From positions 1-61,837 of the forward strand of contig JAJYOI010000005.1 of the NCBI GenBank assembly GCA_021796275.1: a stretch of 61,837 bases of DNA, given 5' to 3'. Source of the stretch: Bacteroidota bacterium (GTDB lineage Bacteria > Bacteroidota > Ignavibacteria > UBA10030 > UBA8401). The position numbers and the translations under genes were made by a program. Of this stretch, positions 1 to 61,837 are shown piece after piece. Under the pieces are notes generated by a model. The model was not told the DNA's origin, made no database searches, and saw nothing but the letters and a program-made list of their open reading frames with translations. Each line of letters opens with the position of its first letter. Position 1 is the first letter of the stretch.

Positions 1-3000
1 TCGTGCAAATTCAATCACCGAAAGGAATTGCACGCGGGCTTCAGCGCGTCGGACGTTCAGGACATCTCATCAGCGCGCAAAGCAAAGGACGAATTTATCC
101 GACGCATCGCGAAGATTTATTGGAATCAGCAGTCGTCGCAAAAGAAATGAACGCGCATGCCATCGAACATACGCATGTGCCGATGAATTGCCTCGATGTC
201 GTTGCACAGCAAATCGTTGCTATGGTAAGCGTGGAAGAATGGAATGTTGATGAATTATTCGATCTTCTCCGGCAGTCGTATTGTTATCATACGCTCACAC
301 GAAATTTACTGACAAACGTTATTCAGATGCTTGCGGGCAGATACACGAATGCAGCATTCCGGGAATTGCGTGCGCGCATTTCGTGGGACAAGGTGAGAAA
401 CACGTTATCGGCGCTCCCCAGCTCCTCTCGTCTGGCAATCACTAACAGTGGTACGATTTCCGACCGCGGCTATTTCGGCGTTTATCTCGACGATAAAAAA
501 ACGAAAATCGGCGAAGTGGATGAAGAATTTATTTACGAAAGCCGTGCGGGCGACACATTCATTCTCGGCTCCAATGTCTGGAAAATGCTCGACATTGATA
601 CCAATAAAGTCATCGTTGCGCCGGCGCCGGGCCAGCCGGCTCGAATGCCGTTCTGGCGCGGCGAAGGAATTGGCAGAACATTTGAATTAGGATTGAAGAT
701 CGGAGAGTTTCTTTCAAACGCAGAAAAATCGTTGAAGCAGCAGAGCGATTTTCTTCCACGGCTGAAAGAACACTATCCTGTTGATTCATCTTCGGCATGG
801 AATCTTCACGAGTATTTGCGGGCACAATTGGAATCCTCCGGTGCGATTCCTTCGCACACAAAACTTATCGTCGAAGGATTCCGCGATGAGATCGGCGACC
901 CGCGCATTGTAGTGCATTCCTGTTTTGGGCGCAGTGTTAACGGTTTGCTCGGCCTCGCATTGCTGCATCAACTGAAAAAGCGGATAAACATTTCCGCCGG
1001 GGGTGGATACACCTCTGGCGTAGAAGTACAAATGCTGTACAATGACGACGGCATTCTTCTCCGCTGCTCGGATGCTGAACGCCTCCCACTCGATCTTTTT
1101 TCGGAATTAACTTCGGACACGGCGCAGGAAATTGTACTCGAAGAATTAATGATGTCGCCGCTTTTCGGCGGCTTGTTCAGACAAAACGCAGAACGTGCAA
1201 TGCTTCTGCCGAAATTATTTCCCGGAAAACGAACTCCACTCTTTCTGCAGCGCCTTCGCGCGGGAGATTTATTACAAATTGCCCGGCAGTATGATGATTT
1301 CCCCATCGTGATTGAAACCGTGCGCGAAGCGTTGAACGATGCTCTCGACTTCGAACATTTCAAAGAGATCGTTCAAAAAATAGAAAAAGGAGAAATTCAG
1401 ATCCATGAGGTACAAACTGAAACACCGTCACCTTTTGCTGCCGGAGTGTTGTTTGATTTTGCCGCTGTGTACATGTACGAATGGGACAAGCCGAAAAGCG
1501 GCGCGCAAGAAACACAGCAAGCACTGAACAGGGAGCTTCTCTCCGACATCGTTGATTTCACGACAGTGAAACCGATCCTGAGAAGCGATGCCGTCAGCAA
1601 AGTTATTGATCAACTGCAATATATTGCACCGACACGTGCGGCAAGAACTCCGGAAGAACTTCTCGAAATGTTAATCCGCATCGGGGAATTGTCGCGCGAA
1701 GAAATTGCCGAACGTTCAGCAGGAAAAACGTTAACGCACGCAGTGCAGCTTCTTGCCCAACATTCTGCGTGTTCAATTACGGTAAGCGGGATTGAATACC
1801 TGATCGCATCAGAAGAGATTCCATATTACCGATCGCTCGCGCATATTTCAGCAGAGTCTTTTAAGAATCTTCCTGATGAAATCGCGGCAGCCGAAATTCC
1901 CCGTAACGACGCGCTGCAATTCATCATCCTTCGCATGCTTCGCTCGCATGGACCGCTGACAGCAGAATTTATCGCGCATCGTTATGGCATTGATGAAGAC
2001 GAATGCCGCAAAATTCTTTCCTTGCTATCGGACAAAGAGCCGCTTCAGCACGGAAAATTTTCCGGCGGCGCAGTTCACGACGAGTGGTGTTACCGTCCGA
2101 ATTTAGATCGCATTCATCGCGCTTCCATTTCTTTGCTGCGCAGAGAAATCAAGCCGGCAACAATGGCGGACTTTACGAATTTCCTTCTTCAATGGCAGCA
2201 TCGTAGTTCTTCAGCGCAGGAAATCGGCGGCTCTGCAGCGATCGAAATTATCGAGCAGCTTCAAGCACTTCCGCTTTCCGCTGAATTATGGGAACCGGAA
2301 ATTCTCCGACAGCGCATCAAACGTTACGACGCGGCAGAAATTCGCGCACTTACTTCTCGCGGTGAAGCGCACTGCGTCGGCACAAATTCCGGAAAAATTC
2401 AATGGGTTCTTCGCGGAGAAGGCGCAGCTTTTTTACCTGAAGGAAATGCCGAAACCGTGGAATCACTTTCATCTTCATCGCAAAACGTTCACACTTATTT
2501 GAAAGAAAACGGCGCATCGTTCTTGTCGGATTTGAGAGACGGAATGAACATTTCTCTTGCGGCTCTGAACAAAGCAATTGCCGAGTTATTCTGGAATGGA
2601 TTGATCACGAACGATGTCTTTGATGAAATCATGCATGTTAAACGGTTTAGAACAACCGAGGAAAATACTTTCCCTGATGAACGAATTGTTTTGACAAACC
2701 CGCGGCACAATCCGCTGAAATTCAAAGCGATGAAATCCGTCCGCGCAGCGCTGAAAACCATGCCGGGATGGAACGGACGCTGGTCGCTGACACATTCACG
2801 GAATGCCTTCGGATCGAAACTTTCGCCGGGAGAAAAAATATCGCGCCGTGCAGAGCAGTTGCTTCAGCGGTACGGCATTGTGGCGCGCGAAATTGTTAAG
2901 CGCGAAGAAAATCTTGGGCCATGGCCATTGCTCGCTATGGAATTCCAAAAGATGGAATTGCGCGGAGAAATACGCCGTGGCTATTTTATCGAAGGATTGT

Positions 3001-3449
3001 CGGGAATGCAGTTTGCGCTGCCGGCAGCGGTTGAAACTCTGCGCAATATTCGAAGCGCAGCTTCCGAGCAAACTCCTGTCGTACTCAACGCATGCGACCC
3101 GGCAAATCCGTACGGTTCGGGAATCGAACTCAACGGAGCATCGTCCAATGCTCTGCGCATGATGCGAGTTCCGTCAAATTATCTTGTGGTGCACAAAGGC
3201 ATGCCGATTGTGTGGATTGAAAATTATGGAGCGCGCGTGTCAACCATTGCCGAAACTGATATTCAATTATTGCGGCTTTGTTTGACACAGTTTGTCGAAT
3301 ATCTCCGCTCTGCGCGTTCACACGAACATGCCGCTATCACTATTGAGCATTGGAATGATCTCCGCCCGACGGAAAATCCTGCAGCAGAAATTCTTCGCTC
3401 TATCGGATTCTACCGCGACCGCGTGCAGACAATGAGGTTGGAATTATAG
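1..3449 (+). CDS. lhr: Lhr-type ATP-dependent helicase, C-terminal part (5' end outside window)
   Basis: The reading frame is already open at the left edge, so the N-terminal RecA domain and most helicase motifs lie outside. The first visible residues hold superfamily-2 motif VI (GLQRVGRSGH), which is characteristic of the Lhr (large helicase-related) group. Behind it come the winged-helix region and the long Lhr C-terminal domain, about 1,100 residues in all. Lhr proteins are 3'-5' DNA/RNA helicases linked to DNA repair; that is family knowledge. The stop lies one base before the start of the next gene, so the two are probably co-transcribed. The first visible codon is a GTG, but it falls inside the helicase core and is not a start. 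Confidence 0.9.
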   Translation, partial: VQIQSPKGIARGLQRVGRSGHLISAQSKGRIYPTHREDLLESAVVAKEMNAHAIEHTHVPMNCLDVVAQQIVAMVSVEEWNVDELFDLLRQSYCYHTLTRNLLTNVIQMLAGRYTNAAFRELRARISWDKVRNTLSALPSSSRLAITNSGTISDRGYFGVYLDDKKTKIGEVDEEFIYESRAGDTFILGSNVWKMLDIDTNKVIVAPAPGQPARMPFWRGEGIGRTFELGLKIGEFLSNAEKSLKQQSDFLPRLKEHYPVDSSSAWNLHEYLRAQLESSGAIPSHTKLIVEGFRDEIGDPRIVVHSCFGRSVNGLLGLALLHQLKKRINISAGGGYTSGVEVQMLYNDDGILLRCSDAERLPLDLFSELTSDTAQEIVLEELMMSPLFGGLFRQNAERAMLLPKLFPGKRTPLFLQRLRAGDLLQIARQYDDFPIVIETVREALNDALDFEHFKEIVQKIEKGEIQIHEVQTETPSPFAAGVLFDFAAVYMYEWDKPKSGAQETQQALNRELLSDIVDFTTVKPILRSDAVSKVIDQLQYIAPTRAARTPEELLEMLIRIGELSREEIAERSAGKTLTHAVQLLAQHSACSITVSGIEYLIASEEIPYYRSLAHISAESFKNLPDEIAAAEIPRNDALQFIILRMLRSHGPLTAEFIAHRYGIDEDECRKILSLLSDKEPLQHGKFSGGAVHDEWCYRPNLDRIHRASISLLRREIKPATMADFTNFLLQWQHRSSSAQEIGGSAAIEIIEQLQALPLSAELWEPEILRQRIKRYDAAEIRALTSRGEAHCVGTNSGKIQWVLRGEGAAFLPEGNAETVESLSSSSQNVHTYLKENGASFLSDLRDGMNISLAALNKAIAELFWNGLITNDVFDEIMHVKRFRTTEENTFPDERIVLTNPRHNPLKFKAMKSVRAALKTMPGWNGRWSLTHSRNAFGSKLSPGEKISRRAEQLLQRYGIVAREIVKREENLGPWPLLAMEFQKMELRGEIRRGYFIEGLSGMQFALPAAVETLRNIRSAASEQTPVVLNACDPANPYGSGIELNGASSNALRMMRVPSNYLVVHKGMPIVWIENYGARVSTIAETDIQLLRLCLTQFVEYLRSARSHEHAAITIEHWNDLRPTENPAAEILRSIGFYRDRVQTMRLEL

Positions 3450-3450
3450 C

Positions 3451-3930
3451 ATGCTTCCCCATTATATCATTGACGGCTACAATCTTCTTCACGAAATTCT
3501 ACCGCTGAAAAAACTTCTCTCACATGATGCAGTCGCAGCAAGAGAGCAACTTATTGACATGATTGCACGGCTTACGATGAAAAGAAAACTCCGCTGCACG
3601 ATCGTATTCGACGGTGCTAAACCGCATGCTGGAAACTTTCCGGCAAGCAATACGCCGATTCATGTCGTGCATGCTTTCCCTGTTTCTGCCGACGAGAAAA
3701 TTCGGGAGATGATTGAAAAATCGAAAAGCCGCACATCGCTCGTCATTGTTTCTTCCGATCACGAAATTCTGAATTTTGCACGCGTTTGTTCATGCACAAC
3801 GCACACATCAAAATATTTTAAGCAGATGTTATTTGAAGAGCCGGATCACGGCGAAGAAAAGGAACAGGTGAGTCTTTCAAAAGCGCAGGTAAAGGAATGG
3901 CTGAAGATTTTTGGAGAAGAGAAACAGTAA
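3451..3930 (+). CDS. NYN-domain (YacP-like) RNA-binding/nuclease protein
   Basis: This 159-residue protein opens with IIDGYNLLHE, the signature of the NYN (YacP/Rae1-like, DUF901) PIN-fold family. A conserved acidic DGAKP segment near residue 52 and SSDHEI near residue 101 fit the metal-binding face. Bacillus YacP/Rae1 is a ribosome-associated mRNA endoribonuclease; transferring that role here is an inference. The ATG follows the helicase stop by one base, which implies translational coupling. The gene ends three bases from the end of convergent carA, with no obvious terminator hairpin between them. Confidence 0.85.
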   Translation: MLPHYIIDGYNLLHEILPLKKLLSHDAVAAREQLIDMIARLTMKRKLRCTIVFDGAKPHAGNFPASNTPIHVVHAFPVSADEKIREMIEKSKSRTSLVIVSSDHEILNFARVCSCTTHTSKYFKQMLFEEPDHGEEKEQVSLSKAQVKEWLKIFGEEKQ

Positions 3931-3933
3931 AGG

Positions 3934-5097
3934 CTATGCGCTCGCAACTGTGGGCGATTCTTTTACGCGCGAAGATTCCATCATTGCAATAAACTTCGCA
4001 AAAAGATAATCGCTGTCGTGGGGACCGGGGGAAGCTTCGGGATGATATTGAACGCAGAACAGCGGAAGTGTTTTATGCTGAAAACCTTCAACTGTGTGAT
4101 CGTTAAGATTGATGTGCGTCAACTCCACTTTTTCGGCGTCCATCGTTTTCCACTCGACGGCAAAACCGTGATTCTGCGATGTAATTTCAATCTCATTCGT
4201 CTTCAAATTTTTCACCGGATGGTTGGCTCCGCGATGCCCGAATTTCAATTTGTACGTCTTCCCGCCAAGCGCTAACGCTAACAATTGATGACCAAGGCAA
4301 ATACCAAAAATCGGCTTCACGCCGACTAGTTTTTTTAGATTCTGAATTGCATATTTCACCGCATCCGGATCACCGGGACCATTCGAAAGAAAAATTCCAT
4401 CAGGATTCATTGCAAGAACTTGTTCGGCAGAATATGACGCCGGCACAACAGTAAGGTCACATCCATAGCTGACAAGCCGGCGTAAAATATTTCTCTTCAC
4501 ACCATAATCAAATACCACAACATTGAAACGCCGCCCATTTCGCTTCGCATCAACTTTTTGAGTCGCCAGCGCATACGTCGTACGATCAACATCATTCCAG
4601 CGGTACGGCTTCTCACACGTGACATGTTTTGCTAAATCCTGCCCCGTCATTCCTGGCGACGCCTGCGCTTTTGCAACGAGGCTTGTATCGTCTAAATCCG
4701 TTGTCGAAAGGACTCCGCGCAATGCGCCCTGTGTGCGAATCATTTTCGTCAACATGCGCGTATCAATGCCCTGAAGAGCGATGACATTATTGCGTTTCAA
4801 CCATGCGGCAAGACTTTCGTTCGCACGCCAATTGCTGAAGAAATCAAAATACTCGCGCACGAGAAATCCTGAAACCTGCGGCTTACCGGATTCAATATCT
4901 TCAAGATTAACACCGTAATTGCCAATCATCGGATACGTCATCGTGACAATCTGTCCGGCGTACGACGGGTCGGTGAGAATTTCCTGATAGCCGGTCATGC
5001 TCGTGTTGAACACAACTTCGCCGGCAATTTCTCCTTCGGCGCCGAAATTCTCTCCGGTAAAGACTATTCCATTCTCTAAAGCAAGCTTTGCGATCAT
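3934..5097 (-). CDS. carA: Carbamoyl-phosphate synthase small (glutaminase) subunit
   Basis: The 387-residue protein has the CarA-specific N-terminal domain (about 1-140) and a class I glutamine amidotransferase domain (about 190-375). The nucleophile Cys267 lies in FGICLGHQLL, and the His352/Glu354 pair lies in QYHPEASPGP. It supplies ammonia from glutamine to CarB for carbamoyl phosphate, feeding pyrimidine and arginine synthesis. Length is normal. No carB is in the window, so the subunits are encoded apart. A sigma70-like promoter lies just upstream (5133-5161). An inserted mobile unit ends immediately beyond that promoter. Confidence 0.96.
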   Translation of the reverse strand: MIAKLALENGIVFTGENFGAEGEIAGEVVFNTSMTGYQEILTDPSYAGQIVTMTYPMIGNYGVNLEDIESGKPQVSGFLVREYFDFFSNWRANESLAAWLKRNNVIALQGIDTRMLTKMIRTQGALRGVLSTTDLDDTSLVAKAQASPGMTGQDLAKHVTCEKPYRWNDVDRTTYALATQKVDAKRNGRRFNVVVFDYGVKRNILRRLVSYGCDLTVVPASYSAEQVLAMNPDGIFLSNGPGDPDAVKYAIQNLKKLVGVKPIFGICLGHQLLALALGGKTYKLKFGHRGANHPVKNLKTNEIEITSQNHGFAVEWKTMDAEKVELTHINLNDHTVEGFQHKTLPLFCVQYHPEASPGPHDSDYLFAKFIAMMESSRVKESPTVASA

Positions 5098-5132
5098 TTC
5101 TGTTTCATTTTCAAAATTATTTTTACGGAAGA

Positions 5133-5161
5133 AAAATACGAAAATGGCGATGGAGAGTCAA
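5133..5161 (-). promoter_or_regulatory. Putative carA promoter (TTGACT-17-TATTTT)
   Basis: Read on the minus strand, TTGACT (5156-5161) and TATTTT (5133-5138) are separated by exactly 17 bases. Transcription would start about 30 bases before the carA ATG. The -35 box is only two bases from the target duplication of the adjacent insertion, so the element landed just upstream of it. Called from sequence match only. Confidence 0.5.
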
Positions 5162-5163
5162 CG

Positions 5164-5171
5164 AACATTCC
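5164..5171. repeat. Left target-site duplication of the 3.07-kb insertion
   Basis: AACATTCC directly precedes the left inverted repeat. AACATCCC directly follows the right inverted repeat (8238-8245). Seven of eight bases match, and the first five (AACAT) are identical. This is what an 8-bp duplication made at insertion would look like after one later substitution. Confidence 0.6.
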
Positions 5172-5210
5172 GGTGCTGGCTCAATTTACTCTTAAGTGGC
5201 TCAATTTCAA
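5172..5210 (+). repeat. Left terminal inverted repeat of the cargo unit
   Basis: Starts GGTGCTGGCTCAATTT and has a second GTGGCTCAATTT about 20 bases in. It pairs with the reverse complement of 8199-8237. The first 16 positions differ at one base. Confidence 0.7.
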
Positions 5211-5335
5211 TTTTTCTAAGTGAAAAAGAACGATAAAAAGTGAAAACGGGCACGGTTAATGAGGTTGCAATTGAAAATGGGAAATGTGATATTACTGCAC
5301 CCCATACTCGATAAACATTTGAAAGAGGTGCTCGC

Positions 5336-6886
5336 ATGTCGAAAGTTAATCTTGATGCTTTAGTACCACGAGAAGATTTTGATGCAATAGGAAATAATAG
5401 TCCGGGTGTTGTTGGAGATACAATTTCGATTTCCGATTTAACAAGTGGATATGTTTATCCATTTATTAGAAAACCCGATTTTCAACGAGAAACAAGCGAA
5501 TGGGATGCTAAGCAAATTTGTGATTTTTTAGAAAGTTTTCTTAATGGAGATTTAATTCCTGCCATCATATTATGGAGAAGTGCGTCTGGAAATTATTTTG
5601 TTATTGATGGTGCCCATAGACTTGGTGTCTTAGTTGCTTGGATTTTTAATGATTATGGGGATAAAGATATTTCTCAAAAATTTTATGACCATGATATTTC
5701 TTCAGATGAAATGTCTATTGCTGATAAAGCACGGAAAATGGTAAATCATCGAATTGGATCATTCCAAGATATTAAAAACTCCCCAAATGAAACAGCGCCT
5801 AATCCGGCATATTTGCAAAGAGCTAAAAATATGGGAGCCTATAAACTACGCGTTCAATGGGTAGAGGGTAATGCTGAAAAGGCAGAAAGTTCATTTTTTA
5901 AGATTAATCAGCAAGGCGTACCACTTAATAAAACAGAAATTAAACTTTTGGAATCCAGAAAAAAGGCTAATTGCATAGCGGCGAGAGCAATTTGGAAGGC
6001 AGGAAAGGGACATAAATTTTGGGTTGATTTTTCCGCAGAAAATCAAAGTGAAATTCAACGGCTTGCCAGCGAGATTAACAAAATATTATTTACTCCTCCA
6101 TTAAAATCGCCGGTTAAAAATCTACATTTACCAATCGCGGGAAGAATATCTGTGTCACTCCCTCTTATTTTTGATTTCATAAACATTGTTAATAATGTAC
6201 CATCCGATTTTAATAAAAAATTATTAGATGATGATAATGGAAATCAGACCATACAATATTTACGAGAAGTTAGAAAAATTGCATGGCGTATTAATAGCGT
6301 TCATCCTTCCTCGCTTGGATTAGATTCCATAGTTTATTTTTACAATACAAAGGGACAGCACAAGGCAACATCTTTTAGAGCAGTCATTGTTTGGGTTCTG
6401 GAGATGCAAAAAAATAATTCGTTCAAGGAGTTTACTAAAATTCGAGCGAATTTTGAAGAACTTCTCTTGAAGTATAATGATATGATTCAAGATATAGGAA
6501 GAAAGCTAAGACAATCAATTGATAGTTATTATGAAATAAAAGATTTCTATACAGAATGTATAAAATCTCTATCAAGAGGAAATAGTATTGATGCCGCGAT
6601 AAAAGAAGTAATTAGAACTACAAAGTTTAGTTATCTCAAAATGGAAATTCACTCAAGCGATTTCCACAACGAGGTCACAAGTGCAGTTATTAAAAGAGAA
6701 CGTAAATCTTCGGCTTTTATTAGAGAAGCATTAGAAACACGTATAAGATGTAAAATTTGTGGTGCAAGGTTACATGAAAATGCCATGCAGGTTGATCACA
6801 TTATCCGTGAAGAAGATGGGGGCTTGGGGAATGAAGAGAACGCTCAACTTACTCATCCGTTTTGCAATTCTACAATAAAAAATTAA
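5336..6886 (+). CDS. DUF262 (GmrSD/ParB-like) and HNH endonuclease domain protein
   Basis: The 516-residue protein has an N-terminal DUF262-type domain with PDFQRE (residues 47-52) and the nucleotide/catalytic motif DGAHR (91-95). The C-terminus (472-516) is a zinc-type HNH nuclease: CKIC at 472-475, VDH at 486-488 and HPFCN at 507-511. DUF262-HNH proteins occur among restriction and anti-phage systems of the GmrSD/type IV kind, so a DNA-cleaving defence role is inferred. AAAGAGGTG before the ATG is a good Shine-Dalgarno match. The gene is much more AT-rich than its chromosomal neighbours and sits inside the inverted-repeat-bounded unit. No methylase partner is present. Confidence 0.8.
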   Translation: MSKVNLDALVPREDFDAIGNNSPGVVGDTISISDLTSGYVYPFIRKPDFQRETSEWDAKQICDFLESFLNGDLIPAIILWRSASGNYFVIDGAHRLGVLVAWIFNDYGDKDISQKFYDHDISSDEMSIADKARKMVNHRIGSFQDIKNSPNETAPNPAYLQRAKNMGAYKLRVQWVEGNAEKAESSFFKINQQGVPLNKTEIKLLESRKKANCIAARAIWKAGKGHKFWVDFSAENQSEIQRLASEINKILFTPPLKSPVKNLHLPIAGRISVSLPLIFDFINIVNNVPSDFNKKLLDDDNGNQTIQYLREVRKIAWRINSVHPSSLGLDSIVYFYNTKGQHKATSFRAVIVWVLEMQKNNSFKEFTKIRANFEELLLKYNDMIQDIGRKLRQSIDSYYEIKDFYTECIKSLSRGNSIDAAIKEVIRTTKFSYLKMEIHSSDFHNEVTSAVIKRERKSSAFIREALETRIRCKICGARLHENAMQVDHIIREEDGGLGNEENAQLTHPFCNSTIKN

Positions 6887-7069
6887 AATTTTTCAAAGAG
6901 TCTCAAACATTTAGAAGCCGCGTTAGCATTACACTTTTTTCATTACAACTTTATGCGTATCCATGAAACAATTCGTGTTACCCCCGCAATGGAAGCGGGT
7001 ATTAGCAAACACCTTGTTTCATGGGAAGATTTCTTGGAATGGAGCGTTGAGAGCCGAATAGCGGCATAG
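6887..7069 (+). pseudogene. IS1-like transposase C-terminal relic
   Basis: Reading on from the stop of the HNH gene in the same frame gives LKHLEAALALHFFHYNF, then MRIHETIRVTPAMEAGIS and a short tail ending at TAG (7067-7069). The HYNF-RIH-T-RVTPAMEAG pattern is the C-terminal signature of IS1-type DDE transposases. Only about 55-60 codons remain. The DDE catalytic region and a start are missing, so it cannot be functional. It shows that another insertion sequence once occupied this unit. Confidence 0.75.
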
Positions 7070-7095
7070 TTTGTGCCAATATTCAATTTTTTAAT

Positions 7096-7124
7096 TTGCT
7101 ATTCAAATATTATAGTACTAAATT
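7096..7124 (+). promoter_or_regulatory. Putative promoter of the toxin-antitoxin pair
   Basis: TTGCTA (7096-7101) and TAAATT (7119-7124) are 17 bases apart. The expected transcription start would fall at or within a few bases of the ATG at 7131. No Shine-Dalgarno sequence is visible, so a leaderless mRNA is possible. The region is very AT-rich, which makes chance matches more likely. Confidence 0.35.
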
Positions 7125-7130
7125 TATAAT

Positions 7131-7754
7131 ATGTTAATGGAAATTAAAAAGGAAATTTCATTTCCACTGGATGTAGAAAAATCGCTTGCGATTGCCCAAA
7201 ACATCTTAAACAGATTAGAGGACAAAGAAGCGAATTTCATGTACTTATTGAAGTTGATATTTTTTGCAGATAGATACCACTTCAGAAAATATTTGCGCCC
7301 TTCGACAAGCGATAAATATTTTGCAATGAAAAGGGGCGCGGTAGCATCATATTTATATGACATTTTTAAGAATGGCACAAACGACGAAAGAATAAAAAAA
7401 ATTGGTGATTACACCGTTCAGCTCACCGGAGAACCGCAGTATCAAGAAAAATTATCGCAATCCGATATAGAGGCCATAGACTTTTCTTTCAATAATTTCG
7501 GGAAATATTCTGACATGGTTTTATCTGACATTTGTCATGCTTATCCCGAATGGAAGAAATTTGAAAAAGAATTAAATTCAAGAGATGGAAGAAAAAGCAT
7601 TCTAATGGATATGAGAGATTTTTTGGAAGATGCCGATCCAGAAGACAATATCTTTAGAAAAAATAAAATGTCCGATCCGTTTGAACCAATCCCAAAAGAA
7701 GAAAAAGAAATATTAGAAACACAATTGGTTGAAATTCACTCGCAAATCGCATGA
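7131..7754 (+). CDS. Panacea (DUF4065/SocA-like) antitoxin
   Basis: This 207-residue protein carries the Panacea core: YLLKLIFFADRYHFRKY (about 40-56), then FAMKRGAVASYLYD and, near residue 110, QSDIEAIDFSFNNFGKYSD. The domain is known as a promiscuous antitoxin fold that neutralises many unrelated toxins encoded next to it. A charged tail of about 50 residues follows the domain and may contact the toxin. The stop overlaps the next start by four bases (ATGA), the tight coupling typical of toxin-antitoxin pairs. A second in-frame ATG lies two codons in. The gene lies inside the AT-rich mobile unit. Confidence 0.8.
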   Translation: MLMEIKKEISFPLDVEKSLAIAQNILNRLEDKEANFMYLLKLIFFADRYHFRKYLRPSTSDKYFAMKRGAVASYLYDIFKNGTNDERIKKIGDYTVQLTGEPQYQEKLSQSDIEAIDFSFNNFGKYSDMVLSDICHAYPEWKKFEKELNSRDGRKSILMDMRDFLEDADPEDNIFRKNKMSDPFEPIPKEEKEILETQLVEIHSQIA

Positions 7755-8179
7755 GTCTTTCTGTTGGCGATGTTTTTTGGCTAAATAATCCCGAGGTTTC
7801 TTCTTCTAAATCCCATCTGCATATAGTCGTTGGCATTACCCAAGATAAAAGGGTTTATTATGTTTATGCTACTACGGGTAAGCGGTTCATGGAATTATTA
7901 TGCAAAAAAGCAGAGGGCAAGAAAGATACAACGAATCTATATACGCTTGTCGTCACCGATTCAACCGAATGCGCGGAACTAAGAGAAGAATCTTATATAA
8001 ACGTTAATCTATCATTTAGTAAGTCTGAATATGTTCTAACCAGACTTCGCACCTATTCACCGTGCGAGAATGTTAAAGCCGATCCAGCATTATTAAGAAA
8101 AATAGATGTTGCCCTTCTTTCCTCTCCCACCAAATCAATAGAGCTTGATACGATTGTAAGAGAGCGATTAAATCTTTAA
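7751..8179 (+). CDS. Putative toxin partner of the Panacea antitoxin
   Basis: The 142-residue protein was not recognised with certainty. Its start (SVGDVFWLNNPE, then SHLHIVVGIT) resembles the opening strand-turn-strand of PemK/MazF-like SH3 barrels, where GDV-W precedes a short HxxVV strand. That likeness is weak. The function is inferred mainly from position: it overlaps the Panacea gene by four bases and is the last gene in the unit, 20 bases before the right inverted repeat. There is no signal peptide or membrane segment, so a cytoplasmic protein is expected. Confidence 0.5.
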   Translation: MSLSVGDVFWLNNPEVSSSKSHLHIVVGITQDKRVYYVYATTGKRFMELLCKKAEGKKDTTNLYTLVVTDSTECAELREESYINVNLSFSKSEYVLTRLRTYSPCENVKADPALLRKIDVALLSSPTKSIELDTIVRERLNL

Positions 8180-8198
8180 AAAACTACAAATCCTTAGT

Positions 8199-8237
8199 TT
8201 CAAACTGAGCCACTCGGCATCAAATTGAGCAAGCACC
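8199..8237 (-). repeat. Right terminal inverted repeat of the cargo unit
   Basis: Its reverse complement starts GGTGCTTGCTCAATTT and has GTGGCTCAGTTT about 20 bases in, mirroring 5172-5210 with the same spacing. Mismatches gather in the spacer between the two sub-repeats. The sub-repeats are therefore probably the protein-binding sites. Confidence 0.7.
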
Positions 8238-8245
8238 AACATCCC
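8238..8245. repeat. Right target-site duplication of the 3.07-kb insertion
   Basis: AACATCCC is the partner of AACATTCC at 5164-5171, with one mismatch. Confidence 0.6.
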
Positions 8246-8280
8246 CGCAATGAAAAATCTTCACCATTTCTCTGCTTGAA

Positions 8281-10161
8281 TCAATGACGAACGAGAACAA
8301 TCCCCAAGTGTGTGCCGCGCGGGGTTTGCACGTGATAGAAATACAATCCATCAGGAAGAGGAAGCTGCGGAAAGTGCAACGCATGCCGCCCAGAAGAAAT
8401 TTCTGAAGAAAAGATCGTTGAAACGTTCTGCCCCAATTGATTGTAAAGTTTTAGCACAACAAGAGAAGGCTTCGCAAGTGTAACGCCGATATATGCCGGC
8501 GACAGCGCCGATAGCGCTGGTGTAACTGCCGCAAGATTTTGAAGCGGCGCGCGTTCTGGCTCCTTAGGATCGTAAAAACGAACCGCCGTAACATTCGACG
8601 GAAGGCTTTCATTCCATAATCTATCAAGTGATGTGGCAACGTACCACAATTCTGTACCGGGCGATGCAGGAAATTCGTCAACAAGCGAAGTCAAGGTGTC
8701 GGATGTTATGCAAAACAATTCCTTTGCATCGGAAGTTGTCAGATCACTTTGAGAAAACGAGCGATACATCGCAAAACGATATGCGCCGTCTCCGTCATTG
8801 GCATACAACGGAGATTCCCAATGAAGATCTACTTCTCCGCCAGTTTTTGTTGCTTTCAGGTTTTGCGGAGGCAGCGGCGGAACCGCATCTTTCCAACGCA
8901 TTGTCGGAAGCAACGCAGGATAGCTGTAGAAATTATATTTCAACGAATCTTGAAATCCATTCAAATTTCTTGTAATAGATTTCGAGCTGAAAAAAATACT
9001 TCCGCTCACATTTGAAGTTTCACGATTCAGTCTCATTTGGTTTGGCATTTGCGATGCCGACGACCAATGCGGATCTCCACGCCCGTTTCCGTTTCGATAC
9101 GCTGCCTGCCCGATATACAAATCACGTCCGAACGTGTGTTGCGCCCACCACGGTGTCAATAGATCATACGCCGCAGGCGGATTGCCGATGCTCCAGTAAA
9201 TCTGCGGCGTGACGTAATCAATCGTACCGGCACGCAGCCATTCCAATGCATCGCAGTACAATTTGTCGTATGCCTCAAAGCCATTTGTGCCGGCGCCGCC
9301 ATCCGCAATTTTATTTTTCCAAATGCCGAAGGGGCTGATGCCGAACTTCACCCACGGTTTTATAACGCTGATGCTGTCGTGAATCATGTTGACAAGAAGA
9401 TTCACATTGTCTCTTCGCCAATCGGCAAGCTTAGTAAAGCCGCGATTGTAATGAAGGAATGTCAGGCTGTCTTCGTTCGTGATCGGAGAATATGGATAAA
9501 AATAATCGTCAAAGTGGATTCCATCCACATCATACCGGCGAACGACATCAAGAATAACTTTCGTGACATACGCACGCACAGCGGGTAATCCCGGATCCAA
9601 CAGCTTCATCGAGCCAAACGTGAGAAGCCAGTCCGGATGCTGAACGGCAACATGGTTTGGCGCAAGCTGGTAGCTTCCTCTTCCCGATGAAGATTTCACG
9701 GCGCGATACGGATTGAACCACGCGTGCAATTCCATTCCGCGCTTGTGCGCTTCTTCAATGGCAAATTGCAAAGGATCCCACATGGGCGATGGCGCTTTTC
9801 CCTGTTCGCCGGTTAACCAATATGACCACGGCTCAATCGAAGAACGATACAATGCATCGCATTCGGGGCGGACTTGAAAAACGACAGCGTTAATGCCTGT
9901 AGATTTCAAATTGTCCAGAATGGAAATCAATTCTTGTTGTTGAACTGCCGGCGGTTCTCCTTTGTGCAACGGCCAATCTATATCATCAACAGTAGCGATC
10001 CACACGCCGCGGAATTCCCGCTTCGGCGGGAAAACTTCAGCATGAAGTGAACTTACAATGAACAATAAACACAACAACGTCCAATTGACGATTGCCGATT
10101 TACAATTTTCAATTTCCAATTTCTTATTACCTGTTGTCACTCGCCGTTGGCTATTGCTCAT
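8281..10161 (-). CDS. Secreted GHL10 (DUF187/YngK-DigH-like) glycosyl hydrolase-like protein, copy 2
   Basis: After a hydrophobic signal-like stretch (about residues 28-41) comes a GHL10 domain starting PPKREFRGVWIATV and continuing with WFNPYRAV and GIHFDDYFYPY. The family includes E. coli DigH, which cuts peptide-free peptidoglycan strands, so a cell-wall glycan substrate is plausible. The last 80 residues (LKLYNQLGQ ... LPDGLYFYHV) look like a divergent type IX sorting domain. It is a tandem paralogue of the next gene upstream (10171-12618), which it lacks only in the middle domains. The first 27 residues are encoded by an AATTGNN heptamer repeat and are atypical for a signal peptide. No downstream ATG precedes the signal, so the start is uncertain. 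Confidence 0.82.
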   Translation of the reverse strand: MSNSQRRVTTGNKKLEIENCKSAIVNWTLLCLLFIVSSLHAEVFPPKREFRGVWIATVDDIDWPLHKGEPPAVQQQELISILDNLKSTGINAVVFQVRPECDALYRSSIEPWSYWLTGEQGKAPSPMWDPLQFAIEEAHKRGMELHAWFNPYRAVKSSSGRGSYQLAPNHVAVQHPDWLLTFGSMKLLDPGLPAVRAYVTKVILDVVRRYDVDGIHFDDYFYPYSPITNEDSLTFLHYNRGFTKLADWRRDNVNLLVNMIHDSISVIKPWVKFGISPFGIWKNKIADGGAGTNGFEAYDKLYCDALEWLRAGTIDYVTPQIYWSIGNPPAAYDLLTPWWAQHTFGRDLYIGQAAYRNGNGRGDPHWSSASQMPNQMRLNRETSNVSGSIFFSSKSITRNLNGFQDSLKYNFYSYPALLPTMRWKDAVPPLPPQNLKATKTGGEVDLHWESPLYANDGDGAYRFAMYRSFSQSDLTTSDAKELFCITSDTLTSLVDEFPASPGTELWYVATSLDRLWNESLPSNVTAVRFYDPKEPERAPLQNLAAVTPALSALSPAYIGVTLAKPSLVVLKLYNQLGQNVSTIFSSEISSGRHALHFPQLPLPDGLYFYHVQTPRGTHLGIVLVRH

Positions 10162-10173
10162 TGATAATTGTTA
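10083..10173. repeat. Degenerate heptanucleotide tandem repeat
   Basis: From 10083 to 10124 six 7-base units follow each other, as AATTGAC, GATTGCC, GATTTAC, AATTTTC, AATTTCC and AATTTCT. Weaker units with ATTG at the same phase continue to about 10173. On the minus strand this encodes the first residues of the GHL10 copy 2 protein. Such 7-mer arrays are normally intergenic. Confidence 0.6.
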
Positions 10174-12618
10174 TTTCTCCAACAACATTTTTTTCGCGTC
10201 AACAAACGAGCCGGATTGCAAGCGGTAAATGTATACGCCGCTCGGCAGCGCCGAAGCATTCCATTCAACCTCATACGTTCCGGAAACTCTTTGTCCATTC
10301 ACCAATGTTGCCACTTCCTGGCCGAGAACGTTATACACTTTCAATGTGACAAATCCGTAATCGGCAATCGTAAACCGTAAACGTGTCGCCGGGTTGAACG
10401 GATTCGGATAATTCTGATCAAGATGATACACCAATGGCTGCATTTCATTCCCTTGTTCAACTCCGGCTGTGCCCTGCCCGACACCGAAAAGCACAACTTT
10501 GAATGGCGAGTTCTGTGCAGTGCTGTATATTTTCAATGTATCCAGAAAAACTTTTGCTGTGTCTGGAGAAAATGCCACTGAAAAACTAAGCGTATCGCTT
10601 TTTGTCAGCGAAAGAGGAAATGTTATTGCCTGCGGCATCGAAAAAGCTTTGCTCTGGTGAACAATGGAATCCACCCGCAATGTGTTGACCGAAGAATTAC
10701 TCAGCGATACTGTTTTTGAAACCGACTGTCCGACATCAATTGTCCCGAAACCGATACCGGTTGCGCGTGCAGTCATCATTGGCGGCGGTGAATTTCCTTT
10801 CACAAAAACTTTCACCAAACTCAACGCTGAATTGTTTGGAAGGAACACAGTATCCGTGAATTGTCCGACAGCGGCGGGAGAAAAATAAACCAGAACTGCG
10901 GCACTGTCACTGACCGTTTCCGGTTTATTATCAGTTGAAGCGTGAAATGGCGCGCCTCCGGCATACGCTGAATCAAGTGTCAAAGTATTTGCTGAATGAT
11001 TGTACACAATCAACGAATCAACAGAAGCATTACCGATAGCAACATCGCCGAGATCAATCGAGAGTCTATTCATGGCAATAAACGGTTTGCCGCTTGGTGC
11101 GACATACGCCCGGCTTGCCGTGCTGCTTTCGTTCCATAATTTATCCAACGAAGTTACAATCGCTTCATATTGTGCGGAAGAAGCGGAAGCAAACGAATCC
11201 TGAAATTGTGTCGTGTCGGTCGCTGTGATTGTGCGAATGTTGCGCGGATCGGCCGCGTTAACTGCCAACAGAGAATTCACAGCGCTGTACACCACATATC
11301 GCCTCGCAGAATCTCCGTCTGCGGCAAGCGCCGGATTCTGCCACTGCAATAAAATTCCGTTTACATTTGCCGTGCCCGCAAGATTTGCCGGCGGCAACGG
11401 CGGAATGGAATCTTTCCACGTCATCGCAGGCATGAGCGTTGGGTATTTGTAGAAATTATTCTTCAACGAATCTGCAAAACCTTTCGGATTGTTGGTAACG
11501 CCGTACGCTGCCCTGAAGAAAATACTTCCCTCCGCAATGCCCGTACGATCCAACCGAATTTGATTCGGCAACTCTGACGATCCCCAATTACTATCCGTGA
11601 TGCGGTACGGTGCTTGCCCAACATACAAATGTCTGCCGTTTTTCACCGAAGCCCACCACGGCGCAAGTTTTCCATAATCTTGTCCGCCGCCAAAGGGCCA
11701 ATACAATTCGGGTCCAATGTAATCAACCCATCCTTGGGCAAGCCACGTCACAGCATCACAATACAAATCATCGTACGCACTCAGCCCGGAAACTCCTGCC
11801 GGAACTCCGCTCTTCCAAATACCAAATGGACTGATACCGAACTTCACCCACGGCTTCACGGCTTGAATGCTGTCATGAACTGCTTTGATAAGAACATTGA
11901 CATTATTTCTTCGCCAATCGCCGATATTTGTAAAGCTCCCGCGGTACAATCTCCAGCTTGCAGAATCCTGATTTGTTATGCCATTGTAGGAATAAAAATA
12001 ATCGTCCCAGTGCACACCATCAATATCGTAGCGCCGCACAACGTCAAGAATAACGCTTAAGTCGTACGCGCGCACATCGGGAATCCCGGGATCGAGCAGC
12101 CATTCGTTGCTGAATTTGAGAAGCCACTCAGGATGTTTCACTGCAACATGATTCGAAGCAAGAGTGTAACTCGGAACTCCGCTCTTTACCGTTTTCACTG
12201 CGCGGTACGGATTGAACCACGCATGCAATTCCATTCCACGCTTGTGCGCTTCGGTAATTGCAAATTGAAGCGGATCCCATAACGGGCTCGGCGCGCTGCC
12301 CTGCGCTCCGGTCAGCCAATACGACCACGGTTCGATTGATGACTGATACAGCGCATCGCATTCCGGCCGAATTTGAAAAACAACCGCGTTAATGCCGATA
12401 GCTTTCAGATTATCAAGAATGGTGATGAGCTGGCTTTGCTGGTACGATGGCGCCGCACCGCGCGCGGGCCAATCAAGGTTCGCAACGGTCGCAATCCATG
12501 CCCCGCGAAATTCACGCTTCGGAGGAACGCTTTGTGCGGATGATATTGCAAATGGCGCTGTAAGCGCCACAAAAACTACAACGAGTGTGAGAAGGAGAGG
12601 TCGTATCAAATTTTTCAT
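10171..12618 (-). CDS. Secreted GHL10 protein with ASH-like domains and type IX sorting signal, copy 1
   Basis: The 815-residue protein has a signal peptide (residues 1-29, ending SSAQS). A GHL10 domain follows (PPKREFRGAWIATV, about 32-400), then a fibronectin-like stretch. Two immunoglobulin-like ASH/choice-of-anchor repeats follow (GDVAIGNASVDSLIV and GTIDVGQSVSKTV). The C-terminus is a classic Por/type IX sorting domain (LDQNYPNPFNPATRLRF ... LPSGVYIYRLQSG). Export across both membranes with sorting-domain removal is the expected fate. The substrate is probably peptidoglycan-like glycan by analogy to DigH. It ends 9 bases before the tandem paralogue and is probably in the same operon. Confidence 0.9.
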   Translation of the reverse strand: MKNLIRPLLLTLVVVFVALTAPFAISSAQSVPPKREFRGAWIATVANLDWPARGAAPSYQQSQLITILDNLKAIGINAVVFQIRPECDALYQSSIEPWSYWLTGAQGSAPSPLWDPLQFAITEAHKRGMELHAWFNPYRAVKTVKSGVPSYTLASNHVAVKHPEWLLKFSNEWLLDPGIPDVRAYDLSVILDVVRRYDIDGVHWDDYFYSYNGITNQDSASWRLYRGSFTNIGDWRRNNVNVLIKAVHDSIQAVKPWVKFGISPFGIWKSGVPAGVSGLSAYDDLYCDAVTWLAQGWVDYIGPELYWPFGGGQDYGKLAPWWASVKNGRHLYVGQAPYRITDSNWGSSELPNQIRLDRTGIAEGSIFFRAAYGVTNNPKGFADSLKNNFYKYPTLMPAMTWKDSIPPLPPANLAGTANVNGILLQWQNPALAADGDSARRYVVYSAVNSLLAVNAADPRNIRTITATDTTQFQDSFASASSAQYEAIVTSLDKLWNESSTASRAYVAPSGKPFIAMNRLSIDLGDVAIGNASVDSLIVYNHSANTLTLDSAYAGGAPFHASTDNKPETVSDSAAVLVYFSPAAVGQFTDTVFLPNNSALSLVKVFVKGNSPPPMMTARATGIGFGTIDVGQSVSKTVSLSNSSVNTLRVDSIVHQSKAFSMPQAITFPLSLTKSDTLSFSVAFSPDTAKVFLDTLKIYSTAQNSPFKVVLFGVGQGTAGVEQGNEMQPLVYHLDQNYPNPFNPATRLRFTIADYGFVTLKVYNVLGQEVATLVNGQRVSGTYEVEWNASALPSGVYIYRLQSGSFVDAKKMLLEK

Positions 12619-12822
12619 TCGGATAGTATGTTGTGAGAGGAATGTAGTGGATTGAAAAACATATAGAACATAAATTTTCGGTCAGAATATTTGTGCGCAG
12701 AAAATTCCCTTCAACGAATTTTCAGGGATTGATGACGCGAAGGAAAATGCAACTGTTTAAAGCTATTCGATTGCTTTAAGTGCCGAAAGCATGACTTTGC
12801 CGCAATCGAACAGCTAAACGCT

Positions 12823-14314
12823 TCAGAAGCGGTACGAAATAGTGAAGTTAATGTTGGTTGTTTTAATTGTCTCGTCGGTGCGCGACGCATCAACGCCGAT
12901 CGGCAGATATGGATCAACGTAGTTGTTGTGATATGTCTTCGTCGAACCAAACGCGATTGCTCCGTCGAGCAGAACATCATTTTGCAAAAGAATACCGACA
13001 CCGCCGGTAATTGCTGTAAGATCGTACGATGACGGATCGCCGTTAAACTTTGACGGGTCTCTGTAATATCCGGCGCGCAGGCTGATACCCGTTGCAGGGA
13101 TTTGAAACTCTGCGCCCAAATGAATATCGGTAGTCGCACGGAACGTGTTCTTCAGTGTTGAATTGGTTTTTTTCCAAATCCGGATTATTCTGCCACTGAA
13201 TTTGGCTCCAATCGGCATACTGAATATCAGCGGCAAGAAGCAATCCATTCACCGGCATGACCGAAGCGCCAACGCCGAATACCCATGGCGAAAGCACGCC
13301 GTAATTATTATCGGTCACTGTGTAGGAATATTGTGTCAGGTCGTTACCGTTCGTGTCGCGCGGAATGTAGCCGTCGTCAAAGACGCTCTGTCCGGAATTA
13401 GTATACGATTCTCGCACGGTGATTGATGTCGGAGTTTTCATTGTAAGTCCGAAGCGAGCGACATCACCGAGCCTGTACATCATACCGAACATCGCATTAA
13501 TGCCGCTTATGTCGCTGGAGACGTCCGAATCAAAATAAAATGTGTTGAATTTCAGATAGGCAGAATCCGTCGGCACCGTCGGACGCGGATCGGAATAGTA
13601 ATTGCTCGTGTCGGCTTCAACATAGTTCCGAACATAGTTGTAGCTCCCCGACAATAAATTGATTGTAATGCCGAACGACAAATCTTTTTCTACGTCGATT
13701 GCGCCAGAGAATGCCCAGTTGCCGAGGCCGCCGCTCTCCCGCGTTTCACCGCTTTGGGTGACGTTCTTCTGGATGATCGTATTGCCGGAATTATCTTCCA
13801 ACGCAACCTGAAAAGGAATGTCGTACTGAGCATTCGGATCATAGAGCGATGAAATAATTGACGACCGTGTATTGAATCCGTTGAAATCAACGACGCTCGT
13901 GAAATCTTTCACGCGGCTGTAACCAAACGCGAACACAAGGCTGCCGCGGACAGTCGGAAACGGAAAAACGAAGCCGAGATCGTTCAGGCTTGTCGCCGAA
14001 TTTTTTCCCGTTGAACTGTACGCCGGAATTCCAAGAAACTGTGCATCGTTGTTCACGGCATTATTCATAATGCCGCCGGTAATTTCGAGGCGGCGCATCT
14101 GCGCCAGACCTGCAGGATTCCAGAACACGGCGCTGTAATCATCAGCCACACCGATATAGGCATTGCCCATGCCCATTGCGCGCGATCCGACGCCGCCGCC
14201 GGTAGAAGAAAACCGCAGGGCGTCTTCAGGAACTTGCGAGAAGGAAAGTGAAAAGAGTGAAATGGTACCGAAGCACAGAATCAAAATTGTCGATTTGAAT
14301 GAAGTCGTTGTCAT
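12823..14314 (-). CDS. OmpP1/FadL/TodX-type outer-membrane porin, broken by a one-base frameshift
   Basis: The start is the ATG at 14314, followed by a signal peptide ending LSFSQ. FSSTGGGVGSRAMGMGNA and DYSAVFWNPAGLAQ are the hallmarks of FadL-family hydrocarbon/fatty-acid transporters. The frame runs well until about codon 380 and then fails. The matching C-terminus (FRATTDIHLGAEF ... TNINFTISYRF) continues in another frame down to 12823 and ends with the aromatic residue expected for a beta-barrel. The switch falls in a run of seven T (13167-13173; A7 in the coding strand). Six bases would restore one continuous protein of about 496 residues. A homopolymer sequencing error, a recent null mutation or phase variation are all possible. 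Confidence 0.8.
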
Positions 14315-14360
14315 ATATATTCCCGGATTTCCAAGTTGAAAACCACGCCAGCGGCGTGTG

Positions 14361-14957
14361 TTATTTCCCGCTTCCGCGTGTTGACCCGGTTTTTCGGGTT
14401 GTACCGGAAGAATCGCTGCCGGAACGCTGACGCTCCTGCGGCTGAGCTGGCTGCGCAGTTTGTTGAGGCTGCTGCGACGCCGATGATGCATTGCCTGTTG
14501 CAGGAGCGGATGACGATCCGCCCGATGGCGCCTGCGGTGCCGGCGATGCACTTGTTCCTCCGCGTGTTTCTCCAACACGGCGGCGCGGCGCTTTTGAGTT
14601 TCCGTTCGATGGCTGAGATGCGGCTGAAGCAGGAAGTGGCGGCGGCGCATACACATTGTACCACCACGGAATGCTTGTGTACGGATTTCGCCAGCCGTAC
14701 GGATCCACAATCATTCCATGCACAGAGTGAACACCGAGCGATTGCATCTCGTCATAGCGGTCGTCTAATTCAGATTGAGAATGACAGGAAAGGCAATTCG
14801 AGCCGTAATTTAATTCCGCGGCAGAAGCGCCGCCGGAAAAATATTCATTGCTGTCATTGGCGGACTCCACGCTTGACGGCGTCATGATCACGGTGTAACA
14901 TCCGCTCAACAAAAGTGCCGTTCCGACAAGAGATCCAACTATCAATGATGGTTTCAT
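14361..14957 (-). CDS. Cys-Tyr-Thr lipoprotein with a CxxCH motif
   Basis: This 198-residue protein has a lipoprotein signal with lipobox LLSGC (lipidated Cys20). A single CLSCH (residues 55-59) could bind c-type heme. Next is a Trp/Tyr/Pro-rich segment (near PYTSIPWWYNVYAPPP), and then a long disordered tail rich in Ser, Gln, Pro, Ala and Arg. It shares the Cys-Tyr-Thr start and basic disordered tail with the next gene upstream, suggesting a common family. No named function was recognised. It lies between that lipoprotein gene and the FadL-type porin, all on the minus strand. Confidence 0.75.
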   Translation of the reverse strand: MKPSLIVGSLVGTALLLSGCYTVIMTPSSVESANDSNEYFSGGASAAELNYGSNCLSCHSQSELDDRYDEMQSLGVHSVHGMIVDPYGWRNPYTSIPWWYNVYAPPPLPASAASQPSNGNSKAPRRRVGETRGGTSASPAPQAPSGGSSSAPATGNASSASQQPQQTAQPAQPQERQRSGSDSSGTTRKTGSTRGSGK

Positions 14958-15070
14958 GAGTACTCAGAATAAAAGCATTTCACAACTAATGATTCATTTT
15001 CCGTCTTCTCAATCTTTGACGGAACAAACCGGCAAAATGTTTAACGCCTTGAAGCTCAAACTTGCGAAAG

Positions 15071-15103
15071 AGGTAGACTCCACCTCACAGGTGGAGTCTA
15101 TCT
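15071..15103 (-). terminator. Strong hairpin after the Tyr-rich lipoprotein gene
   Basis: TAGACTCCACCT and AGGTGGAGTCTA form a perfect 12-bp stem around the loop CAC, extendable to 15 bp with one G-T pair. It starts 7 bases past the upstream gene's stop codon. The following tract on the minus strand (CTCTTTC) is only weakly T-rich. It may terminate partially, or protect the 3' end of the mRNA. Confidence 0.55.
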
Positions 15104-15109
15104 GATCAT

Positions 15110-16144
15110 TTACCGTCTTCGTCCGCGTGGCGCAGGTGCGCTTTCTCCACCGCCGCCGCCTCGGCTTTCACCGCCACCGCTTCGTGTACGTGGTGCTGAA
15201 TATGACGGCGGCGCACTGCGCTGCGGTGGTTGTGAATTGCTCGGTGGACTGTAACGGTATTGCGGTTGGCGTGTTCGTGCTGTTCTTTGCGGCCCACGAT
15301 TTTGATCCGGCGGATTTGACTGCCTGCCGCTTTGCGTTGCACGTGTCCGCTGCTGCGGCTGACTGCTTCGTGCAGCTTGTCCGTTATCTCCATTATTTCG
15401 TGAACGAGCAGCCGGCGTTGAAACTGATCCGCGTCCTGAACGTGCATTATCTTGTGCCAACCGGTCCCACCACGGCGTCTGACGCGTTCGCGGTGCTTGA
15501 GCTTGTGTTGAGGTTGAACCGGTCGTTGTGGTTCCTGAAACTGTTGTTGTACGATGCCGATAATCTCCCGAAGAGGTACCGACATTCGAACTTGCCGCGC
15601 CTGCAGCCGGAGCCGTGGCGTAAACGCCGCGGGTCATTCCGCCGCCGCGTGTACTGCCAAATGTGCGCGTTCTACCAACCGATCCATTCCCTGTATAAGC
15701 AGAGTATGGATATCCGTAGTAGCCACCGTAATAACCATAATTACCGTAGTACGGATAATAAGGATTATACGGTTGATACCAATATGGATTGTAGTAGTTT
15801 ACGGGATACCATGGATTATACCATGTTGAATACCACGGATCGTATGGATCGTAGTAACTGCGCCAGCCGACCCACCCGTAACTGTATGGGTAGTAAAAAT
15901 CAAATGCGAGATTATAGCGCCACGCACGATAGCCATCATCATCGAAATAATTGTTGATGACCGTCTGCCCGCTCTGAGATGTTGTATCGCTCACTGTCGT
16001 TCCATCCGCAGAGTAATCATAACCTGAATTGTTCTGTGCATTATCATTGTCGCTCATGGTCGCCATTTCAGTGTAGCAACCGCTCACTGCCGCAGCAAGA
16101 GTGAATATTCCTGCTGTCAAAAGGCTTCGCCATAATGTTTTCAT
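15110..16144 (-). CDS. Tyr-rich Cys-Tyr-Thr lipoprotein
   Basis: The 344-residue protein begins with a lipoprotein signal (lipobox AVSGC, Cys23). A region about 60 residues long (roughly 90-155) is packed with Tyr, Trp, Pro, Gly and Asn, as in YNPYWYQPYNPYYPYYGNYG. The second half is disordered and rich in Arg, Ser, Gln and Gly, ending GRRR. The pattern suggests a surface-anchored, self-associating or glycan/wall-binding protein, but no family name can be given. AAAGGAGG before the ATG is a very strong ribosome binding site, suggesting high expression. A large antisense reading frame exists here but is only a composition effect. Confidence 0.72.
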   Translation of the reverse strand: MKTLWRSLLTAGIFTLAAAVSGCYTEMATMSDNDNAQNNSGYDYSADGTTVSDTTSQSGQTVINNYFDDDGYRAWRYNLAFDFYYPYSYGWVGWRSYYDPYDPWYSTWYNPWYPVNYYNPYWYQPYNPYYPYYGNYGYYGGYYGYPYSAYTGNGSVGRTRTFGSTRGGGMTRGVYATAPAAGAASSNVGTSSGDYRHRTTTVSGTTTTGSTSTQAQAPRTRQTPWWDRLAQDNARSGRGSVSTPAARSRNNGDNGQAARSSQPQQRTRATQSGRQSNPPDQNRGPQRTARTRQPQYRYSPPSNSQPPQRSAPPSYSAPRTRSGGGESRGGGGGESAPAPRGRRR

Positions 16145-16231
16145 TTTCCTATCCTCCTTTCAAAGAGGTAAAACTTGTTTCTCGTACTGCTACAACACTT
16201 CACTGTTCTTTTTCATTCCCGAATGTATGCG

Positions 16232-16996
16232 CTACAACGTGCGCACATACTCAACTTTCAACGTTCTATTTCCAATTGTGACAATATCCTGATTCTTTGC
16301 CAAATTCTTCAAATCGAAGCCAAGCGTAAATCCGTTTCCCCATGACCAGCGGATTCCGGCATTTAAATAGCCTTTCCCTTTTCCTACTGCCCGGGCACCG
16401 GTGTCGTTAAATCCAAAGTCATATTCACACAGAAATGAAATATCAGAACCAAACGATTTTTCTGCGCCAACGAACACATCCGGGTTTTTGTTGCCGTCAT
16501 CCCGTTCCATACTCAGGTTTACGCCGCCATGCAGACTTAAGTTTCCAAAGAGCGAATAATTTTTGCTCGCAACTGCATAGATTCCGCGAGACTTGATCGT
16601 GAATCTATTTGTACTGTCAATGTAGCTTTCTTTTCCCTGCGAATCAAATCCGAGCGCAATCGCCGGCATGGCAACAGTCTCATCGAACAGCCGGAATTTG
16701 ATCATCACACCGGGAAGCCGCTGCCAATTCACTTGATCGGAGCCGATAATTCCTGTGCCGCCGTACGAAATTCCGAAATTCAATCGGTCAAGCGCGCCAG
16801 CGGAAAGCGCAATCATCAAACCGCCCTGCTGAAACATGTCAATATCCATTCCGAATGAACCGCGTTTCAGCAATCCGGCAGTCGGCGTATCAATGACCCA
16901 ACGAGGTTCAACATTCGCATTGTCACCGGCAGAAATCTGTCCAAAGAGCGAAGAATTCAAGAGCATCACCAACATTATCGTTATGACTTTTTTCAC
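16232..16996 (-). CDS. Outer-membrane beta-barrel protein, YjbH-like
   Basis: The 254-residue protein has a signal peptide ending SSLFGQ. It is followed by alternating strands such as GSFGMDIDMFQQGG and LNFGISYGGTGIIGS, and later VFVGAEKSF and NAGIRWSWGNGFTLGFDLKNL. The arrangement resembles YjbH/exopolysaccharide-associated small barrels. The start is a GTG preceded by AAGGAG. The role is unknown. Confidence 0.65.
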   Translation of the reverse strand: MKKVITIMLVMLLNSSLFGQISAGDNANVEPRWVIDTPTAGLLKRGSFGMDIDMFQQGGLMIALSAGALDRLNFGISYGGTGIIGSDQVNWQRLPGVMIKFRLFDETVAMPAIALGFDSQGKESYIDSTNRFTIKSRGIYAVASKNYSLFGNLSLHGGVNLSMERDDGNKNPDVFVGAEKSFGSDISFLCEYDFGFNDTGARAVGKGKGYLNAGIRWSWGNGFTLGFDLKNLAKNQDIVTIGNRTLKVEYVRTL

Positions 16997-17081
16997 TTGA
17001 TTCTCCTTGTACTGTTAGACTAATTCAGTTTAACGAAGTTTACCATTGCAGTCAATTAAATTCGATTAATTTTCCAACTTT

Positions 17082-18533
17082 TCAGGCTTTTTTCCATGAA
17101 GTGCCGTCTTTGGTATCTTCTAAAACAACGCCGAGCGCTTTTAAGCGGTCACGGATTTTGTCGGAAAGCAGCCAAAATTTATTTTCGCGCGCTTCTTTCC
17201 TTGCGGCGAGAAGCAATTCTACCAACTGTGGTTCAATCATTCCATCAGTTTGCAATTGGGACGAAGCTGCTTTTTCACCAAACAAGCCAAGAATGTTGAC
17301 GCCATAATCGGTGAAAAATGTCTCGATCTGATGCAGCGATTCAAGTGAAATCCCATTTGGCTGTGCAAGAAGATCATTCACTGCGCGTGAAAGATCGAAG
17401 AGCGCCGCAATTGCCTGCGGAGTATTAAAGTCGTCGTCCATCGCTTCGGTGAATCGTTTACGATATTCTGCAAGGTCAAAAAGGGTTCCTTTACCGTTCT
17501 TTCCTTTTTTGATTTCTACACGAACACGTTGAACGGTATTCTGCAATTTCTCCAGCCCTTTTCCTGCCGCTTCAATTGCCTGCTCGCTGAAGTCTAATGT
17601 GCTTCGGTAATGGCTTTGCAGGATGAAAAATCGGATCACCAGCGGATCGAATTTCTTGAATGCGTCTTTCAGCGTAACAAAATTGCCAAGCGATTTTCCC
17701 ATTTTCTGGCCATTCACCGTCACCATATTATTGTGAAGCCAGTATTTTACAAACGGCTTGCCGGTTGAGCATTCGCTTTGTGCAATTTCACATTCGTGAT
17801 GCGGAAATTGATTCTCAATTCCGCCGCCGTGAATATCGAAGCTTTCCCCCAAATACTTCATTGACATGGACGAGCATTCAAGATGCCAGCCGGGATAGCC
17901 GCTGCCCCACGGGCTTGGCCACTGCATAATATGTTCCGGTTCCGCTTTTTTCCACAATGCAAAATCAGCGGGATGTCTTTTTTCCGACTTTACTTCAATA
18001 CGCGCTCCCGATTCCATTTCTTCGACATTGCGCCCGGAAAGTTTTCCGTACTCCGAAAACTTGTGGACATCAAAATAGACAGAACTATTCACTTCGTACG
18101 CGTAGCCGCCCGCAAGCAATTTTTTCACCATTTCGATCTGTTCAATGATGTGTCCGGTTGCGTGTGGAGAAATATCGGGACGTTGAATACCGAGCGCATC
18201 CATATCTTCGAAATAACTTCGCGTGTATAATTCCACTACTTGCATCGGATGAACACGGTCAAGTTTCGATTGCTTTTCAATCTTGTCTTCGCCCTGATCG
18301 GCATCGTCGGTGAGATGACCGACATCGGTAATGTTCTGCACGTACAAAACTTTGTAGCCGAGAAACCGAAGATAGCGAACAATGACATCGAACGACACAT
18401 AACTTTTCGCGTGACCAATATGTGAATCGCCGTACACTGTTGGTCCGCAAACATACATCCCAACGCGCCCCTCATGAATCGGTTTGAATGTTTCTTTTTG
18501 TCGTGCGAGTGTATTGTAGATTTGTAGGGGCAT
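17082..18533 (-). CDS. cysS: Cysteinyl-tRNA synthetase
   Basis: This 483-residue class I synthetase charges tRNA-Cys. The HIGH-type motif is GDSHIGHAKS (residues 35-44) and the KMSKS-type loop reads KMGKSLGNFVT. The zinc ligands of the family are visible as Cys29 in VCGPTVY, the Cys of ECSSMSMKY, and His/Cys in HHECEIAQSE. The length is normal and the C-terminal anticodon-binding region is complete (ends DGTSWKKA). The gene starts three bases after the recN stop, so recN-cysS are likely co-transcribed. Confidence 0.97.
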   Translation of the reverse strand: MPLQIYNTLARQKETFKPIHEGRVGMYVCGPTVYGDSHIGHAKSYVSFDVIVRYLRFLGYKVLYVQNITDVGHLTDDADQGEDKIEKQSKLDRVHPMQVVELYTRSYFEDMDALGIQRPDISPHATGHIIEQIEMVKKLLAGGYAYEVNSSVYFDVHKFSEYGKLSGRNVEEMESGARIEVKSEKRHPADFALWKKAEPEHIMQWPSPWGSGYPGWHLECSSMSMKYLGESFDIHGGGIENQFPHHECEIAQSECSTGKPFVKYWLHNNMVTVNGQKMGKSLGNFVTLKDAFKKFDPLVIRFFILQSHYRSTLDFSEQAIEAAGKGLEKLQNTVQRVRVEIKKGKNGKGTLFDLAEYRKRFTEAMDDDFNTPQAIAALFDLSRAVNDLLAQPNGISLESLHQIETFFTDYGVNILGLFGEKAASSQLQTDGMIEPQLVELLLAARKEARENKFWLLSDKIRDRLKALGVVLEDTKDGTSWKKA

Positions 18534-18535
18534 AG

Positions 18536-20290
18536 CTATTTCATTCCCATCAGTTCACGTGCACCTTTCAATCCGGCTTCAGTCACTTCAGCACCGCTCA
18601 TCAATTTTGCAATTTCATGGACGCGTTCTTCAACGGAAAGTTTATGAAGCCGGGTCGTTGTCCGCTTTCCGTTTTCGATTTTCTCAACGGCAAAATGCGT
18701 GTCCGCAAGGCCGGCAATCTGCGGCAAATGCGTAATGGCGATGATCTGCGGAATTACCGCAAGCTTCTTCAAGCTCATGCCGACAGCTTGCCCGATTCTG
18801 CCGCTGACGCCGGTATCAATTTCATCGAAGATCATCAACGGCACGCGGTCGGATTGTGCGAGCGTTGATTTCAGCGCGAGCATTACGCGCGAAACTTCAC
18901 CGCCCGAGGCGACTTTTGCCAGCGGCTTCACATCTTCGCCGGCATTCGTTGAGAGATAAAATTCTACATTATCAACGCCGTGCAAGGTCGCCGCGAAATA
19001 TTCATTGCCGATCTTCAGCGCATCGTCGGGAATCTCGCCATCATTCTTCGCCCGCTCGATTTTCTTTTGCTCAATGTGCACTGAAAATTTTCCATTGGTA
19101 ATGCCAAGTTCGGCAAGCGAAGCGAGGATTGATTTTTCAATTTTTTTCACAGCTTCAACTCGCTTCGCCGAGAGCTTCTGCGCACGCTCTGAACATACAC
19201 TGCGCTGTTTTTGAATTGCAGCGGCAATCTTTGACAACTCGCTCTCAAAATTTTCAGCTAAAGAAAATTCTTCTCCAATGTTCTTCCGGTGTTCAATCAC
19301 GGTACCGAGCGAGCCGCCGTATTTCTTCTTCAATAAAATCAATTTTCCGAGGCGGTCACGCAGCATTTCCAAACGCTCGGGATTGAATTCAATTTTCTCC
19401 TTGTACTCGTGAAGAAATTTCGACAACTCCTCTACAATAATTTCCGCCGATTTTACTTCTCCGACAGAATCCGAAAACGCTGTATCAATTCCATTTAACA
19501 TTTCAAGTTGTTTTGATGCATGACCGAGCTGGTCGTGAAGTGAATTTTCACCGTCGTACATCATACCATAGAGCTGCGATGTCAACTCAAAAAGCTTCTC
19601 CGCATTTTCAAGCTTCTTCAACTCCGATTCGATTTGTTCTTCCTCATTTTCCTGCGGATTGACGGCGTCAATTTCGGTCATCTGAAATTCAAACAGACTT
19701 TTTTTCTCTTTAAGCTGTTGTTCTTTCTCGTGCAATTCACGCTTCGTGGCGCACAACTGCAAAAGTTCGCGGTACACCTTTTGATATTCCTCTAACAGCG
19801 GTCCGAGATTCCCGAAGTCGTCAAGAAAATCCACATGTGTTTCTGCGCGAAGAAGCGACTGGTGATCATGCTGACCATGAAGATCAATGAGCGCGTCGCC
19901 GATTTCCTTCAAGAGCGAAAGCGGCGCAGGCGTATCGTTGACAAAACACCGGCTTTGACCTTTCGCGGAAATTTCACGCCGGACAATCAGCTCGTCAGAC
20001 ACATCGTAGTCATTCTGTTTCAACAGCGAGGCAATCTTCTCAGCCATAGGCTGATCAGCCTTCGGCTGAGGCGCGCCGGAAACAACGAACACTCCTTCAA
20101 CAACGGCTTTCTCTTCTCCCTTGCGGACAACATCCGTGCTTGCACGTTCACCCAACAAAAGGCTGAGCGCATCAATCAAAATAGATTTTCCTGCGCCCGT
20201 TTCGCCCGTGATGATATTCAGTCCGCGCTCAAATTCGACAGAAATTTCTTCGATGAGCGCATAATTTTTGATGAAAAGAGACTTCAGCAT
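18536..20290 (-). CDS. recN: DNA repair protein RecN
   Basis: The 584-residue SMC-like ATPase has Walker A ITGETGAGKS near residue 32 and a long coiled coil in the middle (about 170-400). Its ABC signature is VASGGEVSRVML and Walker B is LMIFDEIDTGVSG. RecN tethers broken DNA ends during double-strand break repair. Length and motif order are standard. It begins the minus-strand pair with cysS. Confidence 0.97.
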   Translation of the reverse strand: MLKSLFIKNYALIEEISVEFERGLNIITGETGAGKSILIDALSLLLGERASTDVVRKGEEKAVVEGVFVVSGAPQPKADQPMAEKIASLLKQNDYDVSDELIVRREISAKGQSRCFVNDTPAPLSLLKEIGDALIDLHGQHDHQSLLRAETHVDFLDDFGNLGPLLEEYQKVYRELLQLCATKRELHEKEQQLKEKKSLFEFQMTEIDAVNPQENEEEQIESELKKLENAEKLFELTSQLYGMMYDGENSLHDQLGHASKQLEMLNGIDTAFSDSVGEVKSAEIIVEELSKFLHEYKEKIEFNPERLEMLRDRLGKLILLKKKYGGSLGTVIEHRKNIGEEFSLAENFESELSKIAAAIQKQRSVCSERAQKLSAKRVEAVKKIEKSILASLAELGITNGKFSVHIEQKKIERAKNDGEIPDDALKIGNEYFAATLHGVDNVEFYLSTNAGEDVKPLAKVASGGEVSRVMLALKSTLAQSDRVPLMIFDEIDTGVSGRIGQAVGMSLKKLAVIPQIIAITHLPQIAGLADTHFAVEKIENGKRTTTRLHKLSVEERVHEIAKLMSGAEVTEAGLKGARELMGMK

Positions 20291-20343
20291 GGATGCAAAT
20301 TACACGGATTTTTAGAGAGATTCAAGGAAAACTGAGTATTGGC

Positions 20344-20372
20344 TTGACCTTCCAGAGGTAATTTTCTACTTT
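20344..20372 (+). promoter_or_regulatory. Putative promoter of the zinc-ribbon gene (TTGACC-17-TACTTT)
   Basis: TTGACC at 20344-20349 and TACTTTG at 20367-20373 are 17 bases apart. The downstream box also fits the Bacteroidota TAnnTTTG pattern. A GGAGAGG ribosome binding site precedes the ATG at 20434. Confidence 0.45.
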
Positions 20373-20433
20373 GGACAAGTTAAATCTTTGATTACTGCTC
20401 TCGATTTAATGCTTTCACGGAGAGGAACATATC

Positions 20434-20907
20434 ATGGTATTCATAATCATTTTCGCTTATGCAATCCTGTTTGGAGGTGTCACTTCTCTTGCTGCTAAGT
20501 CTCGCAACAGAGATCCTTTAACTTGGTTTTGGATTGGATTTGTCTTTGGAATTTTCGGCTTGATTGCAGTCTTGGTTATGCAAGATGGCAAAGAAGATGA
20601 TCAGTGGCCAACACAGCATTATTCAACAACATCTACAAGTCATAAACCACTGACAAAAAAATGCCCTGACTGCGCAGAGGAAATTAAATATGAAGCCAAA
20701 GTTTGCCACTTTTGTGGAAAACGATTTGATGAACAACAAAAAACTGTAACGGAGCCTATTCCAATGAAATCCATGACTAACAAAGAACCATCGTCCAATA
20801 AATCAGTAAGACTTAAAACCACTCGTTGTCCAAAATGCTACACAATGAATTATCGCGATGCCATGTTTTGTTCGGCTTGCGGCGCTTCAATCAATAACGA
20901 CGATTAA
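20434..20907 (+). CDS. Small membrane protein with two zinc ribbons
   Basis: The 157-residue protein has an N-terminal membrane segment (residues 2-20) and a second at about 31-49. Two four-cysteine zinc ribbons follow: Cys77/80/91/94 (CPDC ... CHFC) and Cys132/135/146/149 (CPKC ... CSAC). The linker between ribbons is Lys/Thr/Glu-rich. Such membrane-anchored zinc-ribbon proteins are common and mostly unassigned, so no reaction is proposed. It stands alone between minus-strand genes with its own promoter-like sequence and strong GGAGAGG site. Confidence 0.7.
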   Translation: MVFIIIFAYAILFGGVTSLAAKSRNRDPLTWFWIGFVFGIFGLIAVLVMQDGKEDDQWPTQHYSTTSTSHKPLTKKCPDCAEEIKYEAKVCHFCGKRFDEQQKTVTEPIPMKSMTNKEPSSNKSVRLKTTRCPKCYTMNYRDAMFCSACGASINNDD

Positions 20908-20954
20908 AAATTGAGCAACCGGATTGCTGAAGCCATATCACCCAAGGAGAATAT

Positions 20955-22442
20955 TTACAACACCGCCATCACTGACACACCGACAATCGCGCACACCCAA
21001 TTCACAATATCATTGTTAATCCAGCGAACGCCGCGAACCAGCGAAGTTTCTTTTTCACAATGCCGTTTTTTTTCTGTCACTTTCCCGCACATGACACAGC
21101 GATACTGCGCTTGAATTGTTGCGCCAAGAAAACTATCGGCGAGCGATCCTGCAATTCCCGAAAGGACGACGAACACAACGAGCCGCACATCAAGACCATA
21201 CCAAAAACTTCCGCTCAACGCAATCAGAAACGCACCGCATGCACCGCCGACAATTCCGGCAAGCGACACGCCGCCGCTTGTTCCGGTTTCAACACGCTTC
21301 ATTGTGAGAATTGAACGCGGTGAGGCGTGCGCCAGCACACCGATTTCCGTTCCCCATGTATCGGCAGTCACTGCGGCAAGCGATGCAAGATACAACGGAT
21401 ACCAAAACTCATTTGATGGAGCAACGTACCAGCACAGCATCAACATTCCTGTAACGCCGCCGTTCGCGGCAACTTGTCCGGCATCGCGCGTATCGGATTT
21501 TTCAAACAACAAGTCAAATGCAGATTTTCGTTTCTTTCCAAATTTTGAAAGCAGGCTCGACGCAACAAAAAAAGTGAGAATTGGGACTGTCCATTGCCAG
21601 CCGCCGATGCCGAAAATAATTGTCGCCAGCAAAAATGTCGCTGCCGAACCGCTCGGCTTCAGAAAATGAAATCGAAGCGAAACAACGGCAATCGTCGCGG
21701 CAAGAAAAATGCCCAGCAATAATTGTCCGGCATGATGATGCGGCAACGGTGTCAGTAAAAAATGGAGGATGAACGCCGCGGCAAGCGGAACGGTGAGATT
21801 ATCAAATCCTTTCGACGAAATCGCTTCCCACATCGTGGCAAACGACGCGACTGCAAACCCGGCAAGAACAAGAAACCCGATATTTGAAATTGCAGTCAAC
21901 GGATTGAAACGGAGCGCAAGCACTACGACGAGAAATGTTGCAACAAACATTGTGACGGATCCTTCGAGCGATTTTTTATCGCTCGTCAGAAAATAATTGT
22001 GAGGCGATGAAAGATTTCCGCCGACAATCGCAGCGGCGGCATCGCTGATTGCGAGCACGAGAATGGAAATCGAAATGATTGCCGGAGTTTCGTTCCAAAA
22101 CAAGAGAACAAGGATAAGAAATGCCAGCGGATAATAGACCGTGCCGTACGAGCGGCGATTTGTTCCATGCATTCCTTTCAACAAATCGAATCGTTCCGCC
22201 GCAAAATTGACAATAATAAAAATGAGAGCAAGAAGAATTGCCGGAATGCCTGAATTGAACAATTGAGGTGCAAAATAGATCAAAACGCCAGTGAGAATAT
22301 GAACGAGCTTTCGGGTTACTTCTGGAGATCTGTTGAATTTTTTTCTGACCAATTCAGCGGCAGCAATGAACAGCGCAATACCCGAAAGAAGAACAGCGAA
22401 GAGCATCCACTCAGAAAAACCGGGCGGGAAAAATAATTTCAT
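20955..22442 (-). CDS. Fused prenol kinase (VTE5/dolichol-kinase-like) and DUF92 (VTE6-like) membrane protein
   Basis: The 495-residue polytopic protein joins two membrane domains. Residues 1-220 resemble the dolichol/phytol kinase family (TRKLVHILTGVLIYFAP, then DAAAAIVGG and KSLEGS). Residues 230-495 are a DUF92 domain (AAVTADTWGTEIG, GGVSLAGIVGG, GSLADSFLGATIQ). In plants VTE5 phosphorylates phytol and VTE6 (DUF92) phosphorylates phytyl phosphate, so the fusion suggests two successive phosphorylations of a prenyl alcohol in one polypeptide. That activity is an inference. A CVMCGKVTEKKRHC segment may bind metal. Confidence 0.75.
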   Translation of the reverse strand: MKLFFPPGFSEWMLFAVLLSGIALFIAAAELVRKKFNRSPEVTRKLVHILTGVLIYFAPQLFNSGIPAILLALIFIIVNFAAERFDLLKGMHGTNRRSYGTVYYPLAFLILVLLFWNETPAIISISILVLAISDAAAAIVGGNLSSPHNYFLTSDKKSLEGSVTMFVATFLVVVLALRFNPLTAISNIGFLVLAGFAVASFATMWEAISSKGFDNLTVPLAAAFILHFLLTPLPHHHAGQLLLGIFLAATIAVVSLRFHFLKPSGSAATFLLATIIFGIGGWQWTVPILTFFVASSLLSKFGKKRKSAFDLLFEKSDTRDAGQVAANGGVTGMLMLCWYVAPSNEFWYPLYLASLAAVTADTWGTEIGVLAHASPRSILTMKRVETGTSGGVSLAGIVGGACGAFLIALSGSFWYGLDVRLVVFVVLSGIAGSLADSFLGATIQAQYRCVMCGKVTEKKRHCEKETSLVRGVRWINNDIVNWVCAIVGVSVMAVL

Positions 22443-22448
22443 CTGTGG

Positions 22449-23489
22449 TCAAGCCGGGATAGAAGTCGAACGCACCGAACGCGAGCCGGCAATTTCAAAC
22501 AGCAAGATATCCATCACGACATGCGGATCGCCGGAAGAAGTTTTCAATTGTTCGTCGGCGCGCGTGAGTGTCAGCAGTGCGTCTTCAACAGCGCTGCGTG
22601 AATAATGTTTCAAATGTTCGAGATATTCTTTGAGGAAATAGGGGTGAACGCCCACTTTTTTTGCCATTTCTGCCGGTATCACACGTTCTGCATTCAGTTG
22701 ATGCAGGCGCCATAAAATGCCAAAGTGACGGGCAAGCATCGCTACCATGCCCGCCGGCGCTTCGCCGACATCTATCATGCGTGCACAAATGCTCAACGCT
22801 TTCGAAAGATTTTTTTCTCCGACGGCGCGAGTCAGCTCGAATATTGAAAACTCCCGCGACATACCGACAATAGATTGGACGTCGCTTGTTTCAATCTTAG
22901 CCTTCGAGCCTACAGCGATGAACAGTTTTTCAAGCTCATTATTCAATTCACGCAATGACGTACCAACATACGTGAGAAGTATTTCTGCCGCTTCGGGCGC
23001 AATGTGTGTCCCTATTGCTGCGGCGCGCCTTTGTACCCATGATGGAATTTCGTATTCGCGCAGCGGCACCACTTCGCCGCCGATTGCGTGCTGTTTCAAA
23101 TAAGCATAGACCTTCTTGCGCATATCAACTTTTGCGGCAGCAAGAAACAAGCTTGTGGAAGGCGAAGGGTGTTCGATGTACGACAAGAACGGATCGAGTT
23201 CCGTCGTGCGTTCAAAATCGCGCACGATAACAACGCGCCGCTCTCCCATCATCGGAAACGACGACGCAAGGGAAACGATATCTTTCCCTTCAATATCGTT
23301 GCCATGGATAATATCAAGATTGAATTGGCGCGAAGCGGAATCGACGGCGTTGGCAACAAGCGCATCCGCAACTTCGTCAATCAGAAAATCTTCCTGTCCA
23401 TAGAAAAAATACAGCGGCGCAAATTTGTGATTCCTGATATCATCAAGAATCATGTCGAGAGGAATTTTTTCTTTCGAGGTCTTTGCCAT
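22449..23489 (-). CDS. holA: DNA polymerase III delta subunit
   Basis: The 346-residue protein opens with PLDMILDDIRNHKFAPLYFF and YGQEDFLIDEVADAL. These are typical of HolA, the clamp-loader subunit that opens the beta clamp. The AAA+ fold and C-terminal collar helices (FFLFEIAG-like end, DVHVVMDILLFEIAG region) are complete. The frame can be extended seven codons to a TTG touching the cyclophilin stop, but the ATG at 23489 (MAKTSKEK) is the better start. It is divergently spaced by a few bases from the DUF92 gene and lies in the same minus-strand run. Confidence 0.88.
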   Translation of the reverse strand: MAKTSKEKIPLDMILDDIRNHKFAPLYFFYGQEDFLIDEVADALVANAVDSASRQFNLDIIHGNDIEGKDIVSLASSFPMMGERRVVIVRDFERTTELDPFLSYIEHPSPSTSLFLAAAKVDMRKKVYAYLKQHAIGGEVVPLREYEIPSWVQRRAAAIGTHIAPEAAEILLTYVGTSLRELNNELEKLFIAVGSKAKIETSDVQSIVGMSREFSIFELTRAVGEKNLSKALSICARMIDVGEAPAGMVAMLARHFGILWRLHQLNAERVIPAEMAKKVGVHPYFLKEYLEHLKHYSRSAVEDALLTLTRADEQLKTSSGDPHVVMDILLFEIAGSRSVRSTSIPA

Positions 23490-23510
23490 AGAGCTAACGC
23501 CAGACGGCAA

Positions 23511-24209
23511 TCACTTTACGTACACTTTTTTCATCACCACCGGCGTTAAAGGATTGTCGCGTTGGTCGCGGGGAACCGCAACGATCTTATCCACGACATC
23601 CATGCCGTCAACAACTTTTCCGAACACGGTATATTGTCCGTCAAGAAAATGCGCCGGGGCAACGGTGATGTAGAATTGGCTTCCGTTCGAGCGGCGTTCG
23701 GGGTTCACCGCATCACCCTGACGCGCGGCAGCAACAACGCCGCGGTCATGCGGCACACCAATCTCTGCTTCAATCGTGTAACCGGGACCGCCCAAGCCGT
23801 CGTTCGAGCGGTCGTTGTCTTTCGAATTCGGATCGCCGCCCTGAATCATGAACCCGGGAATGACGCGGTGAAATGTTGTACCGTTATAAAATCCTTCCCG
23901 TGCAAGCTTTCGGAAATTCGCGGAATGTTTCGGCGCTTTGTCATCGAATAATTGAATGGTGATGGTGCCCATCGTCGTTTCAATGACAACAAAGCCTTTT
24001 TCTTTTTCCGCAGTCTTTGACTCGGTTTTCGATTTATTGTCTGTTTTCGCCACAGCTTTTTTAGCCTTCAATGTTTTTGATTTCTTTTGCGCCGGTTTGT
24101 CTGCCGTCTGTTTGGCAGAAGGCGCATCCGCCTTTGGCGGAGTTAACTGTGAATTTGCCGCCGTCGTCAGAATCAGCAGTACACACAGCACGGCAGAAAT
24201 ATATTTCAT
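23511..24209 (-). CDS. Exported cyclophilin-type peptidyl-prolyl isomerase
   Basis: A signal peptide (residues 1-21, ending TAANSQ) is followed by a Lys/Ala/Thr-rich linker. The cyclophilin domain (about 72-230) carries FHRVIPGFMIQGGDP, the catalytic Arg region, and GSQFYITVAPAHFLDGQYTV. The protein should catalyse proline isomerisation in the periplasm during folding of exported proteins. The domain is complete and of normal size. It is immediately upstream of holA. Confidence 0.93.
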   Translation of the reverse strand: MKYISAVLCVLLILTTAANSQLTPPKADAPSAKQTADKPAQKKSKTLKAKKAVAKTDNKSKTESKTAEKEKGFVVIETTMGTITIQLFDDKAPKHSANFRKLAREGFYNGTTFHRVIPGFMIQGGDPNSKDNDRSNDGLGGPGYTIEAEIGVPHDRGVVAAARQGDAVNPERRSNGSQFYITVAPAHFLDGQYTVFGKVVDGMDVVDKIVAVPRDQRDNPLTPVVMKKVYVK

Positions 24210-24235
24210 TATTATTTTTCTCCTTGCTCACTTCG

Positions 24236-24931
24236 TTAAAAATAGTAGGTTAACCCGAATATCAAGCCAACGGAGAATAGAGACAACGATGCAGCGAATC
24301 CTTGATTCTGAAGCGCAGCGCCATGATCGTCTTTCACCGTTCCCAAAAATTCCCAGCGCATATCTCCGGCAACGTAACCATAAAGATGTTCGTCAAATGC
24401 CGTCTGGCCAACTGCCTCTAATTTTACGCCGATACCTTTTGCATGGTACTGTGAAGTTCCACCGTACACAGCATTGGTGGCCGTCACGGTGCCCAGATGA
24501 TATCCCGCACCGCCGCCGAGCTTCACAAAATACCCTTTTCCCAGAATAACATACTGAGCAATCAACGTCGGCATTGTCACATTGTAAAGCAGATTGGAAA
24601 TTCCCGCGGCGTTCGATGCGAAATTGTATGACTTGAAGAGATATGCATATTCAACCTTTGCTCCCCATTCATCGCTTACCGGAAATTCACACGCACCAAA
24701 AAAATCTACCGCTGTCGCAAAATCGCTCGCACGGTCTGTCGAATAAGAAAACGAATTAATGTAATTCACCATGCCGGGATCGGCTGCGACATTGATGCCC
24801 ATTCCGGCGGCAAGCGCAAAACTGTTGGAATGTTCCGCCGGCACAATGGTTTGCGCCCAGACACACAACGGAATGACTGTTGCGAAAAAAGAAAAAAATA
24901 ATCGCGCTGTACTTTTCATAATATTGAACAA
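24236..24931 (-). CDS. Small outer-membrane beta-barrel protein
   Basis: The 231-residue protein has a signal peptide ending VWAQ, then a repeated amphipathic strand pattern, ending SVGLIFGLTYYF with the C-terminal aromatic residue of outer-membrane barrels. The region FFGACEFPVSDEWGAKVEYAYLF is typical of such barrels. No specific function was recognised. A second Met four codons in is an alternative start. Confidence 0.65.
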   Translation of the reverse strand: MFNIMKSTARLFFSFFATVIPLCVWAQTIVPAEHSNSFALAAGMGINVAADPGMVNYINSFSYSTDRASDFATAVDFFGACEFPVSDEWGAKVEYAYLFKSYNFASNAAGISNLLYNVTMPTLIAQYVILGKGYFVKLGGGAGYHLGTVTATNAVYGGTSQYHAKGIGVKLEAVGQTAFDEHLYGYVAGDMRWEFLGTVKDDHGAALQNQGFAASLSLFSVGLIFGLTYYF

Positions 24932-24953
24932 CCGCCGCTTTCTGCGGACAGGA

Positions 24954-27134
24954 TCACACCTCTATCGGCAGTCCTGTTTCAAGCGACTCAAGAATTCTAA
25001 AAGTTGCCCGCGTCGTTGCTGCCAGGCTTTCAAAAGAAACAAGATCGCGCCCGCTGTGTATCGCCTCGACGAACTCCTCTACTTCGATCTTATGACCTTT
25101 CTCAATTACGGACGATTCGTGCACTTTTCGCGTACCGCCTTCAAACAATTCCAGCCGGGTGAAGTTGTCGAGGATTGCCGTTTTTCCGCCGGCATACATT
25201 TCAATATATTCTTTCGATACGGCGGCATCGCCGTTTGCAAGATAGGTAACGATGCCGACCGAGCCGTTTGAAAACTGAAGAGTGATTGCAACATTGTCAG
25301 ATTGCGTGCGGTTTCCTTTCAACGAAAGCGATTGTGCAAAAACTTTTACCGGCAGCGCGCCGGTAAGAAATTGAATCGTGTCAATAAAATGGCACACTTC
25401 TCCGATAATTCTTCCGCCGCCTTCAATCGGATCCTGCGTCCAGTGCTCTTTCGGAAGGAATCCCGCATTAACCCGGTAGGATACCAGCATCGGCTCACTA
25501 ACGTTGGCGAAAAATGCTTTCGCTTTTCGCACTGCCGGAGAGAAGCGGCGATTGAAACCGACAAGAAACCTGAGGCTTGCATGTTTCAACGATGCATTGT
25601 ACGCTTTCACCACGGCATCAAGTTCGGTATCGTTCAGCGCAAGCGGCTTTTCAACAAAGACATGTTTATTATGTTTGATCGCTTGTACGCACAATGGTGC
25701 ATGCAAGTTGTGCCGTGTTGCAATGAACACAGCGTCAATCGAACCCGATGCATAAATTTCTTTTGAATCGGTGGTTGCAAATTCAAAACCAAATTGGCGG
25801 GCGGCATTCTTCGCATTCAATCCGCTGCCGGTGCACACTCCTTTGAGCGTGACATTCTTGCCGGCAAGGTGCGGCAGAAGCGATGCCTGCGCAAAATTTC
25901 CGGCACCGATAAATCCGATCGAAAGCGCGCCTGCTTTTCCTGCAGGTAACGTCACAGCAATTTTCTTCACGGCTTCACGCTTTCCCTCTTGTCTGTTTTC
26001 TTTTTGGCGGAGCGGATATTCAATGAGCACGCCCAAATAACGTTCGCCGGATTTCCCAGTGATAAGTTGATACGCTTTCATTGCATCATCAATCGGAAAA
26101 GTATGTGTCGTCAACTTTTGCACGTTTACTTTTTTCTGCTGAACAAGCCGGAGAAATTCTTCCATGTTGCGTTTCTCCGTCCAACGGACGTACCCGATAG
26201 GATAATCAGATCCCTTTTCTTCGTACGAATGGTCATACCGTCCGGGTCCGTACGAGCGCGATAGGCAAAAATCCAATTCCTTCATGTAATACGGCGCACG
26301 CGGAAGCGTGATACCGACATCGCCGACAAGCACAACTCTTCCTTTGTCGCGGCTCAACTCGCCAGCCAACTGTACCGGATCGCTGCTCTTCGTTGCCGCG
26401 GTGATGATCACTGCATCCGCACCATAACCCTGAGTGAATGATTGCACATCTTTGATGATAGAAACCGATGCGCGGCTGTACGCAACATCGGCGCCGAGTG
26501 ATTTTGCAAGTGCCGTGGCATGCTTGTCAATATCAACACCGATAACGCAGCAGCCGGCTGCTTTCAATATCTGCACCGTCAATTGTCCAACCAAGCCTAA
26601 TCCGATGACGACAATTGTTTCGCCAAGCGTTGGTGCCGCCTGACGAACGCCTTGAAGTGCGATTGCACCGACGGTGGTATAGGCAGCATCCTGCAGTGCA
26701 ACAGCCGGCGGAATTTTTGCGCAAAGGTTTTTGGGAACGAAAATCAATTCCGCGTGCGATGCATAGCCGCCGCCTGCGCAAGCCACACGATCGCCGGGAA
26801 CAAAATCTTCAATGTCGTTTGCCACGGCAAGAACACTGCCGGCAGAGCTGTACCCCATCGCTCCGTACGCTTCCATTTTTGTCATTACTTTCTTGTACGT
26901 TGCGAAAACGCCCTGCTGTTTCATTTGCCGCAGCACAACTTTTACCATCTCAGGATTTGATTTCACTTTCGCCAGCATTCCCTCCTGCCGTTTTTGCACG
27001 GATGAGCGTTCAGTACCGGCACTGATAAGCGAGAAATGGTTTCGGACAATCACGCCGCCGCCGCGCAGCATGGAATCCGGAACTTCATCAATGTGCATTG
27101 TTCCCTTTTTTGATTCGATGGCAACCTGTTTCAT
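24954..27134 (-). CDS. Two-domain oxidoreductase: zinc-type alcohol dehydrogenase fused to Gfo/Idh/MocA
   Basis: Residues 1-370 are a medium-chain dehydrogenase domain with ISAGTERSSV and the NAD motif VVIGLGLVGQLTVQ. Residues 400-720 are a Gfo/Idh/MocA domain with SIGFIGAGNFAQASLLP and the catalytic lysine in HVFVEKPLALND. The fusion is known in exopolysaccharide and heparinase-linked loci of other bacteria. The sugar substrate is unknown. Here it sits in a housekeeping run with a flippase-like gene, 22 kb from the window's heparinase II/III-like gene (49100-51091). Confidence 0.88.
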   Translation of the reverse strand: MKQVAIESKKGTMHIDEVPDSMLRGGGVIVRNHFSLISAGTERSSVQKRQEGMLAKVKSNPEMVKVVLRQMKQQGVFATYKKVMTKMEAYGAMGYSSAGSVLAVANDIEDFVPGDRVACAGGGYASHAELIFVPKNLCAKIPPAVALQDAAYTTVGAIALQGVRQAAPTLGETIVVIGLGLVGQLTVQILKAAGCCVIGVDIDKHATALAKSLGADVAYSRASVSIIKDVQSFTQGYGADAVIITAATKSSDPVQLAGELSRDKGRVVLVGDVGITLPRAPYYMKELDFCLSRSYGPGRYDHSYEEKGSDYPIGYVRWTEKRNMEEFLRLVQQKKVNVQKLTTHTFPIDDAMKAYQLITGKSGERYLGVLIEYPLRQKENRQEGKREAVKKIAVTLPAGKAGALSIGFIGAGNFAQASLLPHLAGKNVTLKGVCTGSGLNAKNAARQFGFEFATTDSKEIYASGSIDAVFIATRHNLHAPLCVQAIKHNKHVFVEKPLALNDTELDAVVKAYNASLKHASLRFLVGFNRRFSPAVRKAKAFFANVSEPMLVSYRVNAGFLPKEHWTQDPIEGGGRIIGEVCHFIDTIQFLTGALPVKVFAQSLSLKGNRTQSDNVAITLQFSNGSVGIVTYLANGDAAVSKEYIEMYAGGKTAILDNFTRLELFEGGTRKVHESSVIEKGHKIEVEEFVEAIHSGRDLVSFESLAATTRATFRILESLETGLPIEV

Positions 27135-27167
27135 GGCCGTATCATCTTTCTCTGTTGTTGAACAGCA

Positions 27168-28181
27168 CTACACTTCTTCTCTGACAACTTCTGAAACGCG
27201 GACCTGGTCACGCAAGAAATAATATAGACCGATTACCGTTGTCACAATAAAACCTGATTCATGCGTCAGCACCGAGTAACTCAGCGCCGTCACCGGGTCA
27301 ATACCGAATAAATGTACGAGAGCGTACGACGTGAACGAGTGGTAGGTTCCGAAGCCGCTCGGCGTTGGAAAAACAAATGCCACCGTCGAGACCACCATCA
27401 AAATTGTTGCTGAACCGAAACCGAGTGCGTGCGTTTCCATCACGTGATACGCGCCAAACGGAATGTACATTGCCAGCGTATACAATCCCCAAATCACAAA
27501 ACTTGTTACAATGATCATAAAAAATTTCCCGGGATGATTGGCAATGGAAAATCCGGAGGCAAACAAAGAAAATTGTGCGTCGATCTTTTCCCGGAATCGT
27601 GCGGGAAGAATTACCGTGAGTCGTTTTACCATCGCAAAAAAAGCTTCCGCCTTGAAAAATACCACAACCAGCATCACAAACAATGCAACAACTGCAAAAA
27701 GAAAAACCGGTTCCAGCGATGCGAACGACGGAAATAATTCTCCGAACGAACGGGAATTCACAAAAAGCATCACCAGCAATATCATGAAAAATGTAATCAT
27801 GTCGAGAATACGCTCGATGACCACAGTGCCGAGCGCGGCAGATTTCGAAATTCCTTCAAGATTTCCCAGCACGTACGGGCGGACAACTTCGCCGACACGC
27901 GGCAAAACATTGTTCACCATATAGCCGATCATCACCGCAGAAAATGAATTTCGCAGGCTGACTTTTTCTTTCACCGGATATAACAAATATTGCCATCGCC
28001 ACGCGCGTGCAAGATGACTCAGGATAGTCACTACAGCCAGCAAAACGATCCATGTCCAGTTCACGTTCACGAGCGAATTCCACAGCGCACTCAACTTGAC
28101 GCCGCGAAATGCAAGGTACATGAACAGCACGGTTAGTACAAAGCTGATGCCATATCGAAGAAACGATTGAGATTTTTTCAT
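27168..28181 (-). CDS. Flippase-like (LPG synthase membrane domain, UPF0104) protein
   Basis: The 337-residue polytopic protein has about eight hydrophobic segments. The conserved NVLPRVGEVVRPYVLG and VVIERILDMITFF motifs are those of the membrane domain shared with lysyl-phosphatidylglycerol synthase. Standalone proteins of this kind are thought to flip or handle lipid-linked molecules. The substrate is not visible here. Neighbours are lolA upstream and the two-domain oxidoreductase downstream, on the same strand. Confidence 0.85.
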   Translation of the reverse strand: MKKSQSFLRYGISFVLTVLFMYLAFRGVKLSALWNSLVNVNWTWIVLLAVVTILSHLARAWRWQYLLYPVKEKVSLRNSFSAVMIGYMVNNVLPRVGEVVRPYVLGNLEGISKSAALGTVVIERILDMITFFMILLVMLFVNSRSFGELFPSFASLEPVFLFAVVALFVMLVVVFFKAEAFFAMVKRLTVILPARFREKIDAQFSLFASGFSIANHPGKFFMIIVTSFVIWGLYTLAMYIPFGAYHVMETHALGFGSATILMVVSTVAFVFPTPSGFGTYHSFTSYALVHLFGIDPVTALSYSVLTHESGFIVTTVIGLYYFLRDQVRVSEVVREEV

Positions 28182-28192
28182 ACGGCGGAATG

Positions 28193-28900
28193 CTATTCGT
28201 GGCGGGCTTTTGCTTTGAGCGCGCGAAGATCAACAACCTGCACGCCGTTGGGAACGGTAAACGAAAAGACACTATCAGCAACGCCGTTGTTGATTGTCAG
28301 TGAATGAATGGTGTACACACTCTGCGTTTCGTTCATATCAATATATTCGACTTTCCGAATGCTCCAATCTTTTTCCGAGACCCAAATTTTCAGCGACGTC
28401 ACCATGGCGGCGGACGGTGTTCCTTTGCGCGGAATAAGCTTCAGCACATAGCGTGCGTTCGTTGAAGGCAAATTCTCATTAAGAAACACGGCGTAAAAAT
28501 CTGTCGGAACGCTGAAAAGAAATTTATCCGGCGAAAAAGTTTTCGCATTTTCTTTGTATGTATCAATCAACACCTGACGATTAATCGGCGAATACGCCCA
28601 CACCGTTTTCCCATCGGTGATGATAGTTTGTTGATCGGTTTGAATGCGATATTTATTATCTTTCTTCATTTGAAGTTCGCCGGAAAGTGACTGCTGAACA
28701 TTTGTGTATTTGAATTTCACTTGCTCGGTGAACGTTGCAGACGCATCGTCTATTTTGGAATACGCCTCACGGACTTTCTCCAGCACTTGTGCCGGCTCCA
28801 AAGCCGTCTGCGTGAGGGCAGAGGAAGAAAGCGTCAATGCCATCGCACCAATGATTGAATATGAACGCAGTGACATTTTGTGTATTGTGTACATGTTCAT
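28193..28900 (-). CDS. lolA: Outer-membrane lipoprotein carrier protein LolA
   Basis: The 235-residue exported protein has a signal peptide ending SSALTQ and the LolA fold: EKVREAYSKIDDASATFTEQ, then LSGELQMKKDNKYRIQ and ITDGKTVWAYSPINRQVLID. It carries lipoproteins across the periplasm. The ATG at 28900 overlaps the ftsK stop (ATGA), so ftsK-lolA are coupled; a Met eight codons in is an alternative. FtsK-LolA adjacency is common in bacteria. Confidence 0.92.
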   Translation of the reverse strand: MNMYTIHKMSLRSYSIIGAMALTLSSSALTQTALEPAQVLEKVREAYSKIDDASATFTEQVKFKYTNVQQSLSGELQMKKDNKYRIQTDQQTIITDGKTVWAYSPINRQVLIDTYKENAKTFSPDKFLFSVPTDFYAVFLNENLPSTNARYVLKLIPRKGTPSAAMVTSLKIWVSEKDWSIRKVEYIDMNETQSVYTIHSLTINNGVADSVFSFTVPNGVQVVDLRALKAKARHE

Positions 28901-31353
28901 TGACTTTTCAAAATGGCTTCCAACTCCGCTTCGCTTTCGACCAGCACTTCGCGGGCTTTACTTCCATCAAATGGACCAACGATACCGGTCGCTTCAAGTT
29001 CATCCACCAAACGTGCAGCGCGCGAGTAGCCGATCTTCAAACGGCGCTGCAATAACGACACCGAGCCTTGTTGATGACGAACGATCGTCCGCGCAGCTTC
29101 TTCAAATAATTCATCACGCTCGCCTCCGCTTGCGGTCAACGCAGCGCGCTGTTTATCCAGCACAGACGGCAATTCAAACGGACGGCTGTATCCTTTTTGC
29201 TTGCCGATATGTTCGACAATGGCTTCAACTTCATCGGTCGAAATAAATGCATTTTGAATGCGCACAGGCTTCGGACTGCCGGACGGAAGATACAGCATAT
29301 CGCCGTTGCCGAGCAATTGTTCTGCGCCGTTCATATCAAGAATCGTACGCGAATCAATTTTTGACGAAACCTGATATGCGAGGCGTGCCGGAAAATTTGC
29401 TTTGATGACGCCGGTGATAACATCCACCGAAGGACGCTGCGTTGCAAGAACGAGATGGATACCCACAGCACGCGCAAGTTGTGCGAGCCGTGCAATCGGT
29501 TCTTCAACTTCCCGCGCAGCGGTGATCATGAGATCGGCAAGCTCGTCAATCACCACAACGAGGTACGGCAGTTTATGGTGTTTGATCGTATCGGTATCTT
29601 TTAGTTTTCCCGCCTCGACACGCTCGTTGTAATCTGCAATATTGCGCACGCCGGCATGAGCGAGGCGATCGTACCGCTGCTCCATTTCCAACTCCGCCGC
29701 CTTCAACGCAAGCACGGCATTTTGCGGTGTCGTAAGAATTTCTTCGTCAACATCTTTCGACACAGCAAGAAAATGGTGCTTTAATTTTCTGTACAAACTC
29801 AGTTCGATTTTTTTCGGATCGATAATCAGGAATTTCACTTCGGAAGGATGCAGCCGATAGATCAGACTTGTCAGGATCGTATTAATGCCGACCGATTTTC
29901 CCGAACCTGTTGAACCGGCAATGAGCAAGTGCGGCATTTTCGTAAGATCGTCAATGTACACTTCGCCGGAAATTGTTTTCCCCATCGCAAGAGGAAGTGC
30001 AGCTTTTGCATCGCGAAATTTTGTTGAATTGATGATGCTGCGAATGGTCACGATCTGCGGCCTGTTGTTTGGAATTTCGACGCCGACAGTTCCGCGCCCG
30101 GGAATCGGCGCTTCAATGCGAATTCCTTTTGCCTGCATTGCAAGCGCCAAATCATTAGAGAGCGCCGTGATTTTCGAAATCTTTACGCCGGTCGCGGGAA
30201 CAAGTTCATAGAGCGTTACGACCGGTCCCGGCGTTACGCTCACACTGGCAACTTCTACATCAAAATCCGCAAGCTTTGCGCGAAGAAGTTCGGCATTTGC
30301 TTTCAACTCGTTGTCATCAATAGTTTCACTCTGGCGTTTCGCGTCGAGCAATTCAACTGAAGGAAAAACATAATCAATTTCTTCATCCTGAACGTCGCGT
30401 TCATCAAGTGTAACTTCTTCTTCCTCTTTATCGCTTGCTGTTTTTTTAATGTCAAGCTGTAAATCCCTTTGGGATTGAAGATCGGAACTCTGGTCATCGG
30501 CGAATTCGGTCGGTTCCTCGTCTTCTTCAGGGGGAATCTCCTCAGGCGCCGCGCGTTTGATCTTCGGCGAAAGCAAAGCGAGTGCAGACTGCTCCGCTGA
30601 TTCCGTGTCGGGTCGTTTGACGGCGATAGATTTTTTTTCTTCGGCGCGGCGGCTGCGCGCATCTTTCCACCCGTTTATTTTAGCCCCAAGCATTGAAACA
30701 CCGGAAGCGAAAATATTTTTTATCCGCTCCGAGGTCACATGCAAATCAAGATCGAACGCAAGCACTGCCGTGATAAACAGCAGCGATACGGTAAGAATTA
30801 AACCGCCTGCGACGCCAATCAACTGTTTCAGAATTGTAGAAAGGAATGCGCCGGCAAGTCCGCTCCACTGCGGCGGAAGAACGTCGGACAATCCGGCAAA
30901 CCTGAGAAATCCGAACAGCGTCGCACCGAGAATACTGATCACGATGACGTAATTTGTGAAGTAGGTCAGTTTGCGGAGATCGCCGCGGCGCAAGGTTGTC
31001 CATCCCCACGCAACCATAAGAAACGGAAGAAAGAAAATGAAATAACCGACGGTCGAGTTGATTAAGCCGCTCGACACCATCGCGCCGAGCAAACCGAGCC
31101 AATTTGTCGTGCTGTTTGCTTTTGCCTGAATCAGCACATCGTTTGTAAAAATTCTCGAAAGGCTTGACAACGGAATATCACCGTTCGCCTCATCGCCCGG
31201 AGAATAGGAAACAAGACTGAGCAACACCAACACGCCGCAGATCATCAAAAGAAATGACGCGATTTGCCAGCCGCGTTTTCCGCGGGATGGCTTTCCATTC
31301 GTTTTTCTTCGGCGCGATGCGGAACGATCAGCAGTAAAAATAGAATCTTCCAT
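28897..31353 (-). CDS. ftsK: FtsK/SpoIIIE DNA translocase
   Basis: The 818-residue protein has four hydrophobic segments at the start (about 25-200), then an acidic linker. The FtsK motor has Walker A AGSTGSGKSVG near residue 481 and Walker B YLVVVIDELADLM. The C-terminal gamma winged helix (SVSLLQRRLKIGYSRAARL) reads DNA orientation sequences. It segregates chromosomes at the septum. Length is typical for a short-linker FtsK. Confidence 0.97.
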   Translation of the reverse strand: MEDSIFTADRSASRRRKTNGKPSRGKRGWQIASFLLMICGVLVLLSLVSYSPGDEANGDIPLSSLSRIFTNDVLIQAKANSTTNWLGLLGAMVSSGLINSTVGYFIFFLPFLMVAWGWTTLRRGDLRKLTYFTNYVIVISILGATLFGFLRFAGLSDVLPPQWSGLAGAFLSTILKQLIGVAGGLILTVSLLFITAVLAFDLDLHVTSERIKNIFASGVSMLGAKINGWKDARSRRAEEKKSIAVKRPDTESAEQSALALLSPKIKRAAPEEIPPEEDEEPTEFADDQSSDLQSQRDLQLDIKKTASDKEEEEVTLDERDVQDEEIDYVFPSVELLDAKRQSETIDDNELKANAELLRAKLADFDVEVASVSVTPGPVVTLYELVPATGVKISKITALSNDLALAMQAKGIRIEAPIPGRGTVGVEIPNNRPQIVTIRSIINSTKFRDAKAALPLAMGKTISGEVYIDDLTKMPHLLIAGSTGSGKSVGINTILTSLIYRLHPSEVKFLIIDPKKIELSLYRKLKHHFLAVSKDVDEEILTTPQNAVLALKAAELEMEQRYDRLAHAGVRNIADYNERVEAGKLKDTDTIKHHKLPYLVVVIDELADLMITAAREVEEPIARLAQLARAVGIHLVLATQRPSVDVITGVIKANFPARLAYQVSSKIDSRTILDMNGAEQLLGNGDMLYLPSGSPKPVRIQNAFISTDEVEAIVEHIGKQKGYSRPFELPSVLDKQRAALTASGGERDELFEEAARTIVRHQQGSVSLLQRRLKIGYSRAARLVDELEATGIVGPFDGSKAREVLVESEAELEAILKSQ

Positions 31354-31395
31354 TGAGCGAAGCTATTCCTTCGAAACTGGAGTTTTGAAGAACAT

Positions 31396-32163
31396 TCAAT
31401 CAGGCTTGGCTTCCGTCACGGCGGCTGTTTTCGTTTCCTCTTTCTTCAGCTTAATGACATTGCCTGCCAAAATCGGAAGTACCGGAATTGAATCGATCTC
31501 GACGCACAGCTTTAAATCATCTTCAAATCCGATACCGGAAAGATATCTTCCATGGTCGCAGCTTTTGATCATCTTCAAAAGATTTTTATTGTACGTCTTA
31601 TAGAGAACGTGTGCTGTAACAGCGGCGTCGTTCAATTCAAGCATTAACGAATCACGCTCCGATAATAATTTAACAATCATGCCGGCGCACACCGCATCTT
31701 CAAGCGAAAAGAGCGACTGCTTTCCGGCACAGACGATGGAAAAATCTTCGCCGACTTCCATCATGAAATCAGCGACAAGCGAAATATTGTTGAAGCAAGC
31801 AACCGCCATATTTTTTGCATGACGGGCGCGCACCATTGCGACAGAGCCGTTGGTCGTGCATAAAATGATGGATTTTCCTTTGACAGCTTCTTCCGTGTAT
31901 TCGCTCGGAGAATTTCCGAGATTGAAGCCGTCAATCATTTTCCCGTTGCGCTCGCCGCCGCGAAGAACAACATCGCCAAAAAGATTGCCGGAAACTTTTA
32001 CGGCAGATTCAACGGTGCTGACAGGAATTATCTCACGCGCGCCGTTACGGAGCGCCGCAACTATCGTACTGCTCGCGCGAAGGACATCAATGACGATGAC
32101 ATTTTTTTCGCGCAACTGCATTTCATCCACCTGAACAGGTGAAAAGTAGACGTCTATTTTCAT
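31396..32163 (-). CDS. comB: 2-phosphosulfolactate phosphatase family protein
   Basis: The 255-residue protein matches the ComB family: MKIDVYFSPVQVDEMQL, VIVIDVLRASSTIVAAL, and ILCTTNGSVAM. In methanogens ComB makes sulfolactate for coenzyme M. Many bacteria lacking that pathway keep a ComB homologue of unknown physiological substrate. No coenzyme M genes are in the window. A 42-base gap separates its stop from the ftsK start. Confidence 0.88.
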   Translation of the reverse strand: MKIDVYFSPVQVDEMQLREKNVIVIDVLRASSTIVAALRNGAREIIPVSTVESAVKVSGNLFGDVVLRGGERNGKMIDGFNLGNSPSEYTEEAVKGKSIILCTTNGSVAMVRARHAKNMAVACFNNISLVADFMMEVGEDFSIVCAGKQSLFSLEDAVCAGMIVKLLSERDSLMLELNDAAVTAHVLYKTYNKNLLKMIKSCDHGRYLSGIGFEDDLKLCVEIDSIPVLPILAGNVIKLKKEETKTAAVTEAKPD

Positions 32164-32184
32164 GTGCGAATCCCCACGAGATTG

Positions 32185-33264
32185 TTATTTGTGCAAAAAT
32201 GGAAACGCAACGATTTTTGCCTCCGTTAATGATCCACGAATATCAATGGCAACGGTGTTGCCGGTAACGGCGTGTTCGGCGGCAACATATCCCATCGCAA
32301 TTCCTTGTTCAAGCGATGGAGAAAATGTTCCGCTTGTTACCGCACCGACCTTATTGCCATTGGCCTGAACTGCGTAGCCGTGCCGTGCAACTGTTTTGCC
32401 CGGCAGCGCCATACCGACTAATTTTCTTTTGACGCCTTCCGCTTTTACTTTTTCCAGCACAGGTTTGCTGATAAACTCTCCCTTTGAAAGTTTTGTGATC
32501 CAGCCAAGTCCTGCTTCGAGCGTATTTGTCGTTTGATCAATATCGTTGCCGTAAAGGCAATAGCCCATTTCGAGCCGAAGCGTGTCACGCGCCCCAAGTC
32601 CTATCGGCGCTATTTCAAATTCTTTGCCCGCATCGAATACTGCAGTCCATATTTTCTCTGCATGCTCTGACGAAAAATAAATTTCAAATCCCGGTTCACC
32701 GGTATAACCGGTCCGTGAAATAATCATCTCAACGCCCGCGCAAGTTCCTTTTGCGAAATGATAGTATTCTATAGAAGCTAAATTCACCGGCGTCAATTTT
32801 TGCAGCGTGCGTTCTGCTTTCGGCCCTTGAATTGCAAGAAGCGCAGTTGCGTCGCTTTCATTTCTCAATTCAACATCGGGAAGCAAATGATTGTTCATCC
32901 ATTGAAAATCTTTGTCGATGTTCGACGCATTGACGACAACCATAAAATGATTTTCGCCAAGCTTATACACCAACAGGTCATCAACAATACCGCCGTCGTC
33001 GTAACACATTGCGGAATACTGTGCCCGTCCCGGTACAAGTTTCGCGACGTCGTTCACCGTAATTTTCTGAAGAAACGCCAACGCATTAGTTCCCTTCACA
33101 AGGAACTCGCCCATGTGTGAAACATCAAACACTCCGACTGATGAGCGAACTTTTTTATGCTCGGCAATAATGCTTGTGTACTGCACCGGCATTTCGTAAC
33201 CGCCGAACGGAACGATCTTCGCGCCCATGTGCTGATGCTGCGTATAGAACGGCGTGCGTTTCAT
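32185..33264 (-). CDS. gcvT: Aminomethyltransferase (glycine cleavage T protein)
   Basis: The 359-residue protein matches Gcv[22 protein letters not shown], the folate-site region [13 protein letters not shown], and [14 protein letters not shown]. It takes the aminomethyl group from the H protein and yields methylene-tetrahydrofolate. The ATG at 33264 is chosen because its TGA overlap with the transaldolase stop (ATGA) shows coupling. The 15-residue longer start is less likely. No gcvH or gcvP is in the window. Confidence 0.95.
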
Positions 33265-33932
33265 TTTTTCACACCCTTTGTCGCCTCTGGTGCCATCTTC
33301 GATTTCCAATCGGAAAGAAATTTTTCCAAACCAATATCAGTAAGCGGATGCTTGATGAGCTGTTCAATTACTTTGAACGGCATCGTGCAAATATCTGCGC
33401 CCATCATTGCCGCTTCGATCACATGCAGCGGATGACGCACGCTCGCCACGAGAACCTGCGTATCGTAGCCGTAGTTATGATAAATGGTAACGATCTGTCC
33501 GACAATCTCCATGCCGTTATGGCTGATGTCGTCAAGCCTGCCGACAAACGGACTGATGAAGTACGCACCGGCTTTGGCAGCGAGCAGCGCTTGATTGGCA
33601 GAAAAGCAGAGCGTAACATTCGTACGAATACCTTCCGCCTTTAATGCTTTTACTGCTTTCAATCCTTCTTTAATAAGAGGTACTTTCACAACAATGTTGT
33701 CGTGAATTTTTGCCAGCTCGCGCCCTTCTTTCATGATGCCGTTAAAATCAGTCGAAACAACTTCAGCGCTGATCGGCCCCTTGACAACGGCGCAGATTTC
33801 TTTCAACAGCGGAACAAATTCTTTTCCTTCTTTCGCAACCAAACTCGGATTTGTTGTCACGCCATCAAGCACACCGAGATCGTTTGCTTCCTTAATTTCG
33901 GCGAGGTTCGCCGTGTCAATAAAAAACTTCAT
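33261..33932 (-). CDS. tal: Transaldolase, small TalC/fructose-6-phosphate-aldolase type
   Basis: The 223-residue protein opens with [20 protein letters not shown] and has [11 protein letters not shown]. The Schiff-base lysine lies in [11 protein letters not shown], then [17 protein letters not shown]. Such short enzymes act as transaldolases in the pentose phosphate pathway or as fructose-6-phosphate aldolases; sequence alone does not decide. The ATG at 33932 starts the canonical MKFFIDTAN. The frame extends 38 codons further, but there it overlaps the RNase G gene. Confidence 0.94.
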
Positions 33933-33942
33933 TACACATTCC

Positions 33943-35574
33943 TCATTGTTTATATTCTGCAGTAATATCTTTTCCGGTTTTGCGAGAGATGAATTGGAAT
34001 TCATCGATAGCAAGCGTTTTGTCCTCTTCCAGTTTGACAAGAACAAAAAATCGCCACATGATTTTGCGAAGGCGATTGAATGTTCCTTCCGTCAAATACT
34101 GCGCCAAACTCGGATGAACATGAAGGGTAAGCCGGGTTTCATGCGATTCAGATTTGAAGCGGCGTATCCAGCGTTCGATTTGGCTTACAATGGTCGTCTT
34201 CGATTGAATTAATCCGCTGCCGCCGCATACCGGACACGGTTCGGTGAAACTGTGAATGATACTCTGCCGAACGCGTTGACGCGTTATCTGCATCAAGCAG
34301 AATTCCGTCAACGGTAGCACCGTAACTTTTGCACGGTCCTTGCGGAATTCGCGTTTCACTTCATCGTAGATTTTCTTCCTGTTCTTTTCATCCTCCATAT
34401 CGATGAAATCAATGACGATAATTCCTCCCAAATCCCGGAGTCGAATCTGACGGCAGATTTCACGTGCCGCTTCAAGATCGGTGCGCAGAGAATTCAATTC
34501 CTGTTCCTGTTTCGCTGCGTAGCGTCCGCTGTTTACATCGATAACTGTCATCGCTTCAGTATGATCAAGAATGATGTAGCCGCCGCTTTTCAACCACACT
34601 TTGCGCGCAAGTGTCGTTGCAATTTCTTTTTCCACACCGTTGGCGTCGAAAATCGGTTCGCGGCGATTGTACAGTTCGATCTTCTCAACCATGTTCGGTG
34701 AAAACATCTTTACATAGGCTTTGATTTCCTTGTAGAGTTTTTTGCTGTCGACGACAACGCGCTCAACGTCTTCGCGAAAAAGATCGCGAATGACACTCGA
34801 CGTGGTCGCCATATCTTTATAGAGCAAGGCGGGAGCGTTTTCTTCCTTGACAGTTTTTTCGATCGCGTGCCATGTATTCAACAGCGCCTCAAGATCCTGC
34901 AAGAGAAGTTTTTCGTCCTGATTTTCTGCGTTTGTGCGGACAATAACGCCGAACGTCGGCGGTAAAATGCTGCGCACTAATTTTCGTAAACGGCGCTTCT
35001 CTTTAAAGCTCGAGATTTTTTTTGAAACGCCGATCTTCCCATCGAATGGCAACAGAACAAGAAATCTTCCCGGCAAAGAAACTTCCGATGTAACGCGCAC
35101 TCCTTTTTTTCCAACCGGTTCTTTTGTAATCTGAACAATAATATCCTGCCCTTTCACAAGATTGACGTGCGGGCGCGGCCGCCGGTCGCGGCGATCCGCA
35201 GGCTTTGCAGGAGGCGCTTCAACACTGACGGCAGCTCCATTGTTGGGTGAAGATTGTTGCGGGAAGGTACCTTGAGACTCTTCGTCTGCTTCATCAGTAT
35301 CAACTTCGGTATCATCTTCAAGAAGGGAATTATAATCGCTCAGCGAGGCGCCGATATCGGAAAAATGCAGGAAGGCATCTTGTTGCAACCCGATGTCAAT
35401 AAACGATGCCTGAATTCCCGGCATTACTTTAGCAACTTTCCCCACATAAATATCGCCGACCATCCGTTCCTTTTCAGGAGATTCAACGAACAGCTCAACA
35501 AGCTTGCCGTCTTCCGTTATCGCAATACGGATTTCTTTTTCAGAGGTAGCGTTAATGATAATTTCTTTTTTCAT
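33943..35574 (-). CDS. rng: Ribonuclease G/E family protein
   Basis: The 543-residue endoribonuclease has an S1 domain start ([20 protein letters not shown]) and the catalytic aspartates in [11 protein letters not shown] and [15 protein letters not shown]. The zinc-link is [10 protein letters not shown]. The S1 region holds an insertion of about 70 residues (roughly 70-140) that is first acidic and then Pro/Arg-rich, which is longer than in E. coli RNase G. It acts in rRNA maturation and mRNA decay. It heads a minus-strand run with transaldolase 10 bases downstream. Confidence 0.95.
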
Positions 35575-35845
35575 TCGAACATTCTCAATTCCTCAAAGTG
35601 TCGTGAAATCGGTTGAACCATGAGTGATGGTTTGCTTTCTGATGCCGGGCGGCTCCCTCAGCACACCCGAAAACTTTCTGGCAGGAAAAAACACCCCAGC
35701 TGCACAACGAAATATTCTTCTTGCACCCTCAGCAATGAACAACCGACAAAAAGCTGATTGTTGAGATGGTAGAATTGAGGAGTCATTCCGCCTTTCTCAA
35801 TAATTTAGAATGGTAGAAGGTACAAAAAATACCATTGGCTTGCAA
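35575..35845 (-). promoter_or_regulatory. Putative rng promoter and long 5' leader
   Basis: On the minus strand TTGCAA (35840-35845) and TACCTT (35817-35822) are 17 bases apart. The leader to the rng ATG would be about 235 bases. No gene or known riboswitch is recognisable in it. RNase E in E. coli limits its own synthesis through a long leader, so a similar control is conceivable, but nothing in the sequence proves it. Confidence 0.35.
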
Positions 35846-35883
35846 GAAATTTTACTTTGTGCAATGCAACAGGCACAATAAAA

Positions 35884-35980
35884 AGGTCAAGCTGGCTGTA
35901 TCACACTTTCAGATGCGGGCCGTTGCTTCCTTCCGGACCTGGCGGGGTTGGGCAGCTTACAGTTGTACAGTGCTTGACCT
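35884..35980 (-). ncRNA. ffs: Small bacterial signal recognition particle RNA (4.5S)
   Basis: The minus strand contains the universal SRP domain IV core GCCAGGTCCGGAAGGAAGCA. The ends pair perfectly (AGGTCAAGC with GCTTGACCT), giving a 97-base hairpin typical of 4.5S RNA. After the 3' end comes TTTTTATT, so the RNA stem can also serve as terminator. A candidate promoter lies at 36008-36036. It binds Ffh and FtsY in co-translational targeting. Confidence 0.95.
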
Positions 35981-36007
35981 CATTTACCGAATTGATTTCT
36001 CTTGACT

Positions 36008-36036
36008 AAGATACGAAAGTATTGCGTATGAGGCAA
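36008..36036 (-). promoter_or_regulatory. Putative SRP RNA promoter (TTGCCT-17-TATCTT)
   Basis: On the minus strand TTGCCT (36031-36036) and TATCTT (36008-36013) have a 17-base spacer. The predicted start is about 20 bases upstream of the mature RNA 5' end, so a short leader would need trimming. Confidence 0.4.
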
Positions 36037-36189
36037 GATTTTCTCCCAAAAGAAGGTTGTTCGGATAGAAAGGAAATCCACGATAGAACTATCAAAGCAC
36101 AAACGCAATTACTTTTCTTTCCAACACATTATGACCTTTAACATTACACGCACTGTCTTTGCACACTGTAACTTATTTTTGTGCTCGGA

Positions 36190-36218
36190 TTGAACAGCCG
36201 CCAACGTTTTATTATATT
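36190..36218 (+). promoter_or_regulatory. Putative promoter of the polysaccharide cluster's first gene
   Basis: TTGAAC (36190-36195) and TATATT (36213-36218) are 17 bases apart. This places the transcript start near 36225, which rules out the upstream GTG (36181) as a start codon and supports the ATG at 36262. Confidence 0.45.
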
Positions 36219-36261
36219 GAAAGCCAAAGCTTGCACGAGAATATTTCTTGAAAGAAAATAT

Positions 36262-37083
36262 ATGAGAACTTCAACTCAAAATAGTGTTGAAAACGACGAG
36301 GCATTGAAAAGAAAGGTTCGCGACTACTGGAACGAACACCCATGTGGAACACAATTCAATAATCTAGAGTGGGGTTCAAAAGAATTTTTTGATCAGGTCG
36401 AGCAGTTTCGTTTTGCAACACAGCCGTTTATGTATGAATTGGCAGAGTTCAAGCAACATAATGGCGAAAAAGTTTTGGAAATTGGCTGCGGACTTGGGAC
36501 GGATTTAATCCAATTTGCTCGCAACGGTGCAGACACAACGGGAATAGACCTTACGCCCCAAAGCATAGAACTTTTAAAGAAAAGATTCTTGCTTGAACAA
36601 CTGCATGTCAATGCACAGGTGGCAGATGCTGAAAACCTTCCTTTCGAAAACGAGTCATTCGATTTGGTCTATTCATTTGGCGTCCTTCATCATACTCCAA
36701 ACACACAAAAAGCAATAGATGAAGCATATCGCGTTCTGAAACCAAATGGTAAAATCATAGTGATGCTGTATCATAAAAACTCTTTCCACGTGCGGTTTGG
36801 TGCACCGCTCTATTCTTTTTGGCAAGCAGCAAACAGAAAAACCAAAGTTCGACAAACTTCTGTGTTAAAAGAGTGGATCCGAATATACGACGGTGAAAGC
36901 AATCCCCTGGGTAAAGCCTATTCAAAGAAAGAATTCGAACAAATGTTTTCCCTTTTTAAAAACAGAAGATACAGTGTGTACGATTCTTATAGGCGGCGAT
37001 TTCCCAAAGTGATTAATGCAATCAACCAAAGTTTCTTTGCCTCACACTTTGGCTTTTGGCTTGTTGTAAAAGCCGCAAAATAA
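36262..37083 (+). CDS. Class I SAM-dependent methyltransferase
   Basis: The 273-residue protein has a conserved lead-in VRDYWNEHPCGTQ and the SAM-binding motif EKVLEIGCGLGTDLIQF. The motif IV-like PFENESFDLVYSFGVLHHTP and GKAYSKKEFEQMF near the end are also present. The substrate is unknown; its place at the head of a glycan cluster suggests a sugar or lipid carrier. A truncated relative of this gene lies at 39700-39896. The frame extends 27 codons upstream, but a promoter-like sequence lies within that stretch. Confidence 0.85.
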   Translation: MRTSTQNSVENDEALKRKVRDYWNEHPCGTQFNNLEWGSKEFFDQVEQFRFATQPFMYELAEFKQHNGEKVLEIGCGLGTDLIQFARNGADTTGIDLTPQSIELLKKRFLLEQLHVNAQVADAENLPFENESFDLVYSFGVLHHTPNTQKAIDEAYRVLKPNGKIIVMLYHKNSFHVRFGAPLYSFWQAANRKTKVRQTSVLKEWIRIYDGESNPLGKAYSKKEFEQMFSLFKNRRYSVYDSYRRRFPKVINAINQSFFASHFGFWLVVKAAK

Positions 37084-37108
37084 TTGCAGTATTCCGACCG
37101 GCTAAAAA

Positions 37109-37612
37109 ATGTTATCTGCCTTACTACGATCACGTTTAAAAAAAATCAAACTCCTTGCCACTGACGTTGACGGTGTTCTTACGGACGGCGGGATGTACTA
37201 TTCTGAAAACGGTAACGAGTTAAAAAGATTCAATGTGCGCGATGGAATGGGCATGGTCATTCTCCGTAATGCCGGCATCCGCGTTGCAATCATTACCAGC
37301 GAAGATACAGAAGTAGTGCGCCGACGAGCAGAGAAATTGAAAGTCACAGATTTATTCTTAGGCGCAAAGGACAAAGTCGCGGCAATGGAAAAACTGCTCA
37401 AGCGCCATGCACTCTCGTGGAATGACGTCGCTTATATTGGTGATGACCTCAATGATCATGAACTCCTCAAACGTGTCGGTTTTGCGGCAACTCCAGCCGA
37501 TGGTACAGAACAGAACAAAGCAATTGCTCATTACATCACAAAGAAAAAAGGCGGAGAGGGCTGCGTAAGAGAAATCTGCGATTTGCTGCTTGAACTTCAC
37601 CCGTCTCGCTGA
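37109..37612 (+). CDS. kdsC: KdsC-like 3-deoxy-manno-octulosonate-8-phosphate phosphatase (HAD)
   Basis: The 167-residue protein is a HAD phosphatase of the YrbI/KdsC type without a cap domain. The nucleophile lies in LLATDVDGVLTDGGMYY and motif III/IV in VAYIGDDLNDHELLKRVG. It would release phosphate from Kdo-8-phosphate in LPS synthesis. A role on a sialic-acid-like 9-phosphate cannot be excluded because no kdsA, kdsB or neu gene is near. Confidence 0.85.
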   Translation: MLSALLRSRLKKIKLLATDVDGVLTDGGMYYSENGNELKRFNVRDGMGMVILRNAGIRVAIITSEDTEVVRRRAEKLKVTDLFLGAKDKVAAMEKLLKRHALSWNDVAYIGDDLNDHELLKRVGFAATPADGTEQNKAIAHYITKKKGGEGCVREICDLLLELHPSR

Positions 37613-37634
37613 ATCTCATCTCTTTAATTACTGT

Positions 37635-37663
37635 TTGTAAATTCATGGCGCTTTTCGTATTAT
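37635..37663 (+). promoter_or_regulatory. Putative promoter of the first asnB (TTGTAA-17-TATTAT)
   Basis: TTGTAA (37635-37640) and TATTAT (37658-37663) are 17 bases apart in the 105-base gap before the ATG at 37718. Match to consensus only. Confidence 0.4.
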
Positions 37664-37717
37664 CTCTGAAGTAGTTGGCTTTCTTATCAAAGATTAAAGT
37701 TACTTCGTACAAAAAAT

Positions 37718-39703
37718 ATGTGCGGCATTTGCGGGATTCTTAATTACGGAAGTTCATCTCAACCAGTCTCTGAATCGCTGCTAAAAAAAATGAGCGATAC
37801 GATTCTTCATCGCGGACCTGATGATAGTGGTGCATATCTTTCCCCAAAACGTAATCTCGGTTTTGGGTTTCGGCGACTTGCTATTGTTGACCTCTCTCCT
37901 GCTGGACACCAACCGATGAGTTCATCTGATGGGAAAATAACCATCATATTCAACGGCGAGATTTATAATCATCTTATCATCAGAAAAGAGCTTGAACGAA
38001 GCGGTTACCGTTATCGTTCGCGATCTGACACAGAAACTATTCTCTATGCATACCAAGAATACGGACTTGATTTCGTTCACAAACTCCTCGGTATGTTTGC
38101 CATTGCGTTATGGGACGAAGACAAACAGCAGCTTGTATTGGTCCGCGATAGAATTGGCGTGAAACCATTGTACTATACATTTGCAGATGGATATTTAGTT
38201 TTCGGTTCAGAAATCAAAGCGCTCCTTCAACATCCTTCTGTACATCGTGAATTGAATGAAGAAGCGATGAATCACTACCTCACCTTCCTCATTCCTCCCG
38301 CCCCGCTGACAATGTTCAAGAACATTTTCAAATTGGAAGCGGGACATCGCATGGTGGTAAATGCCGACGGAACATTTCACGATGAGCAATATTGGGATCC
38401 GGTTCCAATGGGAGAACAACCGTCAATTGACTTTAATGGAAACCCAGTTTCGCGTTCGCCCCTCCTTGATCCAGATTATTCGATGACAGAAGAATCATGC
38501 GTTCAAACAATTCGAACGCTGCTTAAGCAGTCTATTAAAGATAGAATGATGAGCGACGTACCTTTCGGAGTATTTTTAAGCGGAGGAATTGATTCCAGCA
38601 CAAATGTGGCGCTCATGGCGGAATTGATGAATCGTCCTGTAGATACTTTCTCGGTTGGAATAAAAGACCTCGAGAAGTACAACGAAATGGGCTACGCACG
38701 GCAGATTGCAAAAGAATTCAAGACAAATCATCATGAAATTATTATTGATCACAAAGATGCATTTGACTTTCTTCCGAAGTTGATTTATCACCAAGACGAG
38801 CCGCTCGCCGACCCAGTGTGCATTCCGTTGTATTTCGTATCAAAGCTTGCACGCAACAGCGGCGCCATCGTTGTTCAAGTCGGTGAGGGGAGCGATGAAC
38901 AATTCGCCGGGTATGTTTCGATGATGCGCGAATTAAGGTTTTATAACACGCTATGGAAATCATATAAAATCTTACCACATTTTGTTCAGGAGACAATTTT
39001 CAAAGCTGCTTCTGTCGCATTAGAGAAAAGGCACTCATATCTTGCACTGGAGTATATTAGAAAAGCGGCCGCGGGAGATGAATTGTTTTGGGGAGGAGCA
39101 ATCAATTTCACCGAGATGCATAAAAAGCACCTTCTGAATGGTCGCAACTCAAACAGCAGAACTTCGTCTCACGTTTTTGCAAAACAATGGCACCGTAACC
39201 TGCTCGAACATGATCCCCATGCAGATTATTTAAAGAGAATGATCTATTTAGAGTTCAAAAACCGCTTGCCCGAACTTTTACTGATGCGTGTAGATAAAGT
39301 CTCGATGGCAACGTCGGTCGAGGCACGGGTTCCGTTTCTGGACCATCGCATGGTGGAATTCTCGATGCGAATTCCTAGTGCGTTAAAAATCAAAAACGGT
39401 GTAACAAAATATATTTTAAAAAAAGCTGTAGAAGGAATTATCCCTCGCAATATTATTTACAGGAAGAAACAAGGGTTTGCGGCACCGGTCAGCGAGTGGT
39501 TGAGAAATGAGTGGGCAAGTTTTGCAGAAGAAAAATTGATAAACTCTAGAATTTCTCGTGAAGGTTATTTCAATAAGACGTATCTTCATTCTCTCATTGA
39601 AAACCATAAATTGCATAAAGCAGAGTCAGGGCAAAATCTTTGGAACCTGCTTAACCTAACGTTGTGGCATGAACAATGGATAGAAGGCAAGGATATCGTA
39701 TGA
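37718..39703 (+). CDS. asnB: Glutamine-dependent asparagine synthase-like amidotransferase, copy 1
   Basis: The 661-residue protein has the N-terminal glutaminase nucleophile Cys2 (MCGICGIL) and HRGPDDSGAYLS. The synthetase domain has the ATP-pyrophosphatase loop LSGGIDSS (Ser288 onward) and VQVGEGSDEQFAGY. AsnB homologues inside O-antigen loci, such as WbpS of Pseudomonas, amidate uronic acids, so this copy may modify a sugar rather than make asparagine. Its stop overlaps the start of a dead methyltransferase gene by four bases. A second copy lies 7 kb downstream. Confidence 0.9.
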   Translation: MCGICGILNYGSSSQPVSESLLKKMSDTILHRGPDDSGAYLSPKRNLGFGFRRLAIVDLSPAGHQPMSSSDGKITIIFNGEIYNHLIIRKELERSGYRYRSRSDTETILYAYQEYGLDFVHKLLGMFAIALWDEDKQQLVLVRDRIGVKPLYYTFADGYLVFGSEIKALLQHPSVHRELNEEAMNHYLTFLIPPAPLTMFKNIFKLEAGHRMVVNADGTFHDEQYWDPVPMGEQPSIDFNGNPVSRSPLLDPDYSMTEESCVQTIRTLLKQSIKDRMMSDVPFGVFLSGGIDSSTNVALMAELMNRPVDTFSVGIKDLEKYNEMGYARQIAKEFKTNHHEIIIDHKDAFDFLPKLIYHQDEPLADPVCIPLYFVSKLARNSGAIVVQVGEGSDEQFAGYVSMMRELRFYNTLWKSYKILPHFVQETIFKAASVALEKRHSYLALEYIRKAAAGDELFWGGAINFTEMHKKHLLNGRNSNSRTSSHVFAKQWHRNLLEHDPHADYLKRMIYLEFKNRLPELLLMRVDKVSMATSVEARVPFLDHRMVEFSMRIPSALKIKNGVTKYILKKAVEGIIPRNIIYRKKQGFAAPVSEWLRNEWASFAEEKLINSRISREGYFNKTYLHSLIENHKLHKAESGQNLWNLLNLTLWHEQWIEGKDIV

Positions 39704-39896
39704 TCGAACGCGATGATGAAATTTTAGGTGGCGGGTACGAAATCTCTGAAATGCTCATCCGTGTGGCACACAGTTAGGAAAGGCATACACGCGAAATGAA
39801 ATCCGTCGTATGTTCAGAAACTTTGTAAATTTACAGGTGATGATCGTTGATCTGTACCGTCGAAAACCGCTGAAAGTGTTCAAACATTCAACTTGA
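39700..39896 (+). pseudogene. Methyltransferase remnant with large internal deletion
   Basis: The ATG overlaps the asnB stop (ATGA). After DDEIL the frame shifts. Then VRNL-stop-NAHPCGTQ matches the VRDYWNEHPCGTQ lead-in of the intact methyltransferase at 36262-37083, with its Trp codon TGG here TGA (39747-39749). Directly after CGTQ the sequence jumps to LGKAYTRNEIRRMF and DLYRRKPLKVFKHST, the C-terminal part of the same family. About 540 bases including the whole SAM-binding domain are gone. It is a non-functional paralogue, once coupled to the amidotransferase. Confidence 0.8.
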
Positions 39897-39954
39897 CACT
39901 TACTGCACCTTGGTGAAGATTTTAAGTTGTCATCAAGAGATCAAAAGGAATACC

Positions 39955-40977
39955 ATGAATCGAACAAAATTTGCCATTGTTGGTTGCGGCAGAATCGCTG
40001 AGCGACACGCTCAGTACATTAGCAACTTGGCAACACTTGTTGCTGTGTGCGATGTTAAACAAGAACGTGCATCTGCCTTCTCGAAACGCTATGGGTGTCA
40101 ACCGTATACGGATCTCGACGAACTTCTTTCGAAGGAGAAGAATGTTGATGTCATCTCCGTGTGCACACCAAACGGTTTGCACGCCGAACATTCCATCAAG
40201 GCCCTGAAAGCCGGCAAGCACGTACTTTGTGAAAAGCCGATGGCTATCACCTCCAAGGATTGTGATGCCATGATTCGAGAAGCGGAGAAAGCACAACGTC
40301 GGTTGTTCATTGTGAAGCAAAACCGATTCAATCCCCCTATCGTTGCGTTGAAGAAGGTGATCGATGAAGGCTGGCTGGGAAAAATTGTGGACGTCCAACT
40401 TAATTGTTACTGGAACAGGGATGCCGCGTATTATAAGCAGTCAGATTGGAAGGGAACGAAAAAACTTGACGGCGGCACACTCTACACTCAATTCAGCCAT
40501 TTCATCGACCTCCTGTACTGGTTTGTTGGTGACGTGAAGTCGGTCCAGGCTTCTCTCGCCAATACTCTTCACTCTGGGATCATCGAATTTGAAGACACGG
40601 GCATCGTCTTGTTGAAGTTTGCTAATGGAGCGCTCGGGACAATCAATTATACCGTCAACAGTTACAAAAAAAATATGGAGGGATCGATTACGGTTTTTGG
40701 TGAAAAAGGAACGGTGAAGGTCGGTGGACAATATTTGAACGTACTCGAGTACCAGCACATCGACGGTTACCAAATTAAAGACATGCCTGAGTCCGCGCCC
40801 GCGAATGATTACGGCTTCTATCAGGGTTCAATGTCGAATCACGACAAGGTATATGCGAATGTCATCGATGTGCTCCTGAAAAACGCCTCAATTGCAACAA
40901 GTGGATCTGAGGGCCAGAAGACCGTTGGAATCATTGAACGAATTTATGCAAGCGCAAGGGACGGAAAGGAAAAATGA
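39955..40977 (+). CDS. Gfo/Idh/MocA dehydrogenase, WbpB/WlbA-like
   Basis: The 340-residue protein has the NAD motif [15 protein letters not shown] and the catalytic Lys in [11 protein letters not shown]. It has [10 protein letters not shown] and [11 protein letters not shown], segments typical of the WlbA/WbpB group. Those enzymes oxidise C3 of UDP-GlcNAc-uronate before transamination. The ATG at 39955 has an AAAAGGA site and is preferred over the upstream extension. It overlaps the acyltransferase start by four bases, so the two are coupled. UDP-GlcNAc 6-dehydrogenase (WbpA) is not in the window. Confidence 0.85.
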
Positions 40978-41573
40978 GCTACAAAATCTTTCCAAACGTT
41001 CAAATTGGCAAAAACGCCGTCATTGAGAACTTTGTCATCATTGGAGAACCCCCGCGTGACAGGAACGAAGGTGAGCTTCCGACAGTCATTGGAGATGGGG
41101 CGATTATCCGGTCTCATACCGTGATTTATGCTGGTAATAAGATCGGCAATAATTTCCAGACAGGCCATCACACCCTTGTCCGTGAAGAAAACACGATCGG
41201 CAACAATGTCAGCATAGGATCATCGTCAGTCATCGAACATCATGTAAAGATTGGTAATGGAGTACGGATTCACACTCAGGCATTTGTGCCTGAAGAATCC
41301 ATTCTGGAAGATGGCTGTTGGATTGGTCCGAACGTCGTAATCACAAATGCCACGTACCCACTTTCACCGAACGTGAAAAAGACTCTCAAGGGTGCGGTTG
41401 TGCAGAAAAGAGCGAAAATCGGTGCCAATGCTACATTGCTTCCAGGGGTGACTATTGGCGAAAACGCGCTCGTGGGTGCGGGAGCAGTCGTTACAAAAGA
41501 TGTCCCGCCAGGTAAAGTTGTGGCGGGAAATCCAGCCATAATTATTAATGACATTTCAGACCTGCCATACTGA
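40974..41573 (+). CDS. Left-handed beta-helix N-acyltransferase, WbpD/WlbB-like
   Basis: The 199-residue protein is built of hexapeptide repeats such as [20 protein letters not shown] and [20 protein letters not shown]. The terminal [20 protein letters not shown] segment is typical of sugar N-acetyltransferases that form trimers. WbpD-type enzymes acetylate the 3-amino group of the UDP-sugar made by WbpB and WbpE. Its position between those two partners supports the call. Chain overlaps: ATGA with the dehydrogenase, 5 bases to the next gene. Confidence 0.88.
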
Positions 41574-41578
41574 GTCCC

Positions 41579-43885
41579 ATGAAAATTCCCCTCGTAGATC
41601 TTAAAACCCAATATATTTCCATTAAAGACGAAATAGATAGCGCGATCCACAGTGTTTTGGATCGGACCGACTTCATTTCGGGGACTGAAGTAGGTAAATT
41701 TGAATCCGCGTTTGCGGAATTCTGCGGAGTGCGTCATGCAATCGGCGTGGCAAATGGTACGGACGCAATTCACATTGCGTTGCGTGCATGCGGAATCGGG
41801 AAAGGAGACGAAGTTCTCACTGCTGTCAATACCTTTATCGCATCGTCGGAAGCGATAACAGCGACTGGCGCGAGAGTTGTTTTCGTCGACAATGATCCTC
41901 AAACGTACACAATCGATCCGTATGAGATCGAAAGTAAAATAACCTCGAGAACCAAAGCGATCTTGCCCGTTCACCTTTATGGCCAACCTGCGGATATGGA
42001 CATGATTCTTCAAATTGCGAAAAAACACAATTTGATCGTCGTCGAAGATGCGGCTCAGTCCCACGGTGCAACACATAAAGGCAGAAGTGTAGGAAGCATT
42101 GGTACGCTGGCATGCTTCAGTTTCTATCCGGGAAAGAATCTTGGTGCGTATGGCGACGCAGGAGCAATTACGACCAATGATGACGAACTAGCGGCACGAG
42201 TACGCATGATTGCCAATCACGGGCGCCTGGAAAAATATGAACACAAAATAGAAGGATACAACAGCAGGCTCGACACTCTTCAAGCGGCAGTTCTTGCTGT
42301 AAAACTTCGGCATCTGCACAAGTGGACAGAGCAGCGCAAGGAAGTTGCACGGCGCTACACGAAGTTGCTCGGAGATGTGGCGGGCATTGCCGTGCCTGTG
42401 ATTCATAAAGACTGTACACACGTCTTTCACCTCTACGTAGTACGTGTTGCAAATCGGGATTCCATTCAGAAGCACCTCAAGGATAAAGGGATCGCTACCG
42501 GAATTCACTATCCCATTCCTCTTCACCAGCAACGAGCCTATAATTATCTCGGGTTCAAGAAAGGATCCTTTCCCGTTGCCGAAGGCTATGCCGAGCAGTT
42601 GTTGAGCTTGCCCATGTACCCGGAACTGACAGATGCCCAAATTGCATTCGTGGCAGATACTCTGATTGAAGCCTGTGAAAAAGAAACTAATGCCCCCAAA
42701 CGAATATCTACACATCACCGCGAGCCCCTATTGCAGGGAAGAGATATTATTGTTCTGACACTTTCTGAATGGGAGGGGCCGCGCCGAATTCGGCAACATT
42801 TGACTGAAGAATTAATTAGAAAAGGGAACAGGGTCCTCTTCGTTGAAGCTCATTTCACTCTGGCAAAACTCTTCAGAAGTTGGGATTTCAATCGACTCTT
42901 TAAGTTTCGAGAAGGATATCGTGAGATCAAGAAAGGGCTCTACTTACTTGCTGCTCAACCGTTTTTACCGGGTGGTGAATTTTCCCCTCTGGTAAGTCGG
43001 TTTAACTGGTGGGTAGCAAAATTCCTCGTGCGCAAGGGTCTAAAGCAGTTAGGCTTTAGCAATCCTGTTCTCTGGATTTATGCTTATAATGCCTCTTCCG
43101 CCGTACACAAATTCGGCGAACAACTATCTCTCTATCTATGTAACGATGCATTTGCTCAACTCTACAGAAACAAATTCCTCAGGCAAAGAGTGACGACTAT
43201 TGAAAAACATTTGATGTCTCGCGTCGACGCAGTTGTCACGGTTTCAGAAAAACTCACCGAAGAAAAGAAACCGTTTGCAAAAAAAATTGCCACGATTCAT
43301 CATGGAGTTGACTTTCACTTGTTTTCAGGTTCCGTTAAACCGATCGAAATGCTCACGTATCCGCGGCCCCTCCTAGGATATTCTGGTGTGATTCGGCATA
43401 TCATAGACCTCGACCTTCTTGAATACTTGGCTGTTCAAAACCCGAAATGGGTAATTGTAATGATTGGTCCCGTGACGGAAAGTCGAAAGGAATATTATGA
43501 CAAAGTCCGACGTCTTGAATCTCTGCCCAACGTACATTTTCTTGGACCGAAATCGCCTCAGGATTTACCCGGCTACCTCAGCCAATTTGATATCTGCCTG
43601 CTTCCTTACACGAGAGGCGAAGTCTCATCCTATTATTCTTCTCCATTGAAGTTTTTCGAGTATCTTGCAACTGGAAAGCCTGTTGTCTCCACTGTTGGTC
43701 CATATGCGTTCGATAACGACATCGTGAGCAATGCAGATGACTACAGTGGATTTGCTGATGCTGTCGCATCGGCTCTTAAGAAAAATTCATTGAGTGCTAT
43801 CCGAAAACGAAAATCGCTGGCGCGGGACAACAGCTGGGAAATGCGGTTCTATGACATAGATGCATTTCTCAAACATATTACATAA
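41579..43885 (+). CDS. DegT/DnrJ aminotransferase (WbpE-like) fused to a GT4-like glycosyltransferase
   Basis: Residues 1-370 form a complete PLP aminotransferase: [39 protein letters not shown], and the PLP lysine (Lys186) in [16 protein letters not shown]. This matches WbpE, which aminates C3. After a linker rich in Lys/Asn/Pro/Arg (about 371-392), residues 393-768 form a GT4-like transferase: [28 protein letters not shown], and [18 protein letters not shown]. The fusion is unusual. A single continuous frame of 768 codons with no stop argues that it is real, unless a base error erased a stop in the linker. Confidence 0.85.
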
Positions 43886-43923
43886 CAACAATGAAGCAGG
43901 GCTCAATTTTAACATTTTGAATT

Positions 43924-45267
43924 ATGGGCATTCTTAGCAAACGATACCTTCATACGCTCGCATCGAATGTCGTTCTGAAATTCGTAATCGGCTTGATCAT
44001 CGGAATCGTGACGGCACGCGCGCTGGGACCTGAGGGGAGAGGGGAGTACAATTTGTACGTGCTTGCCATTACGCTTGCCACGACGCTGTTAAGCTTTGGT
44101 ATTTCCGGCTCGAATACCTATTTCATTGCAAGCAAACAGTACAACGAACGCCAACTTTTTTATGCTTCGAGTTTCCTCGCGATTCTCCTCGGCATTCTTA
44201 GCCTACTGCTGATAGTTATCCTCAATCAGTTAGGATGGCTATCGTTGATACTGCCGTTTAAAAAATTCAACATGACTATCGTTCTTTCCCTTTGTGTTAT
44301 TCCGATTGCGTTCTTCAACGTCTTTGCACAAGGAATTCTTGTCGGACAGCAAAAAATTATGCTGAACAACTATTTGAATGTGGGGATACAGGGGCTGCTT
44401 GCCGTTGCATTTGCGGCATTATATTTCCTCGACGCGTTGGATGTAACAGCGACAGTTTCCTTCTACGCATTAAGTCAGGTTGCACTCTGCATATTAATCG
44501 TTTGGACATCATGGCCTGCCGGTCTGCCGACATTTGCATGGTCTCTCGGCTCTCACGGCTATCGCAGGCTGTTAAAATTTTCCTCTACTCTTCATCTCGG
44601 CAATCTAACGCAGTTTTTCAACTACCGATTGGATGCATACATTGTAAATTATTTTTTGGGCACTGCTGCAGTTGGGCAGTACGGCATTTCTGCCACACTC
44701 GCTGAGACGCTCTGGCTCATTTCGAATTCGATGGCGACAGTGCTGCTCCCTACACTTTCCTCGAAGCACGCACAATCGAAAGAAATTGCCGTAAAAGCGG
44801 CAGTGGCGACGTTTTGTCTTTCATTGCTCGGCGGCATTGTCGCATTCTTTCTCGGACCGTTATTGATTCCGATTCTGTTCGGTCGGCAGTTTGCTGACGC
44901 GATTCTTCCGTTTCAAATCTTAATTCCCGGTATCGTCGTGCTTTCCATCAGTAACGTGCTTGCCACATACGTTACGGGAATTGGAAAGCCGGGAATTAAC
45001 GCTGCCATCGCGTTCGTTTCCTTTCTGTTTACGCTCTTTTTTGATATTTTACTCATCCCGCAATATGGAATTCCAGGCGCGGCAACGGCTTCAACGATTT
45101 CCTATGCGGTCACTACAGTCTTGACGATTTTTTATTTCGCGCGCGTGTCGAGTATCAATCTCCAATCTTGGTTCAACATTACCCGCACAATGCGTTCGGA
45201 TGTTCAATCCGCACAAGCTCGGGCATTCGCGTTACTGAAACGTTCCGGAGGACAAAGAAGCACGTGA
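43924..45267 (+). CDS. Wzx-like polysaccharide flippase (MATE/oligosaccharide flippase)
   Basis: The 447-residue protein has about 12 hydrophobic segments and opens YLHTLASNVVLKFVIGLIIG and TARALGPEGRGEYNL, the standard signature of lipid-linked oligosaccharide flippases. It should move completed repeat units across the inner membrane. It overlaps the following gene's GTG start by four bases. No Wzy polymerase is recognised nearby. Confidence 0.88.
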   Translation: MGILSKRYLHTLASNVVLKFVIGLIIGIVTARALGPEGRGEYNLYVLAITLATTLLSFGISGSNTYFIASKQYNERQLFYASSFLAILLGILSLLLIVILNQLGWLSLILPFKKFNMTIVLSLCVIPIAFFNVFAQGILVGQQKIMLNNYLNVGIQGLLAVAFAALYFLDALDVTATVSFYALSQVALCILIVWTSWPAGLPTFAWSLGSHGYRRLLKFSSTLHLGNLTQFFNYRLDAYIVNYFLGTAAVGQYGISATLAETLWLISNSMATVLLPTLSSKHAQSKEIAVKAAVATFCLSLLGGIVAFFLGPLLIPILFGRQFADAILPFQILIPGIVVLSISNVLATYVTGIGKPGINAAIAFVSFLFTLFFDILLIPQYGIPGAATASTISYAVTTVLTIFYFARVSSINLQSWFNITRTMRSDVQSAQARAFALLKRSGGQRST

Positions 45268-45893
45268 AGAGTTATATCAAGTTGTTCACTGAACGCCCAG
45301 CCTACTTTGCAGAGCGACTATATTTCGAGCGGTATCATGGTTCATCCACGGGACAGATTCTCGAGATCGGTTGCAGCGTGGGACATTTTATGAAGTACGG
45401 AGCCGACAAGAAGGTTGGAATCGATTATGACCTCGATGCGTTGATGGTAGCAAGGAAGAAAGGCTATAATGTTGCTCAGTGCGATATCCAACGCGGATTG
45501 TGTTTCGAGGACAACACGTTTTCCTCTATTGATTGCCAGCACGTCATTGAACACGTCGAGAATCCATTGTATGTCATGAGCGAGTGTCTGCGGGTGTTGA
45601 AACCGAGGGGAAAAGCGGTCATCGTCACACCAAATGTTCAATCCCTTGGTTTTGAATTCTACGTCGACTACACGCATATTCGACCATTTACAAAAACAAG
45701 TCTTGAGCGAATTGCTTACGATGCTGGATTTTCTCGATTCACTGTCGAATACATGTATACAGGATTACCCATGTCAAAGTTGCTTTACAGAAAAGGTTTA
45801 CTTTCGGTGACAACTGCCTTGCGGATTCAGGCAATGTGTCACAGTCTTGGCATGAGGATCAAAGACACATTGGTTCTTGTTGCTGAGAAATAA
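45264..45893 (+). CDS. Class I SAM-dependent methyltransferase
   Basis: The start is a GTG that overlaps the flippase stop (GTGA), giving 209 residues; the frame is open further upstream but overlaps the flippase gene. The SAM motif is GQILEIGCSVGHFMKYG, then VGIDYDLDALMVARKKG and IDCQHVIEHVENPLYVMSE. The substrate is presumably a sugar of the glycan. It is followed two bases later by a glycosyltransferase. Confidence 0.82.
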   Translation: MKSYIKLFTERPAYFAERLYFERYHGSSTGQILEIGCSVGHFMKYGADKKVGIDYDLDALMVARKKGYNVAQCDIQRGLCFEDNTFSSIDCQHVIEHVENPLYVMSECLRVLKPRGKAVIVTPNVQSLGFEFYVDYTHIRPFTKTSLERIAYDAGFSRFTVEYMYTGLPMSKLLYRKGLLSVTTALRIQAMCHSLGMRIKDTLVLVAEK

Positions 45894-45895
45894 CG

Positions 45896-46921
45896 ATGGC
45901 TGACAAAATCCTTATTATATGTCCGGGTCATCGTTCAACCTTCGTACGGCTCGATGCAGAAACTCTCTCCAGTCTTTATCCAATAGAAGTGCTTGGAATT
46001 GACCAGTTTTCGCGACCAAAGATTATCACCGTTCCGATAGTTATTCTAGGAAAATTTCTGCGCGAACGAATTGTTGCAGTCGTTATGTGGTTTTCTGTCC
46101 CTCATCTCGCACCTTTTATCGTCATTCTTTCGAAACTCTTTCGAAAAAAAATATTCGTTTTCACCGGTGGTTATGATATTGCGTTTGTTCCTGAAATCCG
46201 TTGGGGTGAGATGCAGAGTGGATGGAAACGCTTCTTGCAGCGATTCGCTCTTAATCATGTTGATAGGGTGTTCACTTTTTCCGATTTCTCAAAAAAAGAT
46301 GCCGCAAAGTATTCACATACAGTTCCGACAACTACACTCTACCAAGGGGTCGATACAACTTGGTTCAAGCCGGGTCGAGAGAAACGGATGATGGTTATTA
46401 CGACGTGCGTGGAAATCAACACATCGACGATCATACAAAAAGGAATCGAGTCGGTGGTAGAAAGTGCTCGTCGCTTACCTCAGTATGAATTCGTGGTCAT
46501 TGGACAAGTCGTTGCTCACGATAGAATTGCAGAAAACTTGGTCAGTTCTGCTCCCCAAAATGTCACATTTACACAACGCTATATCTCAGATGAGAAACTT
46601 CTCAGGTATTACCAACAAGCAAAAGTATATGTGCAAGTTTCTGCTCACGAAGGATTTGGGATCGCGTGTGCGGAAGCCATGGCATGTATGTGTGTGCCAG
46701 TCGGCACATTTAATACTTCGTTACCGGAAGTCATTGGGGATACAGGATTTCTTGTGAAATTTGCCGATTTGGATGCAACTGTTGAGGCTATCGAAAAGGC
46801 AATGGCTTCGACGAGTCTTGGGACAAGGGCAAGGCAAAGAGTTGTCAAGCTCTTTGATATGAGAATTCGAAGTGAGCGGCTTAAATCTGAGTTTCTAAAA
46901 CTTTTACAATCAAAATTCTAG
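45896..46921 (+). CDS. Glycosyltransferase family 4 protein
   Basis: The 341-residue GT-B protein has the nucleotide-sugar binding segment VSAHEGFGIACAEAMACM with the conserved EX7E pattern (E in HEGFG, E in AEAM). The PEVIGDTGFLVKF block is also standard. The donor sugar cannot be read from sequence. It lies two bases after the methyltransferase and seven before the second asnB. Confidence 0.85.
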   Translation: MADKILIICPGHRSTFVRLDAETLSSLYPIEVLGIDQFSRPKIITVPIVILGKFLRERIVAVVMWFSVPHLAPFIVILSKLFRKKIFVFTGGYDIAFVPEIRWGEMQSGWKRFLQRFALNHVDRVFTFSDFSKKDAAKYSHTVPTTTLYQGVDTTWFKPGREKRMMVITTCVEINTSTIIQKGIESVVESARRLPQYEFVVIGQVVAHDRIAENLVSSAPQNVTFTQRYISDEKLLRYYQQAKVYVQVSAHEGFGIACAEAMACMCVPVGTFNTSLPEVIGDTGFLVKFADLDATVEAIEKAMASTSLGTRARQRVVKLFDMRIRSERLKSEFLKLLQSKF

Positions 46922-46927
46922 GCCTGT

Positions 46928-48901
46928 ATGTGTGGTATTACCGGTATAGTCTCAAACGTGGAAAATCGATGCGATCCCCGCTTGCTTGTAAGAATGACCA
47001 ACAGCATCAGGCACCGCGGTCCGGATGACGAGGGCTTCCTGCTTGTCAATTCGACAAGCGGCCTCATAGAACAGCGTCGGGGCGACGATACAATACCCGA
47101 AATCCGAGTCCCCCATCTCCTCGAAACCCGAATAGACAAAAAACCAAACGTTGCACTCGGATGGCGGCGGCTCAGCATCATTGATTTGTCTCCCATGGGG
47201 CACCAACCTATGTCCAATGCTGATGGATCACTCTGGGTGATCTTCAATGGGGAAGTCTACAATTACCTAGAGCTGAGAGACGAACTCAAAGGTAAGGGGC
47301 ACACCTTCCGCACGCAGTGTGACACGGAAGTAATCCTTGAAGCATATTCAGAATGGGGCGCCGACTGTCTCCACCATTTCAACGGGATGTGGGCAATCGC
47401 ACTGTGGGATAACCGAACGAGACGATTATTCTGTGCACGGGATCGGTTCGGCGTCAAGCCTTTCTACTATGTATGGGACGGAACAACATTTGCGTTCGCT
47501 TCAGAAATCAAGGCGCTTCTGGAATTGCCGTGGGTGCCTCGGCGGGCAAATGACAATATGGTATTTGATTATCTTATCCATCGGGTTTTGGATCATACTG
47601 GACAAACGTTTTTTCAAGACATACATCAGTTGCAACCGGGTCATGTCATTCTGGCTGATACGAACAGCATCACAATTGATCGGTACTATGAACTGCGCTA
47701 CTGTGATGAACTTGGCGCTTTTGACGAAACGCAAGCCGGCAAATACGCTCTGGAATTTAGAGAACAATTTACTGATGCGGTTCGTCTGCGCCTTCGTTCA
47801 GATGTGGCCATCGGAAGCTGTTTGAGCGGTGGTTTAGACTCATCCTCCATCGTGTGTACGGCCAACACGTTGATATCTGAACAGGGATTTGCATGTCAGT
47901 CCACGATTGGCGACCGGCAGAAAACGTTCACCGCCACGTACGACTTGCTCGGGTACAGCGAAAATGCGTTCGTGGAAAAAGTCATTCAACGCACGAATGC
48001 CGCACCACATTTCACCAAGCCGACAGCAAAAGGACTATGGAGCGATCTTCCGCAATTTCTTCGCTCCAATGATGAACCGATGATTTCCACTTCGATGTAC
48101 GCGCAGTGGAATGTCATGAAACTTGCAGCCCAAAACGGAATTAAGGTCTTGCTGGATGGACAAGGTGCCGATGAGCTTCTTGCCGGCTACCGAAGATGGC
48201 ATGCTCCGATTTTTCACGCAGAACTGCTGCGCCGTGGAAGATTCTCAGAATTCGTACGTGAGATCGCCGCGAGTTCAGACCTCAATCGTGAATCAAGAAT
48301 CGGACACCTCCTCTTTGCCTGCCAAAAGATGTTCAAGAACTTGATCCCCGGAAGATTCCAATACCGTTTTATCATTCCATCAGAGTTGGTGAGACAGGAA
48401 TTCATCCAACGTGCACACACGTCGGTGGAAAAGAATGATACAACCCTCCAGAGACGTCTTTGGCAAGACGAGACTCTCTACAATTTGCAGCAACTTCTGC
48501 ATTACGAAGATCGCAATTCAATGCACTTTTCGATCGAAGCGAGAGTACCGTTTGTCGACTATCGTCTTGTAGAATTTGCCATGAGCGTTCCAGCGATCTA
48601 CAAAATCCACCAAGGTTGGTCAAAGTACATTTTGCGGAGAGCAATGGATGGAGTCCTACCGGAGGATATCCGATGGCGACGTGACAAAATGGGATTCGTG
48701 ACACCGGAGACCGAATGGGAAGCAGAACTCCTGCCGCTGTTTCTGGACCAGCTACGGAGCGAGAAATTTCGTTCGTCACGGTATGTTGACGATGCTCAGC
48801 TTTTGCACAGGCTTAGCACTTCATCAAAGAATCTGAAGAGTTACGACGTGTGGCGCTTCATCAATCTTGAACTGTGGATGAGACTCTTTAATGTCGTGTG
48901 A
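46928..48901 (+). CDS. asnB: Glutamine-dependent asparagine synthase-like amidotransferase, copy 2
   Basis: The 657-residue protein has Cys2 (MCGITGIV), HRGPDDEGFLL, and the ATP loop LSGGLDSSS (Ser300 onward). It differs from copy 1 by an extra segment near residues 40-70 (RRGDDTIPEIRVPH). Two diverged amidotransferases in one glycan cluster suggest two amidation targets or a replaced role. Asparagine synthesis itself is also possible. The gene is the last before a 198-base gap. Confidence 0.9.
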   Translation: MCGITGIVSNVENRCDPRLLVRMTNSIRHRGPDDEGFLLVNSTSGLIEQRRGDDTIPEIRVPHLLETRIDKKPNVALGWRRLSIIDLSPMGHQPMSNADGSLWVIFNGEVYNYLELRDELKGKGHTFRTQCDTEVILEAYSEWGADCLHHFNGMWAIALWDNRTRRLFCARDRFGVKPFYYVWDGTTFAFASEIKALLELPWVPRRANDNMVFDYLIHRVLDHTGQTFFQDIHQLQPGHVILADTNSITIDRYYELRYCDELGAFDETQAGKYALEFREQFTDAVRLRLRSDVAIGSCLSGGLDSSSIVCTANTLISEQGFACQSTIGDRQKTFTATYDLLGYSENAFVEKVIQRTNAAPHFTKPTAKGLWSDLPQFLRSNDEPMISTSMYAQWNVMKLAAQNGIKVLLDGQGADELLAGYRRWHAPIFHAELLRRGRFSEFVREIAASSDLNRESRIGHLLFACQKMFKNLIPGRFQYRFIIPSELVRQEFIQRAHTSVEKNDTTLQRRLWQDETLYNLQQLLHYEDRNSMHFSIEARVPFVDYRLVEFAMSVPAIYKIHQGWSKYILRRAMDGVLPEDIRWRRDKMGFVTPETEWEAELLPLFLDQLRSEKFRSSRYVDDAQLLHRLSTSSKNLKSYDVWRFINLELWMRLFNVV

Positions 48902-49099
48902 ACAGTAACCACAATGTGTATAATGATCGGACAAAGTATTGAGGTGAAAGTAAAAAAAAGCGGAGAAGGGCCATAACTTTCACCGGCGAACATTTGAATG
49001 CGCCTGTTCCTGATGGACCGCCTTTGAATACAATAACATAAACGAAAAAACTATTAGAATGAAAATTGCCTGATCATCCGAAGTTTCAGTGAAAACATA

Positions 49100-51091
49100 A
49101 TGGTTAAACTACTCTTGAAAATTCTGTTACGTTATTGGAAGCTTGGCGAGAATAGAATTTTGCGACCGATACTATGGAACAGCTGGTTGATGGCAAGGCT
49201 CGTCAGCATCAAAGATCAGGAATTTATCGAAGTGTGTGGGTTGAACGAATCTCCGGTGGATTTCGTCAAGTCGATGCACAAACAACTACACCTGCGGTTT
49301 TTTTTCCATCCATTAAACAAAAAAGATTTTTTCCTGACGCTCCTTACATCAACACAATCCAAAGATGAAATTCTTGCAGAAGCACAGGATGTTCTAGAAA
49401 ACAAATTTGAAACGTTGGGCTCAGGGAAAATATTTCTTGGCGAAACAATCAACTGGCAAAAAGATTTCAAAAGCAAAAAAGAATGGCCGCTTGAATCTTC
49501 GGAAACGTTGGATCTTCTGGATTTGAATAACCATTCCGATGTTAAGGTGCCATGGGAATTAAGCAGATTTCATCAAGTGTGGTGGCTTGGCAAAGCGTAC
49601 TGGCTTACACAAAATGAAAAATATGCGCTAAAGTTCAGATCACTCATTGAAGACTGGATCGAAAACAATCCCGTTGGCTATGGAATCAATTGGGCAATTG
49701 CAATGGAGGCGGCGATTCGTTCGTGGAACTGGATCGCGGGGTATTATTTTTTCTGTGAATCCAAGTCTCTATCAAATGAATTCTGGATGAAATTTTTCAA
49801 GAGCTTGTTTATTCATGGAAGATTTACTGAATTTCATTTGGAGGCTTCGTGGCAAAATGGAAATCATTACCTCGCTGATGTTTCAGGATTAATCGCTCTG
49901 GGGATTTTTTTCCAGCACATTGATTTTGGAAAACGATGGCTTAATTTCGGTACAAAATCGCTCATTGCAGAAATGGAACGGCAAGTGTATTTAGACGGCG
50001 TGGATTACGAAAAGTCTACCTCGTATCATCGCCTTGTTCTTGAACTGTTCTATACATCAACAATTTTGTGTCTGCACAATAACTTTCAATTCCCTTCTAC
50101 ATACATGAAACGCCTTGAGCGTATGTTCGACTTCGTACAAGCATACACGCGGCCCGATGGCTCCATTCCGCTTATGGGCGATGCTGATGATGGAAGGCTT
50201 TTTCGTTTTATGATGAATGATAATGTGAATGATCATCGTCATACGCTTTCTATCGGTGCGATACTTTTTCAGCGAAGCGACTTCAAACATGCAGCAAAAA
50301 AACTTTCTCAAGATGCTTTCTGGCTTTTGGGAACCGAAGGATTCGAAAAGTATCAGATGTTAAAAAATGTACCTTACTTACCGCATTCACAGGCATTCGA
50401 ACACGGCGGATTTTACATCATGCAAAATGAGAATGTCCAACTTTTTGTAGATGCCGGTGACATCGGCATGAACGGGCGCGGCGGGCACGGACACAACGAT
50501 ACTTTGAGTTTTGAGCTATGGATAAATAGTGAACCTTTGATTGTTGACTCAGGAACATATGCCTACACATTCGATACTGCTGCCCGACAGGAATTCCGAA
50601 GCACAAAAGCACATAACACCGTCGTTGCTGACGGCAAGGAAATTGCTGAATTTATAGGTTTGTGGGCCATTAAAAAGGATAAAACTAATCCGCGTGTGAT
50701 TCAATGGGAAACCTCTGAATCCGCTGATTTATTGGAAGCCGAACATCACGGCTACGCTCCGATAATTCACCGAAGAAAATTCTGTCTGAAAAAAAGAGTG
50801 CCAGAGTTGGAAATCATTGATACACTGGAAGGAGACGGTGCACATACAATCGAAAGCTTTTTGCACTTCTCCCCAGAAATTACTCTTGAACTTCTTGACA
50901 AACAACGGGCAATTGTTCATACTTCACAGTCATCGTATCACGTCATTGCAAACGCTGGTGAATTCTCTATTAAAAAAACGTTGTTCTCTCAAAGCTATGG
51001 CATAAGGAACCACAATGAAACATTGTGCTTACGGCTTAATATGCAATCACATTGTTCGATAACGTTTAATATTGGCCAGGGAAATTCATGA
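49100..51091 (+). CDS. Heparinase II/III family protein
   Basis: The 663-residue protein has an alpha/alpha barrel (about 100-370) with GINWAIAMEAAIRSWNWIAG and NGNHYLADVSGLIALG. The beta-sheet domain contains DAGDIGMNGRGGHGHNDTLS and TKAHNTVVADGKE, the Tyr/His region of heparinase II/III lyases. Such proteins in export clusters may trim the glycan during assembly. No signal peptide is evident. The stop overlaps the next start (ATGA), so it belongs with the following glycosyltransferases. Confidence 0.88.
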   Translation: MVKLLLKILLRYWKLGENRILRPILWNSWLMARLVSIKDQEFIEVCGLNESPVDFVKSMHKQLHLRFFFHPLNKKDFFLTLLTSTQSKDEILAEAQDVLENKFETLGSGKIFLGETINWQKDFKSKKEWPLESSETLDLLDLNNHSDVKVPWELSRFHQVWWLGKAYWLTQNEKYALKFRSLIEDWIENNPVGYGINWAIAMEAAIRSWNWIAGYYFFCESKSLSNEFWMKFFKSLFIHGRFTEFHLEASWQNGNHYLADVSGLIALGIFFQHIDFGKRWLNFGTKSLIAEMERQVYLDGVDYEKSTSYHRLVLELFYTSTILCLHNNFQFPSTYMKRLERMFDFVQAYTRPDGSIPLMGDADDGRLFRFMMNDNVNDHRHTLSIGAILFQRSDFKHAAKKLSQDAFWLLGTEGFEKYQMLKNVPYLPHSQAFEHGGFYIMQNENVQLFVDAGDIGMNGRGGHGHNDTLSFELWINSEPLIVDSGTYAYTFDTAARQEFRSTKAHNTVVADGKEIAEFIGLWAIKKDKTNPRVIQWETSESADLLEAEHHGYAPIIHRRKFCLKKRVPELEIIDTLEGDGAHTIESFLHFSPEITLELLDKQRAIVHTSQSSYHVIANAGEFSIKKTLFSQSYGIRNHNETLCLRLNMQSHCSITFNIGQGNS

Positions 51092-52431
51092 AACAATTTC
51101 AAAGAACTGTATTTATTTTCCTCTCGGCATTGATTTTTCGCTCGTTCTTTGTAGCAATTTTCCCGGGACCAAACTATTTTTCTGGAATTACCGATTCGTT
51201 CGTAGAAGTTGCCCAGAATATCATCAACGGCAGAGGCGCTGTCACTTACGTGGATATTGCACCACTCTCATCACACACTTCCAACTTTGTCTACGCGCCA
51301 TTTTATCACCGTCCCTTTGGATATGTTGTGTTCGTTCTTTTTCCGCTTTTGCTCTCATCGAATCTTATTATCATTCAAATCCTTCAATCCGTAATAGCGG
51401 GATTTTCATCGATTCTCGTTTACGCCCTTGCAAAAAAAATCACATCACATAATTATGCGGTTATGGCGGCATATCTTTATGCACTCTGGCCGTTGAGTGC
51501 ACGATTTGAAATTTCTGTTTTACCGGATGCACTTGTGTCGTTCTTTCTTCTCCTAACAATATGGTGCTTGCTAAAAAATCTCGAGGAAGAAAAACCGCTC
51601 GTGTGGAATTTATTAGCGGGGATATCTAACGGTATCGCTGTATTAATGCGACCTGAAATTGCATTACTTCCTTTTTTTCTGCTGGGGGCTTTCTTTGTGC
51701 TAAAACAAACCAGATCTCTTATTAAAAAAATAATACTTTTCGCCGCAGGTATGTTGCTCGTCATCATTCCTCAAACCGTTCAGAATTATCGCGCTTCAGA
51801 AGGACATATTATTCCGCTTGGAATCGGCAATGGACTCAGCATGTGGGAAGGAATCAGCCAATTCGGCAACAAATTCGGTACTGTGTTCGGAGATGAGCAC
51901 ACGGCCGAACATGAAGGATATGAAAATTGGGGATTCCCGAACGGCGTGAAACGCGACCAACAGCGGTTTCAAGAAGCGGTAGATATAATCGTGTCACATC
52001 CAATATGGTATGCGGGAGTGATGGCTGAACGCATTCCTGTTCTTCTGACACCAGATTGGATAATGACGCGCAAATTCACCCCATCACTTAAAGAATATCT
52101 TGATGAATCGCCAAACAGAACAATGCTGACTTTTTTTGCTGCTTACTCAGTCTCGACAGCCATTCGTGTACTGCTCATCATGCTGCAATATGCATCGCTC
52201 GTATTGGCATTATATGGTTTTATTAGAAGCGGCTCTCGGCAATTGCTTTGGTTCCCCGCGTGCCTTATTTTCTATTACGTTGTTATTCACATTCCAACAA
52301 ACACTGAAGCACGATATTTTTATCCTGCTATTCCTTTCGTGCTAATTTTGGCTGCTGAAGGATTAAGACAATTCAGAGAAAATAACCGACAAGAGATTGC
52401 TCTAATAAAAAATGAGAGTGAATTTAAATAA
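51088..52431 (+). CDS. GT39/ArnT-like membrane glycosyltransferase
   Basis: The 447-residue protein has about ten hydrophobic segments and the ALWPLSARFEISVLPDALVS block of the dolichol-phosphate-mannose/ArnT family (GT-C fold). It would use a polyprenyl-phosphate sugar. The next gene encodes a GtrB-like enzyme that could make that donor, so the pair is functionally coherent. Overlaps with both neighbours show tight coupling. Confidence 0.82.
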   Translation: MKQFQRTVFIFLSALIFRSFFVAIFPGPNYFSGITDSFVEVAQNIINGRGAVTYVDIAPLSSHTSNFVYAPFYHRPFGYVVFVLFPLLLSSNLIIIQILQSVIAGFSSILVYALAKKITSHNYAVMAAYLYALWPLSARFEISVLPDALVSFFLLLTIWCLLKNLEEEKPLVWNLLAGISNGIAVLMRPEIALLPFFLLGAFFVLKQTRSLIKKIILFAAGMLLVIIPQTVQNYRASEGHIIPLGIGNGLSMWEGISQFGNKFGTVFGDEHTAEHEGYENWGFPNGVKRDQQRFQEAVDIIVSHPIWYAGVMAERIPVLLTPDWIMTRKFTPSLKEYLDESPNRTMLTFFAAYSVSTAIRVLLIMLQYASLVLALYGFIRSGSRQLLWFPACLIFYYVVIHIPTNTEARYFYPAIPFVLILAAEGLRQFRENNRQEIALIKNESEFK

Positions 52432-53413
52432 ATTAATGCGAGCGCCGATGAAACAAAAAAGGCTTACAAAACCGACAAAGCAAAGGTTGCTTTCTATAGT
52501 CATCCCTATTTATAATGAAGCAGAAACCATCCCAATTTTATATGAGCAACTTACACAAGTATGCGAAAGACTACCGCTTGCATATGAAATCATATTTGTG
52601 AACGATGGCAGCCAAGATCACTCTTTGACCTTACTTAAAGAATTGTCAAACAACGACAACCGCATTCGTATTATTGACCTTGCGAGAAACTTCGGCCACC
52701 AAGTCGCTATTTCTGCCGGAATCGATCATACCGCTGGAGACGTAGTTGTGTTAATGGATGGTGATTTACAGGATCCGCCAGAAATGATCTCAACATTCAT
52801 CAAAAGATGGAACGAAGGGTTCGAGGTCGTTTATGCGGTACGGAAAAAGCGCAAGGAAAGCCTTTTGAAGCGAATTGCTTATTTAGTTTTCTATCGAATT
52901 TTGAGAAAAATTTCATCAGTTGAGATTCCTCTTGATTCCGGGGATTTTTCCTTGATGGATCGAAGAGTTGTGAATACGCTTCGTGCAATGCCCGAACGCA
53001 ATAGATTCATACGTGGAATCCGAAGTTGGGTTGGATTTCATCAATGCGGTGTCGAATATGAGCGCAACAAACGATACGCCGGTGAAGTTAAATACACGTT
53101 CTCAAAATTATTACGTTTAGCAACAGATGGAATTTTTGCCTTCTCTTATTTGCCATTACGAGTCGCAACGTATCTGGGACTTACGGTAGCCGCCACGAGC
53201 TTTTTACTGGCCGTTTTCTATCTCATAGAAAAGATTTTTTCCAACATTGATACAAAAGGCTGGGCATCAACAATTATCATTATTCTTTTTCTCGGCGGGG
53301 TTCAGCTACTTACAATCGGCATTATGGGAGAATATGTTGGCAGAATTTATGATGAAGTAAAACAACGCCCGCTGTACGTCGTCAATGAAAAAATTGGCTG
53401 GATGAAAAAGTAG
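52412..53413 (+). CDS. GT2 polyprenyl-phosphate glycosyltransferase (GtrB/ArnC-like)
   Basis: The catalytic GT2 domain has SIVIPIYNEAETIPILYEQL, VNDGSQDHS, and the metal motif VVLMDGDLQDPPE. Two C-terminal membrane segments (about 245-270 and 285-310) anchor it, as in bactoprenol glucosyltransferases. Starts at 52412, 52436 and 52448 are all possible; the first overlaps the GT39 gene by 20 bases. It should make the lipid-linked sugar donor for the preceding GT39 enzyme. Confidence 0.88.
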   Translation: MRVNLNKLMRAPMKQKRLTKPTKQRLLSIVIPIYNEAETIPILYEQLTQVCERLPLAYEIIFVNDGSQDHSLTLLKELSNNDNRIRIIDLARNFGHQVAISAGIDHTAGDVVVLMDGDLQDPPEMISTFIKRWNEGFEVVYAVRKKRKESLLKRIAYLVFYRILRKISSVEIPLDSGDFSLMDRRVVNTLRAMPERNRFIRGIRSWVGFHQCGVEYERNKRYAGEVKYTFSKLLRLATDGIFAFSYLPLRVATYLGLTVAATSFLLAVFYLIEKIFSNIDTKGWASTIIIILFLGGVQLLTIGIMGEYVGRIYDEVKQRPLYVVNEKIGWMKK

Positions 53414-53416
53414 TTT

Positions 53417-54145
53417 ATGAACGAACAATTGTATGATCATTTTTTCAAGGTTGAAGAACAACACTGGTGGTTTGTTGCACGAAAGAATATCTTAATTGCA
53501 TTGCTGAAACCGTGGCTTCCCAATTCTGCTTATATTCTTGATGTCGGCTGCGGCACCGGAGCATTCTTAAAAGAACTCTCTTCTTCTCATCACGTGTACG
53601 GCATGGATTTTTCCGAACTTGCTATTGAATATTGTCACAAGCGCAAATTATACAATACCTATGTTGCGGATTTCTCGACATTCCCACACCCCGAACTAAA
53701 GTTTGATCTCATTTCCTTTCTTGACGTTATCGAGCATATTGATAATGATGTCGCTATTTTGTTAGAAGCCAAAAGGCATCTTTCGGAAAACGGAAGACTC
53801 CTGATAACTGTTCCCGCATATCAATTCTTGTGGTCTCGTCACGATGAGATCAATCACCACAAACGGCGATATACATCTGGTTTACTTAAGAAATCTGTAA
53901 CTGCTGCTGGTTTTTCTATTGAAAAGCTTTCTTATTTCAACTCCATACTTTTCCCCCTTGCGCTTGTCGGCAGATTAGCAGAAAAAGTTGTATCTTGGCA
54001 CGGCAAACTCTCGCCTGAGTTTGCTGTACCGCCCGCCCCCTTGAATAGTATCTTGAATATAACATTTTCTTCTGAGCAATATTGGTTACGCAATTTTAAT
54101 ATCCCATTTGGACTTTCAGTGCTCTGCATTGCTAAAAGAATGTAA
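53417..54145 (+). CDS. Class I SAM-dependent methyltransferase
   Basis: The 242-residue protein has [18 protein letters not shown], then the SAM motif [18 protein letters not shown] and [18 protein letters not shown]. The lead-in [11 protein letters not shown] is typical of methyltransferases next to GT2 and GT39 genes. It starts three bases after the GT2 stop. It is the last gene of the polysaccharide cluster. Confidence 0.85.
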
Positions 54146-54171
54146 AAGCGTCGGCGGATGCCTGGCTTACC

Positions 54172-54226
54172 TGGGAGCACCAAAAATATATTGACTATCA
54201 ATCGCTTCTTCTGTATATTGCTCCCA
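54172..54226 (+). promoter_or_regulatory. Promoter of the microcompartment gene pair, framed by an inverted repeat
   Basis: TTGACT (54191-54196) and TATATT (54214-54219) are 17 bases apart, the best consensus match in the window. TGGGAGCA (54172-54179) and TGCTCCCA (54219-54226) form a perfect 8-bp inverted repeat framing the boxes, which may be a repressor or activator site. A GGAG Shine-Dalgarno (54262-54265) precedes the ATG. Confidence 0.55.
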
Positions 54227-54270
54227 CTTCATTAAGTTCATCATTTTTCTTCATATCATCTGGAGATACC

Positions 54271-54567
54271 ATGTCAGATATTTCACTCGACGCACTTGGA
54301 ATGGTCGAAACCAAAGGTTTGGTCGGCGCCATCGAAGCTGCTGACGCAATGGTCAAAGCAGCAAAAGTCACGCTCATCGGAAAAGAACAAATCGGCGGAG
54401 GCTATGTAACGGTGATGGTGCGCGGCGATGTCGGTGCCGTAAAAGCCGCAACCGATGCTGGAGCAGCCGCGGCTCAACGCGTTGGTGAACTCGTGTCTGT
54501 CCACGTCATTCCGCGTCCACACAGCGACGTTGAATTGATTCTCCCGAAACGGCCGGTAACAAAATAA
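54271..54567 (+). CDS. Bacterial microcompartment shell protein (BMC-H, PduA/EutM-like)
   Basis: The 98-residue protein is a single BMC domain: [39 protein letters not shown], and [17 protein letters not shown] with the terminal [15 protein letters not shown] proteins form hexagonal tiles of protein-shelled organelles. Length is typical. No encapsulated enzyme, vertex (BMC-P/EutN) or other shell gene is in the window. Confidence 0.95.
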
Positions 54568-54612
54568 CCCGCCGCATTTCTCCGGAAACTGCTGCATTAC
54601 AATAGTATTATT

Positions 54613-55146
54613 ATGATTGATTTTGCCTTCGGCATGGTAGAAACCAAAGGGCTTATCGGTGCCATTGAAGCGGCGGATGCGATGGCCAAAGCTGCCAACG
54701 TTCAACTGGTAGGAAAAGAACGCACAGATCCGGCGATGATTACTGTAAAGATCATCGGCGAAACGGCTGCAGTTCGCTCCGCAGTTGAAGCGGGTGCAGC
54801 TGCCGCTCAGCGCGTCGGACAATTAATTTCAAAGCACGTCATTCCTCGTCCGGCAGAAGGCATCGAAGAATTGATTTTTGCAAAATCATTTCTTTCCGAA
54901 AAAGAAGTTGCTGAACTGACTAATTCAGTACAAGAGTCTGTTGATTCTGCAACAACACCGGAAGAATTCACGACCCCGACAGCTCGGACACGCGAGGAGT
55001 TTATCGCACAGCTTTCTGAAATGACCGTTCATCAGTTGCGTTCTTACGCACGAACGATCAGCGGGCTGACAATCCACGGACGCGAAATTTCACGGGCAAA
55101 TAAGGAACAACTGCTTGACGAGCTTGTCAAAGTAACGTTTCAATAG
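54613..55146 (+). CDS. BMC-H shell protein with C-terminal SAP/Rho-N-like extension
   Basis: Residues 5-90 form a BMC domain very like the preceding gene ([31 protein letters not shown]). After a Thr/Glu-rich linker (about 100-140) comes EMTVHQLRSYARTISGLTIH followed by SRANKEQLLDELVKV, a helix-extended-helix pattern of the SAP/Rho N-terminal kind that usually binds nucleic acid. EutK is a known BMC protein with a nucleic-acid-binding-like tail, a parallel but not a proven one. The gene lies 45 bases after the first, and a terminator follows at 55178. Confidence 0.88.
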   Translation: MIDFAFGMVETKGLIGAIEAADAMAKAANVQLVGKERTDPAMITVKIIGETAAVRSAVEAGAAAAQRVGQLISKHVIPRPAEGIEELIFAKSFLSEKEVAELTNSVQESVDSATTPEEFTTPTARTREEFIAQLSEMTVHQLRSYARTISGLTIHGREISRANKEQLLDELVKVTFQ

Positions 55147-55177
55147 CAATGCGGCTTTTTGAATTCATTTTTTCTTG

Positions 55178-55213
55178 CTCCATCGTTTCGTCAAGGTAAC
55201 GATGGAGTTTTTT
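55178..55213 (+). terminator. Rho-independent terminator of the microcompartment unit
   Basis: CTCCATCGTT (55178-55187) and AACGATGGAG (55198-55207) form a perfect 10-bp stem with a 10-base loop, followed by TTTTTT (55208-55213). It separates the shell genes from the YbbR-like gene. Confidence 0.85.
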
Positions 55214-55262
55214 GTTCCGCTGTACGGAATGGCGCCTGCGGCGCTCATTTCTGAATTCCACA

Positions 55263-56180
55263 ATGAAGAAGCGGCGCTTTCATATTATTTTTTTTTCAAC
55301 CTTCTTCGCCATTCTGCTTTGGGCGTCGATCAATATGACATACGATTATCAAAGCACGGTGTCGATCCCATTAGTGTTGGAAAACATGAAATCGACGCGC
55401 GCGCTTGCACAACCGGTGCCGGAAGCGTTAAATATCAAAGTGCGCGGAACAGGCTGGCAATTGATTACGCTGTATTTTTCGCCGGACGAAAAATATTTAC
55501 TGGACGTTTCAAGCATTTCTAACCGCTACTCATTTCTCACAAATCAAGATATTGCAGAACGGTTTGCTGTTCCGCATGGTATAAGCGTTGTAGAAATCAA
55601 ACCGGAAACTGTTACTGTAGCTCTCGATGAGAAGCTTACAAAAAGGGTACCGTTGATTCCTGTAACAATGCTTGATTTTCGTGAAGGCTACAATATTTCA
55701 GGAGGCATGAAGCTTGTGCCGGATAGTATTGAGATCACCGGCGCCCGATCGAGAATTGATCGCATCACAGAATGGCCAACGGCGATCACGCGGCTTTCCG
55801 AACTCCGCTCGGCAGTCAATATACAAGTTGCCGTTGCTGATTCACCTCAGGTTGATATTGCTGTCTCACCACATTCAGTGACATTGCAATTCGATGTTGA
55901 ATTAACAGCAGAGAAAATCTTTAAAGGTATCGCAGTCGATTTGAATCAGGTTCCTGAAAACCGGGCAGTTGTTCTTCTTCCGCCAAAAATTGATGTTACC
56001 ATCCGGGGCGGCGTTGAGCAAATCGCAAAGATTGATCAAAGTAATGTGTCGGCATATGTAGATTATCGCACGATTCTTCTTGATACCACTGGCGCAGTGC
56101 AGCCAACAATTGTCTATCCAAAAGAAGTAAACGTTATTGGTATCTCGCCGCCAAAAATTCAATATGTTATCCGGAAATAA
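55263..56180 (+). CDS. YbbR-like (CdaR-type) domain protein
   Basis: The 305-residue protein has an N-terminal membrane segment (IIFFSTFFAILLWASINM) followed by YbbR-type repeats such as IPLVLENMKSTRALAQPVPE and RVPLIPVTMLDFREGYNI. In Firmicutes CdaR regulates the diadenylate cyclase CdaA; no such cyclase is adjacent here. The ATG at 55263 (MKKRRFH) is preferred over the 17-residue extension, which lies close to the terminator of the previous unit. Confidence 0.82.
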   Translation: MKKRRFHIIFFSTFFAILLWASINMTYDYQSTVSIPLVLENMKSTRALAQPVPEALNIKVRGTGWQLITLYFSPDEKYLLDVSSISNRYSFLTNQDIAERFAVPHGISVVEIKPETVTVALDEKLTKRVPLIPVTMLDFREGYNISGGMKLVPDSIEITGARSRIDRITEWPTAITRLSELRSAVNIQVAVADSPQVDIAVSPHSVTLQFDVELTAEKIFKGIAVDLNQVPENRAVVLLPPKIDVTIRGGVEQIAKIDQSNVSAYVDYRTILLDTTGAVQPTIVYPKEVNVIGISPPKIQYVIRK

Positions 56181-56217
56181 AAAGCCCGATCCGCTTTAGC
56201 AGACCGGGCTTTTTTTT
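56180..56217. terminator. Bidirectional terminator between convergent genes
   Basis: AAAAGCCCG and CGGGCTTTT pair (with a further TC-GA) around the loop CGCTTTAGCA and are flanked by A and T runs. It serves the YbbR-like gene on the plus strand and the barrel gene (56233) on the minus strand. Confidence 0.85.
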
Positions 56218-56232
56218 CACATCTCTCACGGT

Positions 56233-57921
56233 TTAGAAAGGTTTGCTCAGCCTGAGGAAAACGCTGACGGGTTGTGCTTCATCGGTTCTCCACGCAAAAC
56301 CAAGCCGCACATTGTCATCCCAGCCCAAAGCAAATCCCAGATCGGATTTCAATTGTGAAGAGCCGATATTGCTAAATCCTTCAAAAATACTTTTTGATGA
56401 TGCAACAGTTTCTACGGCGCCGGCATCAAAGAACAGAATAAAATTAAAACTTGATGGCCATGGAAGCACATCATCCATTAAATGTCCGTCAAGCATATAT
56501 TCCACATTGCCAAGCACCATTCTGTTTCCTCCAAATTCTTTGAAACCATATGCCGGCAGCGTGTTTGCACCGCCAATTTCAAATGATTTCTGAATGATAT
56601 TGTCGCCTTCTAAAGATCCGACTCGCAGGCGCACATTCAAATTATCATACCCGGAAATCGGCTGAAACCTTCGGACATCAAAAATCACTTGAGAGAAATT
56701 AAAATCACCTTTGAGCGCGTCGCCGCCTTTTTCTCCGCTGACAAAAATATTCCAGCCAATAGAATGTCGCCGCCGCTGTTCAAGTGTGCTGATACCTAAC
56801 GATCCGCGAACGCTGCGCATGAATCCTTCATCGACAGCAGGATTGGTGCGGAAAGAATAACTTTGCCGAAAAATTGACCAGTTCGTTCCATTCAGCAGCG
56901 ATGAATATTTATCAACAATGTATTCGAGCATTAACTGAGTTGAAAGTTTTTTTTCTTTAGTGTAACGCGCTACATGAACAGATGCTCCTTGGCGCGTGTA
57001 ATAATCACGATAATCTTCATGCCAGAGAAGCGCTACCGCGTTGTTCTCCGCCAATCCCATGATCCATTCATCTTTCGTAGCGGTTGTATTGTGACCTTCA
57101 AGTCCGATTTCATACAGAGCATTCTCGGTAGCAAACTGCCGATCTAATCCGAGGTTCGCTCTCCAGCGGTGAATCCTAAATCCATAACCAACAGACCCGT
57201 AGCCGGAAATCGGTTTGCTTCCATCCCAATAAAATTTCTTTTCGGAACCGAGCCCCAGAAAGAAACCTTCAACGCGATTGTAACGGAAAATAAAATTATC
57301 GGAAAGCGTCTGTTCGTCAAGCCAAAGATCGTTGAATGTGCGGCTGCTCCGCGGCCTCCGTGAAGACCATGAATATCCGGCGTCGCTTGCAGAAGATTTT
57401 TCTTCCATATAACCGCCGATTTCTCCATGGCTTTCTTTTGTGACTTTTCCATTGATCGCGCGCGCATTTCCGGAAATCTTTCCGCCGTCCTTCACAATAA
57501 TGTTGCCGTTAATGACAAGCGCATCTCCGTTAACAACGCCGAAAACTGTCAGTGTCCCTCCTTTGACAACAATATTACCGTCAATTTTATCGTCGGTACC
57601 AATCTCCGTATTGCCGTTAAAAGTAATTGCCCCGTCTTTTCCACTCTCAATATTCTTTGTCGAATCGTCTTCATCGCTCTCGGCGGAATGATCAGGACGC
57701 AATCTGCTTTCTTCGGTAAATTGCTCGGCGCGCGATTCGATTCCTTGAAGAAGTTCATCAACAAACGAACTGATATCCTGCTGGTCGAACGCGGTTCGAA
57801 AATATTCCGTGGCGGCTGTCGAATCAGAACCGCATCCGTCATTCGTTTTAGAAGCGGAAAATGCAGTTGCAGTTCCGGCCATTGCGGCACTAAATGCGAA
57901 AATCGTAAAATAACGTTTCAT
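56233..57921 (-). CDS. Bactofilin-like beta-helix fused to an Omp85-like outer-membrane barrel
   Basis: The 562-residue protein has a signal peptide (residues 1-20) and an acidic linker. Residues about 95-165 form a bactofilin/polymer-forming beta-helix (DGNIVVKGGTLTVFGVVNGD, INGNIIVKDGGKISGNARAI). The C-terminal 330 residues make a surface-antigen barrel with FEIGGANTLPAYGFKEFGG and FNFILFFDAGAVE, ending LRLSKPF. These are strands typical of BamA/TamA-like proteins. No POTRA repeats are visible; the beta-helix takes their place. The role is unknown. Confidence 0.75.
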   Translation of the reverse strand: MKRYFTIFAFSAAMAGTATAFSASKTNDGCGSDSTAATEYFRTAFDQQDISSFVDELLQGIESRAEQFTEESRLRPDHSAESDEDDSTKNIESGKDGAITFNGNTEIGTDDKIDGNIVVKGGTLTVFGVVNGDALVINGNIIVKDGGKISGNARAINGKVTKESHGEIGGYMEEKSSASDAGYSWSSRRPRSSRTFNDLWLDEQTLSDNFIFRYNRVEGFFLGLGSEKKFYWDGSKPISGYGSVGYGFRIHRWRANLGLDRQFATENALYEIGLEGHNTTATKDEWIMGLAENNAVALLWHEDYRDYYTRQGASVHVARYTKEKKLSTQLMLEYIVDKYSSLLNGTNWSIFRQSYSFRTNPAVDEGFMRSVRGSLGISTLEQRRRHSIGWNIFVSGEKGGDALKGDFNFSQVIFDVRRFQPISGYDNLNVRLRVGSLEGDNIIQKSFEIGGANTLPAYGFKEFGGNRMVLGNVEYMLDGHLMDDVLPWPSSFNFILFFDAGAVETVASSKSIFEGFSNIGSSQLKSDLGFALGWDDNVRLGFAWRTDEAQPVSVFLRLSKPF

Positions 57922-58069
57922 AGCGCACCTAAAAACAATGAGAATGAAGAAGAGAATTGCCTTGTTCTATCCTACGACACCGGTTTCCAAAAGTTGCATG
58001 TCCTGCAGTATAACTTGATTCTCTCTGCTTTTTTTATAGCTTTACTGGTGAATTTTTTTTGACAACTCT

Positions 58070-58801
58070 ATGAAACTTTCTATTAACATTGACCATATTG
58101 CCACGTTACGGCAGGCACGCCGGGGTGATGAACCCGATCCGGTTGCTGCTGCCGTTCTTTGCGAGCTTGCCGGTGCGCACGGAATCGTATGTCACTTGCG
58201 CGAAGATCGGCGGCATATTAATGACCGCGATGTTCGGCTTCTCCGTCAAACAATCAAAACCAAATTGGATTTGGAAATGGCGGCAACAGAAGAGATTATT
58301 TCGATTGCACTCGATATTGTTCCTGATCTCGTAACACTTGTACCGGAAAAGCGCCAGGAATTAACGACCGAAGGCGGCTTAAACGTGACTGAACATAAGA
58401 AACATCTCTCCACAGTCATTGAACGTTTCCATGCCAAGAACATCTCTGTCAGTCTTTTTGTTGACCCGGAAAAATCACAACTTGACGCTGCGGCAGAGAT
58501 TCATTCGGATATGGTTGAGCTTCACACCGGAGAATACGCTAATGCGCGCAATGAGGCAGAACGCGCCCCGCTGCTTCTCAAAATTCAATCAATGGCAGAA
58601 TATGGGAAAAAACTCGGAATGCGAGTCAATGCTGGTCACGGTTTGAATTATTGGAATGTGGAACCTGTTGCTTCGATCGCTACAATTGATGAGATGAGTA
58701 TCGGCCACGCAGTTATTTCTCGCGCGGTGCTTGTCGGACTGGAGCGAGCCGTGAAGGAAATGTTGGAATTAATAACACGTACACGTCAAGCGCCCATCTG
58801 A
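58070..58801 (+). CDS. pdxJ: Pyridoxine 5'-phosphate synthase
   Basis: The 243-residue TIM-barrel enzyme starts [20 protein letters not shown] and has [15 protein letters not shown] and [15 protein letters not shown]. It makes pyridoxine 5'-phosphate from deoxyxylulose 5-phosphate and aminoacetone phosphate derivative, the last step of the DXP-dependent vitamin B6 route. PdxA is not in the window. The 3' end overlaps the convergent bifunctional-nuclease-family gene by 16 bases. Confidence 0.97.
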
Positions 58802-59376
58802 AGTTTACGAATCTCGTCCCGTAATTTTGCTGCTTTTTCGTAATCCTCTTTTTCAATAGCTTCTTTCAACGACGCCTGCAACTGCTCCAGTTTGGACACA
58901 TGCTTTTTCACTGTTTCAGCAGGTTTGGTTTTTGCGATGTCTGACGAATCCTCTTCCTCTTCAGGAATAATTCCCGCTTCTGCCATCACAGAATCCGCCA
59001 CAAAAATCGGCGCACCGAAGCGCACCGCAAGCGCAATCGCATCGCTTGGACGAGAATCGACTTCTTGGGGCGCTGAACTTCCTTCAAGATTTATTTTCGC
59101 GTAAAATGTCCCGTCGCGAAGTTCGTTAATACAAACATCCTGAATAGACGCTCCAAACGTATCAATGATATTTCTCAGTAAGTCGTGCGTCAACGGTCGC
59201 GGCGGCTTGATTCCTTCCATTTCAATCGCTATCGCCTGAGCTTCAAATCCGCCAATAATAATCGGCAGGCGGCGATTGCCCGAAATTTCTTTCAAGATCA
59301 GTGCATACGCGCCGCCACTCGACGGGCTTGTTGACAATCCTAAGATATCAACTTGAACTTTCTCCACAACGACCAT
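58786..59376 (-). CDS. Bifunctional nuclease family (DUF151) protein with C-terminal UVR motif
   Basis: The 196-residue protein has the DUF151 domain ([59 protein letters not shown]). Its last 35 residues match a UVR motif ([20 protein letters not shown]), the coiled UvrB/UvrC contact element. This combination occurs widely in the Bacteroidota-Chlorobi group. The ATG at 59376 is chosen; upstream codons run into the etfA end. It follows etfA on the same strand. Confidence 0.88.
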
Positions 59377-59438
59377 TCCTCTCGAACATTTTTGCTGACC
59401 GCTTTCCGTACGTATATTATCAAAACTATTACATCTTG

Positions 59439-60413
59439 TCAACGGTTCAGCGCTTTTTTCAACTCGGCGGTGAGAGCCGGCACAATCTCGAACGCATCGC
59501 CAACAATGCCGTAATCGGCAACGGAAAATATCGGCGCATCTTTATCTTTGTTGATTGCGACAATATATTTCGATGACGACATTCCTGCGAGATGCTGCAC
59601 CGCTCCGGAAATAGCAACAGCAATGTATAACGATGGCGAAACAGTTTTTCCTGTTTGTCCAACCTGTTCATCATGCGGACGCCAACCCGCATCTACCACC
59701 GCACGCGAAGCGCCGACCGCCGCACCTAGCGACGCGGCAAGTTCTTCAACCATTGAAAAATTTTCGGGTGCTTTCAATCCACGCCCGCCTGAAACAATGA
59801 TATCAGCTTCGGCAACATCTTTCTTTCCGCCCGCGATTTTGATTTCTTTTACCACAGCACCAAAATCAGTTTCGCTCAATGCAATTTCATTCTTCTCAAC
59901 AACAGCAGTGCTTTCTGCAGGAGTTCCGGCTGAAAAAACATTCGGGCGAAGCGTGAACAACTTTATCGCTGAACGAACTGTTACTTCAACAAACGCTTTT
60001 CCTGCATACACCGGACGCGTCGCAATTACCGTTCCATTCTCAACTCGGAGCGCAGTGCAATCTGCCGCAAGACCGGCATCAAGTTTTACCGCAACGCGCG
60101 GAGCGAAATCTTTTCCCATTGCGCTTGCCGGAAAGAAAAGCATATCGGCAGCTTCTGCACGGGCAACTTCAGCGGCAATCTTAGCAAATGCCGTGGTCGA
60201 ATAATTCTCTAATCGTGCATCTTCTACGACCAACACTTTTGCGGCGCCATACGCGCCTAATTGCGGAGCAATCGGAGAAACATTCCCTCCGATCACCAGA
60301 GCATTGCATTCAGCGCCAAGTTGGTCGGCAATCGTGCGCGCCGCCCGAGCAACTTCAAATGCGGTTTTCTTAAACTGATTATTTCTTTGTTCAGCAAAAG
60401 CAATGATTTTCAT
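59439..60413 (-). CDS. etfA: Electron transfer flavoprotein alpha subunit
   Basis: The 324-residue protein has the C-terminal FAD domain with GWRPHDEQVGQTGKTVSP, YIAVAISGAVQHLAGM, and AINKDKDAPIFSVADYGIVG. It pairs with EtfB to accept electrons from acyl-CoA dehydrogenases and pass them to the membrane quinone pool. Length is normal. Confidence 0.96.
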   Translation of the reverse strand: MKIIAFAEQRNNQFKKTAFEVARAARTIADQLGAECNALVIGGNVSPIAPQLGAYGAAKVLVVEDARLENYSTTAFAKIAAEVARAEAADMLFFPASAMGKDFAPRVAVKLDAGLAADCTALRVENGTVIATRPVYAGKAFVEVTVRSAIKLFTLRPNVFSAGTPAESTAVVEKNEIALSETDFGAVVKEIKIAGGKKDVAEADIIVSGGRGLKAPENFSMVEELAASLGAAVGASRAVVDAGWRPHDEQVGQTGKTVSPSLYIAVAISGAVQHLAGMSSSKYIVAINKDKDAPIFSVADYGIVGDAFEIVPALTAELKKALNR

Positions 60414-60450
60414 CGTTGGTTTTCTCTCTGTTCATCTTTGAAATTTCAGT

Positions 60451-61197
60451 TCAGATTACTTTCGCTTCCTCGTGCAGTAATCGAACAAGTTCAGGCACAG
60501 CAGAAGCATCGGTGCCGACAATTTTTCCGGGATTTTTTGCCGGTGGTTTGCGCATCGTCAGCACTTCTACTTTAGATTCAACAGGTGCAACTGCACGTTC
60601 TTCGATAACTTTTCGCTTCGCATCCATAATTCCTTTTAATGATGGATATCGCGGCTGGTTCAATCCTTTCTGCGCCATTACGACCGCTGGCAATTTTGCA
60701 TGAACAATTTCACGTCCGCCTTCAATTTCCCGTTCGGCAACAACGGCGCCATCGTTGATCTCCAGTTTCACGACAACAGAAATTGACGGCATGTTCAGCA
60801 TTTCTGCAACGAGTGAACCGACCTGCCCGTTATCATAATCAATTGATTGTTTGCCAAGCAAAATGATATCAGGTGAAAGTTCTTTCGCAAAATCCGCAAG
60901 CGAGCGCGCAACGGCAAATGAATCGTGAGGCGAGGCATCTTTCAACAGCACGGCTTTATCGCAGCCCATTGCCAGCGCTTTGCGAAGCGTTTCTTTGTTG
61001 GCATCTCCGCCGAGCGAAACGACAACGACTTCGCCAGTAAACTTCTCGCGAAGTTTCAATCCTTCTTCAACTGCAAATTCGTCGTACGGACTGAGCATAT
61101 AATTGATACCCGCTGGATCAATCATCTTGCCATCGGCACCCACTTTCACTTTCGTTTCAGTATCAGGAACATGATTGACAAAGACAAGAATTTTCAT
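60451..61197 (-). CDS. etfB: Electron transfer flavoprotein beta subunit
   Basis: The 248-residue protein shows MKILVFVNHVPDTETKVKVG, DEFAVEEGLKLREK, and the AMP-site region PDIILLGKQSIDYDNGQVG. It lies 37 bases upstream of etfA and 3 bases downstream of hisC, so all three are likely transcribed together. Confidence 0.96.
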   Translation of the reverse strand: MKILVFVNHVPDTETKVKVGADGKMIDPAGINYMLSPYDEFAVEEGLKLREKFTGEVVVVSLGGDANKETLRKALAMGCDKAVLLKDASPHDSFAVARSLADFAKELSPDIILLGKQSIDYDNGQVGSLVAEMLNMPSISVVVKLEINDGAVVAEREIEGGREIVHAKLPAVVMAQKGLNQPRYPSLKGIMDAKRKVIEERAVAPVESKVEVLTMRKPPAKNPGKIVGTDASAVPELVRLLHEEAKVI

Positions 61198-61200
61198 CGC

Positions 61201-61837
61201 TCAGCCTCTCAATAGTGTTTGAAGCGTTGACAAAAAAACGCTGTTTTCCTCTTCTGTTCCAACATTCACACGCAACGTACGTTCCATCATCGGATACGAA
61301 CTGACGTCACGAACAAGCACGTTACGGTCAAAAAGCTTTTGAAATAATGCTCCGGCTTCATGCGGCGTTCGGAAGATAAAAAAATTCGAATCCGAAGGAA
61401 AAACTTCTACAGAATCCATCGCGCGAAGAGCATTCCACAGCGTCGTCTTTTGCTTTTTGATGAGCGCGATGCGTTCGTTCACGACATCACCGTGCTTCAG
61501 GAGAGTCATTGCTGTTGCGGCGGAAAAATCATTCACTGTAAATGGAATTTTCGGTTTAAGCAATTCAGTGCACAATCCCGGATTCGTAAGAAGATATCCG
61601 ATGCGAAGTCCCGCCATGCTGAATGCTTTGGAAAAAGTCCGCAGCACAATCAAATTATCGTACCTGCTCAACAATGATTGCACGCTTGGTTTTTCGGAAA
61701 ACTCAATATACGCTTCGTCAACAATGACCAATGAAGAGTTTAATTTTAGAATCTCTTCAACATCGCTGACAGACATTGACTGCCCTGTCGGACTATTGGG
61801 CGATACAAGAACAATGACTGATGGTTTCTCGCGGAGC
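61201..61837 (-). CDS. hisC: Histidinol-phosphate aminotransferase, partial (5' end outside window)
   Basis: The frame is open at the right edge; about 212 C-terminal residues are seen. IVDEAYIEFSE, the PLP lysine in RTFSKAFSMAGLRIGYL, and the terminal RTLRVNVGTEEEN region identify HisC (class I/II aminotransferase). It is co-oriented with etfB and etfA. Class assignment is firm; HisC against other close aminotransferases is likely but not certain. Confidence 0.85.
   Translation of the reverse strand, partial: LREKPSVIVLVSPNSPTGQSMSVSDVEEILKLNSSLVIVDEAYIEFSEKPSVQSLLSRYDNLIVLRTFSKAFSMAGLRIGYLLTNPGLCTELLKPKIPFTVNDFSAATAMTLLKHGDVVNERIALIKKQKTTLWNALRAMDSVEVFPSDSNFFIFRTPHEAGALFQKLFDRNVLVRDVSSYPMMERTLRVNVGTEEENSVFLSTLQTLLRG

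Follow-up and report, generated by a model that had tools for sequence, protein, structure and literature searches.

A probable decayed, non-autonomous IS1-related insertion sequence with nuclease and putative toxin-antitoxin cargo in an Ignavibacteria genome

Results

The 3-kb block described here, within a window of 61,837 nucleotides (the whole stretch of DNA that was analysed), is very probably a decayed, now non-autonomous member of an IS1-related group of transporter insertion sequences, that is, of IS elements with passenger genes (PMC3129680; PMC7986276). It is a transposase-less derivative of such an element and, by its anatomy, a mobile insertion cassette: IS ends enclose cargo genes, and no functional transposase gene lies between them (Table 1).

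Table 1. Features of the block at positions 5164-8245 of the window
Feature	Positions	Strand	Evidence or remark
Left target duplication copy, AACATTCC	5164..5171	.	sequence; matches 8238-8245 at 7/8 bases
Left terminal inverted repeat, GGTGCTGGCTCAATTT...	5172..5210	+	doublet of a 20-bp unit, TGGCTCAATTT at 5177 and 5197
Nuclease, 516 aa, GmrSD N-terminal (DUF262) and HNH domains	5336..6886	+	PF03235 4e-18; PF01844 1.3e-6
Transposase relic, IS1-like, last 59 codons and stop	6890..7069	+	80% identity to L121, 78% to L073 and L181
Antitoxin, SocA/Panacea domain, 207 aa	7131..7754	+	PF13274 5.9e-21
Putative toxin, 142 aa, predicted MazF/Kid-like fold	7751..8179	+	4-bp overlap with antitoxin
Right terminal inverted repeat, GGTGCTTGCTCAATTT...	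8199..8237	-	carries the same doublet as the left end
Right target duplication copy, AACATCCC	8238..8245	.	sequence; near-empty site in G002

The block is an insertion at a variable site

The terminal arms of the block pair at 30 of their 39 positions (77%). By comparison, 400 pairs of 300-bp flanks, simulated so as to keep the nearest-neighbour composition of the real ones, gave 26/39 as their best 39-mer match. Each arm contains two TGGCTCARTTT-type repeats at a spacing of 20 bp (those of the right arm, on the minus strand, at 8222 and 8202), and the 8-mers that flank the arms differ by one base. Eight-bp duplications are the rule among related units. The GC content of the block is 0.349, against 0.47 on either flank, and it is approximately the lowest-GC 3-kb stretch within the window. 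We then compared the place between carA (3934-5097) and the GHL10 gene (8281-10161) in two genomes of the same genus. G002 displays a near-empty site, with a short intergenic sequence between the same flanks (...GAGTCAACGAACACGCTTCAATGA...; ...GAGAGTCAACGAACACGCTTCAATGA...), and in G001 an unrelated TonB-dependent receptor gene occupies this place. Altogether, the ends, the duplication, the low GC content, the near-empty site of G002 and the receptor gene of G001 indicate that the block was genuinely inserted, at a site that varies. The original prediction, made from the letters alone, had announced inverted ends 3 kb apart, two GGCTCA-type sub-repeats per end at matching spacing, flanking direct repeats and an AT-rich block inserted between two host genes, and it had called for the empty-site comparison; on all these points our analysis agrees with it.

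The relic and the ends point to the same IS1-type lineage

The transposase relic begins one codon past the stop of the nuclease gene, in the same frame, and this frame is open throughout. The block cannot move itself because the part of the transposase with the catalytic DDE residues is gone. A mobile unit without a usable transposase had been proposed, and indeed only the last 59 codons remain. The relic had also been recognized but was thought to be foreign; it is in fact the tail of the transposase, of IS1 type, that the element itself encoded. The relic is closest (78-80% identical) to the transposases of L121, L073 and L181, units whose termini likewise carry TGGCTCA repeats. A scan for the doublet across 84,980 species genomes led to L073, a Bacteroidetes metagenome contig. 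Its inverted ends, GGTACTGGCTTAGTTA.../GGCACTGGCTCAATTT..., lie 3.06 kb apart with an 8-bp duplication, CTCTCGAA, and enclose an M78 peptidase gene accompanied by a small partner, one more gene and an IS1-like transposase. A search of relatives yielded L121, with ends GGTACTGGCTCAATTT..., duplication TACACAGG and an intact transposase, as well as L181, with an intact transposase and a right end, GGTAGTGGCTTAGTTTGAGCGTTAGTGGCTCAATTTC, made of the same 20-bp doublet. The doublet of the window is thus present in L073 and at the end of intact L181, and its spacing is wider in L121. The matching ends and the identity of the relic are two independent lines of evidence that place the window copy in the lineage of L073, L121 and L181.

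It had been suggested to look for the ends elsewhere. Ends of the same type were found in other genomes, as the termini of these three elements show, but the window's own draft genome holds no further copy. The exact end pattern had no match in viral contigs, and blastn of the ends against plasmids returned chance-level matches only. L073 was the informative locus among 29 doublet matches in genome contigs; most of the 29 are a TGGCTCA repeat with a 10-bp period in one acidobacterial MAG, which is not the same thing.

The cargo consists of a nuclease and a putative toxin-antitoxin pair

The nuclease is full length, since its homologues align across residues 1-516. On the basis of its family, it would be a type IV-like restriction enzyme acting on invading DNA. 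One homologue, in L172, shows the same nuclease-then-transposase-tail layout within an exact duplication, GGATAGAT, and in both L172 and the window the relic starts right after the nuclease stop codon. The two relics belong to different transposase lineages, so that this layout arose twice or came through exchange; a single spreading nuclease cassette was for this reason rejected as the main reading. Around the nuclease homologues of G096, G449, G192, G493 and G506, no such transposase or end pair lies nearby.

The putative toxin matches no Pfam family over the cut-off. Its homologues adjoin Panacea antitoxins in L114, L195, L196 and L197 (genomes G192, G615, G012 and G610), and the same toxin-antitoxin family occurs inside the intact unit L114. 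The best of five AlphaFold models, the sole confident one, has a pLDDT of 89.9, and Foldseek matched it to CptN and MazF with E-values of 5e-4 to 2e-2 and TM-scores of about 0.5-0.66. Our best guess from this model is that the toxin could be an RNase. The Panacea antitoxin would then restrain a MazF-fold toxin, and loss of the block would be costly (addiction, possibly abortive infection). The nuclease and toxin-antitoxin cargo that had been predicted is hence supported by PF03235, PF01844 and PF13274, with a toxin that is still putative.

A divergent IS1-related branch

Relatives of the transposase occur in 10/395 genomes of the phylum, in 20/98 genomes of the order (partial copies counted) and in 21 plasmid records, many of them alphaproteobacterial. 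Within the phylum and on alphaproteobacterial plasmids, we delimited 30 units bounded by inverted ends, the present block included. They are 1.4-5.2 kb long and their ends mostly read GGTAGTGnnnyAnTTTGAA. An exact 8-bp duplication flanks 23 of the 30; the fair figure is that of the units chosen by inverted repeats alone (11/14), because some other end pairs were chosen with the duplication in mind.

The transposases of these relatives score 27.9-33.7 bits with PF03400, above the Pfam IS1 cut-off of 24.1. Their best model is NCBIfam IS1, at 59-71 bits, below the equivalog cut-off of 100, which argues for a divergent IS1-related branch. Several of the plasmid copies are named 'IS1 family transposase' by PGAP. 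Membership of IS1595 was rejected, with at most 25.8 bits for NF033547 against a cut-off of 75 and no ISXO2-like Pfam match. From these profile scores, the transposases are best called an IS1-related, single-ORF branch. The block itself has IS1-type features, namely GGT-type inverted ends and an 8-bp duplication, which lies in the 8-9 bp range of IS1-related elements and is identical at 7/8 bases. The full tIS anatomy (ends, own transposase and passengers) is seen in L114, L121 and L138; the block has the relic instead.

Annotation by Pfam and PADLOC found a clear toxin-antitoxin or defence gene in 15 of the 30 units, and in about 19 when weaker ones are included, which is a count and not a tested enrichment. 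The present block, L114, L176 and L182 each have a SocA/Panacea antitoxin with its partner. M78 peptidase genes occur in L073, L108 and L138, and a related-looking gene was noticed by eye in L123. L138, on a Hoeflea plasmid, contains a complete RosmerTA (RmrA 3e-191, RmrT 1e-97). PD-Lambda-2_B-like genes are found in L116 and L135, PDC-M24B genes in L113 and L188, MazF/PemK in L120 and HigB in L193, and L123 encodes an N6/N4 methylase and an MvaI/BcnI restriction enzyme (type II restriction-modification). Weaker matches concern L170 (NYN), L175 (HicB-like), L185 and L189.

Six bounded units are truncated in their transposase, namely the present block, L120, L170, L172, L175 and L176, and all keep both ends and cargo. 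The retained part of the transposase includes the C-terminal half in 6/6, and cargo separates the relic from the right end, again in 6/6. In the order as a whole, we saw about nine C-terminal-only relics and no N-terminal-only one. A simple explanation would be that an addiction module on the right side stops deletions from running through.

Discussion

We propose the following scheme. An intact element of this group has inverted repeats starting with GGTRSTG, a single-ORF IS1-like DDE transposase and one or more passenger genes on either side of it, and inserts with an 8-bp target duplication. Intact relatives presumably owe their movement to the IS1-type transposase that each encodes, with the paired ends as its substrate. 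The copy in the window lacks about the first 220 transposase codons, and the last 59 are left between the nuclease gene and the genes of the toxin-antitoxin pair. Its paired ends may keep it movable if a transposase of the L121/L181/L073 lineage with matching end specificity enters the cell. Meanwhile, judging from the families of its genes, the cargo probably pays its keep through restriction and addiction.

The timing of the transposase loss separates two versions of this history. The first one, which we hold to be rather probable, is that the deletion occurred after the insertion and left an immobile block, kept in place by selection for the toxin-antitoxin pair or for the nuclease. The slight decay of the duplication is consistent with it, and so is the frequency in the order of C-terminal-only relics, N-terminal-only ones being unseen, as expected if deletions stop at the addiction module. 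The absence of a helper also fits, as no intact transposase of this lineage was found in the window's genome, a 91%-complete draft in 150 contigs; however, a missing helper may reflect a gap in the draft, and the ends of the block are still well matched.

The second version is that the transposase was lost before the insertion and that a helper acting in trans brought the block here as a moving mobile insertion cassette. In its favor, all six truncated units retain both ends, L172 shows the same nuclease-then-transposase-tail layout in another family, and cassettes that a cognate transposase can activate are already known (PMC3129680; MIC231 as cited in PMC2266710). On the other hand, the relic still has an open frame and 80% identity to intact enzymes, which points to a recent loss, the differing relic lineages of the window and L172 do not fit one spreading cassette, and no truncated unit was found twice at two sites. 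We regard this second version as rather doubtful. It may be added that, if the deletion postdates the insertion, the block has perhaps never moved without its own transposase.

Under the original prediction, the block was an IS21-like non-autonomous unit mobilized by an IstAB helper. Multi-repeat ends do occur among the IS21 elements of the same class (e.g. GGTGGTCAGTTTG-type repeats in L041), which explains the confusion, and the 8-bp length of the duplication falls in the range of IS21. Neither IstA nor IstB was found in the block or in the genome, as had been noted for the block: the IS21 transposase profile had no match in the window's genome, and the IstB profile gave weak matches only, inside long frames. 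An IstAB element sharing the ends was looked for, but the TGGCTCA doublet is absent from all 30 IS21 transposase loci examined in the class (0/30); allowing up to two mismatches per repeat gave one poor match, within a single locus. Moreover, the internal relic is IS1-like and accompanies the same ends in L073, L121 and L181. An IS21 origin is therefore very improbable. Finally, the receptor gene of G001 shows that the intergenic place varies, as would also be the case for an ordinary low-GC island flanked by chance inverted repeats, but the arm match exceeds all 400 simulations and, with the duplication, the near-empty site and the many like-built units elsewhere, makes coincidence barely conceivable.

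One could tentatively imagine a widespread IS1-type branch that is a specialized carrier of interchangeable toxin-antitoxin and anti-phage modules and that time and again loses the 5' portion of its transposase. With the addiction module guarding the other side, this might leave persistent defence cassettes, re-mobilized in trans by visiting IS1-type helpers.

Plasmids and prophages, as well as Tn3 and Tn7-like transposons, are known vehicles of toxin-antitoxin and defence genes, but where such genes are noted beside a transposase the mobile unit is usually not delimited. In the present units the ends and the 8-bp duplication fix the borders with single-base precision, and this places RosmerTA, PD-Lambda-2-like, PDC-M24, MvaI-type restriction-modification and Panacea pairs inside small IS1-type units. 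With such border reading, two-gene cargoes of unknown kind can easily be marked out as candidates for toxin-antitoxin or defence systems. The truncated units also offer a testable case of addiction genes shaping the decay of transposons.

ISfinder and TnPedia list large passenger-carrying members of the IS1 family. The group shares with the single-ORF branch of this family a DDE transposase above the Pfam IS1 cut-off, GGT ends and the 8-bp duplication; unlike it, the group is divergent and its units are mostly 3-5 kb long with passengers, and the block in the window has no functional transposase. An IS1-related branch so often loaded with such modules, with resolved borders and recurrent transposase-less derivatives, seems to be new; we found no paper on IS1-type units with defence cargo, which is a weak negative as subscription papers and ISfinder/TnPedia fell outside the search.

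A parallel exists with the transporter IS of the IS1595 family, studied by Siguier, Gagnevin and Chandler in 2009 (cited in PMC5704250 and PMC7986276), in a paper whose title relates IS1595 to IS1. Both combine IS ends and a transposase with passengers unrelated to transposition, but the transposase of our group is nearer to IS1 and the cargo here is largely toxin-antitoxin and defence genes. Mobile insertion cassettes such as MIC231 (as cited in PMC2266710) likewise lack a transposase gene between IS ends that enclose cargo; MIC231, however, is of the IS231 group within the IS4 family, and the block in the window is only a candidate for movement in trans. Tn3 transposons are known to carry toxin-antitoxin pairs (PMC7157771), and Tn7-like transposons defence cargo (PMC8649781). 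These too have repeatedly gained such genes, but with other transposase families, and the IS1-type units are much smaller. Lastly, many PanAT pairs lie near transposase genes, the type of which is unspecified (PMC8832971). The window pair resembles them by its SocA/Panacea antitoxin, its small partner and its overlapping genes, and differs in that the partner has no Pfam family and a predicted MazF-like fold, and that its mobile unit has well-defined borders.

Transposase tails and insertion site

In the window unit as well as in the second unit that joins a nuclease to a transposase tail (L172), the tail directly follows the nuclease stop codon. The two tails belong to different lineages and their start points lie about 12 codons apart. 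The order-wide transposase search (98 genomes) returned about nine partial transposases consisting of the C-terminus only, and no N-terminal-only relic was seen in it.

The site between carA and GHL10 is variable, since the same-genus genome G001 carries a gene for a 740-aa TonB-dependent receptor in the same intergenic place as the window insertion. The latter is followed by two adjacent GHL10 paralogues.

Coordinates of the features discussed
Locus	Feature	Position	Strand
Window	Nuclease stop codon/transposase tail	6884-6892	
Window	First GHL10 gene	8281-10161	minus
Window	Second GHL10 gene	10171-12618	minus
L172	Nuclease stop codon/transposase tail	around 4523-4533 (reverse complement coordinates)	
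L031 (G001)	TonB-dependent receptor gene	2167-4389	
L112	First IS1-type unit	5388-8719	
L112	Second IS1-type unit	8728-11666	
L182	First IS1-type unit	2428-6430	
L182	Second IS1-type unit	6439-11588	
L136	RES/Xre-type pair	6883-7721	
L073	Transposase	3909-4752	

Tandem units and related loci

Two IS1-type units abut at L112 and again at L182, with a single copy of the 8-bp duplication common to both units (AAATATTC and AAAATTTT, respectively), as though the duplication made by the first unit had served as the exact target of the second. On an Acidiphilium plasmid (L136), an IS1-type unit is bordered on its right by a RES toxin/Xre-type antitoxin pair, which begins at that end, just outside the unit.

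Many TGGCTCA repeat arrays are present in the acidobacterial MAG WGMB01 (isolate RI_231; L064, L067, L068, L071, L072, L074-L076, L078-L080, L082, L084, L088, L090 and L091); they have a 10-bp period and are not transposon ends of the IS1-type unit kind. In L073, a unit with window-like TGGCTCA termini, the transposase frame is broken near the C-terminus (LHFLPL*) and the homologous tail goes on in another frame.
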